Under the pieces are notes generated by a model. That model searched no databases, was not told the origin of the DNA, and saw only the letters and a program-made list of their open reading frames with translations. Of a DNA stretch of 53,088 nucleotides, positions 1-53,088 are shown in pieces. The first letter of the stretch is position 1; the number at the start of each line of letters is the position of its first letter. The stretch is from Thermotogae bacterium. Lineage in GTDB: Bacteria > Thermotogota > Thermotogae > Mesoaciditogales > Mesoaciditogaceae. The DNA lies in NCBI GenBank assembly GCA_026988035.1, contig JALSLY010000047.1, positions 1-53,088 of the forward strand. The letters are read 5' to 3'. The position numbers and the translations under genes are program-made.

Positions 1-82
<82 letters not shown>

Positions 83-161
83 TATCTCTTCCTTACCGCT
101 GCTGCCTGTTTTTCAATGACCTGTAACTTTCAAATTCTTTGCATTTCGTTCGCAACCGATG

Positions 162-188
162 AATATACTACCACAACAGATATGACAA
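162..188 (-). promoter_or_regulatory. Probable rRNA operon promoter
   Basis: On the minus strand TTGTCA (complement of 183-188) and TATATT (complement of 162-167) are separated by 15 bases, each matching 5 of 6 consensus positions. The spacing is shorter than the usual 16-18. It lies about 80 bases before the 16S 5' end, as expected for an rRNA leader, and follows the infB stop. Read-through from the infB operon is an alternative or additional source of transcription, since I see no terminator between infB and the rRNA. Confidence 0.5.
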
Positions 189-215
189 CACAATAGCCTG
201 AATGTGAAATGTACG

Positions 216-2288
216 TTAATCTGCTGTCCTGTAAGTGGGAGATTTCTTAACCTCTTTAAGAACATAAAATTCTATTTCGTCTTTCGGCATGAATTCTTCA
301 AACCCTTCAACTTTTAATCCACCTTCTTGAGGAGCTTCTAAAGTCTCAACATCATTCTTAAAATGCTTAAGGGTTTCTATTTCACCATCGAAGATCTGCT
401 TTCCATTTCGAAAAACACGCGCTTTCGAGGTTTTGTTAACGTAGCCATCATATAATTGGAACCCTGCTATCTTTCCGGTTTTAGATATATCGAAAACTTG
501 TAAAACTCGGGCATGCCCGATAACTTCCTCAACAATTTCAGGTTCCATCATCCCACTTAAAGCTGATTTTATGTCGTCCAATAACCCAAATATCACATCA
601 TAGGTCTTTATCTGTACGCCAAGTTGTTCTGCTTTGGCCTTGGTCTTGGGTTCTATGCCAACTCTAAACCCTAATATAACACCCTGAGCTGCTGAAGCTA
701 ACAATACGTCGTTAACGTTTATATTTCCAATTCCTGCGTGTATTATTTCAATTTTTATCTCTTCTGGTTCTATTTTCTGAATAGCAGTTTTAAGAGCCCC
801 GACTGCACCAAACGTATCAGCTTTCACGATCAAATTTAAAATTTTCCTTCCTTCTGTTTTTGCAAGCTCAAAGATATTCTCTAATCTAACATGTTTTATT
901 TTGGTCTTAGAAGACTGAGCATACATTTCTGCGTAAGCTCTAGCCTCTTTTTGACCAGAAACAACATAAAGCATGGAATTAAAATCAGGAACTTCGTTAA
1001 AGCCAAGTACCACAACCGGATCCGAAGGATTTGCAATTTTTACTCTTTTCCCATTCTCATCAAGTAGAGATTTAACTTTACCATAAGTTTTGCCAGCAAC
1101 AAAGAAATCTCCCATTTTTAGTACGCCGTCCTTAATGACTACAGTCGCCACGGGCCCTCTAAACCTATCAAGCTTTGATTCTATTATGACACCTCGGGCT
1201 TTTCCTTCTGCTCGACATTTGATCTCTCTCAATTCTGCCACTAAAATGATCATCTCCAACAAATCATCAATACCAAGCCCGGTCTTTGCTGATATAGGAA
1301 CAATAGGTGTATCTCCACCCCAATCATCCGGAACGATGTTCAATTTATTTATAAGTTCTTGTTTTGTTAATTCCACATTGGCGTTGGGTTTATCAATCTT
1401 GTTTACTGCCACTACCACCGGAACACCGGCAGTTTTAGCATGGTCATAGGCTTCTACGGTTTGAGGCATTACTCCATCATCTGCAGCAACAACCAAAACT
1501 ACAATATCAGTAGCTTGAGCTCCACGAGCCCGCATTTCTGTGAAGGCTTCATGACCTGGTGTATCTATAAAAGTTATACTTTTCCCATCAATTGTAACTT
1601 TATAAGCACCTATTGACTGTGTTATGCCACCAGCTTCTTTTTCAGCAACACGAGTCTTTCTTATTTTATCGAGAAGAGTCGTTTTGCCATGATCAACGTG
1701 GCCCATGATCGTTACCACTGGAGGTCTTGGCTTTAACATTTCTTTGTGTTCTATATAAAACTTGTCAAACTCCTTTCTTAAAGGATCTGCGATTTCTTTT
1801 CTCTTGGGAGTCACAAAATTCACATGTATAGAGTATTTCCTTGCGATCTCTTCTACGGCTTTGCGATCAAGAAGTGTATTTATAGTGAGAGCTTTTCCCT
1901 CCATGAACAGATCTTTTATAACTTTGGAAGTCGATATACCAATCTCTTCACAAAATTCCCTGAGAGTTATATTTTCTTCGATTTCTACATCTTTCTTAAT
2001 TGGAATTTCACCATGCTTTTCCTCTGGAGCTTTTAGATTTATTTCCTTTTCCTCAATCTTTTCTTCATGAAGCTTGTTTTTTGCTTTGGATGGATTCTTT
2101 GTTTTAACAACAACTTCTTCCTCTTCTACAGAAGTATAAATTTCTATCAAAGTATCCACTATAGAGCTTTCCACTGTGGACATGTGGTTCTTTGCTTCTA
2201 CACCAAGATCCTCTAATTCTGCTAAAAGCTCTTTGCTGCTCATATGAAGAAGTTTTGCAAGTTCATAAACCCTTACTTTCTTTTCCAT
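216..2288 (-). CDS. infB: Translation initiation factor IF-2
   Basis: A 690-residue GTPase that places initiator fMet-tRNA on the 30S subunit and promotes 50S joining. Two IF2_N helical domains (about 1-50 and 105-155) are separated by a charged Lys/Glu-rich linker. The G domain has GHVDHGKT at 196-203, DTPGH at 242-246 and NKID at 296-299; EF-Tu-like and C-terminal fMet-tRNA-binding domains follow. Its ATG shares one base with the ylxQ stop (TAATG), with a GGAGGG site just upstream, so translation is probably coupled. It is the last protein gene of the rimP-nusA-ylxQ-infB operon, an arrangement conserved in many bacteria. The length is typical of a thermophile form. Confidence 0.98.
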   Translation of the reverse strand: MEKKVRVYELAKLLHMSSKELLAELEDLGVEAKNHMSTVESSIVDTLIEIYTSVEEEEVVVKTKNPSKAKNKLHEEKIEEKEINLKAPEEKHGEIPIKKDVEIEENITLREFCEEIGISTSKVIKDLFMEGKALTINTLLDRKAVEEIARKYSIHVNFVTPKRKEIADPLRKEFDKFYIEHKEMLKPRPPVVTIMGHVDHGKTTLLDKIRKTRVAEKEAGGITQSIGAYKVTIDGKSITFIDTPGHEAFTEMRARGAQATDIVVLVVAADDGVMPQTVEAYDHAKTAGVPVVVAVNKIDKPNANVELTKQELINKLNIVPDDWGGDTPIVPISAKTGLGIDDLLEMIILVAELREIKCRAEGKARGVIIESKLDRFRGPVATVVIKDGVLKMGDFFVAGKTYGKVKSLLDENGKRVKIANPSDPVVVLGFNEVPDFNSMLYVVSGQKEARAYAEMYAQSSKTKIKHVRLENIFELAKTEGRKILNLIVKADTFGAVGALKTAIQKIEPEEIKIEIIHAGIGNINVNDVLLASAAQGVILGFRVGIEPKTKAKAEQLGVQIKTYDVIFGLLDDIKSALSGMMEPEIVEEVIGHARVLQVFDISKTGKIAGFQLYDGYVNKTSKARVFRNGKQIFDGEIETLKHFKNDVETLEAPQEGGLKVEGFEEFMPKDEIEFYVLKEVKKSPTYRTAD

Positions 2289-2623
2289 TATTTCCCTCCA
2301 GATACAAAGCCATTGACAATCTTTAAAACACCATCAACAAATGTTTCGTTGATCACTCCAACAGCTGATGCTGTCCCTTTTCCAATGTATTTCCCGAGCT
2401 CTTCTTTCCCAACACTCAATTTAAGATACGGAATATTTCTGCTTTCACACTTTTTCATAATTTGGGCTACGCTCTCACCAAAATCAGAAGAGAATACCAC
2501 AAGCTTTCTGCGCTGTAAACTTGATATATAGTTTCTCAACGATTTTTGACCCACTACTATATTACCAGATTTCGACGCCAAACCTAATAGATTCAGTATC
2601 TTTTTCTCAATTTCTTCTCTCAA
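2288..2623 (-). CDS. ylxQ: L7Ae-family RNA-binding protein, YlxQ type
   Basis: A small protein of the ribosomal L7Ae/L30e/S12e fold, which binds kink-turn RNA; the nusA-infB position is that of Bacillus ylxQ. The recognisable core is the glycine-rich N-terminal helix region (LGLASKSGN) followed by the hydrophobic strands VVFSSD and IPYLKL. The frame is open back to an ATG at 2668, but that would overlap nusA by 49 bases. I prefer the TTG at 2623, which overlaps the nusA stop as TTGA and has an excellent GGAGGAAGG site 9 bases upstream. This gives 111 residues. The exact RNA target cannot be read from the sequence. Confidence 0.9.
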   Translation of the reverse strand: MREEIEKKILNLLGLASKSGNIVVGQKSLRNYISSLQRRKLVVFSSDFGESVAQIMKKCESRNIPYLKLSVGKEELGKYIGKGTASAVGVINETFVDGVLKIVNGFVSGGK

Positions 2624-3618
2624 CTGTTGGTTCCTTCCTCCATAAATTGACGTATATCTATTTTCCATCCGGTCAATTTTGCCGCAAGCCGTGCATTTTG
2701 ACCCTCTTTTCCTATGGCAAGGGAAATTTGACCTGGAGAAACCGTGACATGTGCTCGATGTTCTTCTTCGTTTATCAAAACATCCATAACTTTAGCTGGT
2801 GCTAAAGCGTTGGATATAAATTGAGCTGGTTCTGGAGAAAATGGGATAAGGTCTATCTTTTCACCGTTAAGTTCCTTGATCACCTGCATTATCCTATTTC
2901 CTCCCTCTCCTATACATGCGCCAACAGGATCAACGTTTGGATCAGTTGAAAGAACCGCTACTTTAGTTCTCGCTCCGGGTTCTCGAGATGTTGCCACTAT
3001 ACGAACAATTCCACTTTCGATTTCCGGAACATGTTTTTCAAGTAACTTCTGCACAAGTTCCGGAACTACACGGCTCAAAACAACTACTGGCCCCTTTGTT
3101 CTTTTCTGAACCTCCAAAACGTATCCTCTAACGAACTGTCCTGGTGTGAATCTTTCCCCGGGTATTCGCTCTCTTGCCGGGATAATGGCATCAACTTTGT
3201 TTATTCTCAAGTCCACATCTCCACCAGGGGCACGAACAACTTCCGCAGATACTACTGTATGTACGAGATCCGAATATTCCTGATACAAAGTTTCCTTTTC
3301 TACTTCACGCAGTTTTTGAATAAGCACCTGTTTAGCAGTCTGAGCAGCTATTCTACCAAATTTTTTCGTATTCAAAACATTTCTAATCGTTCGAACTTGA
3401 GAAACACCATCATCGCCTGTTTCTTCAACTACTTTATGAACACTTATTTCACCTGTAACAGGATCTATTTTAACTTCCACGTCATTTTCATGATCATTGA
3501 AATTTTTCTTGTACGCTGTAGTAAGGGCTTTCTCAAGTATTTGAATTACTTCTTCACGGCGGATGTTTTTTTCTTCCTCCAATTGTTCTAAAGCTTCCAA
3601 TAAATTAAGATTAAGCAT
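2620..3618 (-). CDS. nusA: Transcription termination/antitermination factor NusA
   Basis: A 332-residue RNA polymerase-associated factor acting in pausing, intrinsic termination and rRNA antitermination. The N-terminal polymerase-binding domain (about 1-130) is followed by an S1 domain (about 135-200, around the segment PGERFTPGQFVRGYV) and two KH domains. The first KH region includes DPVGACIGEGGNRI and the second SLAIGKEGQNARLA. There are no C-terminal acidic repeats, as is usual outside proteobacteria. The gene follows rimP by 11 bases and overlaps ylxQ by 4. It fits the conserved operon that couples transcription and translation factors. Confidence 0.98.
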   Translation of the reverse strand: MLNLNLLEALEQLEEEKNIRREEVIQILEKALTTAYKKNFNDHENDVEVKIDPVTGEISVHKVVEETGDDGVSQVRTIRNVLNTKKFGRIAAQTAKQVLIQKLREVEKETLYQEYSDLVHTVVSAEVVRAPGGDVDLRINKVDAIIPARERIPGERFTPGQFVRGYVLEVQKRTKGPVVVLSRVVPELVQKLLEKHVPEIESGIVRIVATSREPGARTKVAVLSTDPNVDPVGACIGEGGNRIMQVIKELNGEKIDLIPFSPEPAQFISNALAPAKVMDVLINEEEHRAHVTVSPGQISLAIGKEGQNARLAAKLTGWKIDIRQFMEEGTNS

Positions 3619-3629
3619 AAAGCACCTCC

Positions 3630-4097
3630 TTAGAATTCAATCTCCAAATTAGCCGATTTGATCCCAGAGAAATTATAAGTTTGAATATTTCCATCAACGT
3701 TTAAAGAGAAAGTTTTATTTTCTTCGTCACAAGCACTTATTCTTCCTACAACAACACGATTCTTCCCATCTTTTCCAACAAACTTTATTTTCGCAAGCCT
3801 GCCAGTAAATCTTTTAAAATCTTTCAGCTCTCTCAACGGTCTGTCAAGCCCTGGCGACGAAACCTCGAGAATATAATTTCTCAGAGTGGTTTCCACATCC
3901 AATAAGGGGCCAAGTTCTTTGGAAAATGCTTCACAATCTTTGATACTGACGTAATCTTTCATGTTATCTATGGTAATATTGATGAAAATTTTTCTTCCAC
4001 GTTTATAAGATTTAAGATCAAATATCTCAAATCCCATACGTTTTGCAACGATTTCTGCAATATTTCTAACGCTGTTCAATTCTTCCATTCTAAACAC
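3630..4097 (-). CDS. rimP: Ribosome maturation factor RimP
   Basis: A 155-residue protein for late maturation of the 30S subunit. It has the family hallmarks: an N-terminal alpha/beta domain with the conserved LEVSSPGLDRPL segment near residue 85, and a C-terminal SH3-like barrel (about 100-155). The start is ATG at 4097 with a GAGAGGTG site 7 bases upstream. It is the first gene of the nusA-infB operon and has a consensus promoter immediately upstream, with a short hairpin in its leader. Confidence 0.96.
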   Translation of the reverse strand: MFRMEELNSVRNIAEIVAKRMGFEIFDLKSYKRGRKIFINITIDNMKDYVSIKDCEAFSKELGPLLDVETTLRNYILEVSSPGLDRPLRELKDFKRFTGRLAKIKFVGKDGKNRVVVGRISACDEENKTFSLNVDGNIQTYNFSGIKSANLEIEF

Positions 4098-4117
4098 CTC
4101 TCAACGATTAAACGAAA

Positions 4118-4140
4118 TTCGAGGGCCTTTTGCCCTCGAA
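4118..4140 (-). promoter_or_regulatory. Hairpin in the 5' leader of the rimP operon
   Basis: A perfect 9-base stem (TTCGAGGGC / GCCCTCGAA) with a 5-base loop. Read on the minus strand it begins a few bases after the predicted start of transcription (about 4143) and is followed by TTTCGTTT. It could be a 5' mRNA stabiliser or a weak attenuator; the T run is interrupted, so an efficient terminator is less likely. Confidence 0.6.
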
Positions 4141-4149
4141 CCTACACAA

Positions 4150-4178
4150 ATAATATCACACAATTTGTCGAATGTCAA
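4150..4178 (-). promoter_or_regulatory. Promoter of rimP-nusA-ylxQ-infB
   Basis: On the minus strand TTGACA (complement of 4173-4178), a 17-base spacer and TATTAT (complement of 4150-4155). This is a near-consensus vegetative promoter. It sits inside an imperfect inverted repeat: 4140-4151 against 4181-4192, 11 of 12 bases, with arms containing ACCTACAC and GTGTAGGT. The repeat could be an operator. Confidence 0.8.
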
Positions 4179-4219
4179 CTATTCGTGTAGGTTTTATTTT
4201 GAGAAATCATGCTATTGGA

Positions 4220-4248
4220 TTGACAAGCGGAACGGTATAAGTTAATAT
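4220..4248 (+). promoter_or_regulatory. Promoter of the sugar-kinase/glycosyltransferase operon
   Basis: TTGACA at 4220-4225, a 17-base spacer, then TAATAT at 4243-4248 (perfect -35, 4 of 6 in the -10). It is divergent from the rimP promoter, about 40 bases away, and lies 36 bases before the proposed start of the pfkB gene. Confidence 0.6.
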
Positions 4249-4284
4249 GGAGTAAGAATAAAATTCAGTGATAGGGTGAGCATA

Positions 4285-5220
4285 TTGGAAAAAATCTTAA
4301 TCATCGGTGAACTTTTAATAGATCTTATCTCCACCAATTATGTGAAAGAACTATCAGAAGCTAAAAAATTCGAGAGGTATTTTGGTGGCTCCCCAGGAAA
4401 TATTGCTCTTAATCTTGCGGATATGGGCCTTTCTCCCACAATTTTATCAAGAGTTGGCAAAGATCCTTTCGGAAAATCAATATTGAAGAATCTTCAAGTA
4501 AGAGGGGTAAATGTGGAGAATATTCAACTCGATTCAGTGAATCCCACTTCTTTTGTTTTGATTTCCAGATCCAGAAAAAGCCCACAATTTTTCCCCTTTA
4601 GGGGAGCAGATCAATACTTGCAAATTCCCGAAAATGCCAACGATTTAATAAGAAATTGCAACATTTTGCATTTTAGCAGTTGGCCAATTTCACGAGAACC
4701 TGCAAGAACTACAACATTAAAACTCATAGATATGGCAAAAAAATCCGACGTTAAAGTATGCTTTGATCCGAATTATAGACGTGTTTTGTGGGAAAACAAG
4801 CAAGACGGTACTCCTTTTTTAAAAAGCATTCTAAAAGATGTTTTTCTGTTAAAACCGTCAAGGGATGATGCGTTTAACATTCTTGGTAAAATGAAAGATG
4901 AGGATTATGTACACACCTTTCATAAGTTAGGGGTGAAAAATGTGATCATGACCCTTGGAAAAGATGGTGTTGTGGTCTCTGATGGAAAGGAAATGAAACA
5001 TTTCCCCTCATTGGCAAAGCGCGTTGTTGATACCACAGGGGCTGGAGACGCCTTTTGGGCGGGAATGTATTATTCGATCTCAAAAGGAGAAAATGTTTTT
5101 AAAGCAGCAAAAGTAGGAAGTGCAGTATCGGCATTTAGGTTAGAAAATGTTGGTACCAATTTGCCACTTCCTAAAATCGAAGATTTGCTTTCACAATATG
5201 AAAGCCAAGAAATTGAGTAA
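4285..5220 (+). CDS. PfkB-family carbohydrate kinase, probable fructokinase
   Basis: A ribokinase-fold sugar kinase of about 311 residues. The N-terminal GELLIDLI and GGSPGNIA segments form the sugar site. The C-terminal DTTGAGDAF motif contains the catalytic Asp and the anion hole. The frame opens with GTG at 4276, but a GGTGA site 5 bases before the TTG at 4285 and the family's usual N-terminus favour the TTG. The next gene, 12 bases downstream, is sucrose-phosphate-synthase-like, so fructose or fructose made from sucrose is the likely substrate. That is inference: family members act on many sugars and nucleosides. Confidence 0.9.
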   Translation: MEKILIIGELLIDLISTNYVKELSEAKKFERYFGGSPGNIALNLADMGLSPTILSRVGKDPFGKSILKNLQVRGVNVENIQLDSVNPTSFVLISRSRKSPQFFPFRGADQYLQIPENANDLIRNCNILHFSSWPISREPARTTTLKLIDMAKKSDVKVCFDPNYRRVLWENKQDGTPFLKSILKDVFLLKPSRDDAFNILGKMKDEDYVHTFHKLGVKNVIMTLGKDGVVVSDGKEMKHFPSLAKRVVDTTGAGDAFWAGMYYSISKGENVFKAAKVGSAVSAFRLENVGTNLPLPKIEDLLSQYESQEIE

Positions 5221-5232
5221 GGAGGAATTAAT

Positions 5233-6681
5233 TTGAAAATCGCATTTTTCAACCCACAAGGTAATTTTGATGCAAAAGACAGTCATTGGACCTCCCATCC
5301 CGATTTTGGTGGCCAGCTTGTCTACGTTAGAGAAGTTGCGATCGCTATGGCAAAGATGGGCACCGATGTAGACATAATAACAAGAAAAATAGAAGATCCA
5401 GGTTGGCCCGAATTTGTTTCTGAATTTGACTATTACAAGAACATCGACGGTGTCAGGATCGTTAGAATAAATTTTGGTGGAAAAAAATTCCTGCCAAAAG
5501 AAAAATTATGGCCTTATTTGAAAGACTATGTAAAAGGGATAGAGGCTTTTTACATCTCAGAAAAGAAAATGCCTGATTTCATAACAACTCATTACGGAGA
5601 TGGTGGAATTTCCGGTGCACTGTTTTCTTCCAAAACCAATATTCCTTACTCTTTTACCGCCCATTCTTTAGGGGCCCAGAAGATGGACAAATTACAAATT
5701 ACAGGAGGGAATTTTGATGAAATAGATGCCAAATACAATTTCTCAACACGAATAGCAGCAGAAAGAATCGCCATGAAGTACTCGGCATTCAATGCAGTAA
5801 GTACTTCTATGGAAAGATTCGAGCAATATTCACATAAATTGTATGAGAAGTGGATAAATGTGAAAGATGATAGCAAATTCCGCATTATCCCACCCGGGGT
5901 GAATTTGAGTATCTTCAACTCAAAAGAATGTGCAGACGATCGAATGGTTGAAAAAAAACTGAACAAGACTTTGAGCGAACACTCAGATCGCAAACGTGTA
6001 AATCTTCCACTCATAACTTTATCCAGTCGAATAGATCCCAAAAAAAACCAAATCTCAGCTCTCAAAGCGTACGCCTCAGACAAATGGTTGAAAAAAAATG
6101 CCAATCTTCTAATAGTTGTAAGAGGTATGAAAAATGTTTATGAAGAATATAAGAAGGCTAATAACTTTGAAAAAGGTGTGCTCAAAGAGTTGGTTTCTTT
6201 CATAGAAGAAAACAACTTGAAAGACAAGGTATTTTTCTTTGATGCAAATGGACAGAATGAACTTTCATCTCTTTACAGGATCTTATCTAAAAAAGGATCT
6301 ATCTTTTGTAACATCGCACTTTATGAACCATTTGGACTTTCCATAATCGAAGCCATGGCATGTGGTCTTCCGGTAGTGGCTACAAAAAACGGGGGGCCAT
6401 CTGAAATACTGGAAGAATCGGGCCAAAATTATGGCATTTTAGTAGAACCAGAGAACTTCCAAAGCATATCCAATGGATTCAAAATTCTTCTAAAGAATAA
6501 GCAAAGATATGAAAAATACAAAAAGACTGGTATTGAAAGAGTTGTTTCAAATTATACGTGGGAATCAACTGCAAAAGAGTATTTAAGGGCTATAGAAGAG
6601 AAGCTAAGCGTTTCTTACGAAACCCCCAAAGTACCTGAGTATTTTCTCTTTGGGAAGCTCGCACCAAAACTTGAATTTTGA
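5233..6681 (+). CDS. GT4 glycosyltransferase, sucrose-phosphate synthase-like
   Basis: A 482-residue GT-B fold enzyme. The N-terminal segment (FNPQGNF, FGGQLVYVREVA, THYGDGG, TAHSLG) is that of the sucrose-phosphate synthase group, which joins a nucleotide sugar to fructose 6-phosphate. The C-terminal half has EPFGLSIIE, the GT4 E-x7-E motif that contacts the nucleotide sugar. The start is TTG with GGAGG at good spacing. The kinase just upstream could supply fructose 6-phosphate. No sucrose-phosphate phosphatase gene is in the window. A mannosylfructose-phosphate synthase or sucrose synthase activity cannot be excluded. Confidence 0.82.
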   Translation: MKIAFFNPQGNFDAKDSHWTSHPDFGGQLVYVREVAIAMAKMGTDVDIITRKIEDPGWPEFVSEFDYYKNIDGVRIVRINFGGKKFLPKEKLWPYLKDYVKGIEAFYISEKKMPDFITTHYGDGGISGALFSSKTNIPYSFTAHSLGAQKMDKLQITGGNFDEIDAKYNFSTRIAAERIAMKYSAFNAVSTSMERFEQYSHKLYEKWINVKDDSKFRIIPPGVNLSIFNSKECADDRMVEKKLNKTLSEHSDRKRVNLPLITLSSRIDPKKNQISALKAYASDKWLKKNANLLIVVRGMKNVYEEYKKANNFEKGVLKELVSFIEENNLKDKVFFFDANGQNELSSLYRILSKKGSIFCNIALYEPFGLSIIEAMACGLPVVATKNGGPSEILEESGQNYGILVEPENFQSISNGFKILLKNKQRYEKYKKTGIERVVSNYTWESTAKEYLRAIEEKLSVSYETPKVPEYFLFGKLAPKLEF

Positions 6682-6697
6682 AAAAAAGAGGTCTGCT

Positions 6698-8176
6698 ATG
6701 CTTTTTTCTATCATCAAAACTTTGATTTATTGGATTGCTATTCCGTTCGGAACGATCGCAATCTTTAACATTTCATCAAAAGTCCTTTTCCACTTGAATT
6801 TCGGGATTGGTCTTGTAATTTTCGGGGTATTTTGGTCTTCGTTGGCAACTGCTTACCTCGTTTTGGATGGACATGGAACACCTTTTTCTGGAAAACATTC
6901 TCCAAAGAGACTGGTAACATGTGGCCCCTATTCCATGTCAAAGCACCCTCTTTATTTCGGCTATATGATGTACACATTGGGATTGGTGTTACTCTTTAAT
7001 CTTACGCTCATATGGATATGGATACCATCGGTATTTTTTATGCTCATCTTGAGCCTTTTTGAAGAACACAGGCTCTTGAAAAAATTTCCAAACCATGTCA
7101 CATATAGGAAAGGCAAGCCTTACTTTATACCTCTGAAAAAATGGAGTGTGGATCCCACAATACAACCACCTTTTCTCTTCGCATTTCTTTACATAATTGG
7201 GAAAATATTGATTCTTTTCTTGTATGACGTTAAAAGCGTTGGAAAAGAAAAAATTCCCGATCCTCCTTATCTCATTGTATCCAACCATTCTTCTTATTTT
7301 GATCCATTTTATCTCATGGACACAAACAACTCTTACATGCGTTCTCCGGTTACCTGGAGTCATTACAATGACATGAAATGGTTGTTGAATAACGTTGGAA
7401 TGTTTTCGGTGAAACGTTATACTATTGATACTTCGGCAATAATCAATATCATTAGAACACTTAAAAAGGGAGGTATAGTTGGACTATTTGTGGAAAGTGA
7501 AAGAAATTGGGATGGGAAACCATTAAAGGTCAAAAACAGTATAGTTCACTTTCTTGAATCGGTAAAAGTTCCCATCCTACCTATGCGAATAGAAGGAGCA
7601 CATCTTGCATGGCCCCGATGGGCAAAGCATTTTCATGTTGGAAAGATAAAAGTTGTGATTGGAAATGCGCTAAATCCAAAAGAATACCAAAAAGCATTGG
7701 ATTTTGTCTTGAAAGATACCGTTCCACAAAACTCACATTACAAAGACTACCGCGGAATAGAATCGTATCTGTGGCAATGCCCAAACTGTAAAACAATCGG
7801 CTCTATCAGATCATTCAAACACGGATTCGAATGTTCCCACTGCCATAAAATATGGCTTTCTCCTGATATTAAAAAGGTACGTGAAATACATGAACAAATA
7901 TATCCAAAATCCATTGAAAATTTGCCAATATCCGATGAAGCCATTGTAAATGAATCAGAATCCAAAATCTCACTGTTCACAGATCATCTTAGAGTAGCAG
8001 AAGAAAAGTTACAAATATCGGCTATAAAAGCCGCTCTTGTGGAATCGCGCCACGAGCTCTACATCTACACAAAAAAGTTGCTCAAAATAGTTCCAAGCAA
8101 GACTTCACCTTTGATGTGGAAAGAGTGGATCGATTTTCTAAAAAGAGATGATCCAGATTACTGGGGCTACAAATAA
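6698..8176 (+). CDS. Fusion: isoprenylcysteine methyltransferase-like membrane domain + PlsC-type acyltransferase + zinc ribbon
   Basis: A 492-residue protein starting at ATG 6698, which has a GAGGT site (the open frame reaches back to 6650). Residues about 1-150 are hydrophobic helices with GPYSMSKHPLY at 76-86 and EEHRL at 122-126, the pattern of ICMT/PEMT membrane methyltransferases. Residues about 160-330 resemble 1-acylglycerol-3-phosphate acyltransferases: the catalytic NHSSYFD lies at 196-202, while the usual FPEGT block is altered to FVESERN at 264-270. A four-cysteine zinc ribbon follows (C361, C364, C379, C382), then a charged tail of about 100 residues. The combination suggests a membrane-lipid modifying enzyme; substrate unknown. 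It lies 16 bases after the glycosyltransferase, probably in one operon. Confidence 0.75.
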   Translation: MLFSIIKTLIYWIAIPFGTIAIFNISSKVLFHLNFGIGLVIFGVFWSSLATAYLVLDGHGTPFSGKHSPKRLVTCGPYSMSKHPLYFGYMMYTLGLVLLFNLTLIWIWIPSVFFMLILSLFEEHRLLKKFPNHVTYRKGKPYFIPLKKWSVDPTIQPPFLFAFLYIIGKILILFLYDVKSVGKEKIPDPPYLIVSNHSSYFDPFYLMDTNNSYMRSPVTWSHYNDMKWLLNNVGMFSVKRYTIDTSAIINIIRTLKKGGIVGLFVESERNWDGKPLKVKNSIVHFLESVKVPILPMRIEGAHLAWPRWAKHFHVGKIKVVIGNALNPKEYQKALDFVLKDTVPQNSHYKDYRGIESYLWQCPNCKTIGSIRSFKHGFECSHCHKIWLSPDIKKVREIHEQIYPKSIENLPISDEAIVNESESKISLFTDHLRVAEEKLQISAIKAALVESRHELYIYTKKLLKIVPSKTSPLMWKEWIDFLKRDDPDYWGYK

Positions 8177-8263
8177 GAAAGAGTTTTGGGGCTAAGAATA
8201 GAAAAACATTACAAAGTATGATATTATCTTCAACAGATCAATAAAATAAAGGGGATTTCTGTT

Positions 8264-9559
8264 ATGCTTTTGATGAAGCTAATAGTTTTGATTCTTTTCT
8301 CCGTAGCTTACTATTTCATAATCACCAACAAAATTGATAAAGCTGGCATATCTTTTATCGCTGGAGCTTTAATAATAGGAGTCAATTCTATAACAAAAAG
8401 CCTTCCAAACTTAACAATCACTCACAGTGGAAGTTTCGTCGATTTTGACACAATTGCTCTGCTTTTAGGGCTGATGATCATCATACCTTTCATGGGAGAT
8501 GCGGGAGTTTTTCAGTTTTTAGCATTAACAGTTATAAAAATAAGCAAGGGAAACTTGAAAATTTTGTATGTTCTCACTGCTTTCACGGTCGCAATCTCTT
8601 CAGCATTTCTAAACAACGTTTCAACTGTCATGGTATTTGTACCTGTGATATTGGCCATAGCAGAATCTCTTGATAAAGATCCTTTTCCCTTTCTCATGAT
8701 GATCGTCTTTGCTGCCAACTTTGGTGGTGGAATGACTCTTATAGGCGATCCTCCCAACATGATTGTTGGTTTCGCAAACGGATTTTCATTCATCGATTTC
8801 ATTTTAAATGCTATGCCAGGAATAATCTTAGGAATGATTGCCGTAATCTTGCTTTTCGTAAGGCGAGAACATGGCTATTTTCGCACTGTGAAAGAGCACA
8901 ATCACGCATCAATCGATCCTTTTTCCGCCATAAATGATAAAAGTCTTGCTTGGAAATCCACTCTAACATTTTTGGGAGCTGTCATAGGCTTTACTCTCCC
9001 TCAATCTTGGGGAATATCACCTTCAACAGTTGCAATCATCGCAGCAGCAGTTTTTTTGTTCTTGATAAAAGCTGACTCTGAAACAATGGAAAAGGTATAC
9101 TCAAGAATAGATTGGTCAACAATCTTCTTTTTCGTGGGAATGTTTGCTTTAGTATATGCTTTGGAAGAAACCGGCATTGCTAATGATATTGCGTCCACAT
9201 TATCCGTCATAATACCAAATGATTTTGTCTTAATCATAGTGGTTCTATGGCTATCTATGCTTATGGCATCATTTCTCAGTGCCGTTCCAACTGTTATGGT
9301 GATGATCCCAATCATTCACGGTTTCGAAAAAATATTTGGCCCTAACTCCCTAGTATGGTGGGCATTGGTCATGGGACAATGCATAGGTGGAAATTTAACA
9401 ATTGTTGGAGCGGCTGCTAATATGGTAGTCGCGGGCATGACTAAAAAATTGGAACGCGGAAGATTGGAATTTGGCAGATATTTTAAATACTCATTTCCGG
9501 CAGTTTTACTTTCTGGTGCAGTTATAACTACATACCTCGTTGCTAAATATATAATATGA
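8264..9559 (+). CDS. ArsB/NhaD/SLC13-superfamily anion or cation transporter
   Basis: A 431-residue inner-membrane protein with about 11-12 hydrophobic segments. The two repeat signatures of the ion-transporter superfamily are visible: FLNNVSTVMVFVPV followed by GGGMTLIGDPPNMIVG (about residues 118-168), and the second half with SAVPTVMVMIPI and GGNLTIVGAAANMVVAG (about 345-393). These form the hairpin substrate sites. ATG 8264 follows an AGGGGAT site. Family members carry arsenite, Na+/H+, sulfate or dicarboxylates; nothing here identifies the substrate. It follows the fusion gene by 87 bases, and I found no convincing promoter in that gap. Confidence 0.85.
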   Translation: MLLMKLIVLILFSVAYYFIITNKIDKAGISFIAGALIIGVNSITKSLPNLTITHSGSFVDFDTIALLLGLMIIIPFMGDAGVFQFLALTVIKISKGNLKILYVLTAFTVAISSAFLNNVSTVMVFVPVILAIAESLDKDPFPFLMMIVFAANFGGGMTLIGDPPNMIVGFANGFSFIDFILNAMPGIILGMIAVILLFVRREHGYFRTVKEHNHASIDPFSAINDKSLAWKSTLTFLGAVIGFTLPQSWGISPSTVAIIAAAVFLFLIKADSETMEKVYSRIDWSTIFFFVGMFALVYALEETGIANDIASTLSVIIPNDFVLIIVVLWLSMLMASFLSAVPTVMVMIPIIHGFEKIFGPNSLVWWALVMGQCIGGNLTIVGAAANMVVAGMTKKLERGRLEFGRYFKYSFPAVLLSGAVITTYLVAKYII

Positions 9560-9580
9560 ACGTCATCTACTTTCCCATAT

Positions 9581-9644
9581 AGAGCTTGTTTTCATCAGTG
9601 AATAATATGTGCATATTTTGGATCACGAAAATGAAAATAGCTCT
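9581..9644. repeat. Long imperfect inverted repeat before fapA
   Basis: Outer arms 9581-9595 and 9631-9644 share AGAGCT and TTTTCAT/ATGAAAA with a one-base bulge. Inside them AATATG (9604-9609) faces CATATT (9612-9617). The whole 64 bases could fold into one long hairpin. No T run follows directly, so this is not an obvious intrinsic terminator. It may be a structured leader or boundary element between the transporter and fapA. Confidence 0.55.
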
Positions 9645-9700
9645 GTTAATTATGATATGATCAAAGAGGAGAAATCAAAATTCACATGAGGGGAACGAGT

Positions 9701-11080
9701 ATGAGCGGACAAAAAGTTGAAATCAAGGTAGATGCAAAAAAACTCAATGTTTTTGTCATTCTCAACGAAGATGGTATTTCTGAAGATGATATAATTGGAG
9801 TTCTTAAGTCAAGCGGAATAAAAACAGGCATAATGCACGATAAAATCAAGAATATCGTTAAAAAGCCAGTCATAGGAGAACCTCTGCTCGTTGCTCAAGG
9901 TATTCCAGCTATTGACGGTAAAGATGCAATCATAGAGCACAAGTTAACAGGTGAAGTAAAAGAAAGAAGACCTGTGGTGCTGGACGATGGAAGTGTTAAT
10001 TACAAAGATGTGAAATCTTACAATACTGTCTCCGATGGCGAGATTTTAGCCGTCAAACATCCTTCAACTAAAGGGAAGTCAGGAATAGACGTCTTTGGAA
10101 ACGAAATACCTGCTAAGGACGGCAAAGACGTGAAACTTCTTGAAGGGAAAAACACAAAATTAGTAGAAAATGGGATGAAGCTCATAGCTTCTAAGAGCGG
10201 AATTCCGATTTTACACGACAACATGATCGAAGTTAGTGAATTGCTTGAGATAAAGGGTGATGTGGATTATTCCACAGGGAACATTGACTTTCCGGGAGAC
10301 GTTCATATTAGAGGAGGAGTAAAACCAACTTTCATCGTCAGAGCTGAAGGAAATGTGAAGATCGACGGAGTAATAGAAGCAGCCACAGTCTTATCTAACG
10401 CAAATGTTGAGTGCTTGGGCGTCAAAGGTAGAAATAAAGGTGTTGTATCCGCAAAGGGGGATATCCATGCCAAGTTCCTTGAAAATGCCAATATTGAATG
10501 TAAGGGTTCAGTATACGTCGACGGCTCAATTGTTAACAGTGCGGTTCGTGCTGGAAAGATGATAAAAGTGGAAGGAAGAACAGGTGAAGTGGTCAGCTCG
10601 AATTTAATCGCTGGGATCGCTGTTATTGTCAAACAGCTTGGAGCAGAGATGTCTTCAACCACTCATGTTGAGGTTGGGGTAGATCCAGAACTCAGAGAGA
10701 AAATAAACGAACTCTCAGCGAAGATATACATAGACAAGGAAAATCTTAGCAAGGTTTCCCGCCTCATGAAAGTTCTTGAGGATCTGAGAAAGAAAAAGGG
10801 TGGTGTTTTACCACCAGATAAGGAGGAAACTTACAACAGGCTTAAGAAAACAAGATATGCTCTTTACGAAGGAGTATCAGAAATGGTTGCTGAAGCTAAA
10901 GCATATCAGGAAAAGCTTCAAAAGAGTTCTAAAGAGGGATATGTAAGGGCAACATCTAAAGTTTATTCCGGCATCGAGATTAAGATAGGTGAACAGAGAC
11001 TGTTGATTGATAAAGATCTGGGACCTTCTGAATTCAAGAATATCGATGACGAGATTTCAATAACTCCATACGTTGTGTGA
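9701..11080 (+). CDS. FapA-family (DUF342) polymer-forming-like protein
   Basis: A 459-residue protein of the flagellar assembly protein A family. A short N-terminal domain (about 1-75) is followed by a central right-handed beta-solenoid rich in G-x-V repeats (about 165-320, with segments such as IKGDVDYSTGNIDFPGDV and GNVKIDGVIEA). A C-terminal helical coiled coil (about 325-405) and a small beta cap complete it. ATG 9701 has GAGGGG at correct spacing; an upstream in-frame ATG at 9686 lacks one. In other bacteria FapA relatives affect polar flagella or cell-surface regulation; no motility gene is adjacent, so the role here is open. Confidence 0.88.
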   Translation: MSGQKVEIKVDAKKLNVFVILNEDGISEDDIIGVLKSSGIKTGIMHDKIKNIVKKPVIGEPLLVAQGIPAIDGKDAIIEHKLTGEVKERRPVVLDDGSVNYKDVKSYNTVSDGEILAVKHPSTKGKSGIDVFGNEIPAKDGKDVKLLEGKNTKLVENGMKLIASKSGIPILHDNMIEVSELLEIKGDVDYSTGNIDFPGDVHIRGGVKPTFIVRAEGNVKIDGVIEAATVLSNANVECLGVKGRNKGVVSAKGDIHAKFLENANIECKGSVYVDGSIVNSAVRAGKMIKVEGRTGEVVSSNLIAGIAVIVKQLGAEMSSTTHVEVGVDPELREKINELSAKIYIDKENLSKVSRLMKVLEDLRKKKGGVLPPDKEETYNRLKKTRYALYEGVSEMVAEAKAYQEKLQKSSKEGYVRATSKVYSGIEIKIGEQRLLIDKDLGPSEFKNIDDEISITPYVV

Positions 11081-11874
11081 CCTCAGACAAAAACTTATCT
11101 CGATTGAAATCAAAATCAACATTCCTTTCATCACCATCTTTCAAAAAAAGTATTGTTTCCTTGGCACGCATCCCTGTCAACTTTTCAAATGCCAGCATAT
11201 AGATCTTCATCTGAAACTCGTAATCGAGCATAGATTCTTTGTCTGTACAACGAGAATATTTGATGTACTATAATTCTCTGCCTTACAATACCAAAATCCA
11301 AGCCGGTTCTTTCTTTTAAGTACAATCCGTAACGGTGTAGACATTTCTCTCAGGAATGGTTCGGGGCACTTCAAAGTAGCTTTCGATGAAATCAAATTTT
11401 TTCATTTCAAATTTCACTTCAGGTTTTGGTAGTTCGTAACTATATTTCAACTCCACCAAATCCTTCATCTCTTCCGGGATTTGCCAAAGACCGTTCTAGT
11501 CCATGAAACCATATTCTCTTAAAAGAATAAGCCAAGGCTTTTTACCCGCTTCCTTCAAACTCTCCTTGCTTAAAATCAGGAAAGCTTTAGCGCCTTGTTT
11601 GCATACATTTTCGAAGTCTGCGATTTAACTACTTCTACCGCGAATTGATCAACTGTTTTGAACGCCGATCTGTTTATCACTCCCATGCGCGAAACAACAA
11701 AATCAGCTGCCGATTTCACAAATTCTCCCTGACTTCCTATAAATATGTAGTCAAAATAACTGAGAGTTGACAATTTTTTGATTAATGCCTCGTTTTTCCA
11801 GAGAAAGGTGGACCTATAAATGCAGTAACTTTGGTGGTCAAAAACTCATCTCCATGATTTGTAAAAATCCTCAC
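11034..11874 (-). pseudogene. Decayed AddB/RecB-like helicase-nuclease gene
   Basis: Reading the minus strand downward from GTG 11874 gives a Walker A segment (FIGPPFSGKT), then after a one-base frameshift ALIKKLSTLSYFDYIFIGSQ and INRSAFKTVDQFAVEVV (to about 11576). After another shift comes KKPWLILLREYGFMD, a stop, and PRTIPERNVYTVTD. After a further shift comes the nuclease-like C-terminus DYEFQMKIYMLAFEKLTG (11231-11034). At least three frameshifts and one in-frame stop break it, and the total length is far below that of an intact AddB-type protein, so internal deletion is also likely. The start overlaps the ogg stop as GTGA. The last 47 bases overlap the convergent fapA end. Assignment to AddB rather than another RecB-family nuclease is tentative. 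Confidence 0.72.
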
Positions 11875-12497
11875 TTATCAACACTGTTCTTTATCAAATA
11901 CCACATATACAGGTCAAGTTTTCCAAGCGGTAAGTTAAAATATTCTGCGACGGGAATAAGACGAGATTCATAATCAAGATAACGGGACTTTGTCCAACTT
12001 TTTGGTATTTCATCTATAATTTCGCTCGTTTTCATCAAGCGCATTATGTGTTTATCCAAGATGGCGAAATCTCCGATTCCAATATTTCTCAAAAAATGGC
12101 TCGACTCTTTCCATCCAATTCCCTTGACATTTTCCACAATATATTCTCTAACTTCTTTTGGAGGAGCAGATACTATTAGTTCTTTCAATTTTCCCACAAT
12201 CCATCTATTTTCTACTATGTATCTCGCACGCGCAGATGGAAACCTATGCCCTACTTCTTTCAAAGTTTTTTCTAACTTTTCTTGAGGAAATGTGTAGAAG
12301 CCATCTCCGATCTTCCCTTGAGCAAAAATACCCCTTTTTGCCGACCAATTAGCCGTTAAAACACAAAATGAAAGTTCGGAAAACAATTCCTTCTCCGAAC
12401 CATTTTTACCTACCTCCACGAATTCTTCCCACCTTGACTCAACAAGCGGAGTAGCTTCCCACCAAACATTTTTAATGAGATTTACCAGCTTATCCAT
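11871..12497 (-). CDS. ogg: N-glycosylase/DNA lyase, archaeal-type Ogg2
   Basis: A 208-residue HhH-GPD enzyme that excises 8-oxoguanine and nicks the abasic site. The helix-hairpin-helix VKGIGWKESSH carries the catalytic lysine K130, and the catalytic aspartate is D148 in AILDKHI. Length and motifs match the Ogg2 group of archaea and Thermotoga rather than MutY or AlkA. There is no Fe-S cluster loop. The start is ATG 12497, three bases after the glycosyltransferase stop. The downstream nuclease pseudogene once overlapped its stop codon, suggesting a former DNA-repair pair. Confidence 0.93.
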   Translation of the reverse strand: MDKLVNLIKNVWWEATPLVESRWEEFVEVGKNGSEKELFSELSFCVLTANWSAKRGIFAQGKIGDGFYTFPQEKLEKTLKEVGHRFPSARARYIVENRWIVGKLKELIVSAPPKEVREYIVENVKGIGWKESSHFLRNIGIGDFAILDKHIMRLMKTSEIIDEIPKSWTKSRYLDYESRLIPVAEYFNLPLGKLDLYMWYLIKNSVDK

Positions 12498-12500
12498 GAA

Positions 12501-13586
12501 TTACACCAATTCTTTTGTTAAATTCCCGATCAGCTTCATGAATTTACCAACAGCTTCCTTGGTTCTCCAAGGTGGATCGTATCCGGCATAACTTTTCGCT
12601 ATTTCAATATCGCGTGCAAGTGAAAGTTTTTCTTCATCTACTGAATAAAAATAGCCTCGTTCTGCAAGATGCTCACTTAAATATTCTTGCTCAGTTTGCC
12701 CTGGTGTAGGAATGAGTAATCCTTTCTTACCAAGTTCAACTATATCCATTATTGTTGAATATCCAGATCGTGCTATCACAAATTTTGCACGGTTCATAAG
12801 TTCATCTCTTACCCCCTTTCCAGCGTAATTCACAACCTCAATTCCAGAAATGTTTATCTTCTTTGTTTCTTCGGGAATACCACGAACCAAAACAACTTTA
12901 CCATTGAGATTCTTGATCTGAGAGACTATTTTCTCTTCAAGCATAGTCCTGTTTGGCTCACGTCCGGAAAGGGATATGAGATAATCTATGTCTTGAACTA
13001 CATCCATTCTTTCGTAGTCGGAAAGAATACCTATGTACTCAAGTTTGTCTTCAGGAAAGTATGTAAGATTGTGAGCAAGATCCCCAGTTAATTCTTTGTC
13101 ATCTGGAAAATCCGGCACGACAAACTTTTTAAAAGAATCCCTAAAAAAATAATTGAATTTTTCGGTCTTGTTCTTCAGAAATTTAAGAAAATCCGGTGGA
13201 ATGTAACGAAGCTGGTGAAATATGAAAACTGATGGTTTGCTGCGATCAAAAACACCATATTTTGAGTCAGATATGAACAGATCTATATTTTCCCTCTTCG
13301 ATATTTCAAGAATTTGTTTGTGTTCCTTGATCATGGCATTTATTATCGAAGGCATCATAAACGAAAGCTTTACAGCAAAAATACCGTTCTTAGTATAAGG
13401 ACTCGGGTACATGACGCCTTCTATATATTCACACCGGTCACCAAATTCCTTTTTGAGAGCCATTAACGGCCTATGAGCAGTGTATATAATAAGATGATGT
13501 CCTTCGTTTACAAGACGCCTCATAATTGGCAAACTCCTCGTCATGTGCCCCAATCCCCATGTGCACAGTCCATAAAGAATCTTCAA
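12501..13586 (-). CDS. MurG-like glycosyltransferase of the MJ1255 (TIGR00661-type) family
   Basis: A 361-residue GT-B protein. The N-terminus ILYGLCTWGLGHMTRSLP matches the GxGHxxR loop of MurG/GT28-like enzymes. The C-terminal half has ISLSGREPNRT and a nucleotide-sugar site around VIARSGYSTIMDIVELGKKG, followed by TPGQTEQEYLSEHL. Such proteins are annotated as UDP-N-acetylglucosamine or related transferases; acceptor unknown. The TTG start has a GAGGTG site. It lies 18 bases after murB, so a cell-envelope role is plausible but unproven. Confidence 0.82.
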   Translation of the reverse strand: MKILYGLCTWGLGHMTRSLPIMRRLVNEGHHLIIYTAHRPLMALKKEFGDRCEYIEGVMYPSPYTKNGIFAVKLSFMMPSIINAMIKEHKQILEISKRENIDLFISDSKYGVFDRSKPSVFIFHQLRYIPPDFLKFLKNKTEKFNYFFRDSFKKFVVPDFPDDKELTGDLAHNLTYFPEDKLEYIGILSDYERMDVVQDIDYLISLSGREPNRTMLEEKIVSQIKNLNGKVVLVRGIPEETKKINISGIEVVNYAGKGVRDELMNRAKFVIARSGYSTIMDIVELGKKGLLIPTPGQTEQEYLSEHLAERGYFYSVDEEKLSLARDIEIAKSYAGYDPPWRTKEAVGKFMKLIGNLTKELV

Positions 13587-13604
13587 TTTTAAGCACCTCT
13601 CAAA

Positions 13605-14555
13605 TTACCATATGATAGTTATCTCAGGCTCCAACTCTACCCCGAATTTCTCTTTGACTCTTTTGAAAACTTCATCGTAAACTGCTTTAAAGTCTTCAAA
13701 AGTTGCCTTCCCAATGTTAACAAAGAACCCAGCATGTTTTTCGGAAACTTTTACTCCACCAACTCTGTAACCTTTAAGACCTGCTGCATCAATTAGCCGC
13801 GCAGCATAATCGTCTTTAGGATTTTTGAAAATGCAACCCACGCTAGGCATTGTTAAAGGTTGCGTGTGCATTTTGATCTCCAAGAACCTTCGGGTTCGTT
13901 TCGAAACTTCTCTAGGTGTAGAGTAATTTAAACGTAGCAAACAACTTGTAATCCACATTTTTTCATCATGAAATATGGAGCTTCTGTAAGAAAACCTGAG
14001 CTCTGACACGTCAAGGTTATCCAAGTTTCCTTTCTCATCTACAACTGTTACTTTCTCTACACATTGAGAAATTTCTCCACCAAACGCACCACTGTTCATG
14101 AAGACTGCTCCTCCAATAGTCCCCGGTATCCCACTGGCAAATTCAATTCCTGAGAGACCTCGCCTTTCAGCTTCTTTCACAATAACGGAAAGCTTTACTC
14201 CAACTTCTGCTCGAACGTAGTTTCCATCAAACTCAAAATTTGAGAGTTTCGAAGTTGAAATCAGTGGAAGTCTCTCATTACGGACAATGGTGTTGGAGCC
14301 ACCACCCAATACTTTGAATTTTTTGCCATTTTCTTGAAAAGACTTAATAATCTCAGCGAATTCACCAAGATCCCCGGGTTTGAAGAGTTTTCGCACGCTC
14401 CCTGACATTCGGAAGGTTGTGAGGCTGGAGAGATCAACCCCCTGAATTTCCTGATTCGCTATCTCCGCTTGTGTTCCTTTGGCCGTATTCGCACACCTCC
14501 CTGAACATACATGCGAAACACGTTGGATTTCTGGGAGCACATACCATCTGGCCAA
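13605..14555 (-). CDS. murB: UDP-N-acetylenolpyruvoylglucosamine reductase (MurB)
   Basis: An FAD enzyme that makes UDP-MurNAc for peptidoglycan. Visible are VLGGGSNTIV (FAD pyrophosphate loop), GLSGIEFASGIPGTIGGA, the active-site YRSSIF, and C-terminal GVELEPEITI with the catalytic Glu. The start is unresolved. The domain should begin a few residues before LTTFRMSG, near 14440, but no ATG, GTG or TTG occurs in frame there. The nearest canonical ones are GTG 14540 and TTG 14555, deep inside nth. Options are a non-canonical start, a frameshift from nth at a run of five Gs (14438-14442 on the complement) just before its stop, or a sequencing error. Only the C-terminal boundary is certain. Confidence 0.88.
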   Translation of the reverse strand: MARWYVLPEIQRVSHVCSGRCANTAKGTQAEIANQEIQGVDLSSLTTFRMSGSVRKLFKPGDLGEFAEIIKSFQENGKKFKVLGGGSNTIVRNERLPLISTSKLSNFEFDGNYVRAEVGVKLSVIVKEAERRGLSGIEFASGIPGTIGGAVFMNSGAFGGEISQCVEKVTVVDEKGNLDNLDVSELRFSYRSSIFHDEKMWITSCLLRLNYSTPREVSKRTRRFLEIKMHTQPLTMPSVGCIFKNPKDDYAARLIDAAGLKGYRVGGVKVSEKHAGFFVNIGKATFEDFKAVYDEVFKRVKEKFGVELEPEITIIW

Positions 14556-15093
14556 AATTCACCATCGCTCCGTTTAGTTGCGTCCAATACTTTTTGGGCA
14601 GAATCTTCGCTAATGCCATCTCGGTTTCTTCTGGTTTTTTCGTTTGAACAATTCCAATTCTATTTGCTATCCTGTGAACATGCACATCAACCGCTATTGC
14701 TGGAATCCCAAAAGAAACAGCAAGAACAATATTGGCCGTTTTTCTGCCTACACCTTTGAGTTTTATAAGATTTTTTAGCGTATTCGGTACCTTTCCACCG
14801 TAACGCTCTACAACCACTTGAGCGATCTGTACGATCCGCTCCGCTTTTTGCCTGTGCATTCCCGCAGGTTTTATGAGTTCTTCAACTTCTCCTATCTTCG
14901 CTTTCGAAAGTTCATAAACCGTTGGGAACTTTTTGAAAAGGACAAAAGATGCCTTTTCTGTATTGGCATCTTTGGTTCTTTGACTTAGCACTGTACTTAC
15001 CAAAACATAAAAAGGATCTCTTCGCTTGTGTTTACGTGGATATTTTTTTATTATATCTAACAATACACGTTTTGATGTCTTTTTGTCAAGCAC
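14434..15093 (-). CDS. nth: Endonuclease III (DNA glycosylase/AP lyase)
   Basis: A 219-residue base-excision repair enzyme for oxidised pyrimidines. The helix-hairpin-helix LKGVGRKTA carries catalytic K118, and D136 lies in VDVHVHRI. Four cysteines at the C-terminus (CAPRNPTCFACMFREVC, C-x6-C-x2-C-x5-C) bind the 4Fe-4S cluster. The GTG start at 15093 is 4 bases after the upstream gene's stop and has no clear ribosome site, so an alternative TTG about 30 bases on is possible. A Ser/Gly-rich tail after the last cysteine overlaps the upstream extension of the murB frame. Confidence 0.96.
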   Translation of the reverse strand: MLDKKTSKRVLLDIIKKYPRKHKRRDPFYVLVSTVLSQRTKDANTEKASFVLFKKFPTVYELSKAKIGEVEELIKPAGMHRQKAERIVQIAQVVVERYGGKVPNTLKNLIKLKGVGRKTANIVLAVSFGIPAIAVDVHVHRIANRIGIVQTKKPEETEMALAKILPKKYWTQLNGAMVNFGQMVCAPRNPTCFACMFREVCEYGQRNTSGDSESGNSGG

Positions 15094-15097
15094 TTTT

Positions 15098-18000
15098 TTA
15101 ATTTTTTACACTTTTTAGCATGTCTGTGATCGAATTTATTATATCAGATGTTGACATTTTTAGTTTAATACCTGTCAGTAAATTTTGATTCCAGTCTTTC
15201 ACATAAGTCTTTGCCAGTTCTTCCTTACCGGATTTCGTAAATGTGTAAGTATAAACATTTTTCAATTGTTTTAGAAAAAGCACTCGGTTTTTCTTAAGAG
15301 ACTCATAGTCGTTTATGAACTTCTTGATCATCTCATAAAGCTTTCGATTTTTGCTCCACCGATTTAAATCCTTGAGATTCCACTCGTATGCTGGTTTAAA
15401 GATCTCAACAGTATCGTTTATAACGGTCAGAGCTTCTGCGTATTGTTTGCGATCTATGAAGGTCTGAGCAAGAGATTTAAATATGTCCATTACATTGGAT
15501 GGCACCGCCCAGAAAGCTGTCTGCATGTACTTACCAGCCCAAATGTATTTTTTTGCTATTTCCTTTATCTTAGCGTATGTTTTTGCATTAAGAGGAGTAT
15601 CTCTTAATATATTCTGAATATATTCAGAGTAAACATTTTCCCATCCTGGATAGCGATTCCATCCACCTGGGAGTATGTATATAGTTTTGTCATACCATTT
15701 TTCCATTTCACTAAGATCTTCCGTGGCAAGCTTTTTATGATAAGCAATTAAGTTTTCAAAATCTTTCTTAAATTTTGGAAATTTCTTGATCGCTTTTTGA
15801 TAAATTTCGATTCGCTGGCGCTCAAAGTGATAAAGTGTTGAAGAGAACTCTGCAATAAGTCTATAAGAATTCTTTTCGTCAAAAGAAAGGAAAGAAGTTT
15901 GCAAATAGTCGATTCCGTCACGATACATCTGCATTTGAATGAGTTGATTTATATTCAAAACATTCCAAAGACTAACAAGTGAGTTCCCGGATTTCACCAT
16001 TTTTCTAACAAGGAGATAGTCATCAACATAATTTGCTCTTCGATAAGGAGGATATATGGAAATTGTCATAAGATTTTGCCCATAAAAGACCCGCTTTAAA
16101 ACTTCAAGTTGAGCATCTGGTGACTTTTTCATAGCAGCGTTGAGCTCATTGACAATATCTTGATCCCTTTGAGGAAAAGTAGATAAAAGGCCAAGATAAA
16201 ATTGAGACGTGCCTTGTGTCCAATCCCATGCAATGGAAGTATTAAAGTAACTCACCGACTTACTGTACGACTCGTATTCACGTTTTTTGAAAATGCTGAT
16301 ATTTTTCTCAAGATTAAGCTCTGTGTTCTTCAAATTAGTCATTTGACTATTAAATTCTTGCTCACGTTGCCGCTCCAACTGGATAGAAGCTTGAGTCTGA
16401 TTTATGTTAGGATTTGCCCTTAACAGTGCCTGAATACGCGAACTTATGTATGTTTTCGGTTCCAAATAAGCATATTTCCCTTTGTAGGATTTAAGATCTT
16501 CAATTGCTTTTGTCACAGATTGGAGCTGAGCAGAAACATTCTTAACTGCTTTCTGATAAGCACTTATGTATTGATAATTGACGTTTCCATTGAGAAAATA
16601 AACTTCACTTATAAAATTGGTAGTTTTCAATACAGCCGCCATACCAGAAACGGCAAGTGTAATAAACGCAACAGTCACGAATTTCCCTTTGTCAAGTACT
16701 ACTTTCCATGTGTAATCTCCATCTTTGTTGAAAAGATTGGAATTCAAAAAGGCAAGTAAGAACATGAGTGTCATAGAATTTGGCATAAGATGTTCTGCAA
16801 AAGAGAGTACACTTGTCATAAGCGTTACCAAAGCTCCCGAAGCGAGCATCATCATCAAATAAGCGTTATCTTCAGATTGCTTTTTCAAAATCCTAAGATA
16901 GCTCAAGAGCAAAGCAACAAGCGTGAAAACAATTGCCAAAAAACCTATTATCCCCGTCTCTCCAAGAACTTGCATATAATCATTATGAGTTCTTTTGAAA
17001 TTATTCCATGCGATTATTAACTGAGGATGATGATGAACGGCAACGCCTAAATAATTCAAAACATTGATTTGATACGTGCCTATCCCTTGCCCCACGATTG
17101 GATGATCTTTCCATTGATAAAATGAAGCCCACCATGCCAAAAAACGCTGTTGCCCGCTGCCTCCAGAGACAGTAGCAGATGATATAGTTGAAACCCTCCC
17201 AAATAGACTAAATTTCCCACCAGTAAAGGGACCAGGAATTGAATATAGGAAAAACTCCAGAATCACAGCCACAATCATAACTACAAGCAAAGCTTCTGAA
17301 AGCCTTTTAGATTTTCTATGAAACGCTTTTAGTTCCTTGCTTTGAACTTTGCTCTGAACGAACTTTTCGTCATTTTTAGAGCGAAAATTGTGGTAATATG
17401 TATAGCTAAGTGCGGCAAATACCAAAGAAAGTGGTATCGCGAGGTAATCTCCTCGCGTTTGTGCAAATATTATCACCGCTATCATGCCTATTGCTTCAAC
17501 GGTGACTAGTACCTTTATAGTGATAAGCTTCATGTACACAGATCTTACGTTTTCCTTTGTGATCTTAAAACCCAAGGTTTTCGATGTTAAAAAGTAAAAA
17601 GCCACAAACAGCATAACCCCAAGATAATCCGGTACAAAATCTGGATTTCCTATTGTGGCACGAACATTCATTCTTGTGTAAGGATTGCCGATATGTCCAA
17701 GCCAGATATCCCATCCCCAATAAAAGTTGATAAAAGCATCAAGAGTTATAAAACCAGCACTTATAAGCAATACACCAAGAATATTGATCATGATGCGTTT
17801 ATCTTTCACCCTGTTTATCAAATAAACAGCAAAGAAAAACGTCATAACGATGTACATGGAGACCTGGAATGAATATCTCAGGTATGGAATATCTTCCATT
17901 GCCACACTGATCAAAGAGAGAATCGTTGCGAGGGCGAAAAAACCCCATCCTATTGCCGGCAAAGGTACATTGACCGTAATTCTATCTTTTTTTGATTTAA

Positions 18001-18178
18001 TAACAGCAGCCAAAAAAACTATGAAAGCCAAAATCGAGAAGAACGCGTATTTTTGAGTGCTATACTCGTAAGTCCATTGAGGTATTGTTATTATGGGAAT
18101 AATCAAAGCAATCAAATATAAAGTGTATTCCTCAAACTTAGATATTTGGGATCCAGTTGTATATTCGTTCGCGTTCAT
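15098..18178 (-). CDS. Large O-antigen ligase/polymerase-like membrane protein with C-terminal repeat region
   Basis: A 1026-residue protein. The first half (about 1-500) has roughly a dozen membrane segments. Near residue 395-410 is THNDYMQVLGETGIIGF, the Wzy_C signature periplasmic loop of O-antigen ligases (WaaL) and polymerases. The second half is soluble and helical, with Lys/Tyr-rich segments that look like degenerate TPR repeats (about 560-1020). Most family members are 400-500 residues, or 700-800 with TPRs, so this one is long. It probably transfers or polymerises a lipid-linked glycan outside the membrane. It has its own extended -10 promoter. Confidence 0.8.
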   Translation of the reverse strand: MNANEYTTGSQISKFEEYTLYLIALIIPIITIPQWTYEYSTQKYAFFSILAFIVFLAAVIKSKKDRITVNVPLPAIGWGFFALATILSLISVAMEDIPYLRYSFQVSMYIVMTFFFAVYLINRVKDKRIMINILGVLLISAGFITLDAFINFYWGWDIWLGHIGNPYTRMNVRATIGNPDFVPDYLGVMLFVAFYFLTSKTLGFKITKENVRSVYMKLITIKVLVTVEAIGMIAVIIFAQTRGDYLAIPLSLVFAALSYTYYHNFRSKNDEKFVQSKVQSKELKAFHRKSKRLSEALLVVMIVAVILEFFLYSIPGPFTGGKFSLFGRVSTISSATVSGGSGQQRFLAWWASFYQWKDHPIVGQGIGTYQINVLNYLGVAVHHHPQLIIAWNNFKRTHNDYMQVLGETGIIGFLAIVFTLVALLLSYLRILKKQSEDNAYLMMMLASGALVTLMTSVLSFAEHLMPNSMTLMFLLAFLNSNLFNKDGDYTWKVVLDKGKFVTVAFITLAVSGMAAVLKTTNFISEVYFLNGNVNYQYISAYQKAVKNVSAQLQSVTKAIEDLKSYKGKYAYLEPKTYISSRIQALLRANPNINQTQASIQLERQREQEFNSQMTNLKNTELNLEKNISIFKKREYESYSKSVSYFNTSIAWDWTQGTSQFYLGLLSTFPQRDQDIVNELNAAMKKSPDAQLEVLKRVFYGQNLMTISIYPPYRRANYVDDYLLVRKMVKSGNSLVSLWNVLNINQLIQMQMYRDGIDYLQTSFLSFDEKNSYRLIAEFSSTLYHFERQRIEIYQKAIKKFPKFKKDFENLIAYHKKLATEDLSEMEKWYDKTIYILPGGWNRYPGWENVYSEYIQNILRDTPLNAKTYAKIKEIAKKYIWAGKYMQTAFWAVPSNVMDIFKSLAQTFIDRKQYAEALTVINDTVEIFKPAYEWNLKDLNRWSKNRKLYEMIKKFINDYESLKKNRVLFLKQLKNVYTYTFTKSGKEELAKTYVKDWNQNLLTGIKLKMSTSDIINSITDMLKSVKN

Positions 18179-18220
18179 CAGAGCATCTACCTACCTCTCG
18201 AATTGTTTTTGCACTCCGAG

Positions 18221-18229
18221 ATTATATCA
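18221..18229 (-). promoter_or_regulatory. Extended -10 promoter for the Wzy-like gene
   Basis: On the minus strand TGATATAAT, a perfect TATAAT with the TG extension, about 43 bases before the ATG at 18178. No good -35 hexamer is seen at 17 bases, which is acceptable for an extended -10 promoter. Confidence 0.55.
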
Positions 18230-18253
18230 TCTTTTTAATAAAAAAATGCAGAT

Positions 18254-18769
18254 TTACAAAACGGAAAATAGCGTGCCAGCTATGGCAGCTCCAAGAATAA
18301 TATATACCGGATCGATCCTGGTTTTAACAAAGAGCAAAAATGTAAATGCAGCAATTAAAAATGTGGTGACATCCCCATGACGAGAGCCTATTAGTGTGTA
18401 TAAAGTTACAATAATGAGCGATGATGTTCCAACTCTAAGTGCAGCGTCAAGCCTTTCCTTATCAAGTTTGATAAATTTTCCAGCAACGTTAATTATGAAA
18501 ATAATAATCAAGGGTGGTAGCAATATTCCAAGAGTTGATGCAGAGGCCCCCAACACTCCGCAAATCTTAAATCCAACATAAGTCGCAATGTTCACTGCCA
18601 CAGGACCAGGAGTTAATTGCGAAACAGAAACAACTTGAGTGAATTCTCCTGAAGAAAGCCATCCATTTCCTATAACATTATTGGCTATTATTCCAACTAT
18701 CGACCATCCTCCTCCAAAAGCAAGAAATCCAATTTTAAAAAACATCCAAAAAAGAGCTATGATTTCCAT
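18254..18769 (-). CDS. chrA: Chromate transporter family, second half-protein
   Basis: A 171-residue membrane protein of the short-chain CHR family. FLAFGGGWSIVG and the SQLTPGPVAVNIATYVG loop are the conserved CHR signature near the N-terminus, followed by four or five hydrophobic segments. The ATG overlaps the end of the preceding CHR gene by 13 bases. Paired short CHR proteins act together, usually with opposite membrane orientation. Chromate or sulfate export is known for some members; the natural substrate here is unknown. Confidence 0.85.
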   Translation of the reverse strand: MEIIALFWMFFKIGFLAFGGGWSIVGIIANNVIGNGWLSSGEFTQVVSVSQLTPGPVAVNIATYVGFKICGVLGASASTLGILLPPLIIIFIINVAGKFIKLDKERLDAALRVGTSSLIIVTLYTLIGSRHGDVTTFLIAAFTFLLFVKTRIDPVYIILGAAIAGTLFSVL

Positions 18770-19299
18770 TTCTTGTCTCCCACATAGACGACTGTCACGA
18801 TAATAACAAACAAAAGTACAGTATAGGAGCTTTCAAATATCAACACCAATGCACCTATAATCATGATCAGGATCTCAAGGTAATTCCATTTTTTTGTCTG
18901 AATCATCTTATACAAAACTCCACCAATGAGTCCCAAGATGGCTCCAAAGGCCCCCTTCAGAAAGCCCTTTATTAACACCGAGTTGGAGAATCGTGTCAAA
19001 AAGGCTCCGATTAACATTATCGTGAAAAAGGGTGGAATTATCACACCTATAGCTCCAGCAACGCTTCCCCTAAATCCTCCCACTTTTTTCCCAATCATGA
19101 TGGAAAGATTAAAAGCAATTGGTCCTGGAATAGATTGGGCTTTTGCTAAAAGGTTGTAAAACTCCTTTTGATTAACCCAACCCTTTTTCTCCAAATGCCT
19201 AATTAAAACGGGGACCATCGCGTATCCACCCCCTATTGTAAGTGCGGATACTTTGAAAAACGTGGTAAAAATCATTAAAGAATTGATTTCCGAGTCCAC
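18757..19299 (-). CDS. chrA: Chromate transporter family, first half-protein
   Basis: About 180 residues with the CHR signature SALTIGGGYAMVPVL and AQSIPGPIAFNLSIMIG, and several membrane helices. The frame extends to an ATG at 19353, but GTG 19299 has a strong GGAGG site 7 bases upstream and gives the usual family N-terminus. It forms a two-gene operon with the overlapping CHR gene downstream. A TATAAT (complement of 19328-19333) about 30 bases upstream is the probable -10 of its promoter, without a recognisable -35. Confidence 0.85.
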   Translation of the reverse strand: MDSEINSLMIFTTFFKVSALTIGGGYAMVPVLIRHLEKKGWVNQKEFYNLLAKAQSIPGPIAFNLSIMIGKKVGGFRGSVAGAIGVIIPPFFTIMLIGAFLTRFSNSVLIKGFLKGAFGAILGLIGGVLYKMIQTKKWNYLEILIMIIGALVLIFESSYTVLLFVIIVTVVYVGDKKWKS

Positions 19300-19364
19300 T
19301 AAAAGCCTCCACAAAGTCGATGTGAGTATTATAACGTATCGTCTCAAAAACATACACCTTGGAT

Positions 19365-19392
19365 TTCACAGACTTGAAGTTGGTGGTATAAT
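19365..19392 (+). promoter_or_regulatory. Promoter of the plsC operon
   Basis: TTCACA at 19365-19370, a 16-base spacer and a perfect TATAAT at 19387-19392. It lies 20 bases before the TTG start at 19412 and is divergent from the chromate transporter genes. Confidence 0.7.
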
Positions 19393-19411
19393 TAAAAACG
19401 AGGTGAAAAGC

Positions 19412-20182
19412 TTGGAATTTATAAGATATATTCGTATTTTAATAGGTTTTTTGGCTTATATGGCATATGCTCCTTTTTTTACTAGAAAAGTGTACAAGCT
19501 CAGTGGAGAAGATAGAGAAAAATACATACGTTTTCATGTTTCTAAATGGGGACGAAGGGCTTTTGAATGGGCTAAAAGCGAAGTAACAATTATTGGCTCA
19601 CAAAATATTCCCAAAAATGGTCCTTACATAATAGTTGCTAATCACAGGAGCATGTTAGACATAACTTTGATACAAGGATATATAAATCCACACGCGGGAT
19701 TTCTGGCTAAAAAAGAACTTGATCATTTTTTCAGCGTTGGCGCTTTCATAAAAGCTTTAGGAGGTGAACTTATAGATCGTAGTAATCCGAGAGACGCTAT
19801 CCGAGCAATAAATAACTTGATCAAACGTATGAAAACAGAGAATCAGGTGGTCGCACTTTTCCCTGAAGGAACACGAAGTATAGATGGCGAAGTTCATGAA
19901 TTTAAGGGAGGATCCATGAAAGTTGTCATGAAGTCTAAAGTACCTGTTGTTCCGATTGCGATTGTTGGAACGGATAAAGCTATGCCAAAAGGTACCTTTT
20001 ACATACGCAGGGCTAATATCAAAGTTTCAGTGCTTCCACCAATTGCTCCAGAATCGTTTAAAGACATGAAAACGATCGAATTTGCGAATTTGTTACAAGG
20101 AATGATCTCTAAAGAAGTCAAAAAACTCGAAGGAGGTGAGGGACTTGTTAAAAGAAGTCAAAGTCAAAGCCTTAGTTCTTGA
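19412..20182 (+). CDS. plsC: 1-acyl-sn-glycerol-3-phosphate acyltransferase
   Basis: A 256-residue membrane-associated enzyme converting lysophosphatidate to phosphatidate. After one N-terminal hydrophobic helix come the four family blocks, including the catalytic NHRSMLD, the ELDHFFSVGAF region, FPEGTRS and a VPVVPIAI strand. The frame is open from 19253, but the promoter at 19365-19392 and a GAGGTGA site 5 bases before TTG 19412 fix the start. Its 3' end overlaps the next gene by 38 bases. It is the first gene of an operon that continues through the polyprenyl synthase. Confidence 0.93.
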   Translation: MEFIRYIRILIGFLAYMAYAPFFTRKVYKLSGEDREKYIRFHVSKWGRRAFEWAKSEVTIIGSQNIPKNGPYIIVANHRSMLDITLIQGYINPHAGFLAKKELDHFFSVGAFIKALGGELIDRSNPRDAIRAINNLIKRMKTENQVVALFPEGTRSIDGEVHEFKGGSMKVVMKSKVPVVPIAIVGTDKAMPKGTFYIRRANIKVSVLPPIAPESFKDMKTIEFANLLQGMISKEVKKLEGGEGLVKRSQSQSLSS

Positions 20183-20723
20183 TAAAAATCACAACACCCC
20201 GGTCGTTATTCTCGGAATGGATAACAATCCTATGGTCCTTCCAATATGGATAGGTTCTTGTGAAGCAATGGCTCTTTCCTTAGCACTTGAAAATGCCGAT
20301 TTTCCAAGGCCTTTAACCCATGATTTACTTATTAACACAATCGAGGCTCTCGATGCACAAGTTTCCAAAGTCGTTATAGATTCACTGCGTGAGAACACCT
20401 ATTACGCCAAATTAGTGATCAAAGATTTGGCATATTCTGATTTAGAAGACGATCCAAGTGCCATGATCGAAATTGACTGCCGCCCCTCTGATGCCATTGT
20501 GATAGCCACAAAAAAACACATCCCAATTTATACATCTGATGAGATCATGCTTGAGGGTGGCATCAAACTTAATGAAACTTCCCAAAAAGAAGATGAAAAG
20601 GAATTCAAAAAATTTGTTGAAAATATGCACATAGAAGATTTTCGTGATTATTTCCGAGATATTCAAAATCAAAACAAAAGTGAAAAAAAGAAAGAGGGAA
20701 ACGGGGGAGAAAAAGATTCTTGA
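20145..20723 (+). CDS. Bifunctional nuclease (BFN) family protein
   Basis: A 192-residue protein with the BFN/DUF151 domain in residues about 1-135 (PVVILGM, LPIWIGSCEAMALSLALE, RPSDAIVIATK), followed by a charged Lys/Glu-rich tail. Thermotoga maritima has a structurally known homologue. Plant relatives have been reported to have DNase and RNase activity; the bacterial role is unclear. The TTG start follows GGAGGTGA by 5 bases, inside the end of plsC. Confidence 0.9.
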   Translation: MLKEVKVKALVLDKNHNTPVVILGMDNNPMVLPIWIGSCEAMALSLALENADFPRPLTHDLLINTIEALDAQVSKVVIDSLRENTYYAKLVIKDLAYSDLEDDPSAMIEIDCRPSDAIVIATKKHIPIYTSDEIMLEGGIKLNETSQKEDEKEFKKFVENMHIEDFRDYFRDIQNQNKSEKKKEGNGGEKDS

Positions 20724-21516
20724 ATCCGAGATTGAAAAATACGTTCGTTCACTTCATCTTCACCCCGTTCTTGAAAAAGCGGCACTTTATACTTTGATGC
20801 TGCCGGGTAAGCGCTTAAGACCTAATTTTTTAATGGCTAGCGCTAAGGATTTTGGAGTAACTAAAGAGATAGCTCTAAAGGGTGCTGTGGCAATAGAAAT
20901 GATGCACGTCGCGTCTTTAATCCACGATGATTTACCAGCAGTGGATAATGATAACTATAGACGTGGTAAACCTTCAAATCACGTCATTTTTGGTGAAGAC
21001 GTGGCGATAATGGCTGGAGATTTGCTATTCTCCACCGCACTTCATCTTTGCAACAAAATAGGAGAACCTGTATCTCAAGCATTTTCAAAAACACTTATTG
21101 ATCTTGTAGATGGAGAAACCCAAGATATAATCATGTCAAAAGGCGATGGAACTATTGATGAAATTGTTGAAATGTATAGAAAAAAAACAGGAGCTCTCTT
21201 TGCTTTCGCTTTTTCGTTTGGTCCGAGAATTGCCAAGCAAAGTGTTGAAAAATACGAAGAGGCAGGGTACAATTTCGGGGTAAGTTTTCAAATATTCGAT
21301 GATATTTTAGATGTGACCTCAACTTTTGACAAGATTGGAAAAACTCCTCAAAAAGATGCTGCTCAGCATAAAGCCACTTTGGTTCAAAAAATAGGAGTTG
21401 AAGATTCAAAGAAAATCGCCGATACTCTTTATAGAAGTGCTTTGCAAAACTTGAAGAATTCTGAAAAACTTTTAGAAGAAGTAAAAAAAGTGGAAAAATT
21501 GTTGAGGAAGAGATAA
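20680..21516 (+). CDS. Polyprenyl (probably geranylgeranyl or farnesyl) diphosphate synthase
   Basis: A trans-isoprenyl diphosphate synthase that condenses isopentenyl diphosphate with allylic diphosphates. The first Asp-rich motif is DDLPAVDND and the second FDDILD; GKRLRP binds the diphosphate. The residue five positions before the first motif is Ala, not the bulky aromatic typical of farnesyl synthases, which hints at a C20 product. The start is unusual. Canonical GTGs at 20644 and 20680 have no ribosome site, while a strong GGGGGAG (20703-20709) stands 6 bases before an ATT at 20716. GTG 20680 is given as the conservative start. It overlaps the nuclease gene. Confidence 0.93.
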   Translation: MKKRKRETGEKKILESEIEKYVRSLHLHPVLEKAALYTLMLPGKRLRPNFLMASAKDFGVTKEIALKGAVAIEMMHVASLIHDDLPAVDNDNYRRGKPSNHVIFGEDVAIMAGDLLFSTALHLCNKIGEPVSQAFSKTLIDLVDGETQDIIMSKGDGTIDEIVEMYRKKTGALFAFAFSFGPRIAKQSVEKYEEAGYNFGVSFQIFDDILDVTSTFDKIGKTPQKDAAQHKATLVQKIGVEDSKKIADTLYRSALQNLKNSEKLLEEVKKVEKLLRKR

Positions 21517-21517
21517 A

Positions 21518-23911
21518 TTGAAGATTCCCAAAATTGGACCTTTCTTTACCAAACTTGGCCTTTTTAAGAAAAAGGCTATTAAAAACAAAAAAATCCTAAT
21601 AGGGATTATCGGTGTTACGTGCTCTGTTATAGTTTTTTATTTTTTCATTATGCACCGTTCTGAAATAAGCAGTTCTCCTGTGACGCTGGCAGAAGTATAT
21701 GCTGTAGATGGAGCACTTGAGCCTGGAGATGGAATAATCGTATCTCCAGTTGCATCTAATACCTATGTGCATACAAGTGCCGAAACAGCTGCCAGTTTTG
21801 TTGGTAACCTTTATAAAATCATGTGGAAGAGCAAACTCCAAACGATGACGCGTGCTCCTTTGAAAGTTTGGATTCCCATTCCTTCAAACTATTACTTTGG
21901 TGATGATAGCTCAAATTTGGATGCAATTGAAATAGTCAACGGCATGCCGTATACACTTTATGGAGGACAAGTTAGAACAAAGAATGGAGTTCATTATTTA
22001 GAAGTCATAACCTACTTTCCTGGGATCATCGGAATAAGTCTAAAGCAAAACAATTCAAGCTACGGATTTAAATTAATAAAAAAAGTTTCAGATAATTCCC
22101 CAAATCTTGTAATAGTTCCTGGAAGTAATACAAATTTTGTTGGTAATATCCCGGGAATTAATCAGAATATGTGGGCACAGAATTTTCCGAATTATAACGT
22201 TTACGTGTTTTCCTACCCATTAACTTCTACTAGAAGTTTGTCCTACACTGCGAAAATCATAAACTATTTCCAAAAAGCTGGGGTTGACAGCTATACTCAG
22301 TACATGGGTAAAACATTGGCTGATCTCCTCACCACTCTTAAAGGCAAAACTTATATCATAGCTCAAGGAGTGGGTGGATTAATAACGAGGTATGCCCTTC
22401 AATCAAATCTAAATCTCAGAGGAGTAAAAAAAGTTGTATTGTTTGACACTCCAAATTTAGGAACGAGTTTTGCATCAGCTTATATGTTAAGCAATTTGTA
22501 CAATGCAGGAGAAAATTTTGTAAGTCGTGAATTTTCTTTGACGCTAAAAACTGTTAACTATGCCATGAACATCTCTACATCCTACTTGCGATTACTTAAC
22601 TTTTTTGCAAAAGATCTTTCGCCAAATTCAGCTTTTTTATCCAGATTAAATGATACTCCCCAACCAACAGAAACGGTTTTCCTATCCATCGTCGGGACCA
22701 AACCAAATATTTCCATGCAAGAGTCTGAGAAAATGGAAAACGCTTTTCCACAGTTGATCAACGGCAAGGGGGATGGAGTTGTCTCAGTAAAAAGTGCACT
22801 CTATTTTGGGAACATAAAATTGAAATTTCCGTATTCGTTTTATAGCATATTTGCACACCAAGATGTACAAAAAGCTTTGAAAAAATTCATAAATAGCGGG
22901 GCAACGACTTCCAAAACAGCTTTTAAATCTGATACCTTTATCGAAACAAAGAGCCCCAATTCCACAGTCAATGCACGAGTAGCCACTCCAACTATTCCTT
23001 CAAGAAGTTACAAATATTTATCTACTGGTGACTATCTAATCAAACCTGCATCTGAAGGAAAATATTTCTCTCGGTATTATTCTGTGTTTGTTCCCAGAGC
23101 CGAAAAATTGTTGGCAAGCTCAGAGGGAATCTACCTTCTTTCCAACAAGTCAATATATTTCTTATCTTTTGGAGGCCATCAACTTGTCTACAATGGAAGA
23201 ATTAGATTCTCTAATACTTATAACGGCCGCTTGTATGTTGTTACAAACAACATGCAAGTACTGGAATTTTCCGGAAGTACATCAAAACTGAAATACAGGC
23301 TTCCATTAGGTAGCTATCAGTCCATATTTGTAACGGATAAAAACATTTATGCTCTTGAAAACGTGGCAACATCTACATTGCTAAAAAATGTGAACAACAA
23401 AGAAACTCTCTTAAAAATTCCGGGTAAGCATTCGATAATGCGCTATGTTCCATATAGCAATTCTTTCATAATAGTGAGCGATTCTTACATTGCTGTTTAC
23501 AACGTCAAAAATCACGTGGGAACATTTTTTGAAAAAATAGAAAAGATCATGAAAAAAGCTGGCTTTAGATCCGATCAATATCTTCCGATAAATTCTGTGT
23601 ATATGAAAGGTGACTTGATATATCTTCTGTCATCAAACTATATTCTTCTTGCTGTAGACATGAAAACTCACGATGTTCAAGTGATAGGAAATGGAAACAT
23701 AGGTAATCTCAAGTTGGTTTTTTACAAGGATTTACTCGTTGTTGTTGGCACACGAACCTTGAATATTTACGATACCTTGAATCGTGTCAAAGTTCCTATC
23801 TACCAAAGAATACCAAAAACTGTTGACGCGATTACTTGGAATGGGGCGATTTTCCTTCTCCAAAATAAGGGAGGAAAGTATGAACTTGAAAGATATCAAA
23901 GGGCTCAGTAA
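21518..23911 (+). CDS. Membrane-anchored lipase-fold protein lacking the nucleophile, with beta-propeller-like C-terminus
   Basis: A 797-residue protein. The N-terminus has basic residues then one hydrophobic helix (about 25-45), so the bulk is extracytoplasmic. The middle part (about 200-460) resembles lipases of the alpha/beta-hydrolase fold: IVPGSN, VVLFDTPNLGTSFASAY, GDGVVSVKSA and a late IFAHQDV with the expected His. The nucleophile elbow reads AQGVGG (282-287), where active enzymes have GHSMGG, so Ser is replaced by Gly284. The last 300 residues contain repeated short beta segments resembling a propeller. The TTG start has GAGGAAGAG upstream. A binding rather than catalytic role is inferred. 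Confidence 0.6.
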   Translation: MKIPKIGPFFTKLGLFKKKAIKNKKILIGIIGVTCSVIVFYFFIMHRSEISSSPVTLAEVYAVDGALEPGDGIIVSPVASNTYVHTSAETAASFVGNLYKIMWKSKLQTMTRAPLKVWIPIPSNYYFGDDSSNLDAIEIVNGMPYTLYGGQVRTKNGVHYLEVITYFPGIIGISLKQNNSSYGFKLIKKVSDNSPNLVIVPGSNTNFVGNIPGINQNMWAQNFPNYNVYVFSYPLTSTRSLSYTAKIINYFQKAGVDSYTQYMGKTLADLLTTLKGKTYIIAQGVGGLITRYALQSNLNLRGVKKVVLFDTPNLGTSFASAYMLSNLYNAGENFVSREFSLTLKTVNYAMNISTSYLRLLNFFAKDLSPNSAFLSRLNDTPQPTETVFLSIVGTKPNISMQESEKMENAFPQLINGKGDGVVSVKSALYFGNIKLKFPYSFYSIFAHQDVQKALKKFINSGATTSKTAFKSDTFIETKSPNSTVNARVATPTIPSRSYKYLSTGDYLIKPASEGKYFSRYYSVFVPRAEKLLASSEGIYLLSNKSIYFLSFGGHQLVYNGRIRFSNTYNGRLYVVTNNMQVLEFSGSTSKLKYRLPLGSYQSIFVTDKNIYALENVATSTLLKNVNNKETLLKIPGKHSIMRYVPYSNSFIIVSDSYIAVYNVKNHVGTFFEKIEKIMKKAGFRSDQYLPINSVYMKGDLIYLLSSNYILLAVDMKTHDVQVIGNGNIGNLKLVFYKDLLVVVGTRTLNIYDTLNRVKVPIYQRIPKTVDAITWNGAIFLLQNKGGKYELERYQRAQ

Positions 23912-24692
23912 ATTCTTTGTCCTTTTGCTGTTGATAATAACTATGGTAATTGTCCTTGGAAAAAATGTAGACTTTTATTATTCGGAAGGAGTAACTGCTT
24001 TCAACGCTGGCAACTATCAGAGGGCTGAAAAATACCTAAAGATGGCTCTTTTACTTCAGCCCTCTTTAGAAAACACGTCTAATGTTAAGTATATGATAGG
24101 ATTAAGTGCTTTGTATTCTGGCGATCTCGTTACAGCCAGAGCTTATCTTCCAAGCAAAGACTTCTTGCATACAAGTAATGCCAGTATAAACCAAGTCTCA
24201 AGAGATAATCTCTTGAAAGATATCGCTCATTGGGAAGTTCTAAGTAATCCTATTGATCAAGAAGACAGCATCAAGAAAGAACGTCTTCCTTCATGGATTG
24301 GGTTTTTAATATTCTTTTCTATATTCTCAATTACCATGTTAGCTTTCTTCCTGTACAAATACAAAAATATACGAAAGCCCTTTCATGTTTCTATCACTAA
24401 AACTACAGAAGATGAAACGATTCCTGAAAATATAATATTTGCCAAAAGCACATCAGCAAACATTTCAGAAGAACCTCCGTCGGACATGCCATCTGAAGAG
24501 GAAATAAAAGCAAGGTTGGAAAGTCTAATAAGTAAAAATAAAGATCTTCAAAAAGAAAAAGCACAAGTGATCGATGAACCTGAAAAAGTTATCCAAAGCG
24601 TAAATGATGACGCCTCAGATGATGAATTGCTTGATCTCACAAAAGCTATTCAAGAGATACTATCAAAAGAATCCGAAAATTCCCGAACGTAA
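23880..24692 (+). CDS. Two-helix membrane protein with an extracytoplasmic TPR-like segment
   Basis: A 270-residue protein starting at ATG 23880, which has GGAGGAAAGT just upstream; it overlaps the preceding gene by 32 bases. Transmembrane helices lie at about 10-29 and 138-160. Between them is a TPR-like segment (EGVTAFNAGNYQRAEKYLKMAL, then GLSALYSGDLVTARAYL). The C-terminal 110 residues are cytoplasmic, acidic and probably coiled. No enzymatic motif is seen. Coupling to the pseudo-lipase suggests an envelope complex. The 3' end overlaps ybeY, convergent, by 43 bases. Confidence 0.65.
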   Translation: MNLKDIKGLSKFFVLLLLIITMVIVLGKNVDFYYSEGVTAFNAGNYQRAEKYLKMALLLQPSLENTSNVKYMIGLSALYSGDLVTARAYLPSKDFLHTSNASINQVSRDNLLKDIAHWEVLSNPIDQEDSIKKERLPSWIGFLIFFSIFSITMLAFFLYKYKNIRKPFHVSITKTTEDETIPENIIFAKSTSANISEEPPSDMPSEEEIKARLESLISKNKDLQKEKAQVIDEPEKVIQSVNDDASDDELLDLTKAIQEILSKESENSRT

Positions 24693-25123
24693 TTCTCCTG
24701 TCTTTCAAGCATCAATTTAGCTTTGTTTTCATCTTTTTCATGATCGTAGCCAAAAAGATGTAGTATTCCATGAATGCAAACTCTTACCATTTCTTCCCCA
24801 AAAGATACTTTGAAATACTTAGCATTTTCTTTGACATACTCCGGACAAACGTAAATCTCTCCAAGCAGATCAGGTAATTCATATTTGAATGATAAAACAT
24901 CAGTAGAACCTTCAACATTCCTGTATTTGTTGTAATACGCCATGTCATCGTTATTTACAAGTATAAGGTTGACGTTACACACCTTTTTGGAGCAAAGAGG
25001 GAAAAGGTGTCTCCTACTCTGGGCTTTCATTCTTTCTTTAGAAATCACATACTCACATATATCCTTTAAAATTGATATGTTCAAAGGTACATTCTGATTA
25101 TTGAAAATTTCACATTTTTGCAA
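24650..25123 (-). CDS. ybeY: Endoribonuclease YbeY
   Basis: A 157-residue zinc-dependent RNase for 16S rRNA 3'-end maturation and ribosome quality control. The metal site HGILHLFGYDH is intact near residue 118, and the upstream STDVLSF motif is present. The start is TTG at 25123, with a GGTGA site 6 bases upstream that lies inside the end of the HDIG gene (14-base overlap). The phoH-HDIG-ybeY order is conserved in many bacteria. The 3' end overlaps the convergent TPR gene. Confidence 0.95.
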   Translation of the reverse strand: MQKCEIFNNQNVPLNISILKDICEYVISKERMKAQSRRHLFPLCSKKVCNVNLILVNNDDMAYYNKYRNVEGSTDVLSFKYELPDLLGEIYVCPEYVKENAKYFKVSFGEEMVRVCIHGILHLFGYDHEKDENKAKLMLERQENYVREFSDSFDSIS

Positions 25124-26462
25124 CTTTTATCACCTTTTCCACTTCTTCGGTGGTTTTGGGATACTCTATACGCTTTTTGTGCATGGCAAACAATACTTTT
25201 GAAAATTCTTCAACTATTTGGTCTATATCTCTTAATGTCAAGCTCGAATCATCAAGTTGTCGTTCGTTGTATATCTTATTAACAACATCTTCTACCATGT
25301 TCTGAATTTTGGAAAGTGATGGAGACTTTAGTGATCTTACAGCAGCTTCACATGAATCAGCTAACATCGCAATGCCAGCCTCCTTAGTACGTGGTTTCGG
25401 GCCTGGATATCGAAAATCATCCGGACCAACTTTAAGATTCTCCGAAAGTGCCTTTTGATAGAAAAAAGAAACCATCCTCGTCCCATGATGTTCCTTTATC
25501 ATATCTTCCACTAATAAAGGAAGCCTGGAAGCACGGGAAAGCTCTTCACCATATTTAACATGTGATGCTACTACGAGATAATTCATCATAGGAGATATAG
25601 AATCATGTGGATTGACATCTCCCTGATTTTCAGCGAAAAATTCTGGACGCTTTATTTTCCCAATGTCATGAAAATATGGACCTATTCTGGCCAAAACGTA
25701 ATTTGCACCTATTCTTTGAGCAGCACTTTCGCACATATTAGATAACATAACACTGTGAAAATATGTACCCGGTGCCTTTACCAACAGTTGCTTCACAAGA
25801 GGGTGTCCAAGGTTTCCAAGTTCTATCAACCCCATGTTCGAATATATTCTTGAAACATACTCAATGTACGGTAAAACACCAAGAATCAAAATCATTGATA
25901 CAAACGGATTTATCCCTGCTAAAAACAGGCTTTTCAACTGAAGCGCAAAGGGAGAAAAGCCAAAGCTCATCGTGAATATCATAGCAACAGAAATAAGTGA
26001 GTCCCATAGCGCGGCTTTTGAAAAATCAAATCTTTTGTCAAATCTTTTTGTCAAAAAAATCGCACCAATGGAGCCTATTGCATACATGGCAAAAAGTTCA
26101 AAGTTTCCATTGCCAATTACAGCAGCTATGGTGGACAACGTTATTGCAGCAGCAACTCCGCTCTCTATCCCCATCAAAGCAGTAACAGCTAAAACACCAA
26201 AAAACACTGGGAGCCCGTATAGCCCAAACAATTCATATCCCACTGGGATAAGAAGAGATGTAAGCAAAAGTATGAAGGCGTACGTCCAAAAGTACTCTTT
26301 ATGTATTTTGAATAAATTTACATGCCCACTCATCCATGAAAAGGTGATTGAATTTGCTCCTCCTATGAGTATGTAAGCACTTATCCAACCAAGATTAGGA
26401 ACAAACGAAAGTTTACTTGCTATCAATAGCAACAATGGCATTAATAGATAGTAAGCGTACAT
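25110..26462 (-). CDS. HDIG-domain membrane phosphohydrolase (PgpH-like)
   Basis: About 450 residues: seven or so membrane helices (about 1-195) and a C-terminal HD domain with YFHSVMLSNM, PYFHDIGKIKRPEFF and HHGT, the metal-binding pattern of PgpH/YqfF-type cyclic-di-AMP phosphodiesterases. The large extracytoplasmic HDED domain present in full PgpH proteins is missing, making this a short form. ATG 26462 has GAGAAGG upstream and lies 13 bases after phoH; an upstream in-frame start inside phoH lacks a good site. Substrate cyclic-di-AMP is inferred from family and position. Confidence 0.87.
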   Translation of the reverse strand: MYAYYLLMPLLLLIASKLSFVPNLGWISAYILIGGANSITFSWMSGHVNLFKIHKEYFWTYAFILLLTSLLIPVGYELFGLYGLPVFFGVLAVTALMGIESGVAAAITLSTIAAVIGNGNFELFAMYAIGSIGAIFLTKRFDKRFDFSKAALWDSLISVAMIFTMSFGFSPFALQLKSLFLAGINPFVSMILILGVLPYIEYVSRIYSNMGLIELGNLGHPLVKQLLVKAPGTYFHSVMLSNMCESAAQRIGANYVLARIGPYFHDIGKIKRPEFFAENQGDVNPHDSISPMMNYLVVASHVKYGEELSRASRLPLLVEDMIKEHHGTRMVSFFYQKALSENLKVGPDDFRYPGPKPRTKEAGIAMLADSCEAAVRSLKSPSLSKIQNMVEDVVNKIYNERQLDDSSLTLRDIDQIVEEFSKVLFAMHKKRIEYPKTTEEVEKVIKVAKM

Positions 26463-26475
26463 TTTTACCTTCTCG

Positions 26476-27408
26476 TTATCTCGAAGCAAAACTTTCAGAC
26501 TCAAAATCCTCATACGCCTTTATAATCCTTTTTACCAATGGATTACGTACAACATCCTCTTTTTTGAGGTAGACAAATCCAATTCCCTCTATACTTTTGA
26601 GTATTTTTTCTGACTCCAAAAGGCCAGACTCCTCACGTCTCTCAAGATCTATTTGAGTGATATCACCTGTTATAACCGCCTTAGATCCAAAACCCATTCG
26701 CGTTAAAAACATCTTTAACTGACCTCGAGTCGTGTTTTGTGCTTCATCGAGAATTATGAAAGCCTCATTTAAAGTCCTTCCCCGCATGTAAGCAAGCGGA
26801 GCAATCTCTATAATACCCTTTCCCTTGTAGTAATTAAATCTTTCGGGACTCATCATGTCAAATAAAGCATCGTATAACGGCCTAAGATACGGATCAACTT
26901 TTTCAAGCATATCACCCGGAAGAAAACCCAACTTCTCTCCTGCTTCAACAGCAGGACGTGCTAATATTATTCGCTGTACTTCTCCTCTCCGTAAAGATTC
27001 AACTGCCATGGCCACCGCCAAATAAGTTTTCCCTGTCCCAGCTGGTCCTATTGAAATGACAAGATCGTTCTTTTGCATAGCCTCTATGTATCGTTTTTGA
27101 CCAGGTGTTTTTGGAAAAACACCTACACCCTCTATCTTTCGAGATACCCTTCCGCTGGCGTTAAAAAGATCCCTAACATCTACAGAACCTTCTTCCAAAA
27201 TCCTGTCGATCATTTTTGAAAGTAATTTACTTGCCTGCTGAACAGATTTTTCTTCTCCCTTTAGCCACAATTCACTGTCAGTTATTTTCACATTGATATC
27301 AAAGTACTTTCTTATCGCTTTCAAGTTTGAATCGTATTCGCCCAAAAAACTTACAAGATCCACTGAATCTGGTATCTTAAAGCGTGAAATCGTTTCCAGT
27401 AGACTCAC
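26476..27408 (-). CDS. phoH: PhoH-family ATPase
   Basis: A 310-residue P-loop NTPase linked to RNA metabolism. The Walker A GPAGTGKTYLA, the Walker B FIILDEAQN and the conserved ARPAVEAGEKLGFLPGD are all present, after an N-terminal KH-like segment (about 1-85). GTG 27408 is the only canonical start nearby, but its would-be AGGAG site touches it directly. The full AGGAGGTGA sits 5 bases before a CTG at 27399, which may be the real start. It is the first gene of phoH-HDIG-ybeY and has a clear promoter. Confidence 0.95.
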   Translation of the reverse strand: MSLLETISRFKIPDSVDLVSFLGEYDSNLKAIRKYFDINVKITDSELWLKGEEKSVQQASKLLSKMIDRILEEGSVDVRDLFNASGRVSRKIEGVGVFPKTPGQKRYIEAMQKNDLVISIGPAGTGKTYLAVAMAVESLRRGEVQRIILARPAVEAGEKLGFLPGDMLEKVDPYLRPLYDALFDMMSPERFNYYKGKGIIEIAPLAYMRGRTLNEAFIILDEAQNTTRGQLKMFLTRMGFGSKAVITGDITQIDLERREESGLLESEKILKSIEGIGFVYLKKEDVVRNPLVKRIIKAYEDFESESFASR

Positions 27409-27485
27409 CTCCTAAAAAGATGCAAAAGATATAAAGACAAAACTTTTCAAGTTTCCCACTTTCTGAAAAACTAACCTTCACTATA

Positions 27486-27514
27486 AGTATAATACTTTAT
27501 TCGAAGCTTGACAA
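27486..27514 (-). promoter_or_regulatory. Promoter of the phoH operon
   Basis: On the minus strand TTGTCA (complement of 27509-27514), 17 bases, TATACT (complement of 27486-27491). Its -35 box overlaps the -35 box of the opposite tRNA-rpmG-rpoBC promoter within CTTGACAAG. The roughly 70-base leader includes a small AAACTT/AAGTTT hairpin. Confidence 0.7.
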
Positions 27515-27537
27515 GAGGAGTTATTATGTTGTACAAT
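27508..27537 (+). promoter_or_regulatory. Promoter of the tRNA-rpmG-secE-nusG-rpl-rpoBC block
   Basis: A perfect TTGACA at 27508-27513, an 18-base spacer and TACAAT at 27532-27537. The expected transcription start is about 5 bases before tRNA-Thr, as for a stable RNA promoter. No other strong promoter is seen before nusG, so it may drive much of the block. Confidence 0.8.
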
Positions 27538-27548
27538 ACGCAACGGAC

Positions 27549-27624
27549 GCCAGCGTAGCTCAGTTGGTAGAGCAACTGATTTGTAATTAGTAGGTCGGGG
27601 GTTCGAGTCCCTTCGCTGGCTCCA
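27549..27624 (+). tRNA. tRNA-Thr (UGU anticodon)
   Basis: A 76-base cloverleaf. The acceptor stem GCCAGCG pairs with CGCTGGC. The D arm GCTCAGTTGGTAGAGC, an anticodon loop TTTGTAA with anticodon TGT, and the T arm GGGGGTTCGAGTCCC are clear. CCA is encoded. Confidence 0.96.
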
Positions 27625-27629
27625 AAGAC

Positions 27630-27716
27630 GGAGAGGTGCCCGAGTGGCCAATGGGGGCGGACTGTAAATCCGCTGGCGGATCGCCTTCGGTGGTTCAAAT
27701 CCACCCCTCTCCACCA
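27630..27716 (+). tRNA. tRNA-Tyr (GUA anticodon)
   Basis: An 87-base class II tRNA with a long variable arm. The acceptor GGAGAGG pairs with CCTCTCC, the anticodon is GTA in ACTGTAAATC, the T loop is GGTTCAAATCC, and CCA is encoded. It lies 5 bases after tRNA-Thr. Confidence 0.96.
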
Positions 27717-27737
27717 GATTTTTTAAGAGGTGAAAAA

Positions 27738-27896
27738 ATGGCAAAAAATACGAAGAATTTTGTAACCCTTGTGTGCACAGAATGCAAATCCAGAAATTAT
27801 GTTGTTCGTAAGGGAAAGCAATCAAGAGAAAAGCTTCAAGTAAACAAGTATTGCCCCAAGTGTAAAAAGCACACCCTTCACAAAGAAGCAAAATGA
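27738..27896 (+). CDS. rpmG: 50S ribosomal protein L33
   Basis: A 52-residue basic protein of the large subunit. Two CxxC pairs (CTEC and CPKC) indicate the zinc-binding form. ATG 27738 has GAGGTG upstream; the frame extends further back only through tRNA-Tyr. It is sandwiched between tRNA-Tyr and tRNA-Trp, as in Thermotoga. Confidence 0.97.
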
Positions 27897-27905
27897 ATTC
27901 GTCGC

Positions 27906-27981
27906 AGGCCCGTAGCTCAATTGGCAGAGCATCGGTCTCCAAAACCGGGTGTTGCAGGTTCAAGTCCTGCCGGGCCTGCCA
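27906..27981 (+). tRNA. tRNA-Trp (CCA anticodon)
   Basis: A 76-base cloverleaf. The acceptor AGGCCCG pairs with CGGGCCT, the D arm is GCTCAATTGGCAGAGC, the anticodon loop CTCCAAA contains CCA, the T arm is GCAGGTTCAAGTCCTGC, and the 3' CCA is encoded. Confidence 0.96.
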
Positions 27982-28003
27982 TATTCCTAAGGGGTGAATA
28001 ATA

Positions 28004-28207
28004 ATGGCAAAAACAAGCATAAAAAAGTTTCTCAGTGAAGTTAAAAGTGAAGCAAAAAAAACAACCTGGCCGACGCGTGAAAAATTGTTGTCGGCAACGG
28101 GTATTGTTTTGCTTATTATAGGCATCACAGGTATTTACTTTTGGCTTCTGGATATGGGATTTTCAACCTTCACGAGATGGCTTCTGGCTATTTTAGGTGT
28201 GAAATAA
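28004..28207 (+). CDS. secE: Preprotein translocase subunit SecE
   Basis: A 67-residue single-span subunit of the SecYEG channel. The conserved cytoplasmic amphipathic segment (FLSEVKSEAKKTTWPTREK) precedes one transmembrane helix (about 33-55). This short form is typical outside gammaproteobacteria. The nusG start is 3 bases after its stop, so the two are co-transcribed. Confidence 0.96.
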   Translation: MAKTSIKKFLSEVKSEAKKTTWPTREKLLSATGIVLLIIGITGIYFWLLDMGFSTFTRWLLAILGVK

Positions 28208-28210
28208 TAA

Positions 28211-29272
28211 ATGCGGAAATCCTGGTACATAGTTCAAACTTATTCCGGACTCGAACAAACTGTAAAGGAGTCCATAGAGCAAAAAAGGGATCTTTTTAAG
28301 CTTCACGATCTCATTGATAGGGTTATTGTTCCCGAAGAACGAATTATTGATGTCAAAGGGAAAAAAATTGAGAAAAGTCGTGTCCCCTCAACAGCAAAAT
28401 TACACGTCAGTTCTGGAGATTCTGTGACCAAAGGTGACATGCTTGCTGAATTACCAGAGATCCACGTTAAACACGATGGAAAAGTTACAGAGCTTCGTAA
28501 CATGCGAAAGCTTGTGATTGAATCGATAGATCGAAAGAACAGCAGGACATATTATGTTCCTTCGTCTCGCGGAATAGAAACCGGGATACGCCTTGGTTCA
28601 AGATTAAGAGAAGGAATGCCTATATCAAAAGATAAGACTATATTTTGCGAAATAGATGGCAAAGTTGTCCAAAACGATCGCGTTAGGAAAATAATAATTA
28701 AAACCATCGATGGAGAAGAAGAGATTTATTTTGTTCCATTTGAGACTTTCAATAAATCAATAAGACTTCATCAAGACGTCAAAGCCGGAATGCTTTTAGC
28801 AGACAAAAAAATCTTTACCGCAACAACTGATGGTATTATCGAAATAGATACATACGGAGCTTATAGGGAAATAAAAATTTCTAAAGTGACTACAAGGCGT
28901 CTCTTTCCTGGTTATGTTTTTGTAGAAATGTACATGACCGAAGAGACATGGGAATTGATTAAAAGTATAGAGCATGTTATCAACTTTGTTTCCAATGCCG
29001 GCCAGCCTATACCTGTAAAATCCAAAGACATGAAAGCTATTCTAGGGCTTTCAAGCAAAGAGCTCAGAGAAAAAGTGGAAGAAGTAAAAGTCGAAATAAA
29101 CATAGACGTTGGAGAACGTGTCGAGATTAAAAGTGGTCCATTCGAAGGTTTTACAGGTGTTGTTCAAGAAATAAGACCCGAGAGAAAGGAAATAACCGTA
29201 ACCGTTACAATATTTGGCAGAGAAACACCTGTCATTTTGCAAGTTTCCGAAGTGGAGAAAGTTCAAAATTGA
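28211..29272 (+). CDS. nusG: Transcription factor NusG with the Thermotoga-type insertion
   Basis: A 353-residue polymerase-associated elongation factor, about twice the usual 180. The NGN domain begins at SWYIVQTYSG, is interrupted at about residue 45 and resumes at about 229 with RRLFPGYVFVEM. The KOW domain lies at about 298-353 (GERVEIKSGPFEGFTG). The inserted region has repeated beta segments of the V-x-x-G-D-x-L type, consistent with the extra domain known in Thermotoga NusG. ATG 28211 follows secE. Confidence 0.97.
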   Translation: MRKSWYIVQTYSGLEQTVKESIEQKRDLFKLHDLIDRVIVPEERIIDVKGKKIEKSRVPSTAKLHVSSGDSVTKGDMLAELPEIHVKHDGKVTELRNMRKLVIESIDRKNSRTYYVPSSRGIETGIRLGSRLREGMPISKDKTIFCEIDGKVVQNDRVRKIIIKTIDGEEEIYFVPFETFNKSIRLHQDVKAGMLLADKKIFTATTDGIIEIDTYGAYREIKISKVTTRRLFPGYVFVEMYMTEETWELIKSIEHVINFVSNAGQPIPVKSKDMKAILGLSSKELREKVEEVKVEINIDVGERVEIKSGPFEGFTGVVQEIRPERKEITVTVTIFGRETPVILQVSEVEKVQN

Positions 29273-29359
29273 ATTCTGCAAGGGCACTGCCTCTGCGTTT
29301 GCTTATAAGTTTAGTGGCAGGGGAATTCCCCGTTAAAGACCACAAGGAGGTTTTAGACA
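29273..29359 (+). promoter_or_regulatory. Leader between nusG and rplK, possible L1-binding site
   Basis: An 87-base gap with a self-complementary GGGGAATTCCCC (29320-29331) and a CTGCC/GGCAG pairing upstream, followed by GTTAAAGACC and the ribosome site AGGAGG. Autogenous control of rplKA by L1 binding here is known in other bacteria; the structural match is only inferred. Confidence 0.35.
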
Positions 29360-29785
29360 ATGGCTAAAAAGGTAATCAGGCAAGTGAAACTTCAGATTCC
29401 AGCAGGAAAAGCTACACCTGCTCCACCAGTTGGTCCTGCACTTGGTCAGCATGGTGTAAATATTATGGCATTCTGTAAGCAATTCAATGCTGCGACGTCA
29501 AGTCAGGCTGGGATGATAATTCCGGTTGTAATAAACGTTTATGAAGACAGATCTTTCACCTTCGTCACCAAAACCCCACCAGCTTCTGTTTTGATTCTCA
29601 AAGCTGCTGGAGTTAAAAGTGGTTCTGGAGAACCCAACAAGATAAAAGTGGGGAAAATAACCAAAGCTCAACTTCTTGAAATCGCAAAGATCAAAATGGA
29701 AGATCTTAATGCTCGTGATTTAGAAGCAGCTTCTCGAATAATAGCGGGAACAGCAAGAAGCATGGGCATAGAGATTGTGGGATGA
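29360..29785 (+). CDS. rplK: 50S ribosomal protein L11
   Basis: A 141-residue protein of the GTPase-associated centre. The N-terminal domain has the [20 protein letters not shown] segment and the C-terminal 23S rRNA-binding domain has [12 protein letters not shown]. Length and motifs are standard. It is followed 11 bases later by rplA. Confidence 0.98.
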
Positions 29786-29796
29786 GGTGAAGAGAA

Positions 29797-30495
29797 ATGT
29801 CAAAACACTCTAAGAGATATTCTGAACTTCTTGGAAAGTACGACAAAAAGGGATCTTATTCTCTTGAAGAAGCGATAAAGATAGTTAAAAATCTTTCCAA
29901 CGCAAAGTTTGATGAGACGATCGAACTTTCAATAAAAACAGGAATAGATCCCAAAAAAAATGAACAACAGATCAGAAATACAGTCTCACTTCCAAATGGA
30001 ACTGGAAAAAAGGTTAAAATCTTGGTTTTTGCTGTTGGTCCAGATGCTGAAGAAGCCAAAAACGCTGGTGCTGATTATGTTGGAGGAGAAGAATTGGCGA
30101 AAAAAATTACCGATGAGGGATTTTTAGATTTTGATGTGGCTATAGCAGCACCAGATACAATGAAATTTGTCGGGAAACTTGGTAGAATACTTGGACCAAG
30201 AGGATTAATGCCCTCTCCTAAATCCGGAACAGTTACAAAAGAAATAGGCAAAGCAGTTGAGTCCTTTAAAGCTGGAAGAGTTGGAGTAAGGAATGATAAA
30301 ACTGGTAATCTTCACCTTCCGGTTGGTAAAAAAAGTTTTAGCAATGAGAAGCTCAATGAAAACATTAAGTCTGCGATAGAACAAATAAATGCGCTAAGGC
30401 CTCAAGGAGTAAAAGGTCGCTTTATACATAAGATCGTGATCTCTCCAACTATGGGCCCTGGCGTAAAACTTGACTCATCACAGTTTGAAATCTAA
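29797..30495 (+). CDS. rplA: 50S ribosomal protein L1
   Basis: A 232-residue protein of the L1 stalk, also a likely translational repressor of its own operon. The signature [19 protein letters not shown] is present, with the two-domain L1 fold. The start is ATG 29797 after a GAGGTGA site. The L10 leader begins shortly after its stop. Confidence 0.98.
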
Positions 30496-30504
30496 ATATT
30501 TTCA

Positions 30505-30615
30505 GATAGTTTCGTACCAAAGACAGTGGGATTTTAAAAAACCTTGTCAGGTTGCCCACCGAGGTGCGTGGATTGTTTTTGATCTACGGCCTCGTGATGC
30601 GAGGCCGTTTTCTTT
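30505..30615 (+). promoter_or_regulatory. Ribosomal protein L10 leader with terminator hairpin
   Basis: The gap before rplJ contains the conserved L10-leader core (CCAAAGACAGTGGG, then TTGCCCACCGAGGTGCGTGG), in which GTGGG and CCCAC can pair. It is followed by a perfect 8-base hairpin CGGCCTCG/CGAGGCCG (30587-30607) and TTTTCTTT. Such leaders let L10 or the L10-L12 complex regulate the operon; the hairpin with its T run suggests control by early termination. The rplJ ribosome site follows immediately. Confidence 0.82.
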
Positions 30616-30629
30616 AAAGGAGGTGTACC

Positions 30630-31157
30630 ATGCTCAAAGAACAAAAGATACAAATAGTTGAAGAACTAACGAATGCTTTATCAAAGAGCCCGCTCATACT
30701 TTTAACGGATTATAAGGGAATGAATGTGGATGAGATAACCAAGCTCAGAACCGATTTACACGAAGTGAATTCTAAATATCGGGTTGTAAAAAATACTTTG
30801 TTGAAGATCGCGTTAAAAAATGTAAACGTTGATCTGGAAGAACTGAATTCTGCTCTTGAGGGAACTACGGCGTTACTTTACACTGAAGGAGATGCAGTAC
30901 TTGCACTTAAAGCTCTTTATAAGTTCATAAAGGAATACAAAAAACCTGTAGTAAAATGCGGAGTAATGGATAATAAATTCATCACAGCGGAACAAGCCAA
31001 AGAATTTTCCAAACTTCCACCAAGAGATGTGCTTCTCGCTCAACTCATTGGGCAAATGCAAGCACCGATTTATGGCTTACATGCTGTATTGTCTGGCATT
31101 TTAAGAAAACCATTGTACGTTCTAAACGCCATTAAGGACAAAAAAGAACAACAATAG
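30630..31157 (+). CDS. rplJ: 50S ribosomal protein L10
   Basis: A 175-residue protein forming the base of the L7/L12 stalk. The N-terminal RNA-binding domain ([29 protein letters not shown]) precedes a C-terminal helix that binds L12 dimers. The start is ATG 30630 after AAGGAGGTG. It is preceded by the L10 leader, which probably controls both rplJ and rplL. Confidence 0.98.
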
Positions 31158-31182
31158 GGATTTTTTCAGGAGGTGTGTTAAA

Positions 31183-31575
31183 ATGAATAAAGAAGAAATT
31201 ATCAAAGCAATTGAAGAGATGACGGTCGCTGAACTTGCAGATCTTGTGAAAGAGCTTGAAGACAAATTTGGAGTTAGTGCAGCTGCTCCCGTGGCGGCTG
31301 TTGCTGCAGCGCCTGCTGGCGGAGCTGCTGGTGGAACTGAAGAAGCGGAGGAGAAAACATCCTTTGATGTTTTCCTTAAAGAAATTGGCGACAAAAAGCT
31401 TCAAGTTATCAAGGCAGTTAGAGAAATTACCGGACTTGGCCTTAAAGAAGCAAAGGATGTTGTAGACAAAGCTGGTTCTCCCGATTCGTTCGTCAAAAAA
31501 GATGTAAACAAAGAGGAAGCAGAGCAAATCAAAGCAAAGCTTGAAGAAGCCGGCGCGACTGTAGAGTTGAAGTGA
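31183..31575 (+). CDS. rplL: 50S ribosomal protein L7/L12
   Basis: A 130-residue stalk protein that recruits translational GTPases. The N-terminal dimer domain is joined by an Ala/Gly-rich hinge (about 36-55) to the C-terminal domain, with [20 protein letters not shown]. Standard length and order after rplJ. Confidence 0.98.
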
Positions 31576-31603
31576 GATAAGTTTTAACCTCTCGCAACTT
31601 ATC
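31576..31603 (+). other. Inverted repeat just after rplL
   Basis: A perfect 8-base GATAAGTT/AACTTATC pair with a 12-base loop, starting at the base after the rplL stop codon. There is no T run, so an mRNA-processing or 3'-end protecting role is more likely than termination. Confidence 0.45.
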
Positions 31604-31618
31604 GTAGAATTGAAACGC

Positions 31619-31662
31619 AACCTCATCGGAATCTTAAAATTTCCGATGGGGTTATTTTGCTT
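31619..31662 (+). terminator. Terminator-like hairpin between rplL and rpoB
   Basis: A 13-base stem (31619-31631 with 31641-31653; one G-U pair) is followed by ATTTTGCTT. It resembles an intrinsic terminator placed inside the operon, which could lower rpoBC expression relative to the ribosomal proteins. About 80 more bases follow before rpoB, holding only a small CCTTG/CAAGG hairpin and no convincing promoter. Confidence 0.65.
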
Positions 31663-31745
31663 AAATATATTATCATAGAATGATGAAACTCCTTGACGCT
31701 GCAAGGTAGTCATTTTGTGGTCTAGTTTGAAGGCAAGAAGTTTTT

Positions 31746-34700
31746 ATGCCGGAGAAAGGTTGTGAAAAGGTGGAAAAACAGGTCAGAATTTCCTATGGAA
31801 AATTGAAAGACGCTATAGAGGTCCCCAACTTGATTTCAGTTCAATTAGACTCTTACAAAGAATTTGTGGAAAGCGGCATAATAAGCGCATTAAAAAAATT
31901 CTCCCCAATAGAATCACGTCCTCATAAAGCGGATGTAAAAAAAGGGGAGAAGGGCTTTAGACTTGAATTCGTAAAAGCTAGACTCGGGGAAGTTCGGTAC
32001 ACGGAAGAGGAATGTCGACTGAAAGATACAACGCTAAGTGCTCCTCTCTACATAACGGTTAGAGTAAAAGACATCCACACGGGAGAAATCAAAGAAAGTG
32101 AAGCACTTTTCGGGTATCTGCCTATTATGACGGACCGTGGAACTTTTATAATTAACGGCGCAGAACGTGTCGTTGTCCACCAACTTGTAAGATCACCCGG
32201 TGTATACTTCGTTCGTGAATTTGAAGGTTCCGAAAGAACTCCCATGTTTTACGCGCATTTTCTTCCCGAAAAGGGAGCTTGGCTTGAGATACTTCTGAAC
32301 CTAAAAAAGGGCATACTTCAGGCACGGATAGACAGAAAGAAAAAAGTGAAATTGCCACTTCTACTCAAAATTTTCGGATACACACAACCAATTGAGATGT
32401 TGAAATTATATCCTTTAGAAATCACAGCAGATGAGGACGAGCTTGTGTTCTATTTGGGTTCAATACTTCTTGAAGAAGTTGTAACGGAAAACGGAGAGAA
32501 GATCAAAACTGGCGAAAAGATCACGGAAGAAATGATATCCAAAATATTATCATCAAATGCCAAAAAGCTGAAAATCGCACATCCTTACATGCAAAAAACT
32601 ATCGAAAACCTTGATGATAACGAGAGGGCAATGGGAAGCGATGAAGCTTACATAGAACTATTCAGAAAGTTACGTCCTGGAGAAATTCCACGCATAAATG
32701 TCGCCAAAAATTATTTCAATGGTCTTTACTTTGATCCTGATCACTATGATCTCACAGAAATAGGGCGAACAAAGATAAATGCAAAACTCAAGTTGAACGT
32801 GGAATCACGAGTGCTTACCAAAGAAGATATAATCGTTGCCATAAAATACTTGTTAGACATTGAACAACACGAAGAAAGGCTCGATACCAAAGACCACCTT
32901 GGCAACAAAAGAGTCCGTACGGTCGGCGAATTAATGAGACTTGAGTTTGAACGCGGCTTCTCAAGAGTCCGGAAGATGATAGAAGACAAGTTAAACATGT
33001 ACAATTCTCTCGATAAGATAAACATTCAGAGCCTCATAAATGTTAGAGCGGTGATGGCAACGCTTCATCAATTTTTTGCGTCCAGTCAGCTTTCACAATT
33101 TATGGATCAGGTCAATCCGCTTTCCGAAATAACTCACAAAAGGAGAATATCTGCTTTAGGACCGGGAGGGCTCAGAAGGGAAAGGGCCCGTTTTGAAGTT
33201 AGAGATGTTCACCATTCTCATTACGGGCGTATGTGCCCAATTGAAACTCCTGAAGGGGCCAATATAGGTCTTATAACATCGTTAGCAACTTACGCAAAAA
33301 TAGATAAATATGGATTTTTGAGAACTCCTTACAGGAAAGCGATCAACGGTAAGGTAACAGATCAGATCGATTATCTTATGGCAGATGAAGAAGAGAACTT
33401 CAACATTGCACCAGTTAATGTCAAAGTTGGGTCAGATGGTATCCTTGCCGAAGAAAGAGTAACTGTTCGATTCATGGAGAGTTACAAATATGTAAATCGC
33501 GATCAAGTTAACTATATAGATGTTTCTCCGAAACAATTGGTCAGTGTCTCTGCCGCCTTGATACCATTTCTTGAGAACGATGACGCAAATCGTGCTTTGA
33601 TGGGATCAAACATGCAAAGACAAGGAGTTCCCCTAGTTAATCCTCAAGCGCCATTGGTAGGTACAGGAATGGAAAAATACGTTGCGAGGGATTCGGGGCT
33701 TACTGTTATAGCAAAAAAATCCGGGATTGTAAAAAAAGTTTCAGCTACCCAAATAGTAATAGAATGCGATGACGGTGAAGAAAACATATACAAGCTTATT
33801 AAATTTGCACGCACTAACCAGGACACAACAATAAACCAAAGACCAATAGTGGATGTAGGTGATCGTGTAAAAGCCGGTGACTGCATAGCAGATGGCCCAG
33901 CAACTGACATGGGAGAACTTGCTCTTGGTAGAAATGTATTGTTGGCTTTCATGTCTTGGGAAGGATACAACTTTGAAGACGCGATAGCTGTTAACCAATC
34001 TCTATTAGAAGAGGATGCGTTCACTTCTATCCATATTGAAGTGTATGAAACGTATGCACGTGAAACACGCCTTGGCCCGGAAGAAATAACAGCTGATATA
34101 CCAAATGTGTCGAAGGAGCTTTTAAAAAATTTGGATGAAAACGGAATAGTTAGGGTTGGTGCCGTGGTTCATCCAAAGGACATACTTGTAGGTAAAGTCA
34201 CTCCCAAAGGGGATAGTGAACTAACTGCCGAAGAAAAAATCATGCGTTCCATATTTGGAGAAAGAGGTAGGGATGTAAAAGACACTTCCCTCAAAGTACC
34301 TCATGGTGTTGATGGAAGAGTTATAGGAGTGCATGTTTTCGAGAAGGGTGACATATCAGAACTCGATTCAAGCGTAAACAAAATGGTTAAAGTTTACGTT
34401 GCCACGAGAAAACCTCTCTCTGTCGGTGATAAAGTTGCAGGTCGTCATGGTAACAAAGGATGTATTTCCCGAATAGTTGCGAAAGAGGATATGCCTTTTC
34501 TTCCCGATGGCACCCCGGTCGATATGGTTTTGAGTCCGCTTGGCGTTCCTTCAAGAATGAACATAGGTCAGGTTCTGGAAACTCAAATAGGTTGGCTTGC
34601 TAAACTGAAGGGAATGCACATTGCGACACCCGTCTTTGATGGCGCAAGTGAAGAAGACATATTTGGACCACTTTACGAAGAACGAAAAAAGTACGGCTTA

Positions 34701-35180
34701 ACGGATGGCGATGATGAAAAGTATCCAACGGGTAAAGTTACACTTAGAGATGGAAGAACTGGAGAACCTTTCGATAGTCCTGTAGTCGTAGGAGTTATGT
34801 ACATTATGAAACTTATTCACATAGCTCAAGACAAAATACATGCTAGGTCAGTTGGTCCGTATTCTTTGATTCACCAACAACCACTTGGGGGCAAAGCACA
34901 ATTTGGTGGTCAGAGATTCGGAGAAATGGAAGTTTGGGCTTTGGAAGCTCATGGAGCGTCGCATATGCTTCAAGAAATGCTTACCATAAAATCAGATGAT
35001 GTTGAAGGTAGAAATGAAGCTTACAAGGCAATAATGCGCGGAAGAAACATACCACTTTCCAATATGCCTGAAAGCTTTAAAGTACTTGTGAAGGAACTTG
35101 AGGGTCTTGCACTTGATGTAAGAGTCTACGATGAAAACGGCAACGAGATCGATTTGAATCATCTATTTAAGGAGGGGTAA
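31746..35180 (+). CDS. rpoB: DNA-directed RNA polymerase beta subunit
   Basis: A 1144-residue catalytic subunit. The rifampicin-pocket region begins near residue 446 ([19 protein letters not shown]); the residues equivalent to E. coli D516, H526 and S531 are the sensitive type. Further on come RCPIETPEG-like ([13 protein letters not shown]), GRHGNKG and the C-terminal [18 protein letters not shown] 31746 has only a weak ribosome site; GTG 31770 is an alternative. The rpoC start is one base after its stop. Confidence 0.98.
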
Positions 35181-35181
35181 G

Positions 35182-38100
35182 ATGGCAGAAAATAGCCCCA
35201 AATTTCTAAAGCTCCCCACGTCGAAAATTGGGAGTGTCAAGATAGGTTTGGCTTCACCAGAATTGATAAGGAGCTGGTCAAGTGGTGAAGTCAAAAAGCC
35301 AGAAACAATAAATTACAGAACTTTCAAGCCTGAAAAGGACGGCCTTTTTTGTGAAAGAATATTTGGCCCCGTTAAAGACTATGAATGTGCTTGTGGAAGA
35401 TATAAGGGGAAAAAATACGAAGGAACTATTTGCGAGCGCTGTGGTGTAAGAATCGAATCCAAAACTGCTAGACGCAGAAGAATGGGACACATAGAATTGG
35501 CTGTTCCCGTCGTGCACATATGGTACTTGAAAAACATTCCAAATTATATTTCTTTGATACTGAACATCTCACCTAGAGATCTGGAACAAATAGTGTATTT
35601 CGGCTCACGTCGGACGGTTGAAACAGCTTATATGATTACCAACCCTAAGAAAACCCATTTTGACGTCGGAGATAAGTTATACGGCACAGAATACAACATA
35701 TACAAGTCTAAATGGGACTTCGATGTTGAGAACGCTGTAAGAATTCGAAATCCACAAGGCCCTCTCACATCTGATATTGACGGAGTCGTTTCAGTCAAAA
35801 AAGAAACCACCAATACCGATAGAACCATCACATGGGTTACGGTATCCCAAAAAGAAGACGAAACACAACTGAGAAAAGCCGAATTCACAGTATATCGTGG
35901 AATGAAACTTCTCGTAAAAGATGGTGATATGGTAAAGGCAGGCGACTTTATAGCAGATGAACTAAATGTTGACGCATTTAAAGCTCCATTTGATGGTACA
36001 GTGGAAGTTGATGAAATCACATCAACTGTTAAAATCATTCCACTTCCAACTTCTAAAAACCAGCCTATCACTTATACAGTTCCATACGGTGCAAAAGTCA
36101 AAGTTTCAGATGGAACAAAAGTCAAAAAAGGGCGAGAACTGGTTACATCGGTTCATATTGAAGCTATTCGCTCCACAGTAAATGGAAAGGTGACTTATGC
36201 TAGTAACCTTTCAGTTGTCCAAAATGAAGATGGCAAATTTCATGCTAGTTCAACTGCAAAAGTTTACGTTGAAGAACCAATGCGCTCAACTCAAAGCAGA
36301 ACTTACCCACTTTTTGAGGGAATAACACCTTACGTTGAAAACGGTCAAGAAATAAAAGCTGGTGACTACATAGCTGACAGATTCATATACGAAGATGAAG
36401 ATCTCTCAATGAGTGAGCTTGAAATATTCGAAAAATACTATCCGGGTAAATTCGACAAAGAATTTGAATTTGAAAACGACAGAACGGTGGTCATGATCAC
36501 TGCAATAGACAATGATGTTGCGGCAGAAATAGGAAAACAAATCGGAAATGTTATTCTCGACAACGAATATGAAGCTTACAGCGACATATATGGAGATAAG
36601 ATACAAGCTGACATTGGGGCTTCAGCTATCAAAAAACTCCTCGAATCTATAGATCTCACCGAATTGGAAAACAAGCTCGAAGTTGAGCTCCAAAACCTTT
36701 CTCCATCTGCTTCAAATAAGAAAATGAAAATTCTTAAGCGCCTTCATGTAGTCAGGAGTTTTATCAAGAGTGGCCAGAAACCAGAGTGGATGGTGCTTGA
36801 AACTATCCCGGTGATTCCTCCAGATCTGAGACCAATGATTCAGATAGATGGTGGGCGCTTTGCGACAACAGACTTAAACGATCTGTACAGACGCGTTATA
36901 AACAGAAACAACAGATTGAAAAAATTACTTGATCTCAATGCACCGAACATAATAATAAGAAATGAAAAGCGAATGCTTCAAGAAGCTGTAGACTCTCTGA
37001 TTGCCAACGGTAAACGTGGCAAATCTGTGACAGACAAGTCAGGACGAGCTTTGAAGTCTCTCACAGATCTGATGAAGGGAAAGCGTGGCAGATTCAGAAG
37101 GAATCTTTTAGGAAAGCGTGTCGATTACTCAGGACGTGCTGTTATAGTTGTTGGCCCTGAACTCAGGATAGATCAATGTGGAATTCCAAAGAAAATGGCT
37201 ATGGAACTCTTTAAGCCCTTCGTGCTCCAAAAACTTGTCAAAAACGAACCTGACAAGTCTGCAAGAAAGCTTGGCCGAATGCTAATAGAAAGAGAGGTTC
37301 CAGAAGCTTGGGAAGTTCTCGAAGAAGTCATAAAAGGGCATCCCGTTCTTTTGAATCGAGCTCCCACTTTGCACAGAATCAGTATTCAAGCATTCGAACC
37401 AAAATTGATTGAGGGAAATGCCATTCAAATTCACCCACTTGTTTGTCCACCATTTAATGCTGACTTTGATGGTGATCAGATGGCTGTACACGTTCCCCTT
37501 TCAGCGGCAGCTCAGGCTGAAGCTAAATTTCTCATGTCTTCCAAGTACAACATAATAAGTCCAGCACATGGTCAACCTTTATCTATGCCTGGAAAGGATA
37601 TCATTCTTGGCATGTATTATCTCACCATGATGGATGACAAGGCCAAAAAACCAAAGACCGTCTTTTCTTCTCCTGAAGAAGCCGTGATGGCATACTATAT
37701 GCATTACATAACATTGCACACACCTATAGACGTTTTATTGAAGTTCGAAGATGGAGATAAACTGGTAAAAAATACAACTGTGGGACGAGTCATATTCAAC
37801 GAAGAACTTCCAGAGAAATTACGTGACTACTCCAAAACGTATGATAAAAAAGAAATAAAGAATCTCGTTTCTAAAACATTCAAAACCTTTGATATAGACG
37901 CGACGGCAGATGTACTTGATCACATAAAAGATTATGGTTTCAAATATGCTACCATATCTGGCGTGACAATATCAGTCAGAGACATGCTCATATCTCCCCA
38001 AAAACCAAAGATCGTAAAGGAAGCTCAAGAAAAGATCGATTTTGTAGAAGAAAAATTTGCCAGTGGAATGATGAGTCAGCAGCAGCGTTATGAACAAGTT

Positions 38101-40176
38101 ATAAAGATCTGGGAAGAAGCCACAAAGAACATACAAAACGCCACGTACGAGGAGTTAGCCAAGGATTTCTTCAACCCGGTTTTCATGATGGTTCGATCCG
38201 GAGCACGTGGAAGCATTGATCAGATCAAGCAAATTGCTGGAATGCGCGGTCTTATGGCAGATCCATCCGGAAAAACAATAGAAGTTCCAATACTTTCCAA
38301 CTTCCGAGAAGGATTAAATGTCATGGAATACTTCATTTCGACACATGGTGCAAGAAAAGGTTCCGCCGATACTGCTTTAAGAACGTCAAACTCTGGATAT
38401 CTAACACGAAGACTTGTTGATGTTGCTCAATCTGTAACGATCAACGAGACAGATTGTGGAACCACTCATGGAGTTGAACTCAAAACTCTCAGAGATGACG
38501 ACGTGGTTATTGAAAAGTTGGAAGATGGCCTATTTGGGAGAGTGCTTGCGGAAGACATAGTAAATCCAAAAACGAAGGAAATTGTCTATGAACGTGATAC
38601 TCTTATAGAAGAGGACGACGCACATAAAGTGGCAAGTATAGTTGAAAGCGTTCAAGTTCACAGGAGAGAAGTTGTAAAGGTCGATTCCATCCAGTACATG
38701 AAAGACTATGCTGAGCTTTCAGGAAAATTGTACGATGATGATAATGGAACCATATCAGGCGTTCCTAATAAACTGCTCTTCAAAAAAGGTGAACCTGCCC
38801 AGAATGCTTTTAGAACTTTGAAAAAACTTGGTATAGACGAAATTGAAATAGACATATACCCATGTGTCGGGGGAGTCACGATTGCTCCTGTTCTCTCAGC
38901 TGATGGCAAACGAGAAATTACGACATATGAAGAAAGGGTAACGCCAGAAATTGCCAAGAGATTTCTCAAAGAAAAGATTAAGACTGTGACACTTAGACCT
39001 TTCATAAAAATAAGATCTCCAATGACCTGTGAGTCTCCCAATGGTGTCTGTGCCAAATGTTACGGTATGGATCTTTCAAATCACAGAATTGTCCATATAG
39101 GTGAAGCGGTTGGTATTATAGCAGCTCAATCTATTGGGGAACCAGGCACCCAGCTTACGATGAGAACATTCCATACAGGTGGAATAGCTACAACAGGCGA
39201 CATAACACAAGGCCTTCCAAGAGCTGAAGAACTCTTTGAAGCCAGGAAGAAGCTAAAAGAAGTGACAGGTATTTTCAGCGAAGTTTCCGGACACGTTAGA
39301 CAAATAGACACCGAAGAAGGAAAACAAAAAATATACCTGGAAGACGATGAAGGAGTTTTACACGACTACACAGTTCCTAAAAAGACTCAGATCAAAGTGA
39401 AAGTTGGACAAAGAGTGCTTCCTGGCACACCTTTGACAAGTGGAGCGATAAGACCAAGAGCCCTTTTAGAAAATATCGATGCAAATACAGCGTTCAGATA
39501 TCTTTTAAGAGAGGTCAAAAGGGTTTATGCAGAACAAGGTGTCGATATACACGATAAACACATGGAAATCATAATACGCCAGATGTTCAATAAAGTTGAA
39601 GTTGTAGATGGAGGAGATACTGATATACTACCTGGTACCTTGTTAACCATCAGTGAAGCTAAACGTATAAATGAAGAGATACGTCACGACAACGCAAAAA
39701 TAGAAGAAAACAGATCTAAAGTAATTGGCAAAGAGCTTGCCTATCATATTGTCGTAGAAGTTGATGGAAAAGAAGAAGAAATCGCAAAAGCTGGTCAGAA
39801 AATAGATGAGGCGATCCTCGAGAAATGTATAAAAATTGGGGTAAAATCCGTTTATGTAAAAGATAGTGAAAGGCAGGTACGTTATTACATAAATCCCAAA
39901 AAAGAGTTAGAATACGATCAAAAACTTTTGAGAATCACAAACGCTTCTCTTCAAAAGGAAGGTTTCCTCAGTGCGGCATCATTCCAGCAAACGCCGCAGG
40001 TGCTTGCCGAAGCTGCAGTTGAAGGGCGTAGTGACTACTTAAAAGGTTTAAAAGAAAATGTTATAATAGGACAGCTTATCCCAGCTGGTACAGGCTTATC
40101 CGTGTACGATGGTATTCAAATTGAGACCCACACAGCTTCAAAAGAAGAAACTGGGGAAAAACAAGCTCAATCATAA
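35182..40176 (+). CDS. rpoC: DNA-directed RNA polymerase beta' subunit
   Basis: A 1664-residue catalytic subunit. The N-terminal zinc site (CACG...CERCG) lies near residues 70-95. The active-site NADFDGD is at 759-765, and a second zinc site includes [13 protein letters not shown] near 1285. A long insertion (about 150-430) rich in barrel-sandwich-like repeats (for example [11 protein letters not shown] and FDGTVEVDE) makes it larger than E. coli RpoC, as in Thermotoga. It ends the block; a strong terminator follows 25 bases later. Confidence 0.98.
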
Positions 40177-40201
40177 AAATCATGATTCCTCATTATTTAA
40201 G

Positions 40202-40226
40202 GCGAGGCCTTACGCCTCGCTTTTTT
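40202..40226 (+). terminator. Intrinsic terminator after rpoC
   Basis: GCGAGGC and GCCTCGC form a perfect GC-rich 7-base stem with a 5-base loop, directly followed by six Ts. This closes the transcription/translation block. Confidence 0.92.
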
Positions 40227-40321
40227 CGTTATTATGTGCAAAAAAATTGTTTTGTACATATGACTTTCAAAAATTTGGCCATAGTATCATTGTGAGCTCG
40301 ACAAGCATAACAGAGTCTTTA

Positions 40322-40468
40322 GCCATAACGTCATTCCGACCTACGAGCCGGAATCTAAGGATGAGATCCCGAGATCCCGGAGCAAGTCCGGGATGACCTG
40401 CGGTCAGTTCAGGATGACCTATGATCAGTCCGGAATGACCCATGATCGGTTCAAGATGACGTTACGGC
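40322..40468. repeat. 147-bp repeat element with inverted ends and 21-base tandem units
   Basis: The ends are inverted (GCCATAACGTCAT at 40322-40334 against ATGACGTTACGGC at 40456-40468; 12 of 13 match) and both sides are flanked by TTTA (40318-40321, 40469-40472), like a target duplication. Inside, an 8-base hairpin ATCCCGGA/TCCGGGAT (40374-40394) is followed by about four imperfect direct repeats in 21-base register, roughly yATGATCrGTyCrGGATGACC. The rest of this 566-base gap holds the rpoC terminator and the livJ promoter; I see no gene in it. Resembles a MITE or a dispersed intergenic palindrome family. Confidence 0.7.
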
Positions 40469-40594
40469 TTTAACTTTGTCAAGTGAGTCAAGTACGGCAT
40501 GGATTAAAGAATTAGGCTTGATAAGACTTCGAAAAAAATTCTTCTATCGTTTGAAAAGTGATGTTTATTTGATAAATACTTATAGGTTGTAAAG

Positions 40595-40622
40595 TTAACG
40601 TACAACGTGGGCATTTTATAAT
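40595..40622 (+). promoter_or_regulatory. Promoter region of the liv operon
   Basis: TTAACG at 40595-40600, a 16-base spacer and a perfect TATAAT at 40617-40622. A second TATAAT at 40657-40662 is preceded by a TGTCA-N6-TGACA dyad (40633-40648), which could be an operator. The livJ start is about 120 bases downstream, leaving a long leader. Confidence 0.5.
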
Positions 40623-40742
40623 GTTTTTCAAGTGTCATAAATTTGACATTATGAGGTATAATTTTAAAAATCACACATATTCTCAAAAATTTATTCAAGC
40701 AAGTATTCGAAGTCAAATAAAAAAATTAGGGGAGGAATAGAA

Positions 40743-41879
40743 ATGAAAAAGTTTCTCGCGTTTTCTTTGATCTTAGCTCTATCTTTAACGTTGCTTTTTG
40801 CAGGTACTTACAAAATTGGGTTCTTTGCCCCGCTGACTGGATGGGCGGCTGCGGATGGTTCAAGTGCTTTGCACGGAGCAGAATTAGCAATTCAGTACAT
40901 AAACGATAGTGGAGGAGTAAATGGAAACAAACTGAAGCTCATCTATTACGATGATGCCATGAACACTGCTCAAGCGGTCTCAATTGCATATAAACTTGTT
41001 CAACAAGACCATGTGCTTATAGCCATTAGCGGTTCTTACAGCAGTACAACACGTGCCGCTGCGGGAATATATCAGAGGCTTGGAGTTCCAATGATATCTG
41101 CATACGCAGTGCATCCACAAATAACAAAAACCGGGAATCTTATCTTTCGTGTTGGCACACTCGCCACTGTTGAAGGACGCGCCGGCGCTTATCTGGCTGT
41201 AAAAATATTAGGAGCAAAAAGGATTGCTGTTTTAACTATAGACAATGATTTTGGCACATCCCTTACAAAAGGATTCATTGAAGAGGCGAAAAAATTAGGC
41301 GCCCAGATCGTTTACTCCACCAAATATCCTCTTGGAGAAACTGAATTCAGAACAATACTTAACACCTTGAAACAATCAAAACCAGATGTGATCTACGCTA
41401 CGGCTTATTATGCAGAAGCCGCTCATATAGTCTTCCAGGCAAAGCAATTAGGCATATATGTGCCGATCATCGGACAAGAAGGATATGATTCCCCCAAATT
41501 CATACAACTTTCAGAAGGCGGATCTTCCAATGATACTCTTATCACCACAGATCTTAACAGAGACAGTTCCAAATCAATAGTACAATGGTTCTTAAAAACC
41601 TATAAAGAAAAATACGGAATAGCTGCAGATATGGTTTCGGCGTCTGCTTTTGATGCGGTTCAGGTAGCAGCTGCTGGATTGAAAAGCGGAACGACACCAA
41701 ATAAGATTCGAGAAGGTATCCTTTCTATAAAATCTTTAAAGACATCCGTTACAGACATAGAACATTACACAAAGAGCAGAGAAGTGTTTAGGCCCATCAC
41801 AGTCCAGATAGTACTTGCTGGCAAATTCCATTTTTTCCGTGAGATAACTGATCCAGACGTACTAAATCCTGAAAGATAA
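40743..41879 (+). CDS. livJ: Branched-chain amino-acid-type ABC transporter, substrate-binding protein
   Basis: A 378-residue secreted receptor of the LivJ/LivK family. The N-terminal signal peptide (MKKFLAFSLILALSLTLLFA, cleavage near 20) has no lipobox cysteine. The mature part has the two-lobed periplasmic-binding-protein pattern, starting with KIGFFAPLTGWAA, GAELAIQYIND and SGSYSSTT. GGGGAGGAATAG precedes the ATG. It heads livJHMGF. The ligand could be branched-chain or other amino acids, or amides; the nearby hutU makes a histidine-related ligand conceivable. Confidence 0.93.
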   Translation: MKKFLAFSLILALSLTLLFAGTYKIGFFAPLTGWAAADGSSALHGAELAIQYINDSGGVNGNKLKLIYYDDAMNTAQAVSIAYKLVQQDHVLIAISGSYSSTTRAAAGIYQRLGVPMISAYAVHPQITKTGNLIFRVGTLATVEGRAGAYLAVKILGAKRIAVLTIDNDFGTSLTKGFIEEAKKLGAQIVYSTKYPLGETEFRTILNTLKQSKPDVIYATAYYAEAAHIVFQAKQLGIYVPIIGQEGYDSPKFIQLSEGGSSNDTLITTDLNRDSSKSIVQWFLKTYKEKYGIAADMVSASAFDAVQVAAAGLKSGTTPNKIREGILSIKSLKTSVTDIEHYTKSREVFRPITVQIVLAGKFHFFREITDPDVLNPER

Positions 41880-41900
41880 TGCAACAATAGGCGGTTGAGC

Positions 41901-42767
41901 ATGGAGTTTTGGCAGAATTCTATAAATGTCTTGGTACTTGGGAGTATATACGTACTCATAGCAGTTGGACTTTCCATGATATATGGGATCCTGCGTGTGC
42001 TTCATATAGCACACGCAGGAATTTACACTTTAGGCGCATTTTTGTCATTGAGTATTATGGAAGTCACCGGAAACTTTTGGATAGCTCTCATTCTATCAGC
42101 TATTATTTCCGGATTCTTGGGTGCACTGATGTACAGATACGTGTACAAATTCGTTTTAAAAGAAGAGAGAATAGTCCCTCTCATTGTATCCGTTGGGTTG
42201 TTCATAACTATGCAGGATCTTTATAGAATTATTTATGGACCCTATAAATATCCTTTCTCCATTTCTATTCCAATTCCTTACATAAGAGCTGGTAACTTTT
42301 ACATATCTCCACTTCAAATGCTCATATTGATAATCACAGGAATCATTCTCATTGGACTTTACTTTGTTTTAAATAAAACAAGAATTGGCGTGGGATTGAA
42401 AGCTTGCGCAAATGATTCACAAATGGCAGCAGCTGTTGGTGTCAATACAAAGCTGACAATTGCACTTGCTTTCTTCATGGGCTCCGCTCTTGCAGCAGTA
42501 GCCGGCACACTTGTTGGAGTATACGATAACAGTGTTTATCCCACCATGGGTAGCACTGTTTCTTACAAAGCCTTCGTTGTTGTGGTGCTTGGTGGATTTG
42601 GAAGCCTTAAGGGAAGCGTAATTGCTGGGTTTTTGTTAGCCGCAGCAGAGGTTTTCCTTGTGGCATGGAAAGGATTTTTTCTTCCAAGAGATGCAATAGG
42701 ATTCCTTGTGATGATTTTGTTCTTGATCTTTCTACCCAACGGCCTCTTTGGAAGAAAGGAGCGATAG
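41901..42767 (+). CDS. livH: Branched-chain amino-acid-type ABC transporter, permease LivH
   Basis: A 288-residue inner-membrane permease with about eight helices. The family motif GLKACANDSQMAAAVGVNT and the late VVVLGGFGSLKGSVIAG are present. ATG 41901 is preferred; an in-frame TTG at 41895 would abut its AGGCGG site. It pairs with LivM to form the channel. Confidence 0.93.
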   Translation: MEFWQNSINVLVLGSIYVLIAVGLSMIYGILRVLHIAHAGIYTLGAFLSLSIMEVTGNFWIALILSAIISGFLGALMYRYVYKFVLKEERIVPLIVSVGLFITMQDLYRIIYGPYKYPFSISIPIPYIRAGNFYISPLQMLILIITGIILIGLYFVLNKTRIGVGLKACANDSQMAAAVGVNTKLTIALAFFMGSALAAVAGTLVGVYDNSVYPTMGSTVSYKAFVVVVLGGFGSLKGSVIAGFLLAAAEVFLVAWKGFFLPRDAIGFLVMILFLIFLPNGLFGRKER

Positions 42768-42769
42768 AG

Positions 42770-43669
42770 ATGGGCTATTTGATGACTCTTGGAATATTTG
42801 CATCTATTTACACGATTCTTGCGATAAGTTTAAACATCCTAACAGGATATGCTGGTCAAGTTTCTTTAGGCCATGCTGCACTTTTTGGAATTGGGGCGTA
42901 CGTTTCCGCAGCACTTACTGTAAACCTTGGTTTCAATTATTGGACAGCTTTACCTTTAAGCATTCTTATAACTGCCTTGGTGGGAGCATTGCTTGGATTG
43001 CCAAGCCTTAGAGTTCACAGCGATTTTCTTGTATTAGTAACAATTGGCATAAATTTTGTAGTCGTTGCTCTTTTCAAATACACTCCTTTTTTTGGTGGAC
43101 CGTATGGTTTGTTGGGAATACCGAGACCCTCTCTTTTTGGAGAATCCATGAACACCTTTGAATACTTTTTGTACGCTGTTGGATGGGCCACGTTCACAAT
43201 TTTATTTGTATATTGGATGTCAAAGAAATACATACGCGTTGCTTTTGAAGCAATAAAAGAAGATGAAGAAGCAGCTGAGGCAATGACTATAAGTGTAGCC
43301 CGCTTTAAAATATATGCGTTTACAATTTCAGCAGCTTTTGCAGGCTTGGCAGGTAACTTATGGGCTCATTATATGGGTGTCATATTTCCAGGTAATTTTT
43401 CATTCAGCAAATCGATAGAGATCATGACCATGATAGTTCTTGGGGGAATAGGAACCATAAGAGGTGCTGTACTCGGAGCAGTACTTTTAATCTTCTTGCC
43501 AGAATATTTGAGATTTGTTAGCGATTACAGGATGCTCATATATGGTTTAATAATAGTATTTACCATGATTTTTATCCCATCAGGTTTGCTTGGAGATCGT
43601 TCAATAACGTGGAAATGGACAAGGATTTTCAAAAAAGGTGATAGAGTTGCAAAAAATAATGAAAATTGA
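42770..43669 (+). CDS. livM: Branched-chain amino-acid-type ABC transporter, permease LivM
   Basis: A 299-residue permease. SLNILTGYAGQVSLGHAALFGIGAYVSA is the LivM signature region, and IMTMIVLGGIGTIRGAVLGA is the cytoplasmic coupling loop. ATG 42770 has AAGGAG upstream and lies 2 bases after the livH stop. The frame is open further back within livH only. Confidence 0.93.
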   Translation: MGYLMTLGIFASIYTILAISLNILTGYAGQVSLGHAALFGIGAYVSAALTVNLGFNYWTALPLSILITALVGALLGLPSLRVHSDFLVLVTIGINFVVVALFKYTPFFGGPYGLLGIPRPSLFGESMNTFEYFLYAVGWATFTILFVYWMSKKYIRVAFEAIKEDEEAAEAMTISVARFKIYAFTISAAFAGLAGNLWAHYMGVIFPGNFSFSKSIEIMTMIVLGGIGTIRGAVLGAVLLIFLPEYLRFVSDYRMLIYGLIIVFTMIFIPSGLLGDRSITWKWTRIFKKGDRVAKNNEN

Positions 43670-44417
43670 TCGAGTTACAAAACATTTTGGCGGACTTATT
43701 GCCGTCAATTCTGTAAGTTTTGAGATTCTAAAAGGTGAGCTCTTAGCTCTGATAGGCCCAAATGGTGCTGGGAAAACCACACTTTTTAATCTTATAACGG
43801 GTGTATTCAAACCATCCATCGGAAAGATTTTTTTCGACGGAAAAGAAATAAGTGGGAAACGAACAAGCCAGATCGCCAGAATGGGAATAGGAAGAACCTT
43901 TCAAATAGTCCGACCATTTGGAAAAATGACAGTACTTGAAAATGTGCTTGTGCCTCTTGGAAAATCGTTCTATACAAACCTGTCCGTTTTTTCGCACTCC
44001 CCGCGGGAGAACAGCTCTATTAGCAAAGCGATGGAGTTGCTGAAAGACGCTTATCTCGATGACGAATTTGATAAGATGGCAAGTTATCTGCCAATTGGTA
44101 TGCAAAGAAGGCTTGAAATCGCACGTGCACTTGCCCTTGAACCAAAGCTTTTGCTTCTTGACGAACCAGCTGCGGGACTTAATGAAAAAGAAAGCATGCA
44201 GTTGAAAGAATACATTGAGAAAATAAATTCGAATGGAATATCCATTTTATTAATAGAACATGATATGAAATTCGTAATGAATATAGCGAAAAGGATTGTA
44301 GTCCTGGACCACGGCTCAAAGATCGCCGAAGGAGTACCGTCTGAAGTGGCATCAAATCCACAGGTCATAGAAGCGTACCTTGGCAGAAAACACAAAAAAG
44401 GTGATAAAAATGCTTAA
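43647..44417 (+). CDS. livG: Branched-chain amino-acid-type ABC transporter, ATPase LivG
   Basis: A 256-residue ATPase. Walker A is GPNGAGKTT, the signature reads LPIGMQRRLEIARALA (the usual LivG variant of LSGGQ), and Walker B is LLLLDEPAAGLN. The C-terminal EAYLGRK tail is typical. The TTG start at 43647 follows GGTGA by 5 bases and overlaps livM by 23 bases; ATG 43662 is a weaker alternative with no ribosome site. Confidence 0.93.
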   Translation: MQKIMKIDRVTKHFGGLIAVNSVSFEILKGELLALIGPNGAGKTTLFNLITGVFKPSIGKIFFDGKEISGKRTSQIARMGIGRTFQIVRPFGKMTVLENVLVPLGKSFYTNLSVFSHSPRENSSISKAMELLKDAYLDDEFDKMASYLPIGMQRRLEIARALALEPKLLLLDEPAAGLNEKESMQLKEYIEKINSNGISILLIEHDMKFVMNIAKRIVVLDHGSKIAEGVPSEVASNPQVIEAYLGRKHKKGDKNA

Positions 44418-45114
44418 GGTAGAAAATGTGTCAATTTCCTATGGAAAGATCGCGGCTGTAAAGGATGTATCAATTTATGTTGGGAAAAATGAGATCGTGG
44501 CAATAGTAGGAGCCAATGGCGCTGGAAAAACTACATTGATAAACACGATAATGGGATTTGTCACACCACAAGAAGGAAAAATATTTGTGCAAGATCATGA
44601 AATCACAAGCTTACCACCTTGGAAGAAAGCAGCATTTGGTTTGGCAATCGTCCCGGAAGGGGGAAGAATTTTTAGAGATCTCACAGTTAAAGAAAATCTT
44701 TTTCTTGGTGCTTACCGTATAAAGGACAAATCCAAGATCGATAACAAGATGAATGAAGTCTTTCAAATGTTCCCAAGAATGCGAGAAAGATATCGTCAAA
44801 TTGCCGGAACTCTTTCTGGCGGGGAGCGTCAGATGCTTGCAATAGCACGAGCCCTCATGTCGTTTCCTCAAATACTTCTCATAGATGAGATTTCAATGGG
44901 ACTCATGCCAAAACTTGTGGATGAAGTTATGGAAGCTATTCACAGCTTGAAATCAAAAGATGTAACTGTTTTGATAGCCGAACAAAACACCAATGAAGTT
45001 TTAAATATAGCCGACAGGGCTTACGTTATGCAAAACGGTTTGATCGTTATGTCTGGTACTGCTACGGAATTGAAGAACAATTCAAAAATCAAAGAAAGTT
45101 ATCTTGGTATTTAG
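44410..45114 (+). CDS. livF: Branched-chain amino-acid-type ABC transporter, ATPase LivF
   Basis: A 234-residue ATPase. Walker A is GANGAGKTT, the signature LSGGERQMLAIARALM and Walker B ILLIDEISMGL. ATG 44410 follows GGTGA by 5 bases and overlaps the livG end by 8. It completes the importer. A weak AAAAACC/GGTTTTT hairpin lies in the 86-base gap before hutU. Confidence 0.94.
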   Translation: MLKVENVSISYGKIAAVKDVSIYVGKNEIVAIVGANGAGKTTLINTIMGFVTPQEGKIFVQDHEITSLPPWKKAAFGLAIVPEGGRIFRDLTVKENLFLGAYRIKDKSKIDNKMNEVFQMFPRMRERYRQIAGTLSGGERQMLAIARALMSFPQILLIDEISMGLMPKLVDEVMEAIHSLKSKDVTVLIAEQNTNEVLNIADRAYVMQNGLIVMSGTATELKNNSKIKESYLGI

Positions 45115-45200
45115 TCTTGTTATATAAAAAACCACAATTATAGGTTTTTAGCCTCGATTTGGTGTAAAATTGATTTGATCACGAAAGGGAGGGAGCAAAC

Positions 45201-46850
45201 ATGATAAAAACCGTTAAAGCGCCAAGGGGAACTGAAATCTCTTGTAAAAGTTGGCAAACAGAAGCCCCAATGCGAATGATCATGAACAACCTTGATCCGG
45301 AAGTCGCACGCGATCCGGAGCATCTTATAGTTTATGGAGGCACAGGGCGCGCGGCGAGAAACTGGGAAGCTTTTAATGCGATCGTAGATACACTTAAAAG
45401 ATTGAATATTGACGAAACTATGCTGGTTCAATCCGGAAAGCCGGTTGCAGTTTTTAAAACCAACGAATGGGCTCCCAGAGTTTTGATAGCAAACTCATTG
45501 TTGGTTCCCAAGTGGGCAAATTGGGAATATTTCAGAGAGCTCGAAGAACGAGGACTTATCATGTTTGGACAGATGACAGCTGGAAGTTGGATATACATAG
45601 GAACACAGGGAATACTTCAAGGTACTTACGAGGTTTTCTATGCGGTGGCTGAAAAATATTTTGGAGGCTCTCTTGCAGGAAAGATCACCGTTACATCAGG
45701 ACTGGGAGAAATGGGAGGCGCACAGCCCTTAGCAGTTACACTCAATGATGGAGTTGTCATAACAGTTGAAGTGGATAAACGTATGATAGATCGGAGACTT
45801 GAAAAACATTATCTCGACACATGGACAGATTCTTATGAAGAAGCTTTGAAAATGGCAAAAGAAGCTGCTGCAAAAAAAGAACCATTATCGATTGGATTGT
45901 TAGCCAATGCTGCGGATGTGCTTCCAAGAATGGTGAAAGAAGGATTTATTCCTGACATTGTAACAGATCAAACAGCTGCGCATGATCCACTGTACGGTTA
46001 CATTCCCAAAGGTCTTAGTATTGAAGAAGCTGACGAAATGAGAAAAAGGGATAAAAAAGGATATCTCAAACGTGTCTATGAGTCAATGGTGGAACACGTT
46101 GAAGCTATGGTGGAAATGCAAAAAAGAGGAGCTAAAGCTTTTGAATATGGAAATAACATACGAAGAAACGCTTACGACCAAGGTGCGAAAGATGCTTTTG
46201 AAATCATTGGTTACGTTCCTGAGTATATTCGACCACTTTTTAGTGAAGGCAAAGGACCGTTTAGGTGGGCTGCGCTTTCAGGAGATCCAGAAGATATATA
46301 CAAAACAGATGAAGTGGTTTTAAAACTTTTCCCATACGATGATCACCTAAAGCGTTGGATAAAAATGGCACATGAGAAAGTCAATTGGCAGGGGCTTCCA
46401 GCAAGAATATGCTGGCTTGGCCAAGGAGAAAGAGAAAAATTTGGCCTTGAAATAAACAAAATGGTACGGGATGGAAAACTCAAAGCTCCAATAGTTATTG
46501 GAAGAGATCATCACGATACCGGAGCAGTAGCTTCTCCATACAGAGAAACAGAAGCTATGAAGGATGGCTCCGATGCTATAGCTGATTGGCCTATATTAAA
46601 CGCTCTTCTTAACACCGCATCTGGAGCTACATGGGTTTCCGTTCATCACGGTGGAGGAGTAGGCATAGGATACTCCATACATGCTGGCATGGTATGTGTA
46701 GCAGATGGAACAAAGTTAGAAGACGAGAAACTTTCAAGAGTTCTTAACAACGATCCAGGTAGTGGCGTTGCTCGCCATGCAGATGCTGGATATGAAATAG
46801 CGATAAAAACCGCCAAAGAAAAAGGTATAGACATACCAATGCTAAAATAA
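45201..46850 (+). CDS. hutU: Urocanate hydratase
   Basis: A 549-residue NAD+-dependent enzyme turning urocanate into imidazolonepropionate, the second step of histidine breakdown. The Rossmann-like [12 protein letters not shown] binds NAD+, and C404 in [11 protein letters not shown] matches the catalytic cysteine region. [18 protein letters not shown] and the [11 protein letters not shown] loop are also conserved. The start has a GGGAGGGAG site. No other hut gene is in the window. It lies just after the Liv importer and ends at a strong terminator. Confidence 0.97.
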
Positions 46851-46860
46851 GAAAATGCAC

Positions 46861-46891
46861 ACAAAGGCGGGCAATGCCCGCCTTTGTTTTT
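46861..46891 (+). terminator. Intrinsic terminator after hutU
   Basis: CAAAGGCGGGC (46862-46872) and GCCCGCCTTTG (46876-46886) form a perfect 11-base stem with a 3-base loop, followed by five Ts. Very strong predicted terminator. Confidence 0.95.
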
Positions 46892-46925
46892 GTTATTCAA
46901 ACTTTATAATCACGAGGTGATAACA

Positions 46926-47438
46926 TTGAAACAAGGATATGTACAGGTATACACCGGAAATGGCAAGGGAAAAACCACAGCGGCTATTGGTTTAAGCGTA
47001 AGAGCGGCAGGAGCTGGTTTGAAAGTGTTCTTCCTTCAGTTTATGAAGGGCAAACCGACAAGCGAAATGAAGAGCCTAAAAAAACTTGGAATAGAGTTTT
47101 TCCAAGGAGGGAGACCGGAGTTCATAATAGGCAAACCAAAAAAAGAAGATCGCGAAGCCGCAAAGAAAACTTTGGAGCTTGCCAAAGAAAAAGTATCAAG
47201 TGGCAAATACGATATTGTCGTGTTGGATGAGATAAATGTTGCTGTTTATTTTGACTTAATATCTGAATCTGACGTTCTTGATTTAATATCATTAAAATCA
47301 GAAGGAACCGAAGTCATTCTTACAGGTCGTTATGCAACGCCTAAAATAAAGGATATGGCAAACCTTGTCACAGAAATGCGGGAAGTCAAACATTACTACA
47401 CCGAAGGCGTCGAACAAAGGATTGGAATAGAGCTTTGA
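46926..47438 (+). CDS. cobO: Cob(I)yrinic acid a,c-diamide adenosyltransferase (CobO/BtuR type)
   Basis: A 170-residue ATP:corrinoid adenosyltransferase that makes the Co-C bond of adenosylcobalamin. The unusual P-loop GNGKGKTT lies at 11-18, then FFLQFMKG and a VVLDEINVAV strand. The TTG start at 46926 follows GAGGTGA by 5 bases. It lies 35 bases after a terminator, so it begins a new unit. A corrinoid-salvage gene pair sits 1.6 kb downstream on the other strand. Confidence 0.93.
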   Translation: MKQGYVQVYTGNGKGKTTAAIGLSVRAAGAGLKVFFLQFMKGKPTSEMKSLKKLGIEFFQGGRPEFIIGKPKKEDREAAKKTLELAKEKVSSGKYDIVVLDEINVAVYFDLISESDVLDLISLKSEGTEVILTGRYATPKIKDMANLVTEMREVKHYYTEGVEQRIGIEL

Positions 47439-47454
47439 GTGAGGAGGAATCATT

Positions 47455-48567
47455 GTGAATATATCAAGAAGAGTTATAGAACACAGAAGATGGTTTCATC
47501 AACATCCGGAATTGGGATTTGAAGAGTACGAAACATCTGATTACATTGCACAGCGTCTCGAAAAAGTCGGGATTCCCTTTAAAAAAGTCAAGACTGGGAT
47601 AATAGCTGATATTAATGTTGGTGCTTCGGAAACCACTGCCCTCAGAGCCGATATTGATGCACTTCCAATTCAAGAAGTGGGCGGTAGAACTTACGGTTCA
47701 AAAAGTCCTGGACGAATGCATGCATGTGGTCATGATGCACATGCTGCTATGCTCTTAACAGCCGCTGAATACATGGCAGAAGTCAAACCGAAGAAAAATG
47801 TGAGACTCATCTTTCAACCGGCTGAAGAAAGAATAGGTGGAGCCAAGTTTATGATCAAACACAAAGCCCTTGAAGGAGTTGACATGATTTTCGGAATACA
47901 TGTGTGGGCCAAAACCAAATCCGGCGTCTTCGGAGTAAAGAACGGGCCATTAATGGCCGGGGCATCCGAAATGAAACTAACCGTAAGCGGAAATGGAGGT
48001 CATGCTGCTTTTCCCCATGAAACTATAAATCCAATAGCTATTGGTGCAACAATCGTAAACGAACTCTACAAGATTCACCCACTAAATATGGACCCTGTAG
48101 AAAGTGCTGTGGTAAACGTTACCGCTTTCAATTCCGGAAATGCTTTCAATGTAGTTCCAGAAAAAGCCGAAATTCTTGGAACGATCAGAACGTTCTCAGA
48201 AGATATGAGAGAAAAGATATTCGCTAAAATAAGAAATCTCAAGAAATTAGCCAAATCTCTTGGAGCAGATTTAGATGTAAAACTTGAAAATTTAACCGTA
48301 CCAGTTATCAATTCCAAAGAAGCCGTGGACATTGCTATCAATGTACTCCAAAAATTAAATTTCGAATTCGTTGAGACAATGCCGGGCATGGGCGGAGAAG
48401 ATTTTGCGTTCTACCTTGAAAAGGTGCCGGGGGCATTTTTATTTCTTGGGATAAGAAACGAAAAAAGGGGCACTATTAGCCCACATCATAGTCCTACCTT
48501 TGATGTTGATGAAGACGTTTTGGAAAAAGGCGTGAAGTTTTTCTTGGGTGTAAGTGGAGCGGCATGA
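47455..48567 (+). CDS. M20D-family metal-dependent amidohydrolase
   Basis: A 370-residue dinuclear zinc hydrolase of the hippurate/IAA-amino-acid/N-acetyldiaminopimelate hydrolase group. Metal ligands are visible as C91 and H93 (MHACGHDAH), the E124-E125 pair, H149 (GIHVW) and a late PHHSP. The dimerisation domain GNGGHAAFPHETINPI is present. GTG 47455 has GGAGGAATCATT upstream, 16 bases after cobO. The substrate is probably an N-acyl amino acid or peptide; not resolvable here. The 3' end overlaps the convergent ECF gene by 74 bases. Confidence 0.92.
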   Translation: MNISRRVIEHRRWFHQHPELGFEEYETSDYIAQRLEKVGIPFKKVKTGIIADINVGASETTALRADIDALPIQEVGGRTYGSKSPGRMHACGHDAHAAMLLTAAEYMAEVKPKKNVRLIFQPAEERIGGAKFMIKHKALEGVDMIFGIHVWAKTKSGVFGVKNGPLMAGASEMKLTVSGNGGHAAFPHETINPIAIGATIVNELYKIHPLNMDPVESAVVNVTAFNSGNAFNVVPEKAEILGTIRTFSEDMREKIFAKIRNLKKLAKSLGADLDVKLENLTVPVINSKEAVDIAINVLQKLNFEFVETMPGMGGEDFAFYLEKVPGAFLFLGIRNEKRGTISPHHSPTFDVDEDVLEKGVKFFLGVSGAA

Positions 48568-49021
48568 TTCTTTTTAATGCCTCGTAGATAGCAGATGAAG
48601 CGATCAAATTAGCAAAGCTTGCTACTGTTAGAGATGGAAGCAATCCAACATACAATCCCCACCCTCCAATAGGCAAAACGATCAGCGGCGCGATCACTCC
48701 ATTTAAAATGGTAGCAATGCTGAGTCCCAAAACAACGTTAATTTCGTAGAAATATTTGTACGCCATGGCTATGAGAAACATTTCAGCAGATATCGCAATT
48801 GTGAGGATTCCAAGAGGAAATCCAGCACTTGCTGCAATTAACAGATATCCGAGGGCGGTAACTATTGCACCAGGTAAATATCCGATGTACAAAACAGAAA
48901 GGTAGCCTGCTGTTGAATCAAATCCGACTGTTCCTATTGGGCTGGGGATTTTTATAAGTGCTCCAACAAAAGCAAGTGCAATAAAAATAGCCATAAACGT
49001 TAACTTCTTGGCTTTTGACAT
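48494..49021 (-). CDS. cblT: ECF transporter substrate-binding component, probable alpha-ribazole transporter
   Basis: A 175-residue membrane protein with about six hydrophobic helices. The N-terminus LTFMAIFIALAFVGALIKIP, and then PIGTVGFDSTAGYLS, match my memory of CblT-type S components that import alpha-ribazole. ATG 49021 has AGGAGG upstream, 13 bases after the cblS-like gene. The energising ECF module is not in the window. The charged C-terminal tail (about 150-175) lies in the region overlapping the M20 gene and may not be essential. Confidence 0.7.
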   Translation of the reverse strand: MSKAKKLTFMAIFIALAFVGALIKIPSPIGTVGFDSTAGYLSVLYIGYLPGAIVTALGYLLIAASAGFPLGILTIAISAEMFLIAMAYKYFYEINVVLGLSIATILNGVIAPLIVLPIGGWGLYVGLLPSLTVASFANLIASSAIYEALKRIMPLHLHPRKTSRLFPKRLHQHQR

Positions 49022-49034
49022 TCTTTTCTGCCTC

Positions 49035-49727
49035 CTATCTAAGATATCCTATGCGCTGAATATTTTTCTTGAAATTCGGTGCCTTCTTTGCCCAAAAGAC
49101 AGCACATGTTGCTGGACCGGCGCTTTTGAAGAGCCAATCTTCGTTCTTCTCGATCACCAAACTGAGATTGCTATTTTTCGCGAGCAGCTTTGCCTCTTCC
49201 AAAATTCCCTTTGAGCCTACTGGTATGATCTCTCCAACGTCCCGGCAATCGATCAACTCAAACATCTCTTTCACACTTACTATTTCTTCTTCGCTTTCTA
49301 ACACTTCCTTACCAACTTTTGGCATCCCGATAATGTAAACAGCATCGCCACTTTTTGCCCCTGAAATTTTAAGTTTTTTTGTGAATCCAACGATTCCAAC
49401 ACCTATTCCGGTTTGAGAGGTCTTGAAATTCTTTTCCATGGAAAAAACGAATTGCACTCCCCTAACATTGAAATCGGCAAAACTTTTTAAGGCATTAATG
49501 GCACTTTGAACGTATCGTGGGGAATTTGAAAAACTTACACTTGCGCTTAAAGGCATGGCACCGAGGGAAATATTTTCCATTAATGCGGTTCTGAATGTGA
49601 ACAATGCAACAGTCTCAATCGGAACATTTAATGAATCGTGTTCCAATTCTCCTATTCCTCCTGCCGAGTCACAAGTGTGAATAAGATAACCATCCTTAAA
49701 ATTCACCACAGCGGCATCTCTTTGCAA
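49035..49727 (-). CDS. cblS: AIR-synthase-related protein, probable alpha-ribazole kinase CblS
   Basis: A 230-residue protein with a PurM/ThiL-like fold. RDAAVVNFKDG and HTCDSAGGIGELEHD near the N-terminus are the metal/ATP site of that family, and DAVYIIGMPKVGKEV the later conserved segment. The frame is open to 49811, but TTG 49727 follows GGTGT by 5 bases and gives the usual RD start. Pairing with a CblT-like ECF protein suggests salvage of alpha-ribazole into the lower ligand of cobalamin. If not CblS, it is another AIR-synthase-like kinase. Confidence 0.65.
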   Translation of the reverse strand: MQRDAAVVNFKDGYLIHTCDSAGGIGELEHDSLNVPIETVALFTFRTALMENISLGAMPLSASVSFSNSPRYVQSAINALKSFADFNVRGVQFVFSMEKNFKTSQTGIGVGIVGFTKKLKISGAKSGDAVYIIGMPKVGKEVLESEEEIVSVKEMFELIDCRDVGEIIPVGSKGILEEAKLLAKNSNLSLVIEKNEDWLFKSAGPATCAVFWAKKAPNFKKNIQRIGYLR

Positions 49728-49814
49728 ACTACACACCTTTCCTTTGTGTACATAGCACAAAAATACAAGCGCGCCCCGTAATCTCATTTTTATAGAGCTT
49801 GGGACGAACATAAG

Positions 49815-49914
49815 ATCCTAAAATACAAGATTTTGAGTCAAGCTTAGGATAATTTGTTATCAGTTTAAAATGACCTCTCGTCAGCTCAGGGCAACATTGT
49901 TAGTTTAGTATGAC
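49815..49914. repeat. Degenerate copy of the 21-base tandem repeat
   Basis: An ATCCTAA/TTAGGAT pair (49815-49850) is followed by three units in about 21-base register ending ATGACC, GCAACA and ATGACA, with inner TCAGTTTAAAATGACC and TCAGCTCAGGGCAAC. The order hairpin-like part then 21-base units matches the element after rpoC, but more diverged. It fills most of the 188 bases between lysC and cblS. Confidence 0.55.
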
Positions 49915-49915
49915 A

Positions 49916-51127
49916 CTAAAGAGCTTTTAACTTAAATCTTTCAGCCAGGGCATCTGCAACCTTTCCAATTTTCGATTTGGAAATAATGCACGACACTCTA
50001 CTGTTTGAAGAACTTATCATATCTATATTAACATCTTCAGAAGCAATCGTGTTGAACATACCATATATAATTTCAGGAGAACCTAAAATGTTGACACCCA
50101 CGATAGACACTTTGGCAATGGTATCATCGTAATGCACAGCTTTTGCCTCAACTTCATCTTTGATTTCGTTCATCGCGTTGAGAGTGTCTTGCAAATCATC
50201 CTTTGCCACGGTAAACGCCACATCGTTTCTCCCATCTTTATGCATGCTCTGGACGATCATATCAAGAGAAATCTGGTAATCTGCAAGTTTTTTGAAAATT
50301 TTCGCGGCAATGCCAGGTTTGTCTAAAACACGCTCCAAGACAACTTTTGCAATTCCTTCATCCACAGTTAAAGCGCGAACAAGCGGTTCCTCCATCTTCT
50401 CTACCTCCCCAATACGTGTTTCCCTTCCACCAATGTGTGCATGTCTAACAATTAGCGGAACACGATATCTTCTTGCAAGTTCCACCGCTCTTAAATGAAG
50501 CACTTTTGCACCGTGCGCAGCCATTTCTATCATTTCATCATACGATATTTTTTCTATGTGCCTTGGGTTTTCAACATAACGTGGATCAGCAGCGTAAACT
50601 CCGTCAACGTCTGTGTATATCTCACAAACATCGGCATCCAGAGCGTAAGCAATCGCCACTGCGGTTGTATCCGATCCACCTCGACCAAGTGTTGTTATAT
50701 CACCCGAGGGGCTGACACCTTGGAATCCAGCTATTACAGGAATCTTCCCTTCATCCAAAAGAGACAATATTTTGCCACGGTACACTCGCTTCAACTTAGC
50801 TCGAGCATGATTTGAATCCGTATCTATTCCAGCTTGAAATCCAGTCAGAGACACCGCTTGCTTTCCCATTTTTGACATTGCCGAGGCAAGGAGTGCTATC
50901 GAAATTTGTTCGCCAGTTGAGACTACCATATCATACTCTCGAGGGTTTGGATCGCGATTCACCTTGTGAAGCAGATCTATCAAATAATTTGTAGTCTTCC
51001 CCATGGCAGAAACTACCACTACGATCTGATTCCCCTCATCGTAAGCCTGAGAAACCTTTTGAGCCACGCTTAAGATTTTTTCGGGTGTCTCTACCGATGT
51101 GCCACCATACTTTTGGACCACAAGCAT
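49916..51127 (-). CDS. lysC: Aspartate kinase
   Basis: A 403-residue enzyme phosphorylating aspartate at the start of lysine, threonine and methionine synthesis. KYGGTSVE opens the kinase domain; VSAMGKTT, TLGRGGSDTTAVAIA and the DVDGVYAADPR segment follow. Two C-terminal ACT domains (about 260-403) suggest feedback control by an end product. ATG 51127 overlaps the DUF5317 stop as TGATG, with GGAGAAG upstream. Confidence 0.97.
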   Translation of the reverse strand: MLVVQKYGGTSVETPEKILSVAQKVSQAYDEGNQIVVVVSAMGKTTNYLIDLLHKVNRDPNPREYDMVVSTGEQISIALLASAMSKMGKQAVSLTGFQAGIDTDSNHARAKLKRVYRGKILSLLDEGKIPVIAGFQGVSPSGDITTLGRGGSDTTAVAIAYALDADVCEIYTDVDGVYAADPRYVENPRHIEKISYDEMIEMAAHGAKVLHLRAVELARRYRVPLIVRHAHIGGRETRIGEVEKMEEPLVRALTVDEGIAKVVLERVLDKPGIAAKIFKKLADYQISLDMIVQSMHKDGRNDVAFTVAKDDLQDTLNAMNEIKDEVEAKAVHYDDTIAKVSIVGVNILGSPEIIYGMFNTIASEDVNIDMISSSNSRVSCIISKSKIGKVADALAERFKLKAL

Positions 51128-51654
51128 CAATATTTCTTCTCCTTTAGCCTATTTGGGGCGTTTAAATAAAATATAAGGAAAAGCCCCGTGTAAACCATAA
51201 GATCCCCTACACTGCATGCGTAGTGCAAATTGAGAAAATTTATTGGGATCACATCCGCTAAAAACGGAAAAACAGTACCGCTTCCTAAAAATACATGTTT
51301 GGCATCGATCATGGTAGGTGGAAGTCCAGCAAGAAGAAGTGTGTGTTTTGAAACGGGCATTTTGCCTTCATTCGCCAAAACCACAAGAGAATTTGACAAA
51401 ACACCAATTGTTACAAATGGAAAACCCTTTACACGCCAATTTGCAATGCAGAAAACAGCCAACGTTAGATATGCTATGGATGTTATGTATCCGGAAACAT
51501 TTCCAATATTCCCAAAGACCACGAGCAATTCCAAAGCAAAAGGAATAAAAACAAGGTAAAACCACTTAAAATTTGTATTCAAGGGATTCCAAAGGCTTCT
51601 TTTGAATATCAACGAGCACAGCACAGCGATTGCAAATATGTATAAAAAAATCAA
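51127..51654 (-). CDS. DUF5317-family membrane protein
   Basis: A 175-residue protein with about five hydrophobic segments. The conserved LANEGKMPVS and DVIPINF segments are those of DUF5317, whose function is unknown. The TTG start overlaps the stop of the HD-GYP gene and has GAGGTGA 4 bases upstream. The tight overlaps on both sides suggest coupled translation with HD-GYP and lysC. Confidence 0.8.
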   Translation of the reverse strand: MIFLYIFAIAVLCSLIFKRSLWNPLNTNFKWFYLVFIPFALELLVVFGNIGNVSGYITSIAYLTLAVFCIANWRVKGFPFVTIGVLSNSLVVLANEGKMPVSKHTLLLAGLPPTMIDAKHVFLGSGTVFPFLADVIPINFLNLHYACSVGDLMVYTGLFLIFYLNAPNRLKEKKY

Positions 51655-52925
51655 CCTTTCACCTCATTGTACTTGGGAGAATTCTCAATTCTCACTTCGT
51701 TTATTTCTTCGATCACATCTAAAAATGCAGCCACCACAACCGGATCAAACGCTTTTCCACTTTCATTTTTTATCATCTCAAGGGCTTTTTGTGGAGTAAA
51801 GGCATCTCGATAAGCTCTTTTCGTTGTCAGCGCATCGTACGCATCTGAAATTCCTATGATTCTCGCCTCTAATGGAATCTTTTTACCTTTAATACCCATT
51901 GGATAACCGCTTCCATCCCAATGTTCATGGTGATATTTAACCCATGGAATTATCCTTTTAAACGACGGTACCTCCCCAAGGATTTCGGCACCCTTTAACG
52001 GATGCATCTTTATCTCTTCAAATTCACCAACATCCAGACGGCCGGGTTTGTTGAGTATTTTGTCCCTTACTCCTATTTTCCCAACGTCGTGAAGTTGGGC
52101 GGCTATCTTTAAATCATCGAGTCGCTTTCCATCTATACCAAGCCTTGCCGCGATGATCTCGGTGTAAAGCGCGACTCTTTCACCGTGCCCAGCGGTGTAC
52201 GGATCTTTCTCTTCAAGCGCTTTAAGCAGAGCATACATTGATTCTACCTTTGAATTTAGAAACTTTTTGTAAAGATCGATAACAAACCTGATTACCAAAA
52301 GGGGACCAAGCGCTATAGGTATAACCCACAGGCCAATGTATGGATAGAGGTAAATAATAATGTAGGCTATCGCCAATGCCACAAATATGCTCACACCAAA
52401 AAAATCTATGATCACATCTTTTAGGATCCCCAAGAACTTTCTACCAGACGCAAAACCTATAGCACCTGAAACGAGAATATTATTCACAAGCGCGTACGAT
52501 GCAAGTGCCAAAGCTACCACTAAAACTTTGATGATCTCATGTGAGCCCATCGGGTATATGAGGTGATAAATAATCGACGCTACTGCCGTTGAAATAGATA
52601 TTTGAGCTGCGTTAAAAAGCGCTTTGTACCACTTTGGGGGTTTAAGAGCCGGAGCACCAGCTATCAAACCCACGATCACGGCTGTTGCAGGTGAGAATAA
52701 AACGGCCGCCGAAAGGTTGAACGTCATTCCCAAACCTAAAAGCATCGTGTTCCCATTGATCTTTCTCATCTCAACGGGATATAAATCGGAGAGCCAGCCA
52801 CTCATCGCCCATATTACAATCACCCACCACGGTTCAGAGATGTGCTGCCACAAGAGGAGGGCGCCAAAGAGCAACCCGGCGCCTATCACGATTGATGCTA
52901 CATAAAAATTCAGCGATCTTTTCAA
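51651..52925 (-). CDS. Membrane HD-GYP domain protein, probable cyclic-di-GMP phosphodiesterase
   Basis: A 424-residue protein: about eight membrane helices (1-220, a MASE-like sensor) then an HD-GYP domain with GHGERVALYTE, AAQLHDVGKIGV and YHHEHWDGSGYP. Both the HD metal residues and the GYP motif are intact, so hydrolysis of cyclic-di-GMP is expected. The TTG start has GGGGTGA 4 bases upstream. It lies 42 bases after a small membrane ORF and overlaps the DUF5317 gene by 4. Confidence 0.9.
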   Translation of the reverse strand: MKRSLNFYVASIVIGAGLLFGALLLWQHISEPWWVIVIWAMSGWLSDLYPVEMRKINGNTMLLGLGMTFNLSAAVLFSPATAVIVGLIAGAPALKPPKWYKALFNAAQISISTAVASIIYHLIYPMGSHEIIKVLVVALALASYALVNNILVSGAIGFASGRKFLGILKDVIIDFFGVSIFVALAIAYIIIYLYPYIGLWVIPIALGPLLVIRFVIDLYKKFLNSKVESMYALLKALEEKDPYTAGHGERVALYTEIIAARLGIDGKRLDDLKIAAQLHDVGKIGVRDKILNKPGRLDVGEFEEIKMHPLKGAEILGEVPSFKRIIPWVKYHHEHWDGSGYPMGIKGKKIPLEARIIGISDAYDALTTKRAYRDAFTPQKALEMIKNESGKAFDPVVVAAFLDVIEEINEVRIENSPKYNEVKG

Positions 52926-52967
52926 GACTTCACCCCTCTAATTTTTTAGAATAATGGCGTTTTTATC

Positions 52968-53057
52968 TCAACCCCATCTCACATTGCCAACGGCAGCCAT
53001 GATGAGGCTCAAGAGCCCTCCAGATACAAGAATGAACCTGATGAGTTTTCCTTTCAT
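52968..53057 (-). CDS. Small 29-residue membrane peptide (hypothetical)
   Basis: An ATG at 53057 with AGGGGGT about 7 bases upstream opens a 29-codon frame: KGKLIRF, then one hydrophobic stretch (about 8-23) and a short NVRWG end. The basic N-terminus and single helix fit a small membrane protein. It precedes the HD-GYP gene on the same strand, in reach of the same transcript. No homologue is recognised; coding status rests on the start site, composition and position. Confidence 0.55.
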   Translation of the reverse strand: MKGKLIRFILVSGGLLSLIMAAVGNVRWG

Positions 53058-53088
53058 GAGGCTTACCCCCTTTTCGATGTTTTTAGGA

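Follow-up and report, generated by a model that had tools for sequence, protein, structure and literature searches.

The question raised by this locus is whether a membrane methyltransferase-like domain, an acyltransferase domain and a zinc ribbon are truly joined in one protein of 492 residues, and what an enzyme built in this way might do. The window, i.e. the whole stretch of DNA analysed here, is 53,088 nucleotides long and comes from a Thermotogae bacterium. An earlier note on this sequence had reported the fusion, and the motifs on which it relied (GPYSMSKHPLY, NHSSYFD, FVESERN and CPNC-x14-CSHC) were all found at the places it gave. Pfam domain matches and the recurrence of the same single ORF in many genomes confirm that several domains share one frame. 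The three domains named there stand, while the layout was incomplete, as a fourth, C-terminal domain had been overlooked. In order from the N-terminus, the protein is thus composed of a PEMT/ICMT-type membrane domain, a PlsC-type acyltransferase, the ribbon, and the C-terminal domain (Table 1).

Table 1. Coordinates of the fused gene, its parts and two further genes in the window
Feature	Position	Strand	Basis or remark
Fused gene, 492 aa	6698..8176	+	single ORF, 492 codons, open throughout
Shine-Dalgarno-like AGAGG	6687..6691	+	6 nt upstream of ATG 6698; from sequence
PEMT/ICMT-type membrane domain, residues 1-147	6698..7138	+	PF04191, 34.7 bits; profile matches to solved ICMTs
GPYSMSKHPLYFGY (RHPxYxG motif), residues 76-89	6923..6964	+	alignment and profile match
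EE motif, residues 122-123	7061..7066	+	varies in some relatives
PlsC-type acyltransferase domain with N-terminal membrane helix, residues ~158-345	7169..7732	+	PF01553; aligned to solved PlsC 5kym
HX4D catalytic motif, H197-D202	7286..7303	+	invariant in 22 aligned members
ExxRxWD(G) block, residues 266-273	7493..7516	+	E266, R269, W271, D272 invariant
Zinc ribbon CPNC-x14-CSHC, residues 361-382	7778..7843	+	four cysteines invariant; weak Pfam ribbon matches
C-terminal domain, residues ~418-482	7949..8143	+	PH-like by sequence pattern only; homology to C-terminus of core-only proteins
GT4 glycosyltransferase, sucrose-phosphate-synthase-like neighbour	5233..6681	+	best profile below cut-off; not a conserved partner
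Separate canonical PlsC-like LPA acyltransferase, same genome	19253..20182	+	separate clade in tree

The ATG at 6698, also chosen in the earlier note, is the likely start because a GAGG Shine-Dalgarno sequence precedes it by 6 nt; an alternative in-frame TTG at 6650 would add 16 residues. A frame or assembly artefact was considered and excluded, since many independent genomes carry this frame undivided and every part of it shows a low dN/dS.

The fused ORF is present in 29 of 103 Thermotogota genomes, which represent three families, and outside this phylum in two genomes that belong to one other. All four parts form one ORF in 9/10 genomes of the window's own family (f1), in six genomes of family f10 (of which one copy is truncated where its contig stops) and in 14 genomes of family f6 (one without the first membrane helices), while contig-end fragments were detected in two further f6 genomes. 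Outside the phylum, the PEMT domain, the acyltransferase and the ribbon occur together in one of 287 genomes (G108), and a second such fusion (G390) was found when the four genomes of that small phylum were searched. No fused homologue was found in viral contigs or in plasmids. The possibility that the domains belong to two separate proteins in close relatives was also checked, and no close relative was found to encode them in two genes. Comparison of the window with its nearest relative, G008 (79% identical), gave, in order of the parts, dN/dS values of 0.10, 0.11, 0.06, and 0.12, three of the parts having a high dS, so every domain of the fused protein is under purifying selection (0.06-0.12). 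The fusion is therefore real, and it is conserved in one Thermotogota branch and in one other phylum. In one genome (G017, L066:7277-10369), two strongly diverged copies of the fused gene lie in tandem.

In the acyltransferase, PF01553 matches residues 178-298 with 51.8 bits (cut-off 23), and the same model was matched in 22/22 members. Alignment to the solved PlsC 5kym (E=4e-7) places NHSSYFD on NHQSLMD and FVESERNWDGK on FPEGTRSPDGK, and catalytic H197, D202, E266, and R269 are invariant in 22/22 aligned Thermotogota members. The FVESERN block, previously described as altered, does differ from most relatives, which have P in place of V, with E266 and R269 invariant. The alteration is a lineage-specific change of P to V or I that spares the catalytic E and R. 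With the model of PlsC proper (LPA acyltransferase, TIGR00530), the score is 51.5 bits and does not reach the cut-off of 102.95. Genomes carrying the fused gene also encode a separate canonical PlsC, and the fused protein is for this reason not considered to be the housekeeping enzyme; it follows that its acceptor is probably not lysophosphatidic acid. In the tree, the acyltransferases of fused genes and the housekeeping PlsC of the same genomes fall on opposite sides, with weak support for the split (75/77).

The N-terminal domain is recognized by PF04191 (PEMT) at residues 35-129 with 34.7 bits (cut-off 25), while PF04140 (ICMT) remains narrowly under its cut-off on the window protein (23.8 versus 24). 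Neither the isoprenylcysteine methyltransferase model NF040696 (13.8, cut-off 160) nor that of LmtA lipid A 1-phosphate methyltransferase, TIGR04571 (16.7, cut-off 325), is reached. A profile built from 18 relatives for the structure search matches the solved ICMT structures 4a2n (E=1.3e-8) and 5v7p (E=2.7e-7), in agreement with the ICMT-type fold proposed earlier for this domain. The RHPxYxG and EE motifs of the PEMT/ICMT superfamily are linked to SAM binding, and both are present in the window protein, as KHPLYFG and EE. In addition, G76, P84, G95, and P145 are invariant in 22 aligned Thermotogota members. By these resemblances the N-domain is most similar to SAM-dependent methyltransferases. 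Both motifs are kept in f1 genera g1, g3, and g4 and in f10, and in f1 genus g2 the second E of EE is replaced by N or D. In f6 genera g13 and g14 (L060, L061, L034, L040), RHPxYxG is eroded to RHPFN, RHPFS, RQPLY or RHPVT, and EE to QE, RE or IE, although the acyltransferase motifs of these proteins are intact.

The four cysteines of the ribbon are invariant in 22 aligned Thermotogota members, and the segment weakly matches several Pfam zinc ribbons. About 110 residues follow, the last ~65 of which show the strand pattern of a PH-like barrel and a closing helix with a conserved LMW (residues 472-474). This region is homologous to the C-terminus of the core-only family introduced further on (hhalign probability 84%, E=7.6e-6). 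A sub-threshold match to bPH_11 (E=0.028) was obtained only in a member from the other phylum, and no PDB match was found for the domain. AlphaFold (AF2), supplied with an alignment of two sequences only, gave long uninformative helices with a pLDDT of 35 for the whole protein and 63 for the C-terminus. A PH fold can be suggested here only as a lead.

Core-only proteins are 350-430 residues long and are comprised of the acyltransferase, the ribbon and the same C-terminus, without the PEMT domain. They occur in Thermotogota families f5, f7, and f9 and in several f6 genomes, which carry the fused form as well, and beyond Thermotogota in G103, in G256 and across the phylum of G243. Comparison of neighbouring genes disclosed no PEMT gene beside core-only genes, including that of G256, a genome of the same family as G108, in which no PEMT frame lies upstream of the core gene. 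Furthermore, the core-only Thermotogota of f7 and of f9 genera g29-g31 have no PEMT-domain match at E<=1e-10, and the core is thus not dependent on a separately encoded PEMT partner. Because the core occurs without PEMT in other Thermotogota and in other phyla, it represents an independent acyltransferase family to which the PEMT/ICMT domain was added.

In the tree of the acyltransferase-ribbon core, fused proteins from Thermotogota fall into a single clade (97/93), and those from the other phylum cluster with core-only proteins. A single clade of all fused proteins is rejected on the acyltransferase core (p-AU 1e-5) and not rejected by the PEMT domain alone (p-AU 0.395), the other-phylum sequences in these tests having long branches and skewed composition. 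One fusion followed by losses and two separate fusions may each account for this pattern.

Some core-only genes have in-frame stops and are apparently decaying (L047 in G018, L077 in G081, L044 in G084, L049 in G080). A core-only gene is also repeatedly followed by an often-overlapping gene for a membrane protein without a Pfam match (L042:8883-10223, L045, L046, L050, L078-L081, and L043, where it is split), which we take to resemble a GltS glutamate symporter.

The best explanation for the window protein, to which we would assign an even chance, is a membrane-bound lipid-modifying enzyme with an acyltransferase core and a fused, likely SAM-dependent, methyltransferase. Its constant part would be a PlsC-type paralogue that carries a zinc ribbon and ends in a PH-like domain, and this core would transfer fatty acyl chains to some acceptor that is not the lysophosphatidic acid of the housekeeping reaction. 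The PEMT/ICMT-type domain, fused ahead of the core in this lineage, would most likely act as a SAM-dependent methyltransferase on the head group of the same lipid, in the same membrane. In short, the enzyme is best explained as an acyltransferase for lysolipids or glycolipids with no housekeeping role, to which most members couple a SAM-dependent methyltransferase. Acylation by the predicted acyltransferase is well supported by the invariant HX4D and ExxR motifs and their alignment with solved PlsC, and methylation by the N-domain is plausible. Catalysis by either domain, a shared substrate, the identity of that substrate and the PH-like fold are what we infer from sequence. The general suggestion of the earlier note, that the protein acylates and modifies a lipid, is consistent with these data. 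A more far-reaching version, in which one bifunctional enzyme couples acylation and methylation of a single membrane lipid to yield an undescribed class of Thermotogota lipids, its methyltransferase half having been recruited, possibly twice, to a widespread PlsC-zinc ribbon family, is rather unlikely in all its parts.

Observations that count against the explanation of a lipid-modifying acyltransferase with a fused methyltransferase are the decay of the ICMT motif in f6 genera g13 and g14, where the acyltransferase residues never vary, and the presence of a complete core without the domain in many genomes (f5, f7, f9 and other phyla), in most of which no PEMT homologue was detected. Both speak for a rival in which the protein performs acyl transfer alone, with the PEMT/ICMT domain as a membrane anchor or another non-catalytic module, for example a SAM-sensing one. 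We regard an anchor or sensor role as a serious rival and a real possibility, if not the one we would choose. Against it, the window's genus and most relatives keep both RHPxYxG and EE intact, motifs that a mere anchor would not need, and the N-domain has a dN/dS (0.10) no higher than the acyltransferase. For the window protein, the likeliest role of the membrane domain on motif grounds is therefore to methylate a lipid head group, an activity that part of f6 may no longer possess.

Neighbouring genes were compared for hints of a substrate, and neither a constant neighbour of the fused gene across the compared genera nor a conserved neighbour indicative of a substrate was found. In the window and in G008, the fused gene is preceded by a GT4 glycosyltransferase and a PfkB sugar kinase. 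In genera g3 and g4 the genes ahead of it encode MnmG and a CBS-DHH protein, and in g2 they vary. In f6 it is the last gene of an operon-like series that includes a DMT transporter and a response regulator/histidine kinase pair; in f10 an AAA-VWA-DUF4895-Rce1-like run precedes it. The CPBP (Rce1-like) protease gene of f10 lies immediately upstream of the fusion (L062:9521-10105, L064:8966-9559, L065).

Rce1 and ICMT are a pair in CAAX processing. The direct succession of Rce1-like and fused genes in f10, together with a PEMT-Lgt fusion in G256, could speak for maturation of lipoproteins or prenyl/acyl-proteins, in which the ICMT-like part methylates and the PlsC-like part acylates a membrane-anchored protein. 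We consider this improbable, as the Rce1-like neighbour is limited to f10, CPBP proteases are common, and the acyltransferase is of the glycerolipid-acyltransferase type. A slightly smaller probability still is given to the tailoring of a glycolipid made by the adjacent glycosyltransferase, as proposed in the earlier note. A gap of 16 nt separates the two genes in the window, the pair is retained in G008, and Thermotoga maritima is known to contain acylated diglucosyl lipids (PMC8788747), but the glycosyltransferase is sucrose-phosphate-synthase-like and has a PfkB sugar kinase as its neighbour, which fits soluble sugar metabolism, and is not next to the fused gene in any genus other than the window's. 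With no neighbour constant among the compared genera, this partnership is unsupported. A reading of the N-domain as an NADPH-dependent reductase, from the related fold group of ERG4/ERG24, steroid reductases or DUF1295, in a protein that reduces and acylates a lipid, is hardly credible, since a weak DUF1295 match in most members and sterol/steroid reductases at the tail of the profile search (E=0.03-0.09 only) are opposed by SAM-dependent ICMT structures with E-values about six orders of magnitude better.

Compared with known systems, the fused protein has in common with PlsC (PF01553, TIGR00530, 5kym) the HX4D, GxFxxKR, and ExxR motifs, the N-terminal membrane helix and, in most members, the PIxP region. 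It differs in its ExxRxWDG signature, the ribbon, the extra C-terminal domain and the PEMT/ICMT domain in front, in addition to its score under the TIGR00530 cut-off and its clade apart from the genome's own PlsC. With PEMT/ICMT methyltransferases (PF04191, PF04140, 4a2n, LmtA, MddA) it shares membrane helices, RHPxYxG and EE, and homology at the profile level, but it is joined to an acyltransferase and reaches no equivalog cut-off, so that its substrate may belong to any of several classes (amine, phosphate, thiol, carboxyl). Core-only proteins (f5, f7, f9, part of f6, G103 and the G243 phylum) have the same acyltransferase, ribbon and homologous C-terminal domain, and differ in the absence of the PEMT/ICMT domain and, in several cases, in the adjacent GltS-like transporter gene. 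In Aas-type bifunctional acyltransferases, a PlsC-like domain is likewise joined to another lipid enzyme, which is there an acyl-ACP/acyl-CoA synthetase, whereas the partner in the fused protein is a membrane methyltransferase-like domain.

Curated scores place both halves in known superfamilies, the window protein being under every functional equivalog cut-off, and the libraries scanned hold no curated model specific to the PlsC-zinc ribbon-C-terminal family. No description of the domain combination was found in an incomplete literature search. The fused protein is thus a new combination of known enzyme families, undescribed as far as checked. Unusual acylation of lipids does occur in Thermotogota, since Thermotoga maritima produces both acylated diglucosyl lipids and membrane-spanning phosphoglycerol lipids (PMC8788747); no link of the fused gene to these lipids was found. 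Only part of the genetic basis of unusual lipids in the phylum has been explained. Should both halves be active, the architecture itself would point to a lipid product and offer a handle on uncharacterised Thermotogota membrane lipids. The wider point is a PlsC-zinc ribbon-C-terminal acyltransferase family that extends over several phyla and to which methyltransferase domains have been added.

Fusions of PEMT domains to envelope enzymes recur, as indicated by two further cases, which count in favour of a lipid-modifying enzyme with a fused methyltransferase. In G256 (L113:965-2155) the PEMT domain is joined to prolipoprotein diacylglyceryl transferase (Lgt) in a fusion cut by the contig end, and in G307 (L093:2-1231) to a polysaccharide deacetylase domain.
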